Origin: Taiwanofungus camphoratus
Lineage: Eukaryota; Basidiomycota; Agaricomycetes; Polyporales; Taiwanofungaceae
Length of the DNA stretch: 64,000 nucleotides
Reading direction: 5' to 3'
Assembly (NCBI GenBank): GCA_003999685.1
Contig: CP021231.1
Location: 806,001-870,000, forward strand
Shown: positions 1 through 64,000 of the stretch, one piece after another
Layout: each line of letters starts with the position of its first letter
Position numbering within the stretch: position 1 is the first letter of the stretch
Notes under the pieces: model-generated
Database searches by the model: none
What the model was told of the DNA's origin: nothing
What the model saw: the letters and a program-made list of their open reading frames with translations, nothing else
Position numbers and translations under genes: made by a program

Positions 1-254
1 CAACAGCAGTGTTGCGTCTGCTAATGGTCCCCTCAGGTCTCTGACATATCTGGCCGCATGTTCCTCTGTTGCTGGTCGACGGACGCCCTGAGTATTGTCT
101 GCTAACCTACGGAGCTCCTGTGAAATGTATCAACGCCCATGTCCAGGCTCACGTTGTTGGGAAGCTGCGCGTTCAATTCGAGGTCGACACAGGGAAAGGC
201 TATGCAAGCATTCTTGCACTCCGCGTAGTTCGCATCCGCTGGCACTACATCCTA
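1..254 (-). CDS. Possible partial gene of unknown function running off the left edge
   Basis: On the minus strand two stretches read open in a compatible frame. Positions about 254 to 153 give a Cys-containing segment (ECKNAC, then FPCVDLELN). Positions 117 to 1 give a segment containing EEHAARYVRDLRGPLADA. They can be joined in phase 0 by removing 118-152, which has GT and AG ends but is only 35 nt, shorter than every other intron modelled here. Without that splice the frame meets a stop. The product is not recognised. It may be a real gene with an unusually short intron or a decayed remnant, and sequence to the left of the window is needed to decide. Confidence 0.25.
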
Positions 255-909
255 GAGTGAGGCCCGCCTTGATGTCGACCCAGAAGTGGTGCCTTGAATC
301 GGCTATGTATTCCGTGCGGGAGCGTCCAGGTAGGATGTCTGTGTTGGTGCACTTTTCTACTACATGGGGACTGAATTCTCGGTCATTGGTCTAGGACCGC
401 TGAAGTGGAGGCGCGGATGTGCCCCGGGGAGATTGTGAAGTCAAGCATCTCACTAACAGCGGCCACAGATATGTTGCTTCGGTAAGAGTTTGTTCTCGAC
501 ACGGCAGGGCGGGGGCATGTTCCGGCTGGTGCCACTCGCGCACTAGTATCAAAGCGAAGGTATTTGGAATACGCAGCCTCAAAGCACACTCGATCACAAA
601 CAGTTTGATCGCGGTGATTCGCGGAATAAAGGATCCTTTGTGGAGGTGAGTGTGATGATGTATTAGTAGGGTTCTTCACAGGCCAAGGCGTATAGACATG
701 GCGACGGAACGTGGTATTCGAGTTTTGTGGGTGCTCTTTGTGCGCACGTATAATTTACAGTTTGACTTCCGCGATCACTTCCGTTTGTCTCTCCCACTTA
801 AAATGGCCTCCTTCCTTCATCCTTCGCTTCCCACATCATCATCCTAATCCAATCAATCTAACGCCTTACGCCTTACGCCTTTCGAACTTGGACGCTTCAT
901 CTTATTCCG
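255..909. other. Intergenic stretch upstream of the zinc-finger gene
   Basis: I see no convincing exon chain here. Several short frames exist on both strands, but none has recognisable motifs. The part from about 770 to 909 is rich in CT and short AT words and probably holds the 5' leader of the zinc-finger gene that starts at 910. Confidence 0.4.
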
Positions 910-2617
910 ATGTCTAACACAATCTATAACTCAATGCAAGGGACCTCGGCCTCTGACGATATATCAGAGTCTGCCGCCTTCGACCGGTCGGTAATCCCAA
1001 GTATTTGTTTTTTACAGTGCATATTCAATCCGACTCTGTGATATTCTAGATGGTTTTCTGAACTTACGGAGTTGGTTCTGAGTTTTGAGGTGCCAACGAC
1101 CGCGGGCTCCGACTTGTCATCGGAGTCTGTTGCATTCGAAAGGTTGGTATCTCAAAGTATTTGTCCTTTACAACATGTACTCAATCTTGGTCTGTGACAT
1201 TTCAGGTGGTTCCGCGAGTTCACGGAAACACCTATCAGGGAGAATGCGTATGTACCATTCGCTATGCCCTGGCTGGCCACATCGACGGGACTGTTAACTC
1301 ATCCGCCTTTACCCTTGCAGGTTCGAATACACGAGCGTCACGGGCCCTTGTGGATCGTGCGTATCGTTCCTGCTATATTTTATACATATCACTGAAGCGG
1401 AACTTTGTTGTTCATCACTATTACTTCCAATTACATACAGTGGAGTGGGGCAGGTTTTCGATCGCGAGTATGAGGCGGCGGGTGCGCTTCTCGACGAGCT
1501 GGCGAACCTTGACGCTCCGCTTCCGCCAGTTCCCGGGAGCATCATGCCTCAACAAGCCACAGGCACGTATGAGTGGTGAGTGCACTGTCTAGTCTCGTCG
1601 GATGAGTCTGATTACAATGTCAGGGATCCAAGTTTCGGACTTGCAGGTGGTCCGACATTTGACCTTCGCAGTATTGACTGGCCGGTGGCCACCACCACTG
1701 AAGACCAAGGCATGTTGTATCAATGGCTGGCGGAGCCCTTCCCCGCTCCGTTGGTGCCGTCCCAGGCGCCGATGCACCACGAGGTATTTGCCATGGCGCC
1801 AGACCCGTCCCTGATGACTGCGGCGCCGCAGGGGGCGGCATATGTCGGACCCCAGAGCTCGGTCGCATGGGAGGTCCCCGAAGGCGCACTGGACTCCACA
1901 TTTGGCCCACCAGCGGCCCCGCGGCCAGCAAGGCAGCCCAGAACGAAACGCACGAAGCGGACGCGTGCCCCCGACGTCGACACGGGACCGGCTGCTGGCC
2001 CCAGTGAGCCAGCGAGACGCCGCCGCCGCAGGAACGACGGGACTGCGGTAGCGGTGGCCGCTCCCCCTCCGCCCTCTCCCGTACCTGCACATCCTGTTGC
2101 CGGGTCGTCGACGGCGCACCATAACAACATCGCCGCGCCTCCTCCTTCTCCTCCCGTACCTGCACAGCCCGTCGCGGGGCCGTCGACAGAGCCTTTGGAT
2201 GGTGTGAAGCAATGCAGCTGGCGGGGGTGCGCGACGCAGGTCTCCCGGGACACGGCGTGGAGGCACTTCCAGGACGCACACATGGGGGAGGCGCACAACG
2301 GCAGGATCGCCTGCCAGCACGCGGCGTGTACGGGCAAGACGAACGGGAGCGACATGGGCGTCGGCAACGTGAGGCGACACTACGAGGCCGACCTGGGCTT
2401 CCGGAGTTTCAAGTGCCCGCACTGCGGCGCGGTGTTCAAGCGCAGGGACATGTTCAACAGGCATCTCGAGCGCCATTGCCATGTGTGCCCGCACTGCTCA
2501 GTGGGCTTCAGCTCGTCCAATGCGAGGATCGAGCACGCCAATACATGCTCCAGACGACCTGGCAGTCAAAGACAACCTGCAGCAGACTTGGTACCCAGAG
2601 GTGCTGACATTGGGTGA
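910..2617 (+). CDS. C2H2 zinc-finger protein, probable DNA-binding regulator
   Basis: Six exons fit in frame: 910-986, 1050-1142, 1206-1247, 1321-1356, 1441-1575 and 1624-2617, giving 458 residues. The middle is a Pro/Ala-rich, low-complexity region with basic patches (KRTKRTR, RRRRRR) that could serve nuclear import. Cys/His pairs cluster in the last 140 residues: CSWRGC with HFQDAH, CQHAAC with a downstream His, a clear CPHC...H...H finger with FKRRDMFNRHLERH, and a final CPHC with a distal His and Cys. This layout is common in Agaricomycete regulators. The first two exons encode a duplicated module (AFDRWFSELTE and AFERWFREFTE) with homologous introns. Target genes cannot be inferred. The ATG at 910 was chosen because it opens the frame spliced to the next exon. 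Confidence 0.7.
955..1227 (+). repeat. Two-copy tandem duplication of an exon-intron-exon module
   Basis: Positions 955-1071 and 1111-1227 align over their full length. Each has an SES-A-AF-(D/E)-R coding end, a phase-2 intron, then a WF-x-E-(L/F)-TE coding start. The introns also align (shared AAGTATTTG, then TTTACA, then CTCTGTGA or TCTGTGAC before the acceptor). The copies have diverged at many positions. The duplication therefore copied the intron along with the coding sequence and kept the frame. Confidence 0.7.
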
Positions 2618-2729
2618 TAGGGTTCTCTAGCGATACTGTATGCTGATGTGCCGCTCAAGGTTGCGAAATTCCTGAGCCTGAACCGTGTCTGCTGGTTTCT
2701 GCCGTCGCAAGCCACCGTCACGCTCCCCT

Positions 2730-3390
2730 CGCATCTCGCTTGTGTTCTCCGCCTGTGCCGCTCGTCTTCGACACTTTGCTGGCGTACTGCTGTGCTCGTT
2801 CTCTATCTCGGTGCTTCCTCTTTTCGCCGACGTGTTCTTGACTTTGCACTGCTGTTCCTTCTTGCCGCTGTGCCGGCGCTCCTCCGTGCTGTTACCTCTC
2901 GCCTTCGTGCTTGCTATCGCCCCACTGCGCTCGCTCTCCATCTCGGTCGCCTCTCGCTGATGCGGTTTCCACGCTCTGACGCTATTCTTTGTCGCTCTGC
3001 TGGCATACCACTGTGCGCTCTCTCCATCTCTGTACTGGCGCCTACCGCCTAGTGTTTCACACGCTCCAATTTTGTTCTTCGTCGCTTTGCTGTCGTGTCG
3101 CTGTGGTCGTTCTTGATCTCGGTGCTACCGCTTCTCGCCAACGTGTTCCCAACGCTTCAATGTTATCCTTCGTCGCTCTGCTGTCAACCCGCTGGGCTCG
3201 CTCTCCTTCTTGGTGTTGCTGCTTCTCGCCCACACGTTTCCAACGCTGCAATGCTATTCTTTGTCGTGTTGCTGTAGTGTTGCTGCGCACTTTCTTCTCT
3301 GTCTCGGTGCCCTCTTGCCTGCGCGCGTTCGCACTGCACTGCTATTCTTCGTCGCGCCGCTGTGTTCGCTTTCCATTTTGCTCTCGCTCT
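2730..3390 (+). repeat. Degenerate tandem repeat, unit about 90 bp, pyrimidine-rich
   Basis: Successive units begin with a variant of GCTCTCCATCTCGGTG, continue through CGCTTCTCGCCAACGTGTT and CCAACGCTGCAATGCTATT, and end in CTTCGTCGCTCTGCTGTC. Unit starts lie near 2796, 2930, 3017, 3109, 3199, 3289 and 3366, so the spacing is about 90 bp in the clearest part (3017-3289). The units share an open reading phase for some distance, producing several overlapping hydrophobic frames on this strand. No start context or conserved protein motif supports them as genes. The array begins about 110 bp after the zinc-finger stop codon, so it may form that gene's 3' UTR. Confidence 0.7.
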
Positions 3391-3527
3391 AAGCCTGTAT
3401 CATTACCTCACCATCTGATTCCTGTAGCATAGTTCCTGTATCCGTAGTCGCTGCCGGACCGTCTCTGTATCGCTAGCGCTCTCCCTTGTCCTCTCTGTAT
3501 TTTAGTATTGGTGTGATGTTGTTGCTG

Positions 3528-3742
3528 TAGCATTTCATTCGTGTGTAGCACATGTATTAGTCTCTTGGGTGCTTTTGTATCTCTATCGCTTAAATTGTAG
3601 AGTGCTTTAGTTGTACCTGCTTTTGGTATCTTTGCAGTCTTGTAGTAGCATCTCGTTCGTGTGTAGTATCAGTATTGGTTTCTGTAGGGTGCTTTTGTAT
3701 CGCTATCATTTAGACTGTGGCACTGTGGTTGTATCTGCAGCC
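3528..3742 (+). repeat. Direct repeat of two diverged copies about 118 bp apart
   Basis: The segment starting near 3528 (GTAGCATTTCATTCGTGTGT, then GGGTGCTTTTGTATCTCTATC, ending GTTGTACCTGC) recurs starting near 3646 (GTAGCATCTCGTTCGTGTGT, then GGGTGCTTTTGTATCGCTATC, ending GTTGTATCTGC). It directly follows the 90-bp array but has a different unit. Confidence 0.65.
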
Positions 3743-4827
3743 TTTTGACATCCCCGTCATCATTATCCTACCTTAGCGAGGAGCCTGGGTAAATGGAGGG
3801 CATGTACCACACAGTGCCACTATGTTCTTAAATGACTTGTTGTCGCAAGATCGGAGACGCCATAGATCGGCTGCGGCTGGCACACAGCAGAACGACTCGC
3901 TCAATATGAAATACCTGCTGGGTCGCAGCCGAGCTCAGCAACAGGCGACTAAGGCCGGCTGCACCATCGTCGCAGCCGCACCGGGAAGTAGTCTCGAAAC
4001 TAGCCGTTCGGAGCTGAATTTCTGCGCGACGAGACGCTCCTGAACGTCTGGTGGCTTTGCCCCCGTGACACCTGGGTCGGTGACATCTTGCTGCAGAGGG
4101 GGCTTAGCTGGATGTCCGTGTGCTGTCCCTACTGGTAATAAACTTGTTGGTTGCCTGCTAGGATATGCCCATCTCATCCTCGACTACATCAGGTGGCCAT
4201 TGTCTGTCGCGCTTACAGCAGAAAGAAATACGAAAAAATCTATAGGCTAAAGACATAGCTCATAACTCAAAATTCCGCGACCATTGAGCTGTATGGAACT
4301 GAACATACTTGCTTAGATAAGCAACATGATACAATTACTTTAGTAGCAAGCAACTGCATTAATTATGTTTATATTCAGTACCTATCATGTAACTAATGTC
4401 TTAACAAACACTTGTCCACACATGGGCATATCTTACAAGAATTCTGCCAACTGGCACGGCAACTGCCGGGTTGGCAGAAATGGCCGGCTTGATGGCAGAC
4501 TTCTGCCCACAACGTCGACTTTTCGGGGTGCCTAGCACTGGAGCTCTACCGGGATTTTCAGGGGTCCTGTCGTACCTGACCCGAACTGTGGTGCACCTCA
4601 TTGACCCTCGGGTTCAGGTGCAGGTTCAGCTCTCAAGAAAGTTTCGAACCTGTTCAGGGCAAAAATCGCCTGAACCGAACCCGAACCGCACATCGGTGAC
4701 TTTACCCGCGCTACACGCTCCAACAGCGCACTCTCCCTCTCGTATACCCCCCACTACACTCTTCCCCCGTCCTAGCACCAGCAATCACACAATCCAGCAA
4801 GCACACCGCCATCAAAACAAGGCATAG
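3743..4827. other. Intergenic stretch before the oxysterol-binding protein gene
   Basis: No exon chain or known motif was found. Positions 4200-4400 are AT-rich. Positions 4720-4827 are rich in CA and CCC words, as expected of a 5' leader, and end at the ATG at 4828. Confidence 0.4.
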
Positions 4828-7512
4828 ATGGACACGCCGCCGAGCGAGCAAGTGGGCGAGGCACGTATCCGCAAATGTATGTATCCCCCGCGCCCGCGTC
4901 TGATGCTCTCTCCCCTCCCTTCCTTCTCCTTCTCCTCTTCCTCGTTCTCTTCGTCTCACAGGCCGTGCCCGCAGCCCAGAAGAGCAGCTGGGCCTCCTTC
5001 CTTAAAGCGTGCGTCCCCTCCCCTTCCCCCCGCTCCGCCACCCAGCCGCCTCGAGCCACACCCAGAGCCAGAGCTAGAGCCAGATTTGCCTGGTGCCTCC
5101 TACAGTGATGGCCGTTCTCCCTCTGGCGTCGAAGCAACAATTGAGTGCCCTGCGCTGACTGCGATTGCGTCCCCAGCATTGCCGCCTTCTCCGGCGACCT
5201 CTCGTCCCTCACCGCCCCGCCCTTCATCCTCTCCCCCATCTCCCTCACAGAGTTCCCCGGTACGTCCTCCCGCTCCCTGTTGCTTCCCCTCATTGCCCGC
5301 GCTCATCGGGCATTTTCCTGGTATGTTTCTCGCTCGCTCGGTTGGTTGGTCCGGACCTCGCCATCGCGCATTCTCCTCCTGTCGCACCGTCGGCCATTGG
5401 GCCTCGGTCATTGATCCCGCCACGGCGCTGTGGTGCCTGCCGCGTCCTTGGATGCCGCCTTCTCCTGCCGCCCGCCATCTCGTGCTCCCCGTAATGTGAT
5501 ACGATGTGATGCGATCCGATGCACTCCGCCCGGCAGCCTACTGGTGCGAGCGCCCCGAGCTCTTCGCGAACATCGCGGACGCGCAGACGAACGAGGAGCG
5601 CGCCATACTCATCCTCAAGTGGTTCATCGTGCGTCGTCTGCCCCCCCCCTTGTCTCGCGCTGCATGTCGCTGACGCCGTCGTCGTGCCCCGTGCTGCGCT
5701 TGATGTCCGACACGCCACAGAGCACACTCAAGGGCCAATACACGTCGCGCAACGAGAAGCTTGGCTCGGAAAAGAAGTGCGTGGGTCTACCTGTCTTCTG
5801 TCGTCTCCCTTCCGCCTCTTCCCTTTCTCCCTCCTCTGTCTCCTTCTCTACCCCCCTCTTCTACCTTCTGGCTTCCTTCTCCCTTCCTGCTCTGCGCTGT
5901 CTCCTCCCTCTTCTTTTCCCTCCTTCCTCTCGTCCCCCTTTTCTGTCGTCCGCCTGCGGTCTTGCCTTGCTGACTATACCGTTTGTCATGGTTTGCAGGC
6001 CGCTGAACCCCGTGCTGGGCGAGTGAGTGTCCTTCCTATGTCTTGTGGCCTGTTTCCTTTTCTTTTTTTGTTACTGTTACTATCCCTGTCACTGTCACTC
6101 CCCCTGTCTGTTCTCATTCTTGTTTCTGGTCTGTGTTCCCGTGTCTGTCTCATGTCATTGTGACATCACGCTGCCGCTAACCTGTGCTCCATCCTACCCC
6201 TCCTCGTGCCCCTTCTTTTCCGCCCACCCAACTGTCCGCCCCCTCACCGGCTCGTCCCCCGCTCACGCGTCCCTCCCCACGCAGGCTGTTCTATGGGTAC
6301 TGGCCGGACATCGGTGGGCGCGGGCGCACGGACCTCATCGTAGAGCAGGTGTCGCACCACCCGCCGATCACGGCGTACTACATCGCGAACCCCGCACGGG
6401 GCATCGCGCTGCAGGGGCATAATGCACAAAAGACGAGCTTCAGCGGTACGTACGCAACTTGGTGTCTTGCGATGGCCGGCTTTGGTGATGATCTCTTTGC
6501 CCCTCGCCCTCATGCCGTGGATGTTCCTTCTCTCGCTCGCTCGCATGCACACGCCCTCCCCCCGCCACGCACATGTCTGACCTCCACCGAATCGGCCGCG
6601 CACAGGCGGAAGCATCATCGTGAAGCAGATCGGGCACGCGGTCCTCACAGTCGACCTGGCCGGCAGCGGGAAGGAGGAGTTCCTGATCACGTTCCCGCGC
6701 CTGCGCATTGACGGCCTGTGGTATGGGTCGCCGTACATCGAGCTCAGCGACACGAGCTACATCCAGAGTTCGACCGGGTGGCTCAGTACGGTGCGTGGTT
6801 TCGCCAGGTATGGGCGAGCGTAGATGTTAACTCTGACGTTGACGTGCCTGCCCGCATCGCACATCCCATGCCGCCGACGACGCTGACCCCCGCGCACAGA
6901 TCGAATACAAGGGCAAGGGCTACTTCACGGGCAAATCGCATTCATTCAAGGCGACGCTCTCGCCACCGGGGAGCGCGGTGCCCGCGCACACGTTCGAGGG
7001 CGTGTGGCACATGACGTCGCACAACGTGTACACGGGCGCGCTTTTCACGGACGTGACTGGGCCGAAAGAGGAGGTGGCGACCGCGCCGGTGGAGGAGCAG
7101 GACGAGTGGGAGAGCCGCCGGCTGTGGCGCTGGGTTGCGAAGGGCATCCGCGATGGCGACTACGATGCGGCGAGCCGGGAGAAGAGCAAGATCGAGGTGC
7201 GTGCGCGGTTCTCGCCCGGGCCTGGGCTGAGGGCTGATACGCCGGCGTGCGTTTGTTTTTCTAGAACGAGCAGAGGCAGAGACGGAAAGACGAGCAGGCG
7301 GCGGGGACGGTGTGGCCGCTGAAGCACTTTGACCACATCGACGCGGACCCGATCTGTGCGTCCCTCCTTCCGCTCTTCTCCTCACGTCCCCTTTCTCACT
7401 TTTCACTCTTCGTTCGTTGTACGTTTGTGCAGACGAGCGCCTCGGGCGGCTGTTCAAGGCAAGTCCGCCGACGGAGGACGCGTACGTGTACAAGCACAAC
7501 TACGGGACGTAG
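4828..7512 (+). CDS. Oxysterol-binding protein, Osh4/Kes1 type
   Basis: Eleven exons fit exactly: 4828-4876, 4975-5008, 5177-5259, 5537-5628, 5721-5776, 5999-6022, 6285-6445, 6606-6790, 6900-7196, 7265-7355 and 7433-7512. The product is 383 residues with no PH, ankyrin or FFAT part, matching the short Osh4/Kes1 class of lipid-transfer proteins that exchange sterol and PI4P between ER and Golgi-type membranes. The family signature EQVSHHPP is intact, followed by ITAYY; KPLNPVLGE (sterol-pocket entrance) and FEGVWH are also present. The C-terminal part is charged (EKSKIE, then NEQRQRRKDEQ) and ends in a YVYKHNYGT-like tail. The introns are strongly pyrimidine-rich. The first exon is the least certain: an in-frame ATG at 4875 could be used if the first intron were retained, but that would add an intron-like hydrophobic run. 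Confidence 0.92.
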
Positions 7513-8138
7513 CGCTGTGCAGGAGGCTGCGGGGTCGTCGTGCGCGACAGGGACGCTGCGCCGGCCGGCCTGTATTCTAGATGTGTACTCGTAATGATTG
7601 ACGCGTGGGCTTTCTTGGCGCGGGGGCGCGAATGGAGCACCTGAAGGCCCTGGCATACCCTCGTCGCCTTATTCCATGTCGAACACTAGTACTGGAGCGT
7701 CTTTCATGAGATGGACGTGTTCTTCGTTCTGTCTTCTAGCACTGGCAGGACTTGGGCGGGAGTACAGAACATGACCGTGCGGCGACCGACGCGCGAGAGC
7801 CAGATCAGGTGATCGCGATTTGTGAAGAATGTGTACCTCGTTAGGAGGGGAGTGAATGGCGTGGAAGCAGATGCGCAACCTCGTCTGGTCATATGTGTTC
7901 ATAAGGGTCTGAGCGAACATCCCACGCCGTCGTCTCGAAGAATGAAGGAAACTTGAGTAACTTCAGTAACAACTGCAGTGCGTAGTATGTGCGGGCCTAT
8001 CTGGTATCCTAAGCACAGTCCATTTCGCTCTAACAGCTCCTTGCTATGATTTCACACTCTATACACACAATAAAACTATCTTGCAATTGCTAACTTAAAT
8101 TATATTCTGTGCTCAAGACCCGACAAACAAGACATGCA
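7513..8138. other. Convergent intergenic region between OSBP and LeuRS genes
   Basis: Two genes end facing each other here. No supported gene was seen. The stretch from about 8040 to 8105 is AT-rich and probably contains overlapping 3' UTR and polyadenylation signals (for example AATAAAA near 8070 on the plus strand). Confidence 0.4.
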
Positions 8139-11100
8139 TCAGACATTGCGGTACTCAAACGCCGGACTGCCCGGCTCTGCACTCTCGACGATGAGCAGAC
8201 TGTAGCCCTCGCCAGCCTTGGCCTTCGCGTCGTCGGCGAACATGATCTCCGCATCGACCAGGTTCAAGGTCTTCTTCAGGTAGGGCAAGATCTCCTCCAG
8301 CACTTTGACTTCAGAGAAGGGGAGGGTACGATTGAACGCAGTCTCCGCGCCGAACTGTGCCATCCGTTTCTGAAGGGCAAAACGAATCTGAAGTGAGTTC
8401 CATGCCCTATCTCCGAGCGAAGGCCCGTACCTTGAACGCCTGCACGAACGGCATCGCGCGCTTGTCCTTGATCAGCCCCCGCTGCGTCAAGAGCTCCCGC
8501 ACCTTCGCGTCGTCCACCTTGTCCGCCAGGGGCGCATACGCGTCCCGGACGACCTGCACGCACTGGTCCTGCCACGCCGGGAAGCTCGTCGCGATGTAGA
8601 TGCGGACGGCACGCGGCTTCGTCGGGTCGTACGGCGCCTGGCCCTGCTTGCCCTTGTTCATCTTCTTCAGCAGCGACAGCTCCGCGTCGCGCATCGTCTT
8701 GATCGTGCCGCGCATGTATGCGCCTGCGTCGATGACGCTGCGGTCGACGGGCCGCGTGACCTCCGGCCAGCGCGCGAGATGCACGGACTTGGGCTCCTTG
8801 AGGATGGTCGTCCAGATGTGTTCGGCGAAGTGGGGCGCGATGGGTGTGATGAGGAGGACGGAGACGCGGATCCACCATCGGACGAGTTCCCCGTGCATGC
8901 CGACATCGGAGGTGACCTCGCGGTACCAGTCACGAGCGGTTTGCAATTCGTAGAACCCATACTTTAGTGCATCTTTGTAATGCGTACTGTCAGACTGGTG
9001 GGTGAGAAATCACGCATGGAAGTTGTGTATAGACACCTTACTCTTCGTAGCAGCGTTTAGTGATGTTAATCAGGTCGTTGACTTCTTCCTCGAAGATACG
9101 ATCGTGGTAATTGCGAGGACCTTGTCGCAACTTGGATTCCTCTTGAATCATCTCCTAATATTATAACCGAGATGAGATCCTGATCTACAGTAATACATTG
9201 ACCCACCTCAGACCATCCAATCAAAGTGTGTAGTCGAAGAATGTTGGCATTCGCAGTCTTCTCATCGAAGTTAGCATCCTCGATACCATCCCCAGCATCC
9301 GCCAAGCACAACCGAGATGCGTCAGCGCCGAACTTCTCCACGCACTGCCGCATAGTCATTGAGTTGCCCTTGCTCTTTGACATTTTCTGCCCATTGACCA
9401 TTAAGTGACCATTCGTCCGCATGCTCAAGGGCCATTTGTCTTCTGGGAAGAGCGCGGCGTGGTTGTATATGCAGAACGTCAGATGGTTCGGGATAAGATC
9501 CTTTCCGGATGACCGAATGTCAAAGGGATAGAAGTATTCAAATTCCCGCTTCATGGTGTCAATCTTCTCCTTGGGTACTGTTGCTGACTCAGGCCACGGT
9601 CCATTGCAGAAGAGATACTCCCATATTTCATCAGTCATTTGGTCCGGAGTGATGTTCAATGTCCCCGGTACGCTGCCATCGAATTTACCTGGCCGACAGG
9701 TCAGTCAGAAAGGAGGACTGTTCTTATTATACGCACCCTGAAGGAAGTGCGCAACGGTGTAGTAAGCCATATAGATCGTCGAGTCACTCAGACTTTCCAC
9801 CAAGAACTGGGGATCCCAGGGGACCTTGGAACCCAGTCCATACGTTCTGGCACACGCCCATTGGTTGAGCCATGCCAGTACACCTTCGAACCCATTCCGA
9901 GTCTCGCTGTTGTAAGTCTCCATCTTGGCTACCAATCTAAGGTTCACGTGAGCGTTGCTTTTGGTCGAGTAAAGCGAAAAGGCGTACTTTTCGGCCTGAG
10001 CCCTCCAAGAAGGTTCGCCGTAGTCCAAGTACCACTGGTCCATCAATGCGACAACGCACTCATCCGAGCTACGCGAAACGACCAACCCTTCTGGCTCCGC
10101 GTACGCAAACGCGAGGCCCTTCTCAATCATTCTCGCGCGCACCTTCGGCTTCGCATCCTGTACAGACTCGCCTTTGAACTCGCCAATGATCATCGTGCCC
10201 TGGTAGAAGCCGTCCTTGTACGCGATCTCCTTCGCTTCCGCCAGTTGCTTCGTGTCCTTTTGCGACTGGATCTTGAGTTGTTTGACTACTGCAGGCGCGA
10301 TCATGTCACCATATGTCGGAGAGGAGATCACGGGGACAGGATCGATCGCAACCCATGAGGAGTCAATATTATAACGCTCGGGCTTTTTGCGCAGATCCAT
10401 CAAGGTAGCGAAGTCATCAGGCGAATCAGATGGGACGGAAGTTACAACACCAGTGCCCTGTAGATATGCATAGTCAGAATATCACGGACGAAAGTGACTA
10501 GACAATATTACAAGCTCACCTTTGTTGGCAATACGTTTTCCATGGGCAAGACATAGACTTCTGTGTTGACTGCGAATGGGGCCTTGATCTTCGTCCCCAC
10601 AAGTAGTGAACCGTCAATCTCGAGCAGCTGGTTTACCTGTCCGCGTACTGCAGTGATGCCTTGGAATGTCATGTTTCGAGCAGCTCGGTACGTGCAAACG
10701 AAGGCCTCCTGGTCATTGATTGCGAAAACACCGTACTTGATTCCTGTGCCGACAAAGCAATTTGTCTGACCGTACCTACCCGATTGCTTCAGAAACGAGC
10801 AATTCCAACAGCAGTGACGCTATGCTTACATCGTTTCTGGCCGCAACGTAGCTGCCACCAAAAAGACCTTTCGACTACCGGTTTTACTTTTGATCGCCTC
10901 CCCGGCGGCCTTACTCCAGCTAATGACCTCCATCTTGATCCCAGTATACTCTTGCGGACCGAGAGCCTCACCTTCTGATCGGTCGTGATCCATGCAAGGC
11001 TGGCCGTCCTTGGGACTGTAGATCGTATACCGCTCACCGAACTTGATTTTGCCCAGACTATATAGCTTGTTCACCTGCCACCGTACGAACGAGTCATAGT

Positions 11101-11879
11101 AAGGGTTCGCATCCGTCGTGATGAACGACCGGCGCCAATCTATGCGGGAACCAAAGGAGTTGTTGTCCGACTATTGAGACGTGAGCTAAACATAGGCGGA
11201 GTGCTGCAGGCGCCTCACCATGCAGATTGGTGGGAAGTACTTGAGCCAGTAGTATGGGTCCGCGAATTTCTTGATTTCGGCGCGAGGTATGCCCATGGAC
11301 TCCATGATCTGGAATTGGTACTGCAGACCGGTCGCCTTTGCCGCCACCTTGCCCTTCTTGGCTTTGTCGACGGCTTTTGCAGGGGCCTCTGAGGTAGTAG
11401 CGACTGGTGCAGGTGACTCGTCGTCCGCGACGAAGCCCTCGAAGTCTGCACCGAACATCTCGATCTCGCGTTCAATTTTATCTGAGGCAGCCTGCTCGAT
11501 ATGTATAAGGAATATGCCGCAGAATAAAACATGAGTTAATTACCTTGATCGGCATTCCCGTACAATGGAAAGCATGGGGAAACAAGACCCGCTTGCCCAT
11601 CAGGCGGTGGAATCCAGCAGCGAATTCAATTTTTGAGATGGTGAATGCATGTCCCAAGTGCAGCGAGCCATTCATGTAGGGGAAGGGGAAGCTGCCGAAC
11701 CACTTGGGATACTTTACCCTGATTTCTGCTGACGATAGTCCCGCGGTCTCCTCAGGCGTTGGTGCATTGACCTCGAACAAGTGCTCCGAGGTCCATCGCT
11801 CCTGATATTTCTTCTCCAAAGAGATGAGCAGATCGCGCTTGCTAGTCTGCGCGAGCTCGATTGTAGCGGCAGAAGCCAT
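8139..11879 (-). CDS. LARS1: Leucyl-tRNA synthetase, cytosolic
   Basis: Nine exons fit in frame on the minus strand: 11879-11544, 11491-11219, 11170-10830, 10775-10520, 10457-9737, 9688-9207, 9154-9042, 8986-8431 and 8369-8139. They give 1102 residues, close to the eukaryotic/archaeal cytosolic LeuRS class (yeast Cdc60 is about 1090). The enzyme charges tRNA-Leu with leucine. The class I HIGH signature appears as HLGH in [13 protein letters not shown] near residue 60, and the KMSKS loop is intact in [10 protein letters not shown]. The editing (CP1) domain lies between them, with TLRPETM and YGQTNCFVG. The C-terminal region contains the anticodon-binding helices ([10 protein letters not shown]). 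It is divergent from the ERCC6L2-like gene, with a 465-bp shared upstream region. The start is the ATG at 11879; an ATG nine bases upstream is also in frame. Confidence 0.95.
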
Positions 11880-12344
11880 GGTGCGCAAGAAACTCGATAA
11901 ACGAGTAGGACGTGCAGCACGTCGCCAGAGAGTGAGAATGGTGAACAGCCCCCAGAATCAGTAGCCTAAATCACTTTCAAAGGAATGCAATCGATGTCGA
12001 CTCGAGTCACTGCTCGACGCTCAGAAAATTCTGTAACTAGAGTGTCTCGGGGGTTTCATTCCACGTGACACAATTATAGCAGGACCATCGGCACCTGCTG
12101 CCCATATTAGCTTTGTGAAAATTTGCCTACATACAGAAATTCAATCTTCCGGTGAGCTACACGAATAAAATACAATGACCGGTATGTAAATAAATATACA
12201 GAATTTATGCGAGGAAGACGTGGCTCGTGTGCGTGATCGACTTTACTTACCACGTGACCTGAACACCCGATCGCGCCGCGATGGCCACTGACGCGGATTT
12301 GAACCAATCCACCTGCGTTTGCTCTCTTGTTCCAAACAGGCATC
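11880..12344. promoter_or_regulatory. Shared upstream region of LeuRS and ERCC6L2-like genes
   Basis: A 465-bp divergent intergenic region between two start codons. It contains two CACGTG words (near 12062 and 12250), a palindrome that bHLH factors bind in fungi. That these are functional sites is inference. No TATA box was obvious in either direction. Confidence 0.4.
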
Positions 12345-15300
12345 ATGTCGCACACCGCTTCGAAGACTGACTTCACGCGCACTAAGAGTAGGCGTAAATG
12401 TATTTATTCTTGTCTTGATATCAGCTGACTCGTGTGCTGTGTTTTATCAGAATTCGTACACTCCAACCCTATCCCATTGGGTATGTCTTGATCCCATTGA
12501 ATCGCGACCATAAGCGAGTGAAATTTACAATAGCACTTTCATAGATATAGACTCTGATCCAGACTTCAATCCTGGGCCCTATGTATATGAACCTCCTAAA
12601 AGGGGCAGGAAAGCCGGGGGGAAATCAGCATCGGCCGGCTCAAGAGGGAAGAAGAGGAGAATAGACACACTTGACGATATTGAAGAATGGAAAGGACCAC
12701 GGAAATGTGCGTGTAACTCGTTTAAGGATGCCTTTACCGTTCCTGACTTGCCTTATGACATAGCAGGCACCAAACCACGAAAGGTGTCCGACTCTCAAAA
12801 CACGCTAAAGGAATACTTTCGTATGCTTCCAACATCTGACGAGGAATTGAAAGAATCTTATTCTGAATCCTTTGTAGATGACCTAGGCCTACAGTCAGCG
12901 TCTGAAGATGAGAATGATGCGGACATAGAGGAAGAAGAACCAGAAGAGGATGACGAAGACGAAAGTGATGAACATCAATCTGAGAAAGATGAACAGCCTA
13001 TTGTGCTCAAAACATTTGCTGTACTCGCAAAACAATCTCGGCCTGGCTCACAAGGAGACACCAAACCCGCCGAGGAGTCCGTAACAGGTAAAGCCATCAA
13101 GACCGTCTTCGTTCCATTATGTCAATATTATCTCACAGAGTCTGAAACCGAGCCTGAGACAGCGCCAGAGGATTCTTCACCCACCGCACTCGCTCACTCC
13201 GGGCTAAAGCGCAAGTCCATTGCGTCAAACCTACCGACGCCGCCCTCTAAAAAAGTCAAACTGGACGACCCAGACGACTCTGTAACAGAACCTGAGACGG
13301 ATCCAGAAGCCCCTCTCGTCACCGCAATTACCAGCGGGACGCGGAGTCCACAGCCTGGGCCTACAACTGCAAGCACTGGGAACTCGGTGTCTCCAACGGG
13401 AGCCACAGCTGAAGAATCTGTTACTGAATCTGAGACAGAACCCGAGTCAGAGACTGAGCCGGATACTGACGCGGAAGAGCTTGCCAGTTCGGTGAGTCTG
13501 GGTTATTTTCACCTCTACATTTCATAACCATATATCGCTACCCTGTACTCACTTGTCCGTAGCGGCTGCAGGCCCGTCCAACTTTCCCACTTAAACCAAA
13601 CCAGCCTCTGCTCGGCCCTCTCGTCCTCGATAAGAAACACAAAGTACCGGCGCGGATCAACACATTCCTGAGAGAGTATCAACGAGATGGGGTACGATTC
13701 TTCTGGGAGAGGTATAAAGAAGGTAGAGGTGGATTGTTGGGTGATGACATGGGATTGGTGAGTGTTTTGTCTCGCGTCTAAGAGCACTGCATGGCTGTTT
13801 GGACCAGATGCGTGTATGTACGCTGATAACTGACTCTCGACTAATCTTAGGGTAAGTCTCCTCTATCTATACTTTCAAATCTATTTTTCCCAACCCCGCT
13901 GCAGGTAAAACGATCCAAGTCATTTCCTTCCTCTCCGCCATGATGCAGAAGCACGGAGATACTCGCGATATCGACCGCAGACGTGGGCATGTCTCCCGCT
14001 TGCAAGACATCAGTAGGGACTGGAAAGAACGCAGGGTCCTCCCGCCTGCAAACCATATGTGGCCCACGTGCTTGATCATTGCACCCAGCAGCGTGGTAGG
14101 AAATTGGGAGCGCGAATTCCAGGTTGTGAGTGTAAGACCCTCTTTTTGGGGGTCAGGTGCTGACATAGGAGACCAGTGGGGATATTTCGAGGTCGGGATG
14201 TATGTCGGTGCACCCTCAGAGCGAGCCAACGTATTGCGTGATTTTAAGCTCGGGAGACTTGACGTAGGTGTGTATTGAACAGCCCTACTTGCTGGTGCTT
14301 TGTACTGTAACCTTTTTCGTACTCATTTGGTCACGAAGTTCTAACATCGTTCGACGTCGCACGCCGAGATATTGAACTCCTTGATGACATGGCATGGTCC
14401 TGTATTATCGTTGACGAGGTCCACAGAGTCAAAAACCCGCGCTCGAAGCTTACCGCTGCCTTCAGCCAATTCGAGTGTGCTGTCCGTTTCGGGCTCACGG
14501 GTACAGGTCTGTAATTCACCCTATCAGCACATAGAGTTGCATGAGTTGACGAGTGTATCTGACCGTTCGCAGCAATTCAGAACTCATACATGGAGTTGTG
14601 GACAATACTGAACTGGACAAACCCCGGTCGCGTTGGCACGAAGGGCCAGTGGGAAGGGTATGTCGTACGGCCGTTGACGGTTGGACAAAGCAAGACGGCG
14701 AAGGACGAGGAGCATATCAAAGCCGCTGTAAGTGGTGTATCATCGTGTTTCCGTGTCGACCATGAACGTCGTTCATACTTGTGGATATAGCTCGTTGCAA
14801 AAATCCTGAAGGAGAAGCTATTGCCAAAATTCTTCCTTAGGAGGTGAGCGATATGCTCGACTGGCTATGTATGGCATAGGTCCTCCTTACACGTAATTTA
14901 GAACGAAGCATATCATTGCGGAGCAGGTAAAGTAACGCTCAATTCAAATCAGTACGAGGAAATTAAGGCATTGGACATTCACTTCATCAGCTTCCAAAGA
15001 AGATCGATGAAGTGGTATTCTGTCCGCTGACCTCCAAACAAATTGAAGTCTACAAACGTATTCTCAACACGGATGCCGTGCAGAACATGATCCGGAAAGA
15101 TGAGCCGTGCGACTGCGGTTCCCGATTAAAGTTAGTATCTTCGTATCAATAACACGTACTCAACATCCGTGTTCTCCGTGCCGCTGGTGCCTCTTTTACG
15201 GTATGGACGAAATAGCTCACATCCATTCACAGGCGCGGAAAGTGTTGTCATCCGTTCGACAAGGGAGACTTATTCAAGTATATGTCGACGTTGATCAAAA

Positions 15301-17560
15301 TATCTAACCACCTTGCTCTGATTTTACCTTGTTGAGTATCTGTTTTGCCTCATCGCATTGTGCCACATTGTTCATCATTCTCATCTCCGTGTCGGACCAA
15401 TCACTACCGGTTAGCGCCAACGGACACTCCAGAACAGGTATCGTTTCTTGTGTTGCCGTTTGAAACGAGCTTGTTTGCCTGACCATGCTTCCATGTGGGC
15501 CCGTTTTTCAATTACTTCCTTAGACAGCACGTAATAGAGAATTATCACGGGCGGCATTTCCTGATGAGGCAATACCCAAGTACGGCCCCGCGATGCTCGT
15601 TCCGCGATTTTGTGGGAAATGGATGGTCAGCGACACCATTGACGACTTGATGTCGTGACGCATGTGTGCTCATGACAAGCCGTAGGTTCTCGGAACACTG
15701 TTGAGGGAGTGGAGGAAAGATCCGTCCAACAAGGTTTTGATATTTACGAAATCCGTCAAATTGCTAGAAATGCTTGAGTTTCACCTCAGGTCACAAAGTA
15801 CGTTTTTCGCTATATCATGAGCTTAGACCTGACTAGATACGAGAATTCTGTCAAACCAGACCTGGGGTTTGTCAAGCTGGATGGATCAACAAAGCAATCT
15901 GATCGTGTGTTCTGACTCAGTGGTCCGACCTCTCTTGTATTGATTTATTTCGTAGGCATGCCGTTGATTGACAAGTTTCACGAAGATCCGGATATCTTCG
16001 TCTTCTTGATCTCTACGCTGGCTGGTGGAACAGGACTAAATCTCACCGGAGCCAACAAAGTTGTCATCTTCGGTGAGTGGGTTCAACCTTTGTCGTTGCA
16101 TAACTGAGATCTTATCTGATGCCTTTGAGACCCCAACTGGAGTGAGTCTTCCTGGTATCAAATCATAAGCAATACTAACATGTTGGATGGACACTTGTAG
16201 ATCCAGCACATGATCTACAGGCCATGGATCGTGCATATCGGTTTGGTCAATTACGAGACGTTTCCGTGTACAGATTGCTGGGTGCCGGGTCTATCGAGGA
16301 ACTTGTCTACGCTCGTCAAGTTTACAAGCAACAACAAATGCTAGTGGGGTATAATGCGAGCTTTCAGACAAGGTATCATTATGAGTGTGCCTACTGTTCG
16401 ATTATTCTGTTTAAACTATACTTTCCTCTCTCTTTTAGGTACTTTGAAGGAGTGCAAGGTGAAAAAGGCAAGCAAGGGGAGTTATTTGGTATCAAGAACA
16501 TATTCAAGTTGCACGAAGACACTCTTGCTACAAAGATGGCTGTAAGTTCATAACGTGGTGAATTCATGTTCAGTACATAATCTCGGTTAAACAGATTGAA
16601 CGGGCGGTCCTCACTGATCTCGATTGGGCACTGGCGCATGTGGATGCTAAGGCAAAGAGAGCTAGTTCTGGTGCTCCCCCTCCCGAAGTCATAGAAGCCA
16701 AAATCAACAAAGATGTTGTAAGTCCGGAGTACAGAGTCGTCAGTCTTATCTCTAAACGCAGTATGCGAATAGGGCGATCTTCGCGGACTGGAAGCTTTAT
16801 TATTTGACGATAGTGAGGATCATGTGTCGAATCGTACGGGTTTTTGGTTTTCTAATTCATCTTACGTTTATGAAGACGTTCCCAAGATCGACAGCAAGGC
16901 TAATGACCTTCGGAAAACGCTCCAGAAAACTCTAAACGACATCGGTGTCAATTATACACACCGCAATGAGTTTCTCATTGCAGAAAGCACTATAGAAGGT
17001 CGTCGTGTTCAGACCATGTTAGAGGTAAGTCATGTTAGCAAACTGCCCTTGGTTATAGTATCGACCTTTATCAGGAAAAGAAGAAGGTAGTCAGGAGAAC
17101 CAGGAAAGCTAAAGCACAAGGGATGGATCCTTCTCAGATAAAGACAGCATCACCAGAACCAGAATGGCCGCCCAAGCGAAGACATCATAAGGCGCCGCCA
17201 AGTCCCATGGCTAGGTGGGTTGTCTTCGCCAAAAGGAAGTCCCGTTCCTCATGAATAAATTATAGGCTCTCCGCTCGCCGAGAAGCCTTAATTGAACTGG
17301 GCTTAATACAACATCCAGACCATGCAGCAGTGTTCGCCCAGGAATTGTGAGTGATTGTGATCTTATAGATAGTCGGAACGGGTGTGTGATTAATTTTTGC
17401 AGTCAGAGAAAATCACCAGCGGAACAGAATGAGATTTTGGTCAAGCTGGATGATCATGAGAAAAGAAAGAAGTTGAAGAAACCTGCGTAAGTTTGATGAT
17501 TGTGCAATGAGAATTTCTCTCGCTAGCGATGGTACTAGGCGCGGCATCGATCTATACTAA
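12345..17560 (+). CDS. SNF2-family DNA translocase, ERCC6L2/Rad26-like
   Basis: A multi-exon gene. The N-terminus ([10 protein letters not shown]) splices to FVHSNPIPL and [11 protein letters not shown], then to a long acidic, Ser/Glu-rich linker with several SETEPE-type repeats (13,130-13,490). The SNF2 core follows: [26 protein letters not shown] (Walker A), [23 protein letters not shown] (Walker B), FGLTGTAIQNS, then the second lobe with [16 protein letters not shown] and [10 protein letters not shown]. After the core comes [16 protein letters not shown], typical of ERCC6L2 proteins, and a C-terminal basic segment ending at TAA 17,558-17,560. Family members act in DNA-break repair and transcription-linked repair in the nucleus; that role is inferred. 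The Walker A glycine codon seems to be built across a 1-nt exon at 13,851. The exon chain across 15,300-15,720 is the least certain part. Confidence 0.85.
13758..13904 (+). other. Double intron flanking a 1-nt exon in the Walker A motif
   Basis: After GGATTG at 13,752-13,757 comes an intron starting GTGAGT at 13,758 and ending CTAATCTTAG at 13,850. A single G at 13,851 is followed at once by GTAAGT, opening a second intron that ends CTGCAG at 13,904. The next exon begins GTAAAACGATCC. Only retention of the lone G restores G-L-G-K-T-I-Q: TTG, G plus GT, AAA, ACG. A single intron across the whole stretch breaks the frame. This can equally be described as stepwise (twin-intron-like) splicing, because both routes give the same mRNA. 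Confidence 0.7.
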
Positions 17561-17805
17561 GATTTGCTTCTGTATAACTTATTCCTTAACGGTATGATGT
17601 TGTCACCACTGCTACTCCCTACCATCTTGTCCGGTCAAAATCAATAGTCACGAGGACGATTGCAACCACTAAGTTATGTGACAACTAAATATTACAACTG
17701 AACAATACGGATACAAGACTGCCCTTCGACATGTAACAGTAGGATCATTTCTGCCTGTCCCTTCGATGCTTCTCATGTCAGCACCACGTCAGCAGTTTGC
17801 CGGCT

Positions 17806-19891
17806 TCAGTAGGCACCTTCGTACCCATCTCCGCCCCACTGGCCCATACCCATGCCCATGCCCATATTCGGAGGAATTCCCATATTCCCTCCCATTCCCA
17901 TATTTCCTCCCATCACCATGTTACTCATTCCATTCATACCCATCATGCCATCCGCCATTCCACTGTCCCACAAGCCACCGGCAGGATCTACAAACTGCCC
18001 ATCCCCGTTCCCCATCCATCCCATCCCGGCACCCATACCCATTGCCCCGGGCATCGTCTGCATCTGCTGCATCTGGCTTCCGTCAAAGCCGCCAAAGCCA
18101 GCTGTGCCAGGCGGGAATCCCAGTCCTTGTTGACCTACCGCCAAGCCCATCGCATTCATCCCAGGCAGGCTACCCATGTTCATGCCTACCATATTTCCAC
18201 CCATGCCCATCTCCGGCCAACCCATCATATTTACCTCATTCACCCCCATGTTCCCCATGGCCATTACTGGCTGTGCCATCATCCCTCTTGGATTGTTAAA
18301 TCCGCCGCGATTGTTGCTCGCAGAGTTGCCGCCCATGGGCAATCCCATTGGCATGCCCATAGGTACTGGAGCAGCACCGGGACCAGAGACTGTATTCATG
18401 CCAGCGTTCACATTGACAGAGCCCCCGCGGACGGGCGACTTCGGCCGCAATGCGTCTATCTCTGAAGTTGTATGAAAATCGACACACCAGGTCAAGAAGA
18501 TCCAATGAGCCACTCCGTTCATGAGAATATCGCTGACAAGTACCTGGGGTCATGGGCACGACGGCCTTTCCTCCGTTCGATAGCTCCTTTACCCGTGCTT
18601 CCCACACCTCCCTGTTCCATCTTTTCGCGCCTTCCTGTGAGTCTGTGCGGTCTCCATCTACTGTCATTCCCTCTTCGATCCGCTCTTCTTCACCTTCGGA
18701 AAGTGCAGTAACCCATCCACGTCGCATCGTCCGAGCACGTCCAAATATCTCCAGTCTGCGTAGGCCGAGGCAAAAATTCTCAATGAGGGTGTACATCTCG
18801 GGGGGCTTGCGCGTCGGATCCGAGGCGTCACCTTCCCAGATCATGACGTCCGTGTCTTGAACCCCCACAACGATCTCAATACATTTCGCTCTATTGTCCA
18901 CACATTTATCAGAACTTACCGACGTTGCAATGCACGAACCAGCTATCTGTGGAACGACGAACTGTCCCACGGATGCCCATCAGGCAATGCTGCTTCGTCC
19001 GTGTGAGCAATGAAGTCGTTGGCGGATCTGTCTGAGAGGAACTGAATTAGTCACATACGTAGCGCCTGGCGACGTGGACGCACCCCTGGTCCATGATTAT
19101 TCGTATGATTTGTTTTGACCCAAACAATATCTTCACAGCGCCGGAAGCCCCACTTGGCCATCACCTCTCTCCCGCGCTCTAGGCCCTCACCCGCCCCGCT
19201 TCCCACCCACATCAGTACATATGATGGATCCGCTGCTAGAGCGGGAACGGGTAACTCCTGGAGGTCATCCCATGTATAAGACGAGGAGAATGGTGGGTCA
19301 ATGAGGATGACATCAAATTTGGAGGAATGTAACGAGGTTAATTCGGAATAAGGAAGGTAGGTGGGAGGTAGCGCATGAGCAGCAACTGAGGCTTTCTTGA
19401 GAGCCAATAGTCTTTGTTGCTTCGGATACCTGCATATACCAATAATTTACAATAAGTCCTGTACGTGTCACCTTAGTGATCATGAGAAGGACGAACTCTT
19501 CGAACCGGTGATCAGGATCGGCGCCAAGTACCCAATTCTGGGGCCATTCACCCCCATCGACATATCGTTGAGAGTAGTCGTTACGAATGGTCTCCTCTTC
19601 TGGTACATAATTGTTGTATCGGGCTACTCGCGCGCGCTTCGCGGGAGGCAGATCCGGTCGATGCGGTTTTGACTTCGGAGGCAGTACGGGGGAGGACGGG
19701 GGTGAGGGCGAAGGGGACCGAGGTGGTGATTCAATCAAGGGAAGCTTCAGAAGACCATATGGAGGGGAAGCGAGGGTTCTGAGCTCGCGACGATGATATT
19801 TCTGCGTTGCACGGATACGGGATACTAGAGCAGAATGTGCGGCCAACGTCTCATTCGCCGAAGCGATACACTCGCAAGCACTGATACTCAT
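17806..19891 (-). CDS. METTL14-type subunit of the mRNA m6A methyltransferase
   Basis: Five exons fit: 19891-19497, 19429-19084, 19031-18920, 18855-18544 and 18461-17806, giving 606 residues. The MT-A70 fold follows METTL14 closely: [10 protein letters not shown] (where animal METTL14 has EPPL and catalytic METTL3 has DPPW), [62 protein letters not shown], and [14 protein letters not shown]14 is known as the RNA-binding partner of METTL3 in the nuclear m6A writer. The last 200 or so residues are Met-, Gly- and Asn-rich with MGMG and GGNMG runs, in the place of the RGG tail of animal proteins. It is divergent from NOC2. An ATG at 19,957, in frame and 66 bases upstream, is an alternative start. 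Confidence 0.88.
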
Positions 19892-20269
19892 AGCGTACAA
19901 GTGAACTTCCGGCTTGTAGGGTATTATCCAAGAGTGACCAAGTTCTGCTCTAGTCAAGATGGTGGCGGTCGGTCACCTGCGGCTTCACAAGGGGTGACTA
20001 GAGCCAAAGGTTTGCCTAAAAAATCTCTGTGGGAGGGATTTGTTTCTTCGCATGCCCACTACAGACTAGAAAGAACGAGATCAGAAAGTGTGGTAGCTAG
20101 AAGAGACAAGCCTACCTTCCGGACGCTCAAGCACTCAAGCTGTAATTAGATCACGTGAGGCTGGTGTGGGGAAGTTTTGTATCTGGTCGATCGCGAGATG
20201 AATCGAATACCGACACCCCGACCGTTTCGCTTAAAATCTCTTTGTTTATTCAACCCAGCCGGTCACAAA
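19892..20269. promoter_or_regulatory. Shared upstream region of METTL14-type and NOC2 genes
   Basis: A 378-bp region between two divergent start codons of nuclear RNA-processing genes. No TATA box was seen. GATCACGTGA at about 20,150 is a palindromic E-box-like word. A shared promoter is inferred from position only. Confidence 0.35.
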
Positions 20270-22987
20270 TGGGAAAGAAAGCAGCCAAGTCCACCAGAAA
20301 GTTTGCTGCCAGCGGTCAGTTAAAAAAGACGATTCAAGCTCGGCGAAAACACCGCGACATTAGGCAGAAGGCCGATAGACGTAAGAATAGTAAGGGGAAG
20401 GAGAAACAGGTGCCTGAAGACGACGAGGATGAAGATCTCGAGGAACAGGGCCGGCCTGAGAAGTGAGTTGCCACGCATTTGCATATAACATCAAAAGCTT
20501 GATGTGTGCTAAGATTCAAGGGAATGTCTGTGGACGACTTTTTGGGCGGAGGATTCATGGACGAAGACGACGAGGACGGGGACAAGGTATGTTCAATGCG
20601 GCACTTTTTTGGACACCGTCATGTTTAGATGTACTAGCTTTTTGCTGGTGAACAAGAATTAAACGATGAAGATGACCAAGATGATGAGGATGAGGACAAT
20701 CAGTCATTTGCTTCCGTCGACGATCTAGACGGTATGTGGAGTTCTTCAATCCACAAATAACAAGTTGACTGTTATCAAAGACGAGGGAGAAGCTCATCTC
20801 ATGGAACTCTCCAAACTGGCTGAAAAGGACCCAGAGTTCTACAAATTCCTGCAGGAAAATGATCGCGAGCTTCTAGAATTCGATCCGAATGCAGATGGAG
20901 GCGGAGAACAGGATGAAAATGATGAAACTGGTGATGAAGGCATGCAAGAGGACAAGGTCCCAGTCCTCACGAAGTCAATCTTGCAGAGGTGGCAGAGAGC
21001 TCTGTTAGAGGTAGGCCCCGTAAACGAAAATTCTGATGCCTATGCTGACCTTGTATTTCGATACCAGCAACGGTCATTACGGGCGTTACGAAAATTGTTG
21101 ATCGCATTCCGCTCAGCAGTACACATGAACGAGGAGGACCAGGTCCTCGCTTGGACAATAGACAATCCATCAAGTACGTCTCTGAGAATTCGCGGCTGCC
21201 TCTTTTGACTCTCTTTCCCTCGTAAGTATACAACAAACTAGTTATAACGGCTCTCAAATATACTCCCGTGGTTCTCGAACACCATTGTCCGTCCAAGACC
21301 TCGCCTAACGGGAAATTGTACGTCTGGGGAATTTCTCGTATCTGCTTTACGCCAAACTCAGTCTCATCCACAGCAAAGCACCAACCCAAACCACCAAGTG
21401 GAAGGCGTTACAAAAACTCATATTGTCTTACTTCCATAATATTATGCATATTCTGACACAACTCACTGACGACGCCATGCTGCGTCTCGCGCTAGCTGAG
21501 AGTGCGAAGTTGGTCCCCTACGTAACAAGCAGCCGAAAAGCTATCAAAATTTACCTGAAGGTACTTCTTTCCACGATGACCCATGTCATGTGGTATTAAA
21601 TTATGTCTACGCCGATTGACTTGTTTAGACATGCCTGGGTCTATGGTCCAGTGCGGAGGATAGCGTAAGGATAGCCGCCTTTCTTGCTGTCCGGAAGCTC
21701 GCCTCGGCAACGGACGAGTCCATCATGGACTTGGTACTTAAAGTAAGCTTTGGATTCCAATTAATGCGTCAGTGAGTTTCTAACGGCTCTGCAGAACACA
21801 TATCTGACCCTTTTGCGATCATGCAAGTCCACAAGCGCGCACTCTTTACCCTCCATAAACCTCATGAAAAATTCGGCATCGGAAATTTACTGTATTGATC
21901 ATGCGACTGCATATCAACATGCCTTCGGATATATCCGTCAGCTTGCAATACATCTGCGGAATAGTATGAAAGTGAAAACCAAGGTAATATATACTTCATT
22001 TAAATAGATATACAGCCAGCCGGAGAGATCACGGATTTACTGAATTTGGTTGTGGATCTCTAGGAGGCGTACCAGCAGGTATACAACTGGCAATATGTTC
22101 ACTGTGTTGATTTTTGGGCGCTTGTATTGGCTAGAGCATGCGACAAACAAGCACTAGCTGAGCGGATTGGTGAGGAAAGCGAGCTAAAAGCACTCATATA
22201 TCCCCTGGTGCAAGTTTCCCTCGGGACCATGAGGTATGCGGAGATTGTCTTAGCACCCACCCATTTACCTGCTGATCCAGTTCTTCAGACTCATCCACAA
22301 CCCTCGCTCGTATCCTTTTCACTTTCACATTATCCGTTCGCTACTCCACTTGACTCGCCGCACGCATATTTACGTCCCGCTTGCTCCGTACCTCCTTCCT
22401 GTCCTCACCTCCGTCCTTTCTACTTCCTCGAAGCCGAAGGCATCCACACTTCGCTCGTTCGACTTCGATACCAATATTCGTGCTCCACAGCAGTATCTCA
22501 AGACACGTGTGTACAATGAAGGGCTCGTGGAGGAGGTCACGTATCTCTTCGCAGAGTACCTCGCCAGTGCCCCGGTCCACGGCAGCATTGCCTTCCATGA
22601 GGTCGTGGTACCGATAGTCATGATACTCAGAAAAGCTGTCAAGGTAGCTAAATCGTCGTCCTGGAAGGCGAAGGAAGCAGGACTCGCGAAGGGCTTGGTG
22701 GAGCGCATTGAGGAAAGTGCAAGATGGGTCGAGCAAAAACGAAAAGGCGTGACCTTCGCGCCTGGGCGCCTGGGCGAAGTTGAGGCATGGGAAAGCGGCG
22801 TGAACACTGACGATACCCCCTTGGGTAAATACGTCAAGGTGCAAAGGAAGGTCCGCGAGAAGCGGCGGAAATTGGTCGAGAAGGTATGTTCCGAAAGATA
22901 CATCTTTTCCCATCTCTTGTCGGTATCTGATGACAAATGTTCACGATGTAGGCGAGGGAAGGCGAGGACGAGATCTTGGAGGACTGA
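20270..22987 (+). CDS. NOC2: Nucleolar complex protein 2 (ribosome biogenesis)
   Basis: Begins MGKKAAKSTRKFAASGQLK with a basic, coiled N-terminus, then an acidic stretch. Early exons that fit are 20270-20462, 20514-20586 (KFKGMSVDDFLGGGF), 20638-20731, 20781-21010, and one starting at 21068 (QRSLRALRKLLIAFRSAVH). Later exons contain ALKYTPVVLEHHCP, YFHNV-type helices, then TNIRAPQQYLKTRVYNEGLVEE and the C-terminal KYVKVQRKVREKRRKLVEK, ending in an acidic tail at TGA 22,985. These are hallmarks of NOC2, which partners NOC1 and NOC3 in moving 60S pre-ribosomes from nucleolus to nucleoplasm. The precise exon limits between 21,200 and 22,350 were not fixed. It is divergent from the METTL14 gene. 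Confidence 0.88.
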
Positions 22988-23629
22988 GCTTCTGGAGATC
23001 GCTTCGCAGCAGTTTGGTATTTCATCACGTTGTCTATTTCAGGTTGAAGTATGTTCAGTGCACCGTTCTATGCCATTGATAGAGCACACCTGAGCATTTG
23101 ATGATGATAACATGAGAAATAGAAATACATCAGTTGCACACAACACAATGGAACACTTCATGGGTACCCTATCGTCAGCCTAAGGGGACTTCTGCTAAAT
23201 TCCAATGTGCGGACACTCCGCTTCCGTGACAGCTCCCGCTATGGTTTACACGGACCGTACATATGACCAACCACCTGCCCTTCCACAAGTCAATGTCATC
23301 TTCTCCCGCGAAAGGTAAAGGCTTGACATTTTGAGATCCCATCTCTTACTTCCAAGTCCACGTTGACCATTCGTGCGGCAGAACATCCACAATGCATTCA
23401 GAATGAAAGCTAACGTGATCTGTTCACACAGGAAAGACCGACAACTCGCCTACAGAATTGCGATACATAAATGACATGACGGTGAATGGTCCCAGCTCAC
23501 AATGTCATGCCCAAAGTCCTGAATTCGAAAGCGTGATCCGCTTTTGAGACATGACATCTAAAGATAAATGTTGCGCCTCATAAGTATACTTTGTCGACTG
23601 AAACTAGTGATGACATCGTACCAGAAATA
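22988..23629. other. Convergent intergenic region after NOC2
   Basis: No exon chain was seen. This stretch should contain the facing 3' UTRs of NOC2 and the small minus-strand gene at 23,630. Confidence 0.35.
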
Positions 23630-24012
23630 CTACCATATTCCAAAGAAAATCTTCCACCACGGCCGGCCAATACCTTTAGCGCTCTTCTCGAACCCTTCGA
23701 CGAGACGAGAGTAGTGATGAGGTGTTGAAGCCGGCTTTAGGATCTTTTCAGATAGCGCATACTGGAAAATAAGATGCGTACGAAGATGTGGGTGTGTCTG
23801 AGATAGACGAGTCGGCTACAGACCTTGGTTTGAAACTCATTGTCCTGCAGTGCGCGCGCTGCTCTCACTGCTTGCGGAGTGAGATGCGGGTGGTCAGCGA
23901 GTGAGTCCAATAAGTTTTTGAGCTGAAGATTAGGACGAAATGGATCGACGGGCCATGTCGCAGCAATACGATGCAGCTGCTGTCCAGCTTTAGTAGTGCT
24001 GGTCAATAGCAT
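23630..24012 (-). CDS. Small protein resembling complex III assembly factor UQCC2/CBP6
   Basis: Two exons, 24012-23824 and 23761-23630, join in phase 0 to give 106 residues. The sequence runs through helical segments with WPVDPFRPNLQLKNLLDSL, QAVRAARALQDNEFQ, then YALSEKILKPAS and RPWWKIFFGIW at the very end. Length, the WP-x-DP-x-RP start and the helical make-up recall the mitochondrial UQCC2/CBP6 family, which supports cytochrome b synthesis for complex III. This assignment is from memory of the family pattern and is moderately secure. The N-terminus lacks an obvious cleavable presequence. The intron is 62 nt with GT-AG ends. Confidence 0.6.
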
Positions 24013-27000
24013 AGAGGCAGATATCGGAGTTTCAATTTGAAATGGTCGAGTTGGGTAAGTAAGTTTGTGTAGTCCACACTTGGTTGCAAACCGCGCAATA
24101 TCGAGAATCTCTGGCCTTTCTCTGTGATTCTTCCCTTCCCTTGCTTCGCCTTCGTCGCATTGTGGCCTTGGTATTTTGACCGCCGCATAAATCGATCTGG
24201 TTCTAATCAGATCAATTAGACAACCGGGCCATGCCAACTGTAGTGTGAGTATTGTACATGTGTTGTTCGAGGTTGGTCGCGAATAAACGTCGCCCAGCAG
24301 GATCTCGGCGATCATCTCCTGGAATAAATTCTTACGTTCTGAAAAACCTCTGCTTTATTGACGGCAGTATACCGATGTGTATTCAGGCGAGTCTGACCGC
24401 AGTCTCGACCTCTATAATCACCTCCATAAGGACAACAGCGCCCATGGCGTCCTCTGCACAAGTCGCCGACTCCCAGGACACTTTTGCTTCCCTCGAAGTT
24501 TGAACAAGCACTCACGCACCTCGCCGAGAGGGACTTCCGCGTAATTCGATACCCGCGGTAAATTCCATATGTGCACCTCCTCCAAATAGACAGGTTAACG
24601 GGCTCAAAAGTATCGTTTACCTCTTCTTGAGAATTAGAACTCCCATCAGATATTTTTCAGATGAAATTATCTTCTTTCAACAATATTTATGCAGTCCTGA
24701 CTGTTTCGACGCCGCGATAGCAGTTATCGGCCTATACGATGTGATATTCCTGTCAGTCTGGGAGAATAGTCTCAACACAGCCACAAGCTATCAAGGGCAA
24801 TCATCTCCGTTCACGCTCACTGTGATGAGCGTGAACCTTATGCAGCCATATGCAGTTTATTCTTTTTTCCGCGATTAGCCGAACCCTTGTTTCCCTCGCG
24901 TACCCCTTATATACAGAGCCCGGTGTTTTTGTTTCCCTGTAAGTGCCAAAAATTCATGAGATGCAGTCACATTGCACGGACTAATTTCACCCTTCCTATG
25001 GGCTATACTTGATTTTATTGAGGCCAGATCATATGAAGAGTGCAATTGTCGATCTTCGCGATTTCTTTGGTCACACGCAAAAGTGATATCTTCTCGGAAC
25101 TCGAGGCTCGTGATCTCTTCATAACGGTCTGGTCTGCTACGGCTAGCACCGAACACATGTTTTCGGCTGTTTGATCCTCAAGACTGTCTGACAATCAGTC
25201 TTCATCTGCCTTTTCCATCAGAATGCTTCAAATCTGCGAATAGGTCAGAGGCAACAACTCGACGTCATACTGATGCATTCTCTCTTCTTTCATCGTCCTC
25301 TCCCAGAGAGCTTATCGGAATTCGGAACGCTCCTTGCCATCTCCGGCCCCGCGAGGGTTCCAGTATCCCCTTTCGCGTTCGCTAGTCCACTGATGCAACC
25401 TCCTGCTGGAAGACACTTTTAAAGCAAAATGCCGATATTCGCAAGCCATTTTTTGGAGGATGGCAACCGTTTCCGCCGAGTAGCCGCTAAGCCGGATTGC
25501 TCTAATTTGCAATGGATTACATTTTAGATCGCACGACATCGTGGCCCTAATAGTTTCGCATGACCGGCTGGTAAATTTGCCTTTCAGTCTACCGCTTACG
25601 TCAGAATTGAATCGGAAATATCTCGTGAGTCTTTCACCACGACGTGGTTCCTTCGTGAAGGGTTATCGGTCAGAGATGGATGGCGAGGATATCGTGTGAT
25701 GATGGCCATGGTCTAGGAATTTATCAGTCTTCGGAAGAGAAGGGTTCTCGAAACATCTGGATTTTGCCCTTGCACTGCGTGGGTGGCAGGGGCTCTCGCT
25801 GCTAGTGCTGACTGCAAGTGCTGTAACGCCAATGTGTTTCGTTAATCTCTTATGTTGCGTTTGCATCGAAGACGATATGATTTTTGGATTAGTGTCCAAT
25901 GACACTCCCGCCCACAACCAGTTTTCAACATGTTGTCTGATAATCCCGCTATTGTAGGGGCATACATGCTGACTTTATGATTTTCTAGAAATACTGTTAG
26001 CCTGCTGCCCTTTCTCAATTAGATTGATGGTTGAACGTTGGACTTTTGCGCTTAAATTTACAGGTCTCTATAATCGGAATCCAAGTAATGATCTCAGCCA
26101 ATCGAAATTCAGGGTCTCATTTGTCGATCGTCGCACCTTGCCTAATATAGTTTATGTTATTTTCCGCGTGTGTTCCTAGAACGCAGTGGGCTTGACCAGT
26201 GTACGGTCTTGGCCCTGGCGAGCCCTCAATATCTTACGAGAGGGTTGATTCTGGATTAGTTCCTTGTGCCTCTATGAGACTATAACTAGCCTTGGTCTGG
26301 AACTCAACTGATATGCTCTCACGTCTACGTCAACCTCGCCATGACACAAACTGCCCCGCTTCGTCAATGGAGCAATCAATTCGCGTTGTAGAATCGCGCC
26401 CACAACTCGACGATCCGTAGAGGCAATACTTTTGGCGTAGCTGTTCGCCGGACGTCGACAACCACCTAATATAAATGGCGGGAACGTGATCTACGCGTGT
26501 AGTACTAAGGAAGACTTTGACATATTCTCTAATGATTCCCAGCAACGATTACATATCAACCACCCAGTTGCTCACAGACTCACTGGGCAGTACAGGCAAG
26601 CAAGGGGTACTTATCTCACGCCTCGAAGTTTCCAAAATTTTACCTGAAATGAATTCATCACCTTACTGACTGTAGTAAGTCGACATTCCGCAAAGTCGAT
26701 AAGTTAACCTTGCAATACAGGTACCATATATTTGGACGTCGTTAAACCATCACCCCCTATCGAATGGATCCATCTTGACTCGATCATCGGCGTACGGATT
26801 CACCCGTATGGATCCTGCTGACAATGTTCTTCATACGACGGTCCAACACGTGCAAGGAGATCCCTACATTTCTTCTCCACGATCCAATAGACCTAACGCT
26901 CGGCTGGAAAGTTGTAGCGGTAACCACAGTTCCCATACCAGAAGCATCGAAAGGCTAGCGGTAAAAGGTTAATTCATGGTACCTTATCATGCTGAAACTT

Positions 27001-29429
27001 TGGAACTTACTCTCTATTGTCAGACTTGTGGTGATTTGAAGGCGCCAGGTGCCCCGAGAACAAGGCTCGTTAGATCCCCGTAGGTATTCCGACCTTGCCG
27101 GCAGACGTTTACGTTGCCTTGTCTCGGTCGCATCCGACACGCTCATCCTGCCGCCAACCGTAGAGCAATCGATCTTATCACGGCCGTCTTATCGTGTTTT
27201 GGGAGAATTGTACAACGCTAGAGAACAACCGCCGAAGAGATCGGCGCCGTTGCTCATCTCGGTGAATCTGAGCGGTCCTAGAGACGTGCTTATTTGTCCC
27301 GTTCATGAATAAGGATCATCAACTTATAGTCCGTCGTGCCTGCTGCGTGGGTGCACGCAGTGTGGTAAAGGATGGGGAGATGATGCAAATTTCCGGTTTT
27401 CTCAGATGGTATGTTCTTTCAATCGAAGACCGCAGCTGCACGCGTGCAGCGAATAACTCGCGCGTATTCATGTTCATGTACGGTGCATGAGCTCTGGATC
27501 ACACGGATATTGATGTCAGTTGACGCAGGCTTACATTGTGCACCTCGACCTCCCGGAGGCCCTGAACCGGTGGCGCACTGTCGTAAGTATCGGTACGCCG
27601 TCTTCCCGTGAAACCGTGATTGACACAATCTAGCAGCGGGCTACACCGTCGGAATTGTAGCCACTTCTGGTCATGGCGCGACTTACGCCCGCCCACTGAC
27701 AGGCGCCACGCTAGCTGCGCGTTTTCGGCGCTGTTCGTTGATCTCCGCTCCAGGTTCTTATGTACGTCGTCTTGTACATACATCACTCCGCTCATCCTAC
27801 GTGTTGCCAGGCCCCGCGAATTTCAGTGATAGGGATCGATTGGGGTCAAGACGGCCGTAAGTCCACGGCAGCAAACAAGCATCCGGAGGATCCCATCTGG
27901 TATTACCGATGTCTCAACCAATTGGACGGTGCTGCCTGTGACATAGTGGCATGCCTGATGTCCTACAAATTTTGTTTACAGAACAGGCTTGTGGCACAGC
28001 TGCATGCCAGACGTCAGGCGAGAAATCTTGGAATTCTGTCATTTTGTTCTGGTCATGTGCGTTTTCCGGCGATAGCGCCCCAATTTACGACACACAGCTT
28101 TGACAATTTTTGCATGCATCTGGAAGGTAGACGACCGAGATTTATCATCCCTCCCGTGGGAGGATTCTAAGGAAGAGAACACCTCTGCCGTAAGGGGCCG
28201 ATTTGTCTGCTTTGGTTTGAAAATAACGACGACGGACGTCATACGACCGGATCCTCTCGCATCACAGGGAGACGGCTTCCTCTGCGATCACTGTACTGCA
28301 TGGCATTTCATACTGTCACACTGCAACCTCACTATCCGCGACCCATTACGCTTCGACAATAGAGCCCTCTTGCCGGCTCATGACGATAACACAGCCATCT
28401 TCCTCAATCGCCACCGAAGGGAGTCTCCCAGACAACTGGGGGACCGACTGGACTGATCTCATGGTGATGGAGCACATCAACGCGAGGCATGACGGCAAGC
28501 AAATTGAACGACAGAAGGTGGAAAATAAACCACTCTCCACCGACCGGCTCATCCAATGGGTTGTCACTCTAGCATCCGATCGCTGGAGGCGCCGCACAGC
28601 GAGACGGGTATGCGACGCCATCGGTCACTCTCGTCAGTATGGTATGATGCCCGATCCAAGATCGCCCTCCGTTCTCGCAGGCAGGAGTCGGGCAGGTCTT
28701 GAACCCTTGAGTTGGCCTGACATGGCATGCTGCAGCACCTTTGCTGAGGCTGCCTAAAGGTGTCGGGTCGACGAGCGCGCGCTTCGTCAAGATCGGACCA
28801 CGTGGAGCATGTGCGACCCAGGTGTGTCTAGCGGGAAGAAACGACTCTGCGGTGCAATTGAATGGTTAATGTAAACGAGCGTCTTGGTCATAATAACCAG
28901 TAGAGCGTAGGCCTGCCTAACGCCAGCTGTACGCCCGGTCCTGTACTTACTTGCTACGGTGAGGCACGGGTCTACCACCATGACTGAAGACCAGTTCCAC
29001 TGAGGGCTAGGTGTTGCCATGATCTCGTCATCCGGATCTTGGAGAACTGCATGATGGTGCGGTAAGTACCTGATCACAAACACATTCAGATATCGTCACG
29101 ACACATTGGCCTAGTCACTTCTGTCTTTCCGAGTTTCTCCCCTGCAGTCCTTGGTAAGCTTCAGCACGGGATACCACATTGGTCTCCTCGCTGTTGTAAC
29201 TGCTCTGTGGTATTCTGCAGTAGTAAACACAAGGGTTGTATCAGCGTTGAGCAATGGCATGAGCATACAGAATGAAGTCAACCCCCCGCGATGCCTTTGA
29301 GTTTGTACGTGAACGCGCTTGGTAGACGTCGATAAGAACATGTCGAATGACAAGAAACATACGGTGTCTATCTCGGCAAATCCACGGATGTCGGGCAAGG
29401 TCATGTTCGAAGGAGCGAGTCGATTGTTA

Positions 29430-29545
29430 ACGCGCAACACGTGTTCGCACCGCCTTCAACTTGACACTCAGCGTGCCCTGGCCCAAGTCCCTTGCGAACA
29501 CCATCACTGCCCCCGCGCTGGAATACTCAGCATCCAAAGCCTATC
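29430..29545 (-). pseudogene. Possible isolated exon or gene remnant
   Basis: On the minus strand, after an acceptor-like GTGATAG, a frame reads ALDAEYSSAGAVMVFARDLG and continues QGTLSVKLKAVRTRVAR to a stop. The composition looks like real protein, unlike its surroundings, but no neighbouring exon could be joined and the family is not recognised. Confidence 0.2.
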
Positions 29546-30233
29546 ACCTGCTTTTGGAATTGCCATTCGTGAGACGTTTGATGAGATGGTAGGGACATCC
29601 TGTGGGGGTAGCTCCCAGCGAGCTCGGCGTCAGCAGCATAATCGATTACTCTGGCCGGGTTAAGCCTTCTCCTGTGGAGGTAACATCAACCGTGCTTATC
29701 GATTTGTGCATATTCAACAGAGTTTCATGTCCACAGCGCGCCGTAGCAACACATGGCTTCATGGTTACCTGAGCGGACCGATCCTTGATAATTTTTTCGA
29801 TGATGCGGTGCTTCCCCGCCATAAGTACCACCCCTGCGGCGGCGGCGGCTTCTAGGAGAATCCTGCATATGAATCGGCAGACCGCGCGGAGATTTCGTCA
29901 CCTATCTGGCGTTCGCGTTTCGCACCGTGAGGAGGGCGATCCTCAGAAGCAGAAGGGACGTGAATGTGCACGGCACCTGTTGACTGTCCAGCACGGGGCG
30001 CCAGCGTAATATCCGGAACAAACTCAAAATCAGAGCATGGTTGGCTGCCGCTGGGGTTTCTCGCATGAAAAAAAAAACAAAAAAACACTGGCTAGGTGAT
30101 CAGAATGTGCTCCTGCAAACATACGGAGTTTGCCACAGTGGTCGTTCGGATGACGCCGTGCTGTCTCCGTTGCGCGGCTGAGCAATCGATCGAGTCTGGC
30201 GGTCTCACTCAATCACAATCACGTCTGCAAAAA

Positions 30234-30242
30234 CATATAAAG
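30234..30242 (+). promoter_or_regulatory. TATA box of the lactone oxidase gene
   Basis: CATATAAAG lies about 57-65 bp upstream of the ATG at 30,299, a fitting distance for a TATA element with a short leader. Confidence 0.55.
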
Positions 30243-30298
30243 AGTCAAGTCCCCTTCCGCCATGGACGCCATCGGACTGCACCTTCCCCCTCTTCATC

Positions 30299-32095
30299 AT
30301 GCCCCCCTCCTCGTCCCTCGGTCCGCGCCTCGCCGCCATTCCCCTCCAAGATCTCTATACGCTGCTCCAGCCCATCACCGTGCCTGCCGGCCATGCACGG
30401 GCGACTTTTATCAACTGGGGGCTCAGCTATGTCTGCACGCCCTTGGCCGTTTTCGAGCCCGAGTCCGAGTACCATTGTCAGCTCGTCCTCGAGCTCGCCC
30501 GGAGAGAAGGCAAGTCCGTCCGTGCTGCGGGCGTAGGACACAGCCCGAGCGATCTCGCGTGCACCTCGGGCTACATGCTACGGACCGAAAAGCTAAATAA
30601 GATAATCGAGGTCAGCCTTCTTATCTTATTTGTCGCTATTTTGCTTGCGCGATATCTCGTCATTTGGGAGATTTCCGCGCTACGATCCGGAAATGACTCG
30701 TCTTCGATCTCTTCATCTCCAGGCACTGCCAGGGTGCACGAGCTCACATTTGTTTGAATTGTGTGTCGGAAGGTCAGTGCCGAGAAGAACTACGTCGTCG
30801 CGCAGGCCGGTATCACCCTTCATGCGCTGCATGCCGAACTCGAAGCCCATGGCTTGGCCATGATCAACGTCGGCTCGATATCTGACCAGACCCTGGGGGG
30901 GATAGTCACCACTGCCACCCACGGATCCGGTATCGCATTCAAAGTATTATCGACGCATGTCCTATCGCTGGTGCTTCTCCTCGCAGATGGTTCCCGTGTC
31001 GAGTGCTCGCGTCACGAACGCTCCGACCTCTTCATGGCGTCGCTCTGCGGACTGGGAAGCACCGGCATCATCCTTCAGGTCCGGCTGGAAGTTCAGCCAG
31101 CATTTCGCTTGAAAGAACTGCAGCGGACGGTGGCGTTCGATGACGCGGTACACAATTTGGACACGATCGTGCACGCTGCGGAGCATGTCCGCCTCTGGTG
31201 GTTCCCCCAAGCGGGAGTCGTGCGAGTAAGTTCTGCGGATCGTACACTAGAGGTACGTGACACGGGATCTTGTCCGGCGTCAGGATTGTTGACGTACTGT
31301 ACGTTATAGCCCAAGAATCCCATGGGCACATGGTTATGGCATTCGCTGATTAGTTACCATTTAGTTCAATTCCTTCTCTTCCTTGGACGCTTTTTCTCAT
31401 CGCTCAATCCCTGGATCGGGAGGCTGGGCGCCTGGCTGGTGCGTGACGAGATAGTTGCTGTCGACGACAGTCATCGTATCTTCAACGTTGATTGCAAGGT
31501 GAATAATCTCCCTTTAATCCCCCTTCTTTGAAATTGCCAACAACGTTTTTCCCAGTACCCCCAGTTCACAACCGAATGGGCAATTCCTTACGAAAATACA
31601 CGCGCTTGCCTGCGGGAGTTGCGGTCATGGCTAGAGGAGGAACACGCCGACCCCCGCGGTCTGCGGCCGCACTTCCCCATCGAAATCCGGTTCTCAGATT
31701 CCGACGACATCTGGCTGAGCCCTAGCAACGGCTCGCGGACTTGCTGGATTGGCATCATTCAGTACAAGTGAGTCGTCTGCACCCGTGTTGCGTGCCCCAT
31801 CACAGCGTGCTCATTGATATTTCGCAGACCATATGGGCTCAACGTACCATATAGGAAGCTGTTTACGCGTTTTGAGAGCATACTCACGCGGCACTCCGGC
31901 AGGCCCCATTGGGCCAAGGCGCACCATCTCCGGCCTGAAGACATTCGGCGGCTGTACCCGCGATTCGATGACTTTATCGGCGTACTGGAGGAAGTGGACC
32001 CGCACGGAATGCTCCGGAATGAGTATGTGCAGCGGCATTTCTTTGGCAAGAGGGAGCCAGAGTACGGGGAAAGAATCTTCAAACGCTTGCAGTGA
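30299..32095 (+). CDS. ALO1: D-arabinono-1,4-lactone oxidase
   Basis: Five exons fit exactly: 30299-30610, 30773-31252, 31310-31498, 31556-31767 and 31828-32095, giving 486 residues. The enzyme makes D-erythroascorbate from D-arabinono-1,4-lactone with oxygen, in fungi at the mitochondrial outer membrane. The VAO-type FAD domain is clear: NWGLSYVC near the start, AAGVGHSPSD (the His is the likely covalent FAD site, as in the family GxGHSPSD), AGITLHALHAEL, GSISDQTLGGIVTTATHGSG and GLGSTGIILQVRLEV. The ALO C-terminal domain has RLWWFPQAG, EIRFSDSDDIWLSP, a CWIGIIQYKPYG segment, and GRPHWAKAH near the end. A hydrophobic run at LISYHLVQFLLFLGRFF could be a membrane anchor. The length matches yeast Alo1 (about 526) with a slightly shorter N-terminus. 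Confidence 0.93.
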
Positions 32096-32384
32096 TGAGA
32101 GCGGTGGCGTTTCAGTGATGCTGCAATTCTCGCTGGATAGTTTTTTGTATAATGACAGCTTCTAATACTTCATGATATAGCGTAACTGACATAATGACAT
32201 GGGCGGTGGCATTTATTTCCAATCTTAAGGAACGGTCCCCTGGTGTCCAATGGACGCACGCGGACTCTGCGTGAGACCAACGACCTGTTGTACCATAAAT
32301 CCGATGTGAAGAGAGTATATCCGTACAGACTTTTAATACATTCATTATACAACTGCGATCAGGGTTTGCATACCGTGTCATCTT

Positions 32385-33270
32385 TCACAAGCCGAGCTGT
32401 TCCCTGATTTGTTGCCTAACAATCCTTTCATATTCCTGTTTGTAACCAACGCCATGAGTGCAATAGAATCAGAGACCTTGACGTGAACGTACCGCCTTAT
32501 TATCACGATACAGCTTGCAACAATCTATGTTGGCACCGCTCTCCAAGTTCGGTTCTGATGCCATTACAACGTGCCCGATACGCCGGTGCAGGACGCACTC
32601 ACCTGCTAACATGGAAATTACGCTCAGAATGACCTTCTCTACGCTCTGCACGGGACTCCAGCGCTCTGACGCTTGTTCATACATCGTAGGATCGTCGCCG
32701 GGTGCGTGCAAGATGGATATGCAGACAGTACCATCGGGATAGACTGCACACGGGGTTGATTGAACATCAATCACCGATGTCACAGACTACTCCTTATCGG
32801 ACCAGACGAGATGCGCTGCGGCACTCACTGTTTGGATGGAACAACGGGGGGTCAAACTTCATCTTGAAAGGAGATAGAGGGTAGTCAGACGGCTAGCACG
32901 GTAGCGTCAACGCTGCGATCCAATCAAGATGCGGGGTACATACGAATGTCAACTTGGCCGCAAAGACACCTCCTTCGAAAGGGGTATCCTTTGGGCCAAC
33001 AATCAGCGCCTCCCAGGTGAAGAAGTCGGATTCGGAGATGGGCCCTTCGCCGAAAAAGCATTAATCAGCGCGCTCTGGGACGAACCCAGACTGGTTAGGC
33101 CGTACCGGCTGTGAACATCCCGTCGGGGGCCCCTACATCACAGGCAATAATCGCAGATTGGGATATACTGCGTGATTGAGAAATCGTATGCACACACCCT
33201 GAGAGGTCAGTTGTTTGTACTCAGTCATGAGTCGGCGTAGAGCGGTAGCGCTGCCACCCCGTGTCGCCAT
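32385..33270 (-). CDS. UBC7: Ubiquitin-conjugating enzyme E2, UBC7/UBE2G2 type
   Basis: Seven small exons fit in frame: 33270-33198, 33132-33106, 33044-32944, 32892-32829, 32743-32603, 32554-32493 and 32435-32385, giving 172 residues. UBC7 works with Hrd1- and Doa10-type ligases in ER-associated degradation. The sequence shows [50 protein letters not shown], and [18 protein letters not shown] with the catalytic Cys. The acidic loop insert after that Cys is specific to the UBC7/UBE2G/CDC34 class. It ends in [15 protein letters not shown] and a [11 protein letters not shown] tail like the yeast and human proteins. The exons are so short that no single frame reveals the whole gene. It is convergent with ALO1. 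Confidence 0.92.
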
Positions 33271-34178
33271 TATTCAGGCTCTGGTATATTTTTGAGAAAA
33301 AGGAACAAGAATGTTCAAGTGCAAGTGAGGAGACGCTGGGAATGAGTACAAATTCGACCAGAAGTAGTAAGTGGTATACGCTTGCTGCCCTGTGGCACCG
33401 CTTTTTTCTCCAGTTTCAGCAAGTCCGCATCGGTGACCACCAATGTGGCCGAGCATTCACCAAGTAACATAATATACTTTCTACTTACTTCATGCATTTG
33501 GGGACGTGGTTGCTCTGGTTTGACCAACGGGATCCAACGGACGACATGATACATATGCGAGTAGTACCTCCATGAACACGCCAGTCATTCAGATCACTCA
33601 TTCTCAGGCAGTTCTTCCATCCGCATGATAATCTAAGCAATGTCGGGAAGATGGCATCCATCCCGTCGCCAATAGACGGTGATAAAATGTAACTTGATCA
33701 AGCGTGGCTCAAACCGCATCAGAACAGGCGGGATAGCTACGCATGACCCGAAGCCAACATATCGGAGAAAAGAGTGGAGAGCCAATGACCGTCGACGGTC
33801 AGGCATCGTCTCATTCCTATTAGTGTGGCCTCACCCTTGGGCCAGAGAAATTCAGCGCAAAAGAGGATTGAATCCATTCGAACCGCATTGACGCTCACCT
33901 GCTAACGCGTTTGCCGATGAGCTCATCGATGTTGCTACATCCCGTGAAACAGTAGCGCGGACTACCCGGCAGTCACCTCCGTGTGTGCGGTTGTCCGAGG
34001 TTCCGAAATCCATACGGAAACAAAGGCTAACACGCTATGTCCGCTCATAATAGCTACACATGCCCAAGAATAGATATCCTCATACACGTTGCTTCGAGAT
34101 ACACGAGAATAACACTAGCTCTCTGTTGTCACATGAAAAAAAAGGAAATGAGTTGACGATACGTGCTTGTTGATGTCT
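33271..34178. other. Intergenic stretch between UBC7 and Pol III subunit genes
   Basis: Both flanking genes are on the minus strand, so this is the UBC7 promoter plus the 3' UTR of the polymerase gene. No supported exon or tRNA-like fold was found. Confidence 0.35.
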
Positions 34179-37100
34179 TCATGAGGCGTCATCCAGGATC
34201 AAGCGCGGAACAACGTTCATTGCCATCAGCTATCAACAACGCCATTTGAACATGAGTTGCCAGAAATGAAACGAAGTAGCACTTACCTCCTGGAATAGCA
34301 GTTTCGCAGCGTAAGGGATTGTTAACTGCGCCATTTTCTTCGAGCTTTTGCAGTAAGTACACCAGCCATTGTAGCCCATCAGGCCGCACTCCTGGCAGGC
34401 GTTCACCTCGAATTTATCGGATGAAATCATAAGCCGCTCCAACAAGAGCTGTGTTGCACCGTAACCAATGAGACAATCACGCTCCATCTCGCCGAGACGA
34501 AGGCCTCCTTCTCTTGAGCGACCCTCCGTGGGTTGGCGTGTCAAAGTCGCACGTGGTCCTCTGAGACGCAGCACATCAAGTGAGCTGTCACATCTCAGGG
34601 GTAGATCGTGGAGACCAATTGGACGCACCTCGCTCGAGCGTGCATCTTGTCCATGACCATGTGTTCTATGAAATTCAAGAATTCAGTGTACCACGACTTC
34701 GACACATGCGAAACACGCATACTAAGTTTCTATGTAAACCCTCACGAGTGAGCGCTAGACACACCAGTATCAAGAGTAATGACAACTGACCTGATAGTAA
34801 ATAGGTCCGAAGTAGACATAGGCTTCTAGAGGCTCTCCAGTGATGCCGCTTGTTAGCATATCCTTACCAGCGTAGCTGAATCCATTCTCAATCAAAATGC
34901 GCGACATATCTTCAACCTACGATATGGCAGTGCATCATAGACTATACCTCTTTCGGCGGCCGTCGAGTACACATACCTTGGATCCACCAAAGGCTGTGCC
35001 ATATTGAAGTTTGCCAGCAAGAACTCCCGCCTGACAGTCACGACCAGCGTCAAGCACCGATAAGGACGGAGCAAACGGCGAACAAACCTTTCCAGCCAGC
35101 AATTCTATCATTTTTCCGACTGTCATCCGAGAGGGGAATCCATGGGGATTCATGATAGTGTCTTCCCCGATAACAAGCCTTAGTTCTGCCTGTCAAAACT
35201 ACTCGGTTGAATTTACTAACCAGGGACAATGCCTTGATCGTTGAAAGGCATGTCTTCTTGATTTACTATGAGCCCACACACTCCTTTTTGCCCATGCCTC
35301 GACGAGAACTTGTCTCCAAGCTCCGGACGCCGCGTTTGGCGGATCAAGACCTTGATGAGTGTTTGATCGTTTTCGGTATCTGTGATCATGACCTTATCGA
35401 TATTCCCTGCAACGGGTGACTTGTATGTCATGGGTGCGTTCTTGTAGGGTACAGTCGCTGCCTGGCCAGTAAAAGAATTGTCATTGGCGTTGGTTGGCGT
35501 CTGCTTATTGATGTAAACATCGCCTGGATCAACGCGTTCGCCTACGCCAGCTAGGCCATCCAACTGGATGATATCGTACTTCTTCTGGATTTGTCCGTTC
35601 TCATCCACCGGAGCATCCGCCAAACGGTCGAATCTAAAAGCTAGGTTATTAACACGGACGCAGGGTAATTATATTGCACTTACGTTCCATTAGGGTACTT
35701 ACGGATAAGCGTGGCATTTTTCCGTAGGACCTGACACCTACCATAACCACGATCCAGGCTAGCCTAATTAACAAAAGAAAACGTTTCGAGTCAGTTTCAG
35801 CAACAGTAAAAATATCCACGCGGACCTTGTTTAGAATAAGCGCGTCCTCAATATCATACCCCGAATAACTCATCACCGCCACTGTGGCATTCTGACCAGC
35901 AGGCAATCGATCATAACCAATGAGTTCGATGGTCTTGGTCTTCACCATAGGTTGTTGTGGATACACGGACAGATACAGTAATGTGTCTATCCTGTTCAGC
36001 TGGTTATACCCAATCGCGCCAATCGCTTGCTTGCCCATAGCACATTGATATGTGTTCCTGGGCGACTGATTGTGATGTGGATATGGAATGAGACCAGCAA
36101 CGGCGCCAAGGAGTGTGAAAGGCTCGATCTCGAGGTGTGTGGTTGCGGGAACTATGTCGGATTCGTAAAGCGCGATGTAGGAGTCATTCTCCTCATTGAC
36201 ATCAAGATATTCCACGAGGCCCTTGCGAAGGAAGTCATCAAAAGTGAGTAACCCCTTCTTCAGTTGCTGTGCACCCCATGTAAGCTACAAAAAATCGGAA
36301 AAGACTGCGGGATACCGTACCAAGATATGATCAGATGTAACTCGTGATTTCCCGTTCTCCACGATAATCATAGGACGGCAGATCCGGCCCCCATCGCTCG
36401 CGACGAGCACTGTCCGATGGTGATGATTGATATAAACGCTCACAAACTCGCTGAACCGTCCAGCCCGACGAAGCTTGCGGAAGTTGCTGACAAAGCGAGT
36501 TGGGTAGCGAGTAAGACCAATGATAGTCCCATTGACATTAACGACGAATGTGTTAGGGCCGTATATCTCCGTGCCGGTAACTAAGCTGATGTCTGCGCAG
36601 TGAGAGATGTTAATATCGCCAATTAAATACAGCACCACAACATGATGAGACAGGGGAGGAGATGGGTAGATACGCGCCTTCGACACCGAGCATGAATGCA
36701 ATTCGGATAATCGGCTCCTCCTCCACATCAGTGGTAATGTGCGTCATCAAGGCCAAATTCTTCACTAACCCACATGCCTCACCTTCGGGCGTATCGCTCG
36801 GGCACAGCATGCCCCATTGACTCGGTTGCAGTGCGCGTGGCCCACTGACCTTGCGCGTCTTTTCAAATTGCGACGAGATCCGCGTCATCATTCCGAGCGC
36901 GGAAATGAACGACAGCCGGCTTAGGACATGCGTAACGCCCGCGCGATCCATCTTGAAGCGCTTTAGTGACCAGTTGCCTGTGGAGATGGCACGCACGAAC
37001 CCTGCGGTAATGTGATCCCCCTGGAACTGCATTGTGTTGAATGCATCAAATTCGCTTGTGCGTGACGGCTTCTTCAGTACTTTATCGATCGCAGACTTGA

Positions 37101-38448
37101 GGTTCGCATTGAAAGTCTTGAAAAGGTCCTCAAAAAGCAAGGCCAGTAATTGTCCTGCCCTGAGCGCGATGGCTGAGTTGCTCAACCCGCACAGTCATGG
37201 ATAAGCACTCACAACTCTAAGCGCTTGTTCCCCACGTAATCTCGGTCGTCCACCATCTTTTCGTCGTCCATCGCCATCAGAACCCGCCGAGTCATCGTCG
37301 CGACAAAGATTGCCTTAGATCGGAAGTCCAGGCCGTGAACAGGCACATGGGCAAGCACGATCGTGGCAAGCGCCTCCAGCGCCTCTTCCCATGCCGGCCG
37401 TCTCGGGCCTACCACTCTACGATTCACCTTGACCCTGGTGCCAATGTACTCCAGAGCCTGGTGCCGCGTAAGCACCCCCAGTTTGGCAGCTTCCTCGAGG
37501 TTAGGCGAGAACGCAGACTTGTATGCTTCGTGATTGCCTGCGGTGAGGAGAAGGATCTCTTTGTCAGATTGAATTCCCAGTGCCTTGAGAGCGATGGCAA
37601 TAGGTACGTCTTCGTGGATCGAATTGTGGCGAAGGTAAATCTTGCCCTTCTTCGTTGCGACGTAAGTCTTGGACTTGAGACCACCATGCGTCGATCTGAA
37701 GCCAAAGTTGAGTCGCACGACCGCGGGGGAATGCTATTACACTATGGTGCTTACGAGGTACAGGAAGCCTGCACTATGCCCTTAGTGGGGTCAACTTCGA
37801 CAATTATACGGTTCTTGCTCAGCTGTTCCTGGACAAGAATAACTTTCTCCGTGCCCTTGACGATGAAATATCCGCCAGGATCTAGCGGACACTCCGTCAT
37901 GCGTGCAAGTTGTGCCTCACTTCTTCCCGTGAGCACACATTTGTTACTCCGAAGCATTATGGGTAGCCGTCCGATATTGACGTTCGCGCGGCGTACGACA
38001 CTCTTCCCGCGTGTGTACTGGATCGTCACGAGGATCGGTGCGCCATACGTCGTGTCCCTCAGGCGACACTCGTGCGGCGTGACGCTCTTGTCGATGGCGT
38101 CGGCGTCAGTTCGATCAGGAAAACCGACGACAATGTCGGTGTACTTGAGCCAGAAGCGCGGATCCACGCCGGAGGTGACTTTGTTGTTCGCTTTGAGGAC
38201 GTTCTTGATGTCGACGTCCACGAAGTAGTTGAAGGAGTCAATATGCTGCTTTACAAGTCCCTTCACCTTCAAAAAGGCGGGAAGAAGGAGCCATTTGTCC
38301 TGTTGAACAAACCTATCATGAGAAGGAAGATGCAAACATTGACTTACGGACACACCTCCACATTCTTGATGGGTTCAGTTAAACCCAGCCCGCGCCAATT
38401 GGGCTGCCCGAATTCCTCCCACTCCTGATCTCCTTCAATGCTTGCCAT
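34179..38448 (-). CDS. RPC2: RNA polymerase III second-largest subunit
   Basis: Starts [14 protein letters not shown] at 38,448 and ends at TGA 34,179-34,181, with about ten or more introns. It is half of the catalytic core of RNA polymerase III, which makes tRNA, 5S and other small RNAs in the nucleus. Blocks seen in order: [132 protein letters not shown]-type active-site block, [53 protein letters not shown], and a C-terminal zinc site CQECG with CTYC. The spacing and the FEDLFK/VLSRLS blocks match RPC2/POLR3B rather than RPB2 or RPA2. It is divergent from the UBE2G1-type gene. Confidence 0.93.
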
Positions 38449-38702
38449 ATTGACCTAGCATAAGCACCTGTACATCCACTTCCAGACTGAGATAGCTCTC
38501 GGGGAGTAGGAAATTTTGGAGAAAGCGTCTCAGTCGTAGCAAGATAGTCCGGAAGTTATCTCAGCCAGACCGATCTCATTATGGGATTCCCACGGTAAGT
38601 ACGCGGGGCTATAAAAGATTTTAGCGCGCACCCACTCTACAATCGATCCGTCCTGACTTTGTGCTATACTGCGTCTTCACTCTCGTACTTTGCTAAACCG
38701 CA
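38449..38702. promoter_or_regulatory. Divergent promoter of RPC2 and the UBE2G1-type gene
   Basis: A 254-bp region between two start codons. CTATAAAAG at about 38,609-38,617 is a TATA box placed for rightward transcription of the E2 gene, some 90 bp before its ATG. Nothing similar was seen for RPC2. Confidence 0.55.
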
Positions 38703-39881
38703 ATGTCGAAGCCTTCAGCACCGACGTCGACACCATCTAACACACTGCTCCTCCGGCGGCAGCTTGCAGAGCTCACGAAGCGCCCCGTCGAGGGTTTCTC
38801 AGCAGGTGCAGTGTATTCCCGGTCCGGTGCATCGATTGTGCAAACGATGGTTAACAGCACGCCCTTTTCTTCGTATGATTTGATGTTTCTGTTCTGTACG
38901 TCTCTTCTTGCCTCCGTGCACTCGTGCAGGGCTCGTCGATGACAACAACTTCTACGAGTGGGAGATCATGATCATCGGGTACGTAGTCGAGTGGCTCTTA
39001 TTCTCGTGCCCCTCGCACAGAAGATCATTAGTGCTAATTTGTCTCCATCTATAGTCCCGCCGATACGCTCTAGTGAGTTGTAGATTTCTCGGCATTACTA
39101 GCAGGCACCGATGAAGTCTGTCCGCTCTTGTATGTCTGCAGCGAAGGCGGCTTCTTCAGAGCTCGGTTATCATTCCCAGAGGACTATCCCATTCAACCAC
39201 CGAAGATGCGGTTTATCACACCAATGTGGCATCCAAATAGTGTGTTCCATCCCCTACTGCCATTCCAATTGTATCATCTCTTTTTGGCCTAATTCTGATC
39301 GCTTTACTCCCAGTCTACCCGGATGGTAACGTCTGCATTTCAATTCTGGTATGTATTCTACCATTTGAATATTGAATCTCGAAGGCGTACAATGTTCGAG
39401 TTTATTGCTCACGTGCACTTTTCAGCATCCACCCGGTGAGGACCAGTATGGTTACGAGGAATCGGGCGAGAGATGGCTTCCAGTACACACCGTCGAGTCG
39501 ATTGTGAGTTACCTATTTTTTTCGTATGTGGATAAACAACTGATTTAGCGATTCTGTATCTGCTAGCTGCTGAGCGTCATCTCCCTCCTATCGTCTGATA
39601 AGCCCAACCTGGATAGTCCGGCAAATGTTGACGCGGCGAAAGAGGTGCGGACAGACTTTGACGGTGAGTCTCCTTTCACATCTTCGTCTTCCCTTATCCG
39701 CCGCATCGAGATTGCATTATTGGACATGGAGTCGCTCCTTGTTGTGTTGTATCGTCTGAGAAGCCCTCCTTTCTCGACGGCCTCCAAAATGCCATGGATT
39801 CGCGCTTACATCCTTCCCGCAGGTTACAAGAAGAAAGTTCGGCGTCTGGTTCGAAGAAGCGCCGAAGAGGCGTACGACTGA
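38703..39881 (+). CDS. Ubiquitin-conjugating enzyme E2, UBE2G1 type
   Basis: Eight exons fit exactly: 38703-38805, 38930-38978, 39055-39072, 39142-39239, 39314-39348, 39426-39503, 39567-39663 and 39823-39881, giving 178 residues (human UBE2G1 has 170). It has LLLRRQLAELTKRPVEGFSAG, DNNFYEWEIMIIGPADTLYE, PPKMRFITPMWHPN, then NVCISILHPPGEDQYGYE with the active Cys and the acidic loop, ERWLPVHTVESILLSVIS and DSPANVDAAKE. The PVEGFSAG and ERWLPVHTVE blocks place it with UBE2G1 (S. pombe Ubc15 group), distinct from the UBC7-type gene at 32.4 kb. Exon 3 is only 18 nt. A Lys/Arg-rich tail (YKKKVRRLVRRS) closes the protein. Confidence 0.93.
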
Positions 39882-40909
39882 TCCGCTCGCACCGGACCGC
39901 CCGCGTCTCCGTTTTCCGTGTCTTATAGGTTGTCGCGTCGTCTTCGTCGTTGTCTTCTTTTCCACCCACTCCTTTCCACTTCCAGCTCATTCCACTCCTG
40001 TCAGTCGGCCAACGCTTGACATACTACAACTACTCGGTGTTCCACCTTTTAGCACTGTCCAATCGGCTGTATCGTCCCATCCTCTCGACCTGTACATTGT
40101 ACACTCTAACATCTGTCCGTTGCAAATCAATTGTCATAGTCTCTCGATGCTGTATACCGATCATCCTGATTTTGAAATCATACATAGTAAGGTGCTAGAT
40201 ACGCTATAAATTCCGCAAAGCTTGGGGTACCTACATTAGTGTTAAGACAGCTGAAAGGTAGTCCGTATTGTTTGGCTGCCGTTTCTTTTTCGTATGCTAT
40301 ATGTCGCTGTTTTAGAGGTTCCTGTCCGTTCGTATTTTGTTATTTGATACTTAGATGCCTCGCGACAAATGTTGCAAGTGTGATTCGCATAACCTTGTTC
40401 CTGAGATCTGATCGATAGTATACGACGCTCCTCAGGGACTTGTGCTAACAGTTAGGGGTTAATTTAAGGCTTATCCAAAGCCCTGCAACGAGCATATTAT
40501 AGCTAGTAGCCGACCATCATTGCTCCCTCCGCGTTATGGACAATGGCTGGAAATGTGGGAACCCCATTGGGGATTCTGATGGTGAATTGCTGCGCACGAA
40601 AGCGATAGTCTGTATGTCTTCGGCACTCCTCTTGGTGACAATACAGGAAGGCAAACCAACGCCGTGCAAGCAGTACATCCTGAAAAGGAAGCTTCCCATT
40701 TGAAGTAACATTATCATGGGCGACAGCGGGTAACTGCGTTCTCCCGGTAATCTCTCGGTGTCAGAATATATGGCACATGTGATGAGAAATGCGCAGGCAG
40801 TGTAGTAAGACTACTTCTTCCCACTTGACGCAGCACTGCGCCCTTGTCCTCGACGAACACCCCCGTGTAGACTTCAACTACCACAACAGAGTGGCCCGTG
40901 GACTGCAAG
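39882..40909. other. Intergenic stretch upstream of the P450 gene
   Basis: The first part probably holds the 3' UTR of the E2 gene. No exon chain was recognised. The region is moderately AT-rich between about 40,190 and 40,420. Confidence 0.35.
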
Positions 40910-43322
40910 ATGGGGGAGCCAATGATTACCGTTTACAACCTGCTTTTGTCTTTAGGCATAGCTGCATCCGTCACCATCTTGTGGAAGCTGTACCCATGCC
41001 TGATACATCCATTCACCTCACCTTTCCGCTCCATACCAGGGCCGCCGAATCCGAGTTTGCTCTACGGCAATATGAAAGACATAAGAGACTCCGAGGACGC
41101 TGCCCTGCACCAGGCTTGGGCGGAGAAATATGGTATCACCTTCAAGTACAAGGCGTTCTTCAACGTTTGCTTCATCACCTTCTCACTGATTAGCTACTGA
41201 CGTATTGAACAGTATGATCGCTTGTGCACGATGGATCCAAGGGCGCTGAACCATATTTTCAGCCACTCCTTTGTCTACCAGAAGCCAGAGTTGGCTAGGA
41301 CTAATCTGGCCCAGGTTCTCGGAAAAGGTAGGTTGTATTGTGACCGTCCAGGGTGCACATCTCCGATATTCATTCATCCGTGACAGGTCTCTTGGTTGTT
41401 GAAGGTAACTTACAGAATGTGGCGTACACTCGTTTACTTATCTCGCACGTTCTTTTTTTGAGGTGATCAGCATAGGCAGCAAGTAAGTCTGATGCATTGA
41501 GTACACTCATTAGGAGACCTAATATTGTATCTCGCTCGCGACAATTTCAGAGAAGGATCATGGTAGCTTATTGCATACTTCCTCTACTTTCATAATATAA
41601 CCCGAGATGTGTAGAACCCAGCATTTGGACCTGTTCAAATTCGTGAACTGACCGAGGTATTTATGGAGAAGGCCATCCAAGTGCGCATCCTCGCATCGGT
41701 CCTTAGCAGAATGACCAATTGATTTTGAACTGTAGCTTCGCGACATTTGGAGTGGAGAGATCGCCAAGAGCGGACAATTCGCACGAGTGGACGTTTTGAG
41801 CGGGCTGAGCAAGATGACGCTTGACGTAATTGGACTGGCTGGTAAGATTACCGGCGATGGTTCGTACAGGAGACAAGAAAACGTATCTCATCGGCCCCTC
41901 TCTCAGGCTTCAATTACCAGTTTAATGCCCTCAATGCGGAAGGCAAACCCAATGAACTGAACCAGGCTGTTGAGGTCATGTTCCAGGCCAATGCCGGATT
42001 CTCGATTCTCGGGCTGCTCAAGGATATCTTCCCTCCCCTCCGTCTTATAGTATGCATCTTATTGCATGATAACCGCGCTTAAATCGCTAACCTTGCTGTG
42101 CAGCGTGACAAGCGCGCCAAAAGTATAGCTGTCGCACAGAACGTGATGAATCGGATCGGCATGCAGCTGGTCGCGGAGAAGAAGGCAGCTATTCTGAAGG
42201 CGCCTGAGGGAAAAATGACAGGCAATGAAAAAGACTTGCACACCCGCGACCTGCTCACGCTACTCATCAAGGCAAATATGGCTACGGATATTCCGGAGAG
42301 CCAGCGGCTATCGGATAAGGATATGTTAGCCCGTACGTCGCCTATAACGTCTGATCTATATCAGTATTCATTGGGTATAAACACCCAGAGATCCCAACGT
42401 AAGTTTTTATTTGTGGTTGTCGCAGAGTGCGCGTTTAGAAGTCTTCGTCATGAGATTCCTTGTGGCGGGACACGAGACGACTAGCAACGGCACAACGTGG
42501 TGTCTCTTCGCGCTCAGCCAGGCGCCGGACGTGCAGCAGAAGCTGCGCGAGGAGCTCTGGAGCGTGCCTACCGAGAACCCGACGATGGACGAGCTCATGG
42601 CGTTGCCGTACCTCGACGCCGTCATTCGCGAGACCCTGCGCGTGCACTCGCCCGTCCCGAACACCATCCGAATCGCGATGCAGGATGACATCATCCCACT
42701 CGATAAACCCTACACCGATGTGCACGGGCAGGTGCACGACAACATCAAGTGAGTCAGCGGCAGATACACTTCCCTGCATGCTCTGACGTGCGCCCGTCGC
42801 ACCCGCGAACAGGGTCAAGAAGGACAGCATGATCTTTATCCCGATTCTAGTCATGAACAGGTCGAAGGCGTTGTGGGGTGATGATGCACACGAGTTCAGG
42901 TATGTGTACACTTTGACGCCTTGCAGCCGAGATGGTCGCTTCACTGGTACTTTCAATTCAACAGGCCAGAGCGATGGGAAGCGCTCCCGGAGGCCGTCCA
43001 GAGCATCCCGGGAGTATGGGGAAACATGCTCAGCTTCCTGGGCGGGCCGCGGGCATGCATCGGCTACCGTTTCTCCCTCGTCGAGTAAGCGTCTTGGTTG
43101 AAGCCTTCTGCCGCGTGTGCCGCTCTGTCTGACTGATCACGTCACACTTGCAGGATGAAGGCGCTCATCTTTACTTTGGTGCGGGCGTTTGAATTCGAGC
43201 TCGCGGTCCCCCCTGCCGAGATCATGAAGAAGTCCATTGTCGTGCAGCGGCCGCTCGTCCGCAGCGAGATGAACAAAGGCCACCAGATGCCAATGATGAT
43301 CAAAGCATGCCAACGGCCTTGA
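40910..43322 (+). CDS. Cytochrome P450 monooxygenase
   Basis: A multi-exon gene starting [20 protein letters not shown], a membrane anchor followed by the proline-rich hinge [13 protein letters not shown]. Later blocks: [31 protein letters not shown] and NPAFGP spread over three tiny exons near 41,463-41,620; the oxygen-binding I-helix AGHETTS; ETLR of the ExxR motif; FRPERWE split over an intron; and the haem ligand loop [12 protein letters not shown] (FxxGxRxCxG complete, Cys present). The stop is at 43,320-43,322. All catalytic signatures are intact, so it should be an active ER monooxygenase. The substrate and CYP family cannot be read from the sequence. There is no clear biosynthetic cluster around it. 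Several microexons make automatic gene calling error-prone here. Confidence 0.9.
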
Positions 43323-44110
43323 TTTACTGTTGTTAAGACATTTGTCAGACATTTGTAGTTTCTGCTTGTACTGAATACATAATTATCGGCCCCCTTCCTC
43401 CACTGAGGAATGAGTTGTCCACGGTGCTTCTGCGGTACCGGAACTTGGCATTCCGGCAACTGGAGATGCCTGAAGCCGGTTCGTCATAGGGGGCAATTCT
43501 GACTTCAATGCATAGCCAGAATGTCCATTGTAACATGTGTTTGCCCAGTCCAATACCAACTCAAGTGCAGAATGATTTTTCGACCTCTGGCGGTAGAAGA
43601 AGACTCGATCGCGTGCAAGTAGTCACAAGCGTTGGCGCTAAAGCGACGTAGAGGTTGTCATGGGGTAGTGTATACAGCATGGTACTTCCCATCTTGGGTG
43701 GAGCATCAAGGAGGCTACCGGAATAAACAGATTTTGAGGGACACTAAGGACCAACTTGCGCCGAGGATATGAGTATAATCCTTGAGGGATTCTGAGCTCC
43801 AAAGAGCATAGAAGGAAATGTCACGCGGCACGCAGTTGTTCTCAAATTTGTACCGATGACAGCGATCATAGGGCTTGGTCTGTCGAACGGGGACGACGAC
43901 AGAACTACCGATGAACGAATCGCCGTGCCGCCGAAAATGCGTGTTGAGTCAGACACCAAGCCTGAGAATGTCAGTAAAGCCGTAATTTGCCGTCCTGGTG
44001 CTCGACTGCATAAGTCAGTATGAATGAATGCGGAGTAATATGATCAACACACTAGTCAGTGAAGTTCCGTCCGTAGCAACCCTCGGACATTCAACATGGG
44101 CAATCGAGAC
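43323..44110. other. Intergenic stretch after the P450 gene
   Basis: No supported gene. Short frames occur on the minus strand but show no F-box or leucine-rich pattern like that of the neighbouring paralogs. Confidence 0.3.
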
Positions 44111-45514
44111 TTAAGCTACGGGTCCCAACAGTGTTCTGACATATGTGTCTTGGCTCAACTTGTTGGATGTGAGAACATCTTTACTGGGGCGGTGTGCAAT
44201 GGTCACGCTCTTGAGCTTGGCGAATTGTGTGAGAAAGTCTTCCGTCAATAGCGGAAAATCTAAGGGAATTGAATATGGCAGTGCGCCCTGTATCCTCCCC
44301 CGTCTTAACCCCAGCCAGTAGCCTGAGATCTGCAAAGAAAATTGATCAACGTGATTTGACGGACTTCGTTTGACATAATATCAGAGAGCGCTCTGTACAA
44401 CCAGCCAAGGTCGATGCCGGTGCGGAGGGTGATGGTCTGTCTTACTGTTTCGAGGCTCATGTTATGAGATAGGCCCAAATATTTTTCTTGTGACGATGTA
44501 TTACGTTCCAAAATGCAGGCAAAGTTAAGAGCCGCTTACCGCAGTTCTCCCGAAGGCGGTGTGCGGACTAGTAGCCTTGTCCGCCTGTCAAGACGCGGCT
44601 GCTTTTATGGTATCCCTGTCTCCACATGTATGAAAACATGCCGAAGAAACGAGCCAGCGGCGTCCAATAATCGTCAGAATCCAACTTCACCCGGTCTTGA
44701 TGAATGTACACATCGAAGTTCGGCATTGAATATACTGGGCGTGATAATAAGGAACCAATTGATGATGTGCGCCATAGAAGACAGGTTGATAGCGCAGATA
44801 CCCAGAGACGTTAGTCTCGAGCGGGTGGCAGATCTTCTGAATATTCCTGGTAGATTGAAATGTCTATTGGACCATTTCAGACCCGCAACAACCAAAATGG
44901 ACAGGTTAGGAAAGGAGCAGATCAGGCGACTAAATTGGTTGAAGGATCTAAAATTGACGTTCCTGAGTGAAAGTTCTGTGACAGAGGTGAGCTCCGAGAG
45001 AGGCCAGAAGAAGCTCATGCCTATCGCCGCAACGTGCCACGATATGCGACATATCTCGAGACGTCCTATTCTCGTCAGCATTCGCGCAAGCATTGCCAAA
45101 AATACTGCCAGAAGCTCTTCCCGCGAACCTTGACCACCCAGGAGGAGCTCCTTTACCAGGGTTCCTAACCGTGATTTTGCGGCGAGAACATTTGAGAATT
45201 CATACAGGATTTGTGAGGTGGACCCGGCAGAATCGGTTCATGACCCTCCGCGCGTACCAGGATCGGCACGTCAACGCGCATGCTCGTAATGTCAGCCTGT
45301 CCCCCGCCAAGCAGTCTATAATATACTCAAAGATCTCGACAGGGAAGGTTGATGGAAAGGTAATCCCGGGCGAAAGGGGAATGGAGACTTTGGTGCCGAA
45401 TCTAAGGGCAACGAGCGTGATTGGGAAAGCGACAACTGGTCTCAATGACCAAAAGGAAACGTCGACTGCATGGCTGTAGAATTTGCTGCGTCTAAGGTCA
45501 ATTAGACGAGTCAA
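44111..45514 (-). pseudogene. Decayed F-box/leucine-rich protein gene, copy 1
   Basis: The N-terminal frame (45514-45200) includes FPVEIFEYIIDCLAGDRLT and LRACALTCRSWYARR, a standard basidiomycete F-box that would bind Skp1 in an SCF ubiquitin ligase. A second frame (from about 45,180 to 44,674) reads GTLVKELLLGGQGSREELLA, then SVTELSLRNVNFRSFNQFSRL, a leucine-rich pattern. Two further frames (44,511-44,305 and 44,335-44,111) supply YLGLSHNMSLETVRQT and FAKLKSVTI. The frames cannot all be joined by plausible splices: the F-box frame hits a stop before the leucine-rich frame opens. It is most likely a pseudogene, though misread introns are possible. Confidence 0.55.
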
Positions 45515-46658
45515 ACTACCCTAGTCTCTTGGCTTGATCACTGCCTCAGACGGTCCGAACGGATACTAGTGTAACACAGATTAGTCAAATTGAATCCATT
45601 CTCGAGGCCCAAGTTGAAATAAATGTCTGTCAAGCTTCACGGGCCATTCGTTGCAACCCGGGTAATGTGAGTTAAGCTTAAGATAACGTTGACAGGGCAT
45701 GGTTGGACTCACAGACGTTCCAGGATCAAGAATGACTGGAAAGCGCTTGAAACTGATCTTTATATGCTTAACGCATGGTTGTACGAGTTACAAAAGCCTC
45801 TGTTGTAACCAGACATATATGAAGAACGGTCAGATCGGAGTGATGATTCGGCAGGCTGTAGCTGAGCGTTTATGTCTGTCTCGCTTGTGCAATCGCCACC
45901 GTTGCGAACCTGCGAACGTCGACGGTGCTCACAAGAGGTCTAGATTGATATGTTTTCGTTTGTAGCCACTTGGCCCATCGGGAGGACCCCTGATTTTGAT
46001 ATGATATTGTGAAAGTAATGCCCGCTTCCGACTGTTGCACCGACTCAACGTACGACATCTGTCTCATCCTTGCATCGTCGCATAGGTACGAATCTAACTT
46101 TCGACCCTAATCAACCAAGTGGACCATTTAGTGCGAGGAGAGGTCTAAATGTGGCCCCTATGGTGCGCATGTACAGTAGTTGTGCACGCGTGCGCACGGC
46201 CCGCTGTACATCTACTAAGGTGGCGAGAAACGATGTCACCGTATTTCTCAAGTTTGTGAAATGACTACGCTTGTGCTAGTCCCGACGCGAACTAGCAATC
46301 AAATGTTCACCTACCAGCCTAAGACTTGCGACATCATTGAATGTAAGCCATTATGATTGATGTTCTACCAATAAATTACCGGAGAGAAGTGCAGCAAGAC
46401 TTCAGCGTATTTACAATGTTAATATAATCTAGGGTTGTCGGTAGCAAATGTCATCCTTCAGTAGCATCCACGATGTAATTTAGAAGGGGACAGAGAAGAG
46501 TACCAACTTAAAGGGACGAGCTACTATCACTAGGCCGGACAACCGACTAGCGCTGTTCTATCTGATTAATTTGTAGTCAGAAGAATAGAAATCTATCACG
46601 GGCATTTGACACAGAACTTACGTCTCAGGGAGACATGTCGGCAAGATGCCCTGTGCGT
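45515..46658. other. Spacer between the two F-box paralogs
   Basis: About 1.1 kb with only short frames on both strands and no recognised motif. It separates the two tandem F-box copies. Confidence 0.35.
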
Positions 46659-48016
46659 TCAACCTTGGCAAGCGGGTCCTGAGTGGGATATTCCAACGCC
46701 GTCCAGCATACGCATTTGGTACAGGTTCCTCAATGCAAGAACATAATGGCTAGGATGAAAAGTGAACGTAACACTCCTAAGCTTGGCAAATGGAGCACAA
46801 GAAAGTACTTCATCAATGAGCGAGCAATCAAGATAGTCAAGGACTATAGCTGGTCCGCATCCATCCTCCATTTCGAACACCATCCTATGGTGTATGATGG
46901 CCAAAGTGGCGTCGTATAATTCGGGCGATAAAATTCGAGAAAGCACGGTGACCACCTAGTCCAAGTCAACTTCCACATAGAAATTGATGTCGAGTCTAAG
47001 AGCTCGAAGCGACGTGTTATGAGAAAGGCTCAAATATTGGTCTTGTGACAGCAAGTCAAGCTCAGCATCTGGAAACGATTTGGACCAGCGTACCAATCTC
47101 GCGCTCTACCGAATTCTGCAGGGAAAACAGTGCTCGCACATGGCGGTCGCCACGACTCCGTCTCTGGACCAGCGTACCAGTGCTAAAATGAACAGAGATG
47201 TGACAAAGAGACGAGCCAGCAGCCACCCGAAGCTGTCCAAATTTGAAAATCTGCAGATCTGTAAAGTGTACAGTGCCCCTTTCTGCTTCAAACGAATGAA
47301 GAGAACCACAGGGCATGACAGCAAGAAACCAATCAATGATGTCGACTACTGAAGCCGTATCCCCTGAATCTATACATAGAGAGGTGAGGTTGATGCGGAA
47401 AGCTGACCTTCTTAGGGTCAGTGATGGGCTGATAACACTGCTGGACCACTTCAGTTCTGCAACAGTCAACATATAGAGGTTAGCGAAAGGGCAAATAAGA
47501 CGACCGAAATCTTTGAGGGATCTGAAATCGGCATTCTTGAGTGATAATTCTGTTATGGAGTCGAATTCGGATAGAAGCCAAAAAAAATTGGTCTGCATCA
47601 TCGTACCCTGCCATCTAACATGATCAATCACGAGATGTTCGATCCCAGTCAATGGCCGAGCAAGCATCGCTGGAAGTACTGCCAGAAGCTGTGACGCTTC
47701 CACCTGTAGGATGTGTCCACCTATATAAAGCTCCTTCACCAGGACATCCGAGCGTGGCTTCGCGGTGATAAACCTCGCAAAAATATAGAGCTCCTTTCAA
47801 TTTGATATTTGCATGTTGCGGAGAAGGTTTTTGAAGCTCTTTGGGTACCAGGCACGGCATGTCAACGCACATGCTCGTAAGGAGTGCGGGTCCCTCGCCC
47901 GGCAGTCGATGATACGTCCACATACCTCGATGGGAAATGGAGGCTCTAGCTCGAATCATGGGCGCAAGAGAAACGGGGACAACAACGGTGTTAATGGCAA
48001 TAAATGGGGCCCCCAC
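46659..48016 (-). pseudogene. Decayed F-box/leucine-rich protein gene, copy 2
   Basis: A paralog of copy 1 in the same orientation. Near 47,940-47,810 one frame reads PIEVCGRIIDCRARDPHS and LRACALTCRAWYPKS, matching the F-box of copy 1 (LRACALTCRSWY). The leucine-rich frame (47,739-47,062) has VKELYIGGHILQVEASQLLA, ITELSLKNADFRSLKDFGRL and CPFANLYMLTVAELKWSS, again parallel to copy 1. The C-terminal frame (46,955-46,659) carries FAKLRSVTFTF like FAKLKSVTI of copy 1. As in copy 1, the F-box frame ends in a stop before the next part opens, so an intact product is doubtful. Confidence 0.55.
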
Positions 48017-48052
48017 AATGGCAACGTGAGTTGAGAACTGGAATACATAAAA

Positions 48053-48208
48053 TACTATGCCTCACCAGGGACTCGGCACCCCCTAGAAGTCGGCAGTTGG
48101 GGTCTCGACCAATAAGATTTGCGAAAGTCATCAAAAAAACGAGTTTCTGACCAATCAGAAGCGACCGCCGACTTCTAGGGGGTGCCGAGTCCTTGGTGAG
48201 GCATAGTA
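48053..48208. mobile_element. MITE with 42-bp near-perfect terminal inverted repeats
   Basis: The left end (48053-48094, TACTATGCCTCACCAGGGAC onward to CGGC) is the reverse complement of the right end (48167-48208) apart from about one base. About 72 bp of unrelated sequence lies between. There is no coding capacity, so a non-autonomous DNA transposon mobilised in trans is the natural reading. If the repeat proper is TGCCTCACC...GGTGAGGCA, it is flanked by TA on both sides, the target duplication of Tc1/mariner-like elements. The superfamily is therefore inference. The near-identity of the arms suggests a recent insertion. It lies just upstream of F-box copy 2. Confidence 0.8.
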
Positions 48209-49307
48209 AGTAATTGACCGTGGTTGTTTGCTGAAAGTCTTATGGAAGCTCTAGAATACGCTACGGTTTTGAATCCAATAATCTCGCTTACTGATGGATA
48301 GAAATTAGGTAACCTGCCACGCCGTCGTCCGACAGGATTTATCTGGCATCAGTAGGAAATTGCACTCGTACACCACCAGCGTCTACAGTACAAGTGAGTG
48401 AACTCGTAAGTCAAGACGTCGATGGTTTCAAACTCACAGACTGCTTGAGCGTCGCAGATTCTCTCGAAAAGGAAACGGTGAGGTACGCATCTCCTTACGC
48501 GCACAAAGGCCTGAATCCTATATTCGATGTCATATATATAGGAGAGAACTGAAGAAAGGCCCAGCGGAACAATATATACGAAGGGGTGGATTAATGTCTC
48601 GAATGAACAGCAGGAATGGCTACTACTTGGACAGGAATTCCTGCAGTGCAACATGTTTCGGTGTTTTCCGAGAACTAATGGACACAGGTGAATGTCAGAC
48701 GCGATCGTGTCGCACGTGACTTTGTTCATTCCATACCAGATTTCCTTCAGAAATATTCTCCTTATGTAGCGTATGTCTCGGTCCAATTCTGATTTCTAGT
48801 GGCTTCATCGCATGTTATGAGACATGTGAGCTTCAGTTTACTCACAGACCGCATAGATCGATACCTCCAGCTTCCCAGAGCGTCAGTGGTACTTGGCTGA
48901 ACATTATCTCGCCCATAACTAACCGGAATCCGTTGAGTAAACCCCGAGTTCTTCACAAACATCATGATCAGTAACGCATTAAAACATGCTGGATGTGTCC
49001 GATTCTACACTGTACTCAGGATTCCTTGAAGGCTACAGGACCTGCATCTCACAGAGAGTACATTGGACCCCTATCCTTCCCACTAGCAGGTGAGTAGTAT
49101 GTTTCAGGACCAAGTTGCACAGATCACAATATCCAGTTGAATACCGCCACAGAGTCCTGGTGGTGATCGGGCTCCGTATGAACGTTGATTTCCTTGTAGC
49201 CTTCAACGTCAACCATGATGTTGATCATCTACGTGGTGATCAAAACAACTTTGATGGGTCAGAGACATCATATCATTTCTTGGGGTTCTTGTCATCTCTC
49301 GCGTGCC
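48209..49307. other. Region between the MITE and the UPF0261 gene
   Basis: It holds a continuous minus-strand frame of 145 codons (48,786-48,349) that is Cys- and Arg-rich. That frame has no recognised domain and may be chance. Otherwise nothing was supported. Confidence 0.3.
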
Positions 49308-50606
49308 CTACTCTCCGTCTACCTTCAATGTCGGTTTCATACCCATCATTTTCGCCAATCTTAGCACCATCCCCTTCACAAATATCGGATCGTTGATGTC
49401 CCGTTCGTCCTCCACGATCCTGACTGCGCTACCCCTCATACCTTCCTTCACTGCCGCAAACAGTGCCGCGTCTGCCTCCTTGTCACAGAATGGTGCCCCC
49501 CGCACACTCAGCGCACTCACGCCACCTTTGGGGACCCACAGCTCTGTCAAGCTGTGATCCGCATCCCGCAGTCGCTCCGCGATCTGCCGTCCGAGCACTG
49601 CGCATTCCTCACGCGACGTGCGCAATAGCGTCATGCTAGGGTTGTGCTGAAACAAGTTCCGCTCCCTATACCGCTGAGGCACCGTGTCGCGTGGACCGAA
49701 GTTGGCCATGTCCAATGCACCCAGCGATACCACCTGCGGGATACGTGCGGCTACTGCCGCCGTAAGCCGCTTATCACCCGCACTCAGGACTCCTCCGACA
49801 AGCGCATCTGCTAGCTCTGTTGTCGTGAGATCGAGAACACCTGCCCAGTAGTGAGAGGCAGCAAGACGCTCGAGTGCCCGCCCGCCGGCGCCAGTTGCAT
49901 GAAAGACGTATGTTGTGCAAGGATATGCAGAGAGCAGCTCCCGGGCATACGTTACTGCTGGTGTTGTTACGCCAAACATGGTAATGGCAATGCGCTTATT
50001 GTCCGAAGTTGACGGAGATAGCCCCGCAGAAGGGGAAGGAGAAGAAAGAAGGCGGGCATGCTGTGATCGAGCCATTCCCGCGATGGCGCCCGCGGCGTTA
50101 TCAAGGACGGCACGCAGGATGTCGTTAAGGCCCGCAATGTCCACGACGCTATGCATCATCGCTAGGTCGGTTTCGCCTACATACGGGCGCACATCGCCTG
50201 CGGCCATCGTGCTCACGATGAGCTTTGGGAAGCCGAGCGGGAGCGCGGCACGCATGACCTCCGCACCGAGCGATGAGCCCCCACTGCCACCCATGGAGAG
50301 CGCAGCATGGATGGAGTGCGACGCATGCAGGGTCGAGATGAGTGGAATGGTATGTGCAATCATTGTCGAGATGAGCTCTCCCCGTGGCAATGCCAGAAGG
50401 TCCGGCGGGGCAGGCAAGCCCGAGGAAGCGAAGATAGCGGGCTGAGTGATTGAGATGGACGGATGTGACGAGGGGATTCGGCCGACATCGATGAGGATGC
50501 ATTGGAGACCGTGCTCCTTGACTAATTTATCGTGCACGTAGAGGAGTTCGTCGAGCTTTGTGTCGCAAGTGCCGAAAAGTGCGACGGTTGGTACAGAACC
50601 CGCCAT
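49308..50606 (-). CDS. UPF0261 / Tm-1-like ATP-binding domain protein
   Basis: A single intronless frame of 432 residues from the ATG at 50,606. An in-frame ATG at 50,657 would add 17 residues; the inner one is preferred because MAGSVPTVALFGTCDTKLDE matches the family start. Further blocks are SMGGSGGSSLGAEVMRAALPLGFPK split as the family glycine-rich ATP loop, AAGDVRPYVGETDL, MFGVTTPAV, and FHATGAGGRALERL. This is the N-terminal half of the tomato resistance protein Tm-1 and of bacterial UPF0261 proteins; the domain binds ATP, but its cellular reaction is unsettled. It is divergent from the TIM-barrel gene 249 bp away, which encodes the other half of the Tm-1 architecture. The absence of introns is unlike most genes here. 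Confidence 0.9.
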   Translation of the reverse strand: MAGSVPTVALFGTCDTKLDELLYVHDKLVKEHGLQCILIDVGRIPSSHPSISITQPAIFASSGLPAPPDLLALPRGELISTMIAHTIPLISTLHASHSIHAALSMGGSGGSSLGAEVMRAALPLGFPKLIVSTMAAGDVRPYVGETDLAMMHSVVDIAGLNDILRAVLDNAAGAIAGMARSQHARLLSSPSPSAGLSPSTSDNKRIAITMFGVTTPAVTYARELLSAYPCTTYVFHATGAGGRALERLAASHYWAGVLDLTTTELADALVGGVLSAGDKRLTAAVAARIPQVVSLGALDMANFGPRDTVPQRYRERNLFQHNPSMTLLRTSREECAVLGRQIAERLRDADHSLTELWVPKGGVSALSVRGAPFCDKEADAALFAAVKEGMRGSAVRIVEDERDINDPIFVKGMVLRLAKMMGMKPTLKVDGE

Positions 50607-50855
50607 GTTGTTACTGGCGCTGGCTGCAAGAACTGACGATGACACCCATGGGAGCATATGTGCAGAGAACTACTGCTTGTGCTCGGGTCATATTACACTG
50701 ACGACTTGACGGAACGGGAACCGTAGCACGGAAGAACACAAGACGTATGCACATGACATCGCTGACCTCAGCCGACTAAGTATGTTATCGCTCACATCAA
50801 TGTTAAGAGCATAAGTGCAGCTCTCGCGGCACGCACGCTCGTAGCTACAGCCAGC
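50607..50855. promoter_or_regulatory. Shared promoter of the UPF0261 and TIM-barrel genes
   Basis: A 249-bp region between two divergent start codons of genes that correspond to one fused protein elsewhere. Joint control is inferred from position. No clear TATA box was seen. Confidence 0.5.
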
Positions 50856-51794
50856 ATGCCACGTCCGACAAACAGGGAAGAGGCTCTTCAGCAGCTTCGG
50901 CAGACCATTGCGTCCGGGAAGATCATCCTCGGTGCGGGCGCTGGTACGTTCATCTAACTGTTGATGGCGTGTGAACTCCTCACAATGACCCCGTAGGAAT
51001 CGGTCTGTCCGCCAAATTCATCGAGAGGGGTGGCGCAGATCTTCTGGTACTCTACAATAGCGGTCGCTTCCGCATGGCTGGGCGGGGATCCCTCGCTGGC
51101 CTGATGCCCTACGGAGACGCAAACGCCATTGTCCTCGAGATGGTCGGTCCCCCCTCTTATCACCCCTTTTCGTTCTCATCGCCTTCAGGCAAACGAAGTA
51201 CTGCCGATCGCTGAGCGTGCAGGCGTTCTCGCAGGCGTTTGCGGGACCGATCCGTTCCGCTCGATGCCACGCTTTCTGCGCCAGCTGAAAGACATCGGCT
51301 TCTGTGGCGTCCAGAACTTCCCGACCGTTGGGCTGATCGATGGCGTCTTCCGCCAGAACCTCGAGGAGACCGGAATGGGTTATGCGCTCGAAGTTGATAT
51401 GATCCGCGAAGCACATCAACTTGGGCTTCTCACCACTCCGTACATCTTCAGCGTCGGGGATGCAGAAGCAATGACACTTGCGGGCGCGGACGTACTTGTT
51501 GTGCATATGGGCCTGACCACGTCCGGTAGTATCGGCGCGCAGACAAGCGTGACGCTCGACGACTGTGTGAGCACGATTCAGGCATGTAGAGACGCGGCAG
51601 TGAAGATCAATCCGGAAATAATCGTATTGTGCCACGGCGGTCCCATTGCTCGAGCAGAGGATGCGCACTATGTCCTCAGCAGAACAAAAGGCGTCCACGG
51701 CTTTTTTGGCGCGTCGAGTATGGAGAGGCTTCCAGCGGAGGTGGCGATCGAGGAGAATACCAAAGCATTCAAGCAGCTGAAGCCTGGGGTTTAG
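50856..51794 (+). CDS. TIM-barrel protein, Tm-1 C-terminal-like (PEP_hydrolase family)
   Basis: Three exons fit: 50856-50943, 50997-51142 and 51189-51794, giving 279 residues. The barrel has [81 protein letters not shown], and [14 protein letters not shown] near the end. This matches the IGPS-like TIM-barrel domain that forms the C-terminal half of Tm-1-type proteins and stands alone beside UPF0261 genes in bacteria. The reaction is not established. Together with the divergent UPF0261 gene it makes a likely functional pair. Confidence 0.9.
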
Positions 51795-54075
51795 ACGTGT
51801 GTCTCTCGCACCTAAAGTATGATGCATACACTATAGGATACGGTTCAACGAATCAATTTGATAAAATCGCCTTGTTCAGCAATCATACTTCCCGACACGC
51901 TGAGTATTTGTCGAGTGTTAAATACTTCTCATCGTAGGACGAACTAACAAGCAAAAGACTAAATCGACCTTGGAGGAGCCTTTTACCAACAGATGTTATC
52001 GACCCTTTACGTATGAACTTGACCCCATACGTACTCGGTTGGCCATGCTATCCTCTAGATGTAAAATCACAATTCAGAACAACCATGTGATAATATCATT
52101 GTGTTCTACGGCATTGTGACATAACGATCGGACACAAGAAGGTCATGCTGGATGAGAGTTTGTCTGCGCCTAGCAATTTCAACATCGGGGATCGGGATGA
52201 AAACATACCGAACATGTATTTGATGCATGTTTCAGGCTTCGACGGGGTGTATATGTGCTTTGGGTTGGTATTTCATACGATACGTCCCGGAGATATTGCC
52301 TCACCGCCAAAGCTTTCGGTACCATCACAACCGGACGTCTGCAATTCGGCATACCCGTGGCCAGAGGTACGATCAAGCTAGATCGTACGAATGCATGTCA
52401 ATGACTGCGTAGGAGACGTGCCGTCATTTGATTGAACCTACTAGACTGAAGAGGTGAAATGTGAAACACAACAAGAGCCTCCCACATTGTAGGTCAACGC
52501 ACAATCACGGAAATTGGCGTTTGACAAAGGCCACGACATCCTGAAAACACATAGTGACAAATGCAGGGCTTTGTGCTAGTGGAGACGGTCTCATTCTCCA
52601 TCATCCCCGAACGTCAAGTTGGGTCTAGAATTATATTGGGAGTAACATGCAAACTGTCACTCTCCTCCGATTTCCACGACAGAATCGGAGAAAGAGAAGC
52701 AACGAACGTAATGGTGAAGGTTCAGACACTGAGTAGTGTCAATGACTTTGCGGACTGGCGTTCACATGATGTCCAATGATGTCCATGTCTTGGGGGCTTC
52801 TGGTGAGCATCTTTGACCGTACCTGTAACGTCAGGGATAAAAAATGTACCATAGCTCGGCTTGTTTGGATGATGGCAGCACATGAAAGCCTTGAATAATC
52901 TCACAGTATGATATATATAGTATACATCATGGCCAAACAAGGACGGGTCGGCAGATTGGTGCTTGAGTATTTTTTGGCTCGACCAAAAGGCCCAAGTATT
53001 TCGATGACGCATCTAGTTTGCCGGATACGCTGGTTAACTGTGGATGTCATAGGTATGGATAGGGGCCGTAGGTCCGTAGCGCTGATTCCCTACAGCGTTC
53101 ACATTTTCCTTGCTGCGTAGTCTACTATTGGCATAACAGCGCGCTCGCTGAGCGGACATGACCCACAGCGCTGCTTCTATCGCACTTGATGATCATGCGG
53201 AATATAAAGTTTTCCGAGAAACGACCGGTCTCCCGTACCCGAGCGCCCCCGAGCTGCATGAATCTGGATCTCACAAAAGGGAAGTCCATGTGGATTAGCC
53301 TTTCGCTTCCGTACTAGTGCATTGTGATAGATGAAGGAAGCTAGAGAGGGAAGCCTACGTGATGCGAGTGAAGAACGGTACCGATGCTGGCGCAATGAGG
53401 CTGAGTGGAAAGGGTGCGGGCGCTAGCCTGTAGTAGGAGCTTGAGGTAAGATGGCCCTGCATGAAGCAGCATGGTGGTCCTAAGCCTCGAGGACTTGCGT
53501 AAACTATTCCGCGGCAAACAGAGAGGCATGAACCCAATTACAGAGCAGTCCATCATGTGGATCAGTGTGTCACAGGCCGATAATTGTTCAAAGTGACGGC
53601 AGTAGACAGTGTGCAGCATGTGCCCCGTCCGGTCGGTGATGGTGCCAATATCCCAGTTATTCGGTGAGCGCAGCCTCGACGAGCCAAACCTGAGGCTCTT
53701 CGGCAGGTTAACTTTCGCCAGAGTTGACGGAATGCACAAGATTGAATGCACAGACACCGTGTGCCCATACTGCCTGCTGTTAGTCGCTAGAGAGTGATAT
53801 TCCGAAACGATAGTAGACGCGTAGCGAGGGTTGAAACCTTCTTCCAGGTGCTTGCTGCAGACACCTTAATCCTTTCTCTTTGCTTGAAAGAAACGAATAT
53901 CAACACATTGATACTTGATATAAAGAAAAGTGTGAGCGCAGACAAGATTGGGACTGGAGCATGAGAGTCATGTCCAAGTTTGGACTTGCCATGGCAAACG
54001 CTGCCGTCGCCGTCAACGACCATCGCTTCACCATTCCAGCTCCCAGCTAGCTCTACTAGTACTCACAACAAAATT
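51795..54075. other. Gene-poor stretch of about 2.3 kb
   Basis: Only short frames on both strands, with no recognised motif or joinable exon chain. The end contains the 5' leader of the SFT2 gene; an ATG at 53,980 in frame with it could extend that protein by 32 residues. Confidence 0.4.
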
Positions 54076-55046
54076 ATGCCTGCCGCAACTTCGACAGAAC
54101 AAAGCTTCCGCGAGAACCTCTCCCAATTTCGCTGGGCACGGGAAAATCCCGAAGACTCGCAGCAGCAGGCTTTGGGCACACAGTCTGGCGCGTTTTCGCG
54201 GTTCTATAGCTCCATCAGCGGAGGATACATTCCACTACGTTCAAGTGAGCGCTCAAATGATGAGGAGGCGTATTTTGCGCTATCGAGATGGGAGAGGTGC
54301 GTGGAATCGACGTTCAGACTCTCGAAAATATAGGCCGACTGACGCTATAATAACGCATCTCATAATTCCACTGTACGTATGCTATGACTTTTGACATCCA
54401 GGCTACTAGGTTTTGGAGGCTGTTTGTTGGGTGCTGCTGTATGCTTTTTTGTTGCCTTCATGACGCTGCCGTTATTGGCTGTGAAACCGTCCAAGTTTGC
54501 ACTATCAATCAGGTGTGGTGTGTCTGCTTCACGCTGTAGATCTCTGGAACTTACGGGATAACTTACTTAGCTTGGGAAGCCTACTGGTCATGTTTGGGTC
54601 AGTGTTGCCAGATCTTGAGTAGAGAAAGATGACACTGAATACGCTGTGTTCTGTTAGGTTCGCGGTCCTTGTCGGACCAATAAATCATATCAAACATCTT
54701 GTGTCGAAGGAGCGGCTGCCTTTCTCTTTCGTATATATTGGGAGTTTGGCACTCACATTATACTTCTCATTAGGTGTACGTCGCTCGTATGACCCTTATA
54801 CATGCGAGACTGACTTTGATTTTCGTGCATATGTCTAGGCACGCTCATATCCCGGTTCTCTGATAGGTGCTATCATCCAAGTATGTCTCTTGTGTTCACA
54901 TTTCAGCAGATTTCGTACGACTACTAGTCTTGCAGGTCATGGCTTTGATCTCATACGTCCTCGCCTACTTCCCCGGTGGTATAACAACCCTTCGTTTCGG
55001 CTCGCAAATGGCCATACGCGGCGCGGGCAGCCTCCTGCCTATTTAG
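54076..55046 (+). CDS. SFT2: SFT2-family Golgi vesicle transport protein
   Basis: A hydrophilic N-terminus (MPAATSTEQSFRENLSQFRW) is followed by four membrane segments: LLGFGGCLLGAAVCFFVAF with TLPLLAVKPSKFAL, then SLGSLLVMFGFAVLVGP, then FSFVYIGSLALTLYFSLG, then IQVMALISYVLAYFPGG. The SFT2/GOT1 hallmarks SLGSLL, FGFAVLVGP and SYVLAYFPGG are present. Exon 1 is 54,076-54,296. The last junctions use GTACGT after SLG and GTATGT after IIQ. The stop is at 55,044-55,046. The family acts in retrograde endosome-to-Golgi vesicle fusion. The gene is convergent with NUP192, leaving 144 bp between stop codons. Confidence 0.88.
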
Positions 55047-55190
55047 CGTACAACCATACTTGCTTCCGCCTGTGTTCACGGACATGTACAAGTACAAGTG
55101 GACAGAGGTGGCTAGGTTCCAGAGGGAATCATCGTATATATTAGCTACAGCTTATCTCACATGCTCGTCACTGTTGCATACCATCCAAGG

Positions 55191-58100
55191 TCATTGCCGA
55201 TTTTGAGTGTCATTAGGCTCATCGTGCAGCCCCGCCATATCCTTCAGTCTCCGCGACATGATCTCCACATAGTTTTCGTAGGAATGCCAGTCTCGCCCTA
55301 GCGTCTCCTCCGTCTACCGTAGACGTCAATCATCTCTCCAGTATACACACAAGAATCGGACAAGGTCAGACTCACCAGCTCAAGTGCCTGCAGTCGCTGC
55401 AGCACGGGCGCAAGCTTTCTCGCCGCTTCCGACTTGAGGGTGTCAACATCGGGTGACGAGGCGAAGCGCAGCGTGTGTGATATTGAGCCCTTGAGGTCGG
55501 GATTATTGACATGCCGTCCCTCTGAATAGAACACCAGATGTCGCCAGAGCAGAAGAAGGAGCATTTCTAGGCAGCCTGTCTTGCTGTCAGTCATCACATC
55601 ACAAGACTCCGAGAGTTCTGAATCATTATACATACCGAGTGTGACTTGAACACGACGTTTGACATCCGCTCGCCAGCGTCCGAGCTCTCGGCCGATCAGG
55701 GATTGCTTTTGTCTGATGTCGAGGTTGTCGAGCAGGCCTGGATCCGAGATATTCACGATCTGTGCCAAACACGTCAATATTTGCCCGTGCGCGATGATAA
55801 AACGATCCTGCCTCGTGGATGTTGTCTACTCTGATAGAGTCCTTTGACATAAGTTCTGCTGAAAGATCAACAATTTTCTTGAGAGAATTAGCGAGATCGT
55901 CGCAGAGGTTACTCAGAGCCTCAATGGCGTCGCCGACAGTAGGTACAGTGGCTGTCCATTACGTTATAAGAAACTGAGCTGGAGACACTTGTGACCGTCT
56001 TACCAAGGTAACGCGAGGACTGTTCCTCTTGTCTAGGTGTCGTTACAGCGGGGGACAAGACAAGAGTGAACTCTGGCTCTGTGCTGTCGTTTAGCAAACA
56101 CAAGATATACGGTCGTGGGACGGAAGAAATACCTGTAAAGTCGCTTGCGGTGCCTAGATATGCAACAATCGCTCTTCGAAGGAGCTGGTCTTTTTGGTGT
56201 ACGGATACTCGGAATCTTGTCTCGCGGCCGAAACCTGTGAACTCAATGAAATCTAAGACACAGTAACGGTAACGAAAACTTTACCTGGGGCAGGAAGGCC
56301 AGCGTCCAATAGTTCTGCATCAGTCTGAGGCTTCACACCTTCTGACCAATGCCGATTGCCAAGGCATCTCGCAGCTAGACTCGATATTGCGGCATGAATG
56401 CCACCAAAGCCGGAATTGGATAGCTGTAGACAGTCAGTCGAAGGAATCTGGCAAAAAAAGGGCACTGACAAGTTCGGTCTTCGATACGAGCTGCAGTACA
56501 CTAGCACTGAGAGATACAAGGAGTCGAATCTCATCCAACACTGAAAGGGATAGCTCATCCACCTCATTCTTGAGTAAGAGGATCACCGTATCCCTATGAC
56601 TAGATAAGAATTGCAAAGCCTACCGCACAAATGTCAGAGAACGCGCAGGCACAAAAATACAGGGAGCCGAACATGGTTCGTCGCAGTCGTGTGTCTTGAA
56701 CCCAAAGTTAATAACATCCCGCTGACGAGTTGGAGGGCTGGCAAGAATAGCTGATGATATCGTTGAATCGCAGAAGGCAAAAAGCTGTCGTTATCTGTGC
56801 GACAGGCATTCGGTTATGATCTGACAGAAAAGAGTAGAGGTAATGACGCACCCATGAAGGCTTGGTCAGCTTCCGGACGAGCATCCAGATAGTCGCAATC
56901 CGCTAATACCGGGATAGCACGAGCTTCCAGTAATCGTTCTGCACCCTGTCTGTTTTGTGCCATACGGATGAGCAACGACATCTTCGCCTCGTAAACGTAT
57001 AGGGTATTGAGATCATCTAGTCTGCCTCTCAGAACAGGATGGGCAATAAAACAAGGATGCACCTACCTGGATCGGGCTTCAAGACAGCCTGTAGTCGCAG
57101 ATCCGCTTCCTTGAGACCGCCTACGAAGCCGGATAGGAAACCGTGACGAGTCAATGCTTGTAAAACAATTGATTGCCTTTCAGAGCGGGACAGGCGAACC
57201 AGCGAGTCAAGCAGCATGAACGCGATTGTCTTCCACACTTCTGTCCCATCAATAGCATCTCTAGACACGATAGCTACCAGGCGTTCCATCACAGGTTTCA
57301 AGACAGCAAGACTACCACCAATCAATGTGGATACCGACGCCTGTGACCCTTTTGCTTGGGTCGAAAGGATGACAGATGACATGCTGTCACCGAAAGTGAG
57401 GTCATCTCTGCTTACTGATGCGGACAGCGAACTAGAGAGTGCTAAAGAGGTTTTGTCTCCCGTATCTTGTGTAGCGTCGGTGGACATCACAAGATGAAGG
57501 TAATTGATCAAGGACGCATATAAGTTACCACGGACGAGTTCTATGCGGCTATTGTCCGTGATGCACTCCAGTACGCTGCGTAGAAGGTTGTACAGACGTT
57601 CAGCTGGTAGCGAACCTGATTCAACGTCACCACCTGCTGACTGAAGAATGATCTGATGGTATCTATCTTCTCTCAGTTTTGTGATTGTTGACAGCATAGC
57701 TTCCGCGAGTAGTACTGCAGTCGATTCTTGTATGTTGGGCGAGCGTAAAATGAGAGGTAGCACATGCAGTAGATCGAAAAGCATATTTTCTCGACGATCA
57801 TGAGGCAACCGTTCAAAGCACTTTATGAGCGACATGTCAAGCAGTCTTCTCCATGCTTCGTAGCCGCTCGCAGCGGCATAGTGTACTTCTCGACGATGAT
57901 TCTCGACTGCACAGCTCTCCATGATATATGACGTCTCCGCTGTCAGTTGTTCAAGGTGAGTCTGTGTTACGATATGGCCCTGCATGTGAAGGGTCCGTCG
58001 AGCTAAAGTCAGTAAGGAGAGGAGTGCCGTGCGGTCCACAATCTCGCATCCAGACTCGTCAACGCGCAGACAGCTTTGTAAGTTTAGCTGGCCGAGGAAC

Positions 58101-61100
58101 TGTAGCTCGACTGGTTGGACAACTAGACTGTCGGACCAGTCGAAGTCCAAGGACTGGATAAACTCAACCATCCTGAGATGTGATTGACCCACTTCGCGGA
58201 ATGTCTTAAATAGATCATTCTCCCAGGCCATCTCTTCATCGTCATAGTAGTCCTCTTCGCTCCCGAATAGTAACTCCAACAGTTCCGCGACAGCCTTATG
58301 GTGCCCCTTGTTAGTGAGCACATGCAGATCGAGAGCCACAAGATCAAGAATCCAGGAACGCAACCGCAGGAACGAAGCTAGGTCAGTTACTGTCGTGGTC
58401 ACACGAGAGCCATCATTATACCTGACCTCGATGAATGGCTCTTGCTCAGTAACGGGAACCTTGAAAGGTATTGCAGCAAGATGACGAGCGAAGAAGTCTT
58501 CACGAGTACGTAAGTATCTCATAATGAACTCAGATGTTCGCGGATGCTTGCACAATTCGTATATGACGTGATAACAGCGTTCAGCCAAAGCCGGCAGTGT
58601 CACAAACAACGGTTCCGTAGGCGGAGGGTGTCTGCGAACGCCCTTTCCTTTGAGTCGTGGAACGCCTGCATTGAGCAAGTCGAGAATGGAGTGTATGCAC
58701 GAACGACGAGCTCCAAGGGCATGTGGATCTTGTATCTGAGCCTCGGAAGTAGCTCCGCCGAAGAGTAAGAAGTGAGCGATATTAGGATAGGACCGACCAG
58801 AATGAGAATTTTGGATGAGCAGATTCAGCGCTGCCAATCGGATGGCTTGCGTGAGAGCGTCCGAAGGCTCATCGTAAATGGGTGCACCAGCACCTGTGTT
58901 TTGTTCTGCAGTGCTTTCTGCAGCCTCGACATCCTCCAGGACTTCCGAATCCATGATGTTCTGGAAACCATCGAGGATGCGGGCGGACTCGTCACTTCTG
59001 TCGATTAGCAGCGCTAGCTGAGATAGGGCACTGGAGCTCGCAAGGGCAGTCAAAATCTTGATGCTCAGTAACATGAGCTCAGGATATGCCGGGTAAGCAA
59101 CATATACTGCCACTGCAGGAACGTGTTCGCGAGAGTACGAGAGTGCCTGATCCAACCTGATGAAATAGGAAGTCGGAGGTACCTCGCCAAAGTGAGCTGT
59201 CTCATTCCAATCCGAAAGAAGTGGTATCAGCACATCAAGGAAAATGTCTTGAATCTCCAGAACTCGGTGGATTATCCTGAGCACTCGAATGATCGTGGTA
59301 CGGAAGAAAGGCTCCTCTTCTGCCAGGGATCTATCGAGACCATCGACGCCCTCAACGAGATAGGAAAGTATACTGCCCTGGAGTACAGAAGGGGTCAGCA
59401 TTCGCTTCATGATGTCATATCCTGGATGTATGGCCAATTGCATGAGGCTCTCGCCCTGAGGTTGAAGTTCCTCTACGTTTGTCACCAAGGACTCCAAGTC
59501 GTAGCTAGCCAAACAGCGTTCCACGAAGCACAGACAGAGATCATTTGTCCGCCACCTGTCTGTGGGACGCAAGTACTCCCGGCTATTGATCCTAGCAAAC
59601 ACGTTGTCAATGACAAATGAAGAGAAAGGCCCGATGCCAGGTGCCCGGTAGGGAAGACCCAGAGTGTCTGGAATGGTGTTGATCGGTTCAACGTCTGCCA
59701 CGCGGTCTTTCAGCGCGATGCTTTTTGGCGTATGTATGAGGGTTCCAAGCAGCTTCAAGAACGGAATAGTCGCAGGGTACATTTTATAAACGGCTTCCAC
59801 CTCATCCAGTTCCACTTCTACACCCTTGACGGCAGGTATCGAGCCTCCGATACCGCTACTAACTCGGACATTGATGATTTCCAGCCTCTCCATGAGCGTC
59901 CACACCGACCTGCAGATCTCCACGCCGGCAACGCCGGCACCGGGTTCGCAGAATGCTGCTAGAGTCTCAAAAATAGCACCCTTCAGTTCCAGAGGTATTC
60001 CAAGCGGAATGAGCGATACTAAAGTAGGAATTGCGCGGAACCGCGCATGTCCGCTGATCGTAATGCGCACAGCTACTGAATGTGTGACGACGGTCGAAAG
60101 TAATCTGAGGAACGCCTGCGCGAGCAGAACGTCCTGCTGGGTGAAAGCCAGCTGTTGCGGAGGTTGTTGGGCGGGCTGACCTTGCCATGGCTGCGAAGCA
60201 GGAAATCCAGATTGAGACGTCCCTACACCTGAAGGCGGGGCCTGGTTTGGACGAGGTCCCGAACCAGCAGCCACCCAGGAATCGAGCAGCCCGAAGATTG
60301 CGCTCCACGAAACGGCAGGTCCTGCACCGAGGTGAGGCGACCCAGAGGACGGTATCGAGCTGCCAGGGACGACCTCTCCGCCACCTCGCGCGAGAAAGTT
60401 GTAGGCCAATTCGCTGCATTGCTGCCCCTTAGCCAGGCCAGCGAGCATGTCGTAGAGCGCCATCGACATGTCGACATCTCGTACTTGAGTAGACCAGACT
60501 GCCCACTGCAGGAACGCAGGCAGTCTTCCCGAGTTCGACTCCATGGCCTCTGTGTATGCGGAACGTCCTCCTTCCGGAATCCCACCACCTCCCCAAAAGT
60601 GAAGGGCTCGTTCCGGAGCTAAGGTGGAGTAGAGCAGTCCGATCAATGAGAACAGCATGGCCATGTCGTTCCGTGGCGGAGCACCAGATTTGTCTGGGTC
60701 TGATGACGCACCGGAAGCGAACCGGCCAGAGGATTGCGGGAGCGATGAGCGGAACCTGGATCTATCTGTTCGAGTGCCAGCGAGGAGCAGATCTTCTTGC
60801 CTCTGCTTGATTTTACGCAGCTCCGACGAAGCTTGAGTGATCAGCGAGCGAATCAGGACCTCGCAAGCTTCCAGAATTACAGACTTAAAGTCCTCCGCTG
60901 GGAGTTCTGGCGGGGCTTCCTGCTCTGGCTGAGAGAGAAGACCTGCGGCGTACGAGGTGGGAGGGTACGCCGCATGCCTCTTCTGGAGCTGCGCTACCAT
61001 GCGAAGGAGGTACATGAAAGAGTCGCCCTGAACAGCATTCCATATTTGGATTTCGAGCTCGTCTGTCTTGAAACCCTCGGTATTCTCCAGAGACGGATCC

Positions 61101-62211
61101 CGGCGCCTTGTCTCAGTGAGGAACAACGTCCACTTCAGAAGTACAGTGGCCTTCAGGCCGGGTTCCTTCCACTCAGTGGAGACATCAAACTTCCTTTTCA
61201 TGTATGAGATGATGTTTTTCTCTGATGCCATAACCTTTCGTGCCTTTCCACCAATAGAATTGGGGTCGACCAGGTCGAAGGCGGCGAGGACCGTAGCTAG
61301 GATGTAATATGTCATGGGATGGCGTGGATTGGCATCGAGCCAGTCAACCATTTTCGTGATTTCAGTCGGGGAGAGGTAGCCCATGCGAGCTATAAGGTAG
61401 AGAACCAGCGCCAATGTACGCCGCTCGTATTTGAGGGAATCACATCTTGCATTGAGGATGTCAGCGCCCAGCATCCCATTCCCACCTACCCAACATGAGC
61501 AACAGCGACAAATGAAGCGTTCAGGTACTCACCTTGCGCAGAAGGTGCCACAGTGTTACTCTTCGCACATTGTCTTGCCGCCTGTACCTTCGCGAGCACG
61601 TTGCCCAGATTGTGAATTTCCTGGAATATTTTGACGGCAAGAGACAATCCGGTGTTCCTGCCTCCAGGCGCCGGGAGCAGCTGCTGGCGAACAAAGTGGT
61701 CCAGCCGGACGTAGAGCTGAGAAGCTTGGGGCGTCTCTGCGATCGCAGCCGCCTCGAAGATGTAGCGGAGGCACTCGGCCAGTTGGCGGCGTCTGAGGTG
61801 GAACTCGAGAATAGTCGCCTCGATGCAGCTTTCCATGGAGACATTGGGATTTTCTGACATGACATCTTGGAGAAGGCCGGCGACGTAGCGCTCGGAGTAG
61901 TCCAATTGCTGTGATATGAAGATGGCTTGACGTGCGAAGTCTGAGTTGACGGCAAGGGGTCGTCCATTGACGACCACTTTGCCTACACACCGGAGATGGA
62001 TTCAGCCGTTTAGGATGCAAGAAACAGGAAGACGCGTACCCGATTCTAGCTCACGCTGCTCTTGTGAGTTCCGCGGGCCAACGTCGTAAAGGGTGACGAG
62101 ATGTGGCCTATGGGCCATGAGCTCCTCGAATAACTCCTGCTCGCCATTCTGTAACCCGCGGGGACTGAACGCAGAGAGCAGGACCGTGCGCAGCTGAGAC
62201 GCAGAGGCCAT
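55191..62211 (-). CDS. NUP192: Nucleoporin NUP192/NUP205 (inner ring)
   Basis: The largest gene in the window, about 2100 residues. Exons 1-3 fit exactly: 62211-62040, 61982-61533, and a huge exon 61485-57067 of 1473 codons. Further small exons run to the TGA at 55,191-55,193. The N-terminus (MASASQLRTVLLSAFSPRG, then FARQAIFISQQLDYSERYVAGL) and helical repeats such as RTLALVLYLIARMGYLSPTE and TYYILATVLAAFDLVD are those of the Nup192/Nup205 alpha-solenoid, a scaffold of the nuclear pore inner ring. After exon 3 the frame continues GRLDDLNTLYVYEAKMSLL and GAERLLEARAIPVLADCDYL, a well-kept block of the family. The last exon ends in ETLGRDWHSYENYVEIMSRR. It is divergent from NAA30 with 193 bp between. 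Confidence 0.92.
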
Positions 62212-62404
62212 GCGTGATCAAAGTGAAGTCAGGCCCAGTGGGCGGAAGAGTAGGTTCACGGCAAAACACGCGAACCGAGAGGCGCGTTCGACGCGTCGAT
62301 GCTATAGCCTGTAAAGGCGACGTCTTTGCCCCACGCCCGCCTCACGAGGCCCGTGGATTCGTTCATTCCGCTCTTTATCCCTCACACGTTCCTTTCTCGC
62401 GACC

Positions 62405-63240
62405 ATGAGCGCCATTCATTATCGGCAGTACACGGGCGAGTCTGATTTACCTCATATCATGGCCCTCGTCCAGCGCGAGCTGAGCGAGCCGTATGTCATA
62501 TTCACGTATCGCTACTTTCTCCACCAATGGTGCGTGCTACTCGTTCATTCTCTCGTGCACGACATTCATAGCACCTGCGACGTCCTCAGGCCGCACTTGT
62601 CTTTCCTCGTGAGCGACTCAGACAAACCCGTGCATCGGCAGTACAGTAAACTCGACTATTCAGGCATGCCCCGGCGAGTCGTCTGATCCCGTGGGCGTCA
62701 TCGTCTGCAAGCAGAGCATGCACAAAGACATCACGAACAGAGGCTATATCGCCATGTTGAGTGTCCATCGAGATTGGCGGAAGCGTGGTATTGGTGAGTG
62801 TCGCAAGCATTGTTCTTTTATTGGTATGCAAATGATATCTTCCATTGCGGCAGCAAGCACACTCGTCCGTCGCTCTCTTGAGGAAATGAAACGTCATGGC
62901 GCAGAAGAGGTGAATGGGTATATAGCGCTTGGGTTGCTCGAGCTGACTGACCATTTTGATGAGCTAGGTCGTATTGGAGACTGAATTTGACAACTCTGCC
63001 GCTCTTTCGTTGTACGAATCCCTCGGTTTCATACGAGAAAAAAGGCTCTTCCGATTCTATCTGAACGGTAAAGACGCTTTTCGGCTGGTGCTCGTGGTAC
63101 CTCCTTCCTTGGACGTGGATGATGAGGAAGAACTTGCCACTCGAATACAACCGACCAAGCCGCTCTATCTTGCACCCCCTCGCATGATCGCCATTCCCCC
63201 CTCACCCTGCGAACGAGATGACGAAGTATCATCTCGTTAA
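62405..63240 (+). CDS. NAA30: NatC N-alpha-acetyltransferase catalytic subunit
   Basis: Exon chain: [20 protein letters not shown] to FTYRYFLHQ, then WPHLSFL, then [20 protein letters not shown] with [18 protein letters not shown], then [19 protein letters not shown], then [20 protein letters not shown] to the stop at 63,238-63,240. The acetyl-CoA loop RxxGxA appears as RKRGIA across an intron; YESLGF and RLFRFYLNG match NAA30/MAK3. NatC acetylates Met-Leu, Met-Ile and Met-Phe N-termini at the ribosome. The tail of about 55 residues after the GNAT fold is unusual and proline-rich. Confidence 0.9.
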
Positions 63241-63985
63241 TTTTTTGTATTTGCTCTAATGAGTTGCAACCTTTCAGGTATTCCGTCGTCCTTCTTGCAC
63301 TCTTAATTATTGCATCAGGTACCTTATGTGCTGTACGTGCTCTGAACCCTCTCCACTCTGTTGTGATGTATTGTTACGTGTACATTCTTGGAATCTTCCA
63401 CTCACTGCGTATATTACCTCTGAAGACAGCGATCCATGACCGACCGAAATTGAGGATTGTGCCCAAGAATTCATCCAGAATCCCGACCAGGAAAATCGAA
63501 AGGGGAAAGTGCACATACGTGACGTTCAGCCTTTCAGGCGTCCTGGATGGCGCTGACCGGAACATCCGACAAGCGGTGATACCTGCTTTTAGGAGCCCAG
63601 GACGTGTAGCAGAGTACCGCCAACACAGCAGCGTGTGTCACAAGCTTGTGTGCGACGTGGCATCAAGCTGTCGACGGCGCAGGATGAGTGATGAGAGCAA
63701 CGACCATTCGGCGCAGAAGGAAGCCCCCGAGCAGTGCTTGGGGTCTACATTCCTCGGTGAAACTACAATTTTCAAAGCCAGAAAACTCATGTGTTCTTGA
63801 ACTTACGACAAATACAAGCTGGGATTGAAAATATATTTACTCATCAATAACCACCTAAGCAGCAAAAGGATCCGCTGGAGTTCCACGGGGTCCTCCCTCT
63901 GCTATGTGTTGACGTGGCGCGACGAACTGAGCAGACGATATAAGAGCGCGTCCGGCGCCTACCAACTCACAGCAGTTTCTCCATC
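63241..63985. other. Intergenic stretch with promoter of the last gene
   Basis: A long plus-strand frame (to 63,800) lacks an ATG at its start and has no recognised domain, so it is probably chance. GATATAAGAG at 63,938-63,947 is a likely TATA box about 40 bp before the ATG at 63,986. Confidence 0.45.
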
Positions 63986-64000
63986 ATGTCTCTCCCCCGC
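63986..64000 (+). CDS. 5' end of a gene leaving the window
   Basis: An ATG after CCATC opens MSLPR at the right edge, placed properly behind a TATA box and a CA-rich leader. Nothing can be said about its function. Confidence 0.4.

Follow-up and report, generated by a model that had tools for sequence, protein, structure and literature searches.

Can a single nucleotide act as an exon in its own right at the catalytic motif of an ATPase? The question is posed by a 64,000-nt stretch of Taiwanofungus camphoratus DNA (contig CP021231.1 of assembly GCA_003999685.1, forward-strand positions 806,001 to 870,000; here called the window, whose first letter is position 1), in which a lone G stands between two candidate introns in motif I, the Walker A motif, of a Snf2-type gene. 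We conclude, at a probability of roughly 90%, that this G is a genuine one-nucleotide exon and that the two ordinary introns beside it lie one base apart. This is by far the best reading, because the gene is otherwise intact and a single enumerated parse accounts for the motif. The features concerned are collected in Table 1.

Table 1. Window coordinates of the modelled translocase gene, of the predicted one-nucleotide exon with its neighbours, and of a second small predicted exon.
Feature	Positions	Strand	Basis
Snf2-family (plausibly ERCC6L2-like) translocase gene; 27 exons and 26 introns encoding 1161 aa, with a single terminal stop	12345..17490	+	hand model
Exon ending ..GAT GAC ATG GGA TTG (DDMGL)	13563..13757	+	hand gene model
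Intron 1 (first of the two), 93 nt, phase 0, GTGAGT..CTTAG	13758..13850	+	splice-matrix scores
Predicted one-nucleotide exon (G), which opens the Gly codon in GKT	13851..13851	+	sole enumerated parse
Intron 2 (second of the two), 53 nt, phase 1, GTAAGT..GCAG	13852..13904	+	splice-matrix scores
Exon beginning GT AAA ACG ATC CAA (..GKTIQ)	13905..14125	+	hand gene model
Predicted 12-nt exon ACCCCAACTGGA completing FDPNWNPAHDLQ, second helicase lobe	16130..16141	+	introns 16073-16129 and 16142-16200 on either side

The modelled protein carries both domains by which a Snf2 translocase is recognized, an SNF2-related domain (Pfam SNF2-rel_dom, PF00176; 200.6 bits, 3.8e-59) and a helicase C-terminal domain (Helicase_C, PF00271; 86.4 bits, 1.9e-24), and as modelled the gene clearly belongs to the Snf2 family. 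The sequence-only reading had called it an ERCC6L2-like translocase. The family stands, with ERCC6/CSB (named ERCC-6) as the nearest solved relative, while membership of the ERCC6L2 subfamily is plausible: none of the 60 solved relatives listed of 86 is named ERCC6L2, and the assignment rests on general sequence features, since the VIGSSK domain, taken as the ERCC6L2 mark, scores 15.2 bits (E 0.023) at the C-terminus, below the Pfam cut-off of 21. A search for orthologues gave nothing among viral contigs and one Streptomyces locus at 37% identity among genome contigs, with no fungal relative found. The model also contains a second small exon, predicted at 12 nt, to which solved ERCC6 aligns as YDPDWNPSTDTQA; skipping it would keep the frame and remove four residues.

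Between positions 13691 and 13960, every one- and two-intron combination was enumerated that joins GT or GC donors to AG acceptors with introns no shorter than 30 nt. Exactly one of these parses, in which 13758-13850 and 13852-13904 are removed and the G between them is kept, gives a protein with a conserved motif I. On re-reading the sequence, the lengths and positions given earlier for both introns and for the G proved exact. Placement of the G in the Gly codon of GKT agrees with this sole parse, and the earlier statement that one-intron solutions fail was borne out as well, none of the enumerated single-intron GT/GC-AG combinations restoring the motif I frame. Position 13851 is immediately flanked by the AG and the GT of two complete introns, the configuration that defines a single-nucleotide exon, and AG-x-GT with x = G occurs once in the interval (AG at 13849). 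The preceding exon closes at 13757 with ..GGATTG and the exon from 13905 opens with GTAAAACGATCC, so the spliced junction reads GGATTG-G-GTAAAACG with the lone G and GGATTG-GTAAAACG without it. From these letters we infer that cells splice the transcript as parsed.

Splice signals were scored with a matrix built from 42 other, hand-chosen introns (24 of the same gene, leaving out the tested pair, and 18 that lie at or next to motif I in paralogues). Of 12 GTs scanned, the donors of the two introns rank highest, with scores of 9.79 and 10.76 that lie at the 90th and 98th percentile of the 42. The acceptor at 13850 is the best of seven AGs (6.08; 57th percentile of the 42 introns) and the acceptor at 13904 the second of the seven (3.65; 21st percentile, that is, below average). 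Intron 1 contains a branch-like CTGAC site 17 nt before its end; less favourably, no branch-like YTNAY site was present in the last 60 nt of intron 2, as in one other of the gene's 26 introns. Repeats inside 13700-13960 were short and trivial. An introner or duplicated intron was considered and rejected, a 180-nt stretch matching nothing but itself in its own genome.

At the protein level, inclusion of the G provides the first base of GGT, the Gly codon that completes GLGKT of Walker A. In five chains shown of solved ERCC6 the alignment is gapless through this stretch, with MGLGKTIQ in three and MGLGRTIQ in two. With both introns removed and the G skipped, the frame shifts and a stop follows at codon 401 of the model. 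Retention of intron 2 gives a protein that reads DDMGLGKSPLSI.. and then stops, later than with the G skipped, and retention of intron 1 gives a stop after seven further residues. The SNF2 domain scores 75.0 bits on a 138-aa piece that includes the G; the score falls to 25.1 bits on the 76 aa that precede the stop when the G is skipped, and to 30.9 bits on the 94 aa that precede it when intron 2 is retained. The sequence-only reading had proposed that mis-splicing or retention could make the site a regulatory point, a proposal that found no support: truncation is predicted on retention of 23 of the gene's 26 introns, both introns of the pair among them, and the site is thus not marked as a switch.

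The alternative that survives best as an account of the present sequence is an assembly or base-calling error, in which one G was lost from the GG run at 13904-13905 and the true gene has just one intron, about 147 nt long, with GGTAAAACG after it. Indels in long-read assemblies commonly take the form of homopolymer length errors, and the acceptor GCAG is indeed followed by G. We nevertheless consider such an error very unlikely. Intron lengths speak against it: 93 and 53 nt both fall inside the 49-102 nt range of the 42 other introns, and their 147-nt total exceeds every one of them. An error would further require that a strong AG-G-GT arose in mid-interval by chance. When the interval was shuffled with its dinucleotides preserved, a usable AG-G-GT, with each score exceeding the 10% quantile and no fewer than 48 nt to either side, arose in 17 of 5000 shuffles and an equally strong one in 0 of 5000. 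On the other side, AG-G-GT with acceptable scores is not rare as such: 14 such sites lie in the window, counting both strands, and 20 in the fetched loci (195,942 strand-bases). Finally, the other exons of the 27-exon model are all in frame, and no further frame correction is needed anywhere in it.

A broken allele, that is, a pseudogene whose frame is truly shifted in motif I, is more improbable still, given an open frame over 1161 codons with every other exon in frame and conserved Snf2 domains. The last alternative, a stwintron, had been put forward in the sequence-only reading as an equivalent route. Stwintrons are described as introns in which an internal intron interrupts the donor, branch or acceptor signal of another, so that the external intron works only once the internal one is out (PMC5639578); the splicing would proceed in two obligate, ordered steps. 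The likeness lies in two adjacent U2 introns that have to be removed consecutively (PMC5639578, PMC12403724), and the difference in that a signal is interrupted there, as described in PMC5639578, where here both introns keep unbroken signals and are separated by one exonic base. In the types described, the split falls either in the donor, after its first or second nucleotide, or in the acceptor, between the final two (PMC5639578), whereas here TTAG is followed by G-GTAAGT and not by TAAGT. Comparison of the donors and acceptors with the definition found both introns complete and no internal intron interrupting a signal of an external one, and the enumeration yields no other boundaries; as no donor or acceptor signal is split, the stwintron reading fails, and we regard its chance as negligible.

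For the genuine one-nucleotide exon, the route would be ordinary in kind: two complete U2-type introns, one nucleotide apart and within one codon of a functional Snf2/ERCC6L2-like gene, would be spliced out in succession by intron definition, perhaps with either one going first, and the lone G would be joined to form GGT, the invariant glycine of Walker A GLGKT. Because a single base leaves no room for its two splice sites to be occupied simultaneously, splicing is presumably sequential. Removal of intron 2 first leaves TTAG/GGTAAAACG, and removal of intron 1 first leaves TTGG/GTAAGT. Since each first-splice junction leaves the signals of the other intron intact, either intron could go first. 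The context TGG/GTAAGT is used by one of the paralogues (L027) in the same Gly codon.

Exons of one nucleotide have been described before, and the Snf2 case adds to a known kind. Nuclear examples are described in three gene families, APC11, VPS55 and CYP621A (PMC4674806, PMC8831610, PMC12940212). The one-base exon of Arabidopsis APC11 is reported, from constructs, to be constitutive and functional (PMC4674806), and one-base exons of APC11 and VPS55 are reported across plants (PMC8831610). As described, these plant exons resemble the present one in being needed for the frame (PMC4674806, PMC8831610); Arabidopsis APC11 differs in being a plant gene with a 422-nt intronic stretch and A as the lone base, and in being experimentally proven (PMC4674806). 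The Fusarium CYP621A exon, described by its authors as the first single-nucleotide exon in a fungal gene, is reported in 20 orthologues with an AGGGT core and with supporting reads (PMC12940212). By that description it shares with the window gene a single G between AG and GT (AGGGT) that is needed for the glycine codon of a conserved motif, and two short introns in a compact arrangement (139 nt in F. graminearum, 147 nt here). CYP621A, however, is described as a P450 in which the lone base is central in the Gly codon, with 20 orthologues and transcript reads (PMC12940212), whereas the present gene encodes a Snf2 ATPase, has the G as first base of the Gly codon and is known in one genome, from sequence alone. 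P450 genes of Phanerochaete chrysosporium are similar in their many micro-exons within a compact, intron-rich fungal genome (PMC1184071), several of them in a conserved motif according to PMC12940212; they differ in that the shortest exon given is 6 bp and in belonging to the P450 family, not Snf2 (PMC1184071). Mitochondrial one-base exons have been reported in placozoan cox1 (PMC5436844) and in Ophiostoma (PMC12308204).

Among the titles and abstract openings listed for one-nucleotide exons, no basidiomycete, Snf2 or ATP-binding P-loop case was found. A search combining Walker A, SNF2, intron position and fungi found no publication, and among the matches listed for microexons and SNF2 no title concerned Snf2 intron positions. 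Parallel intron gain as such is a known topic, publications on it and on proto-splice sites being on record. Gene finders are described as tending to miss one-base exons (PMC8831610, PMC12940212); the annotated products of this gene, and those of Snf2 paralogues like L017 (see below), may therefore be wrong at the catalytic motif.

The position of the exon raises the further question of how often motif I is interrupted in this genome. A search of the 33.2-Mb, 15-contig genome gave 22 other Snf2-type loci, a list that may be incomplete because only the best candidates were scored. One of them, L022, judged by eye to be XPB-like, was left out, and 21 were kept (L007, L008, L010-L021 and L023-L029). 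Motif I was defined as the eight codons DExGxGKT, with positions read by eye, and a script located the introns at or next to it in 15 loci (18 introns) and additionally in L008, L013, L014 and L023. The states of motifs II and III were judged by eye from three-frame translations in 13 loci, and L018 and L021 were omitted from those counts. Motif I is interrupted in 18 of the 21 paralogues (partly by eye) and uninterrupted in L007, L011 and L018; with the window gene the count is 19 of 22, falling into 13 hand-assigned arrangements. Motif II is interrupted in 4 of 19 paralogues (4 of 20 with the window gene) and motif III in 7 of 19 (8 of 20), both partly by eye, and at the window gene's intron density an interruption would be expected in 16% of such motifs. 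Fisher tests on these hand counts gave p 2.9e-5 for motif I vs II and p 3.2e-3 for motif I vs III with the window gene included, and p 7.9e-5 and p 2.7e-3, respectively, with it excluded. From the hand counts, the tests and the 16% expectation, motif III is judged to be enriched in interruptions as well, and motif I most strongly.

Two of the paralogues (L012 and L016) carry an intron exactly at the intron 1 position (Leu^Gly, phase 0), and none of the 21 has one at the intron 2 position. In L015 a predicted 11-nt exon, GATGAAATGGG, lies in motif I (1440-1565, 0-based; C2 near 571500). In L017 three introns in or beside motif I leave a predicted 5-nt exon (TGATG) and a predicted 3-nt exon (AAA), giving GGILADEMGMGKT (1566-1752, 0-based; C1 near 3581600); this is the single solution enumerated, with three introns of 40-200 nt each, and by eye a two-intron reading with one residue fewer is also possible. 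These arrangements, counted in one genome and partly by eye, suggest that the Snf2 motif I codons may be a hot spot of repeated, independent intron gain that has left exons of 1, 3, 5 and 11 nt wherever two or three introns came to lie in or next to one motif, with the one-base exon as the limit case and not a one-off accident, a proposal to which we give even odds. The mechanism is ordinary and the exon size rare, and the main interest of the locus lies in its being the extreme of this apparent Snf2 motif I intron hot spot. With introns and tiny exons clustered in one motif across a gene family, the place of intron gain becomes a directly testable question.

As to the origin of the pair, intron 1 is most likely the older, given that its Leu^Gly phase-0 position is also used by L012 and L016, and intron 2 would have been gained later, a single base further downstream, introns often falling within this motif in the present genome. 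A different origin, compatible with the same present-day exon and weighed separately from the alternatives above, is base loss followed by rescue: the gene had one long intron, an exonic base was lost, and a cryptic AG-G-GT exon was then adopted. The AG-G-GT core is the same as in CYP621A, for which the authors of PMC12940212 propose this route, and G, as they describe it, fits both splice consensus sequences. For this route the ancestral intron must have measured about 147 nt, which lies beyond the range of the 42 introns, whereas no unusual length is needed if an intron of 53 nt was gained beside one of 93 nt, and we consider base loss and rescue unlikely, if worth keeping in view. The fit of G to both consensus sequences leads to the idea that G is favoured as a lone base, which a second fungal AG-G-GT case would support.

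Other P-loop families were compared by their profile matches. Among DEAD-helicase matches (36 of 72 candidates scored), 22 of 36 start at profile position 14 or earlier and reach at least position 49, and among ABC matches (19 of 92 candidates scored), 7 of 19 start at profile positions 13-25. That the hot spot is particular to Snf2 rather than a general P-loop effect is only a hint, because the place of motif I in both profiles is assumed and the matches are uncurated.

Two side observations concern the genome as a whole. Class I hydrophobins gave five matches; class II hydrophobins, Fungi_U3 and Fungi_SRP gave no match in this genome, nor did they in the control genomes. The hydrophobin pattern fits a fungus of the mushroom type. 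Six DEAD-type helicase matches (C2:3108891, C3:2105946, C4:2081046, C10:1613400, C11:1211114 and C5:1697832) score 79.7-83.7 bits and share a profile range of 28-166; an open frame of 554 aa is present in four, and the six perhaps represent a recently multiplied helicase gene family.
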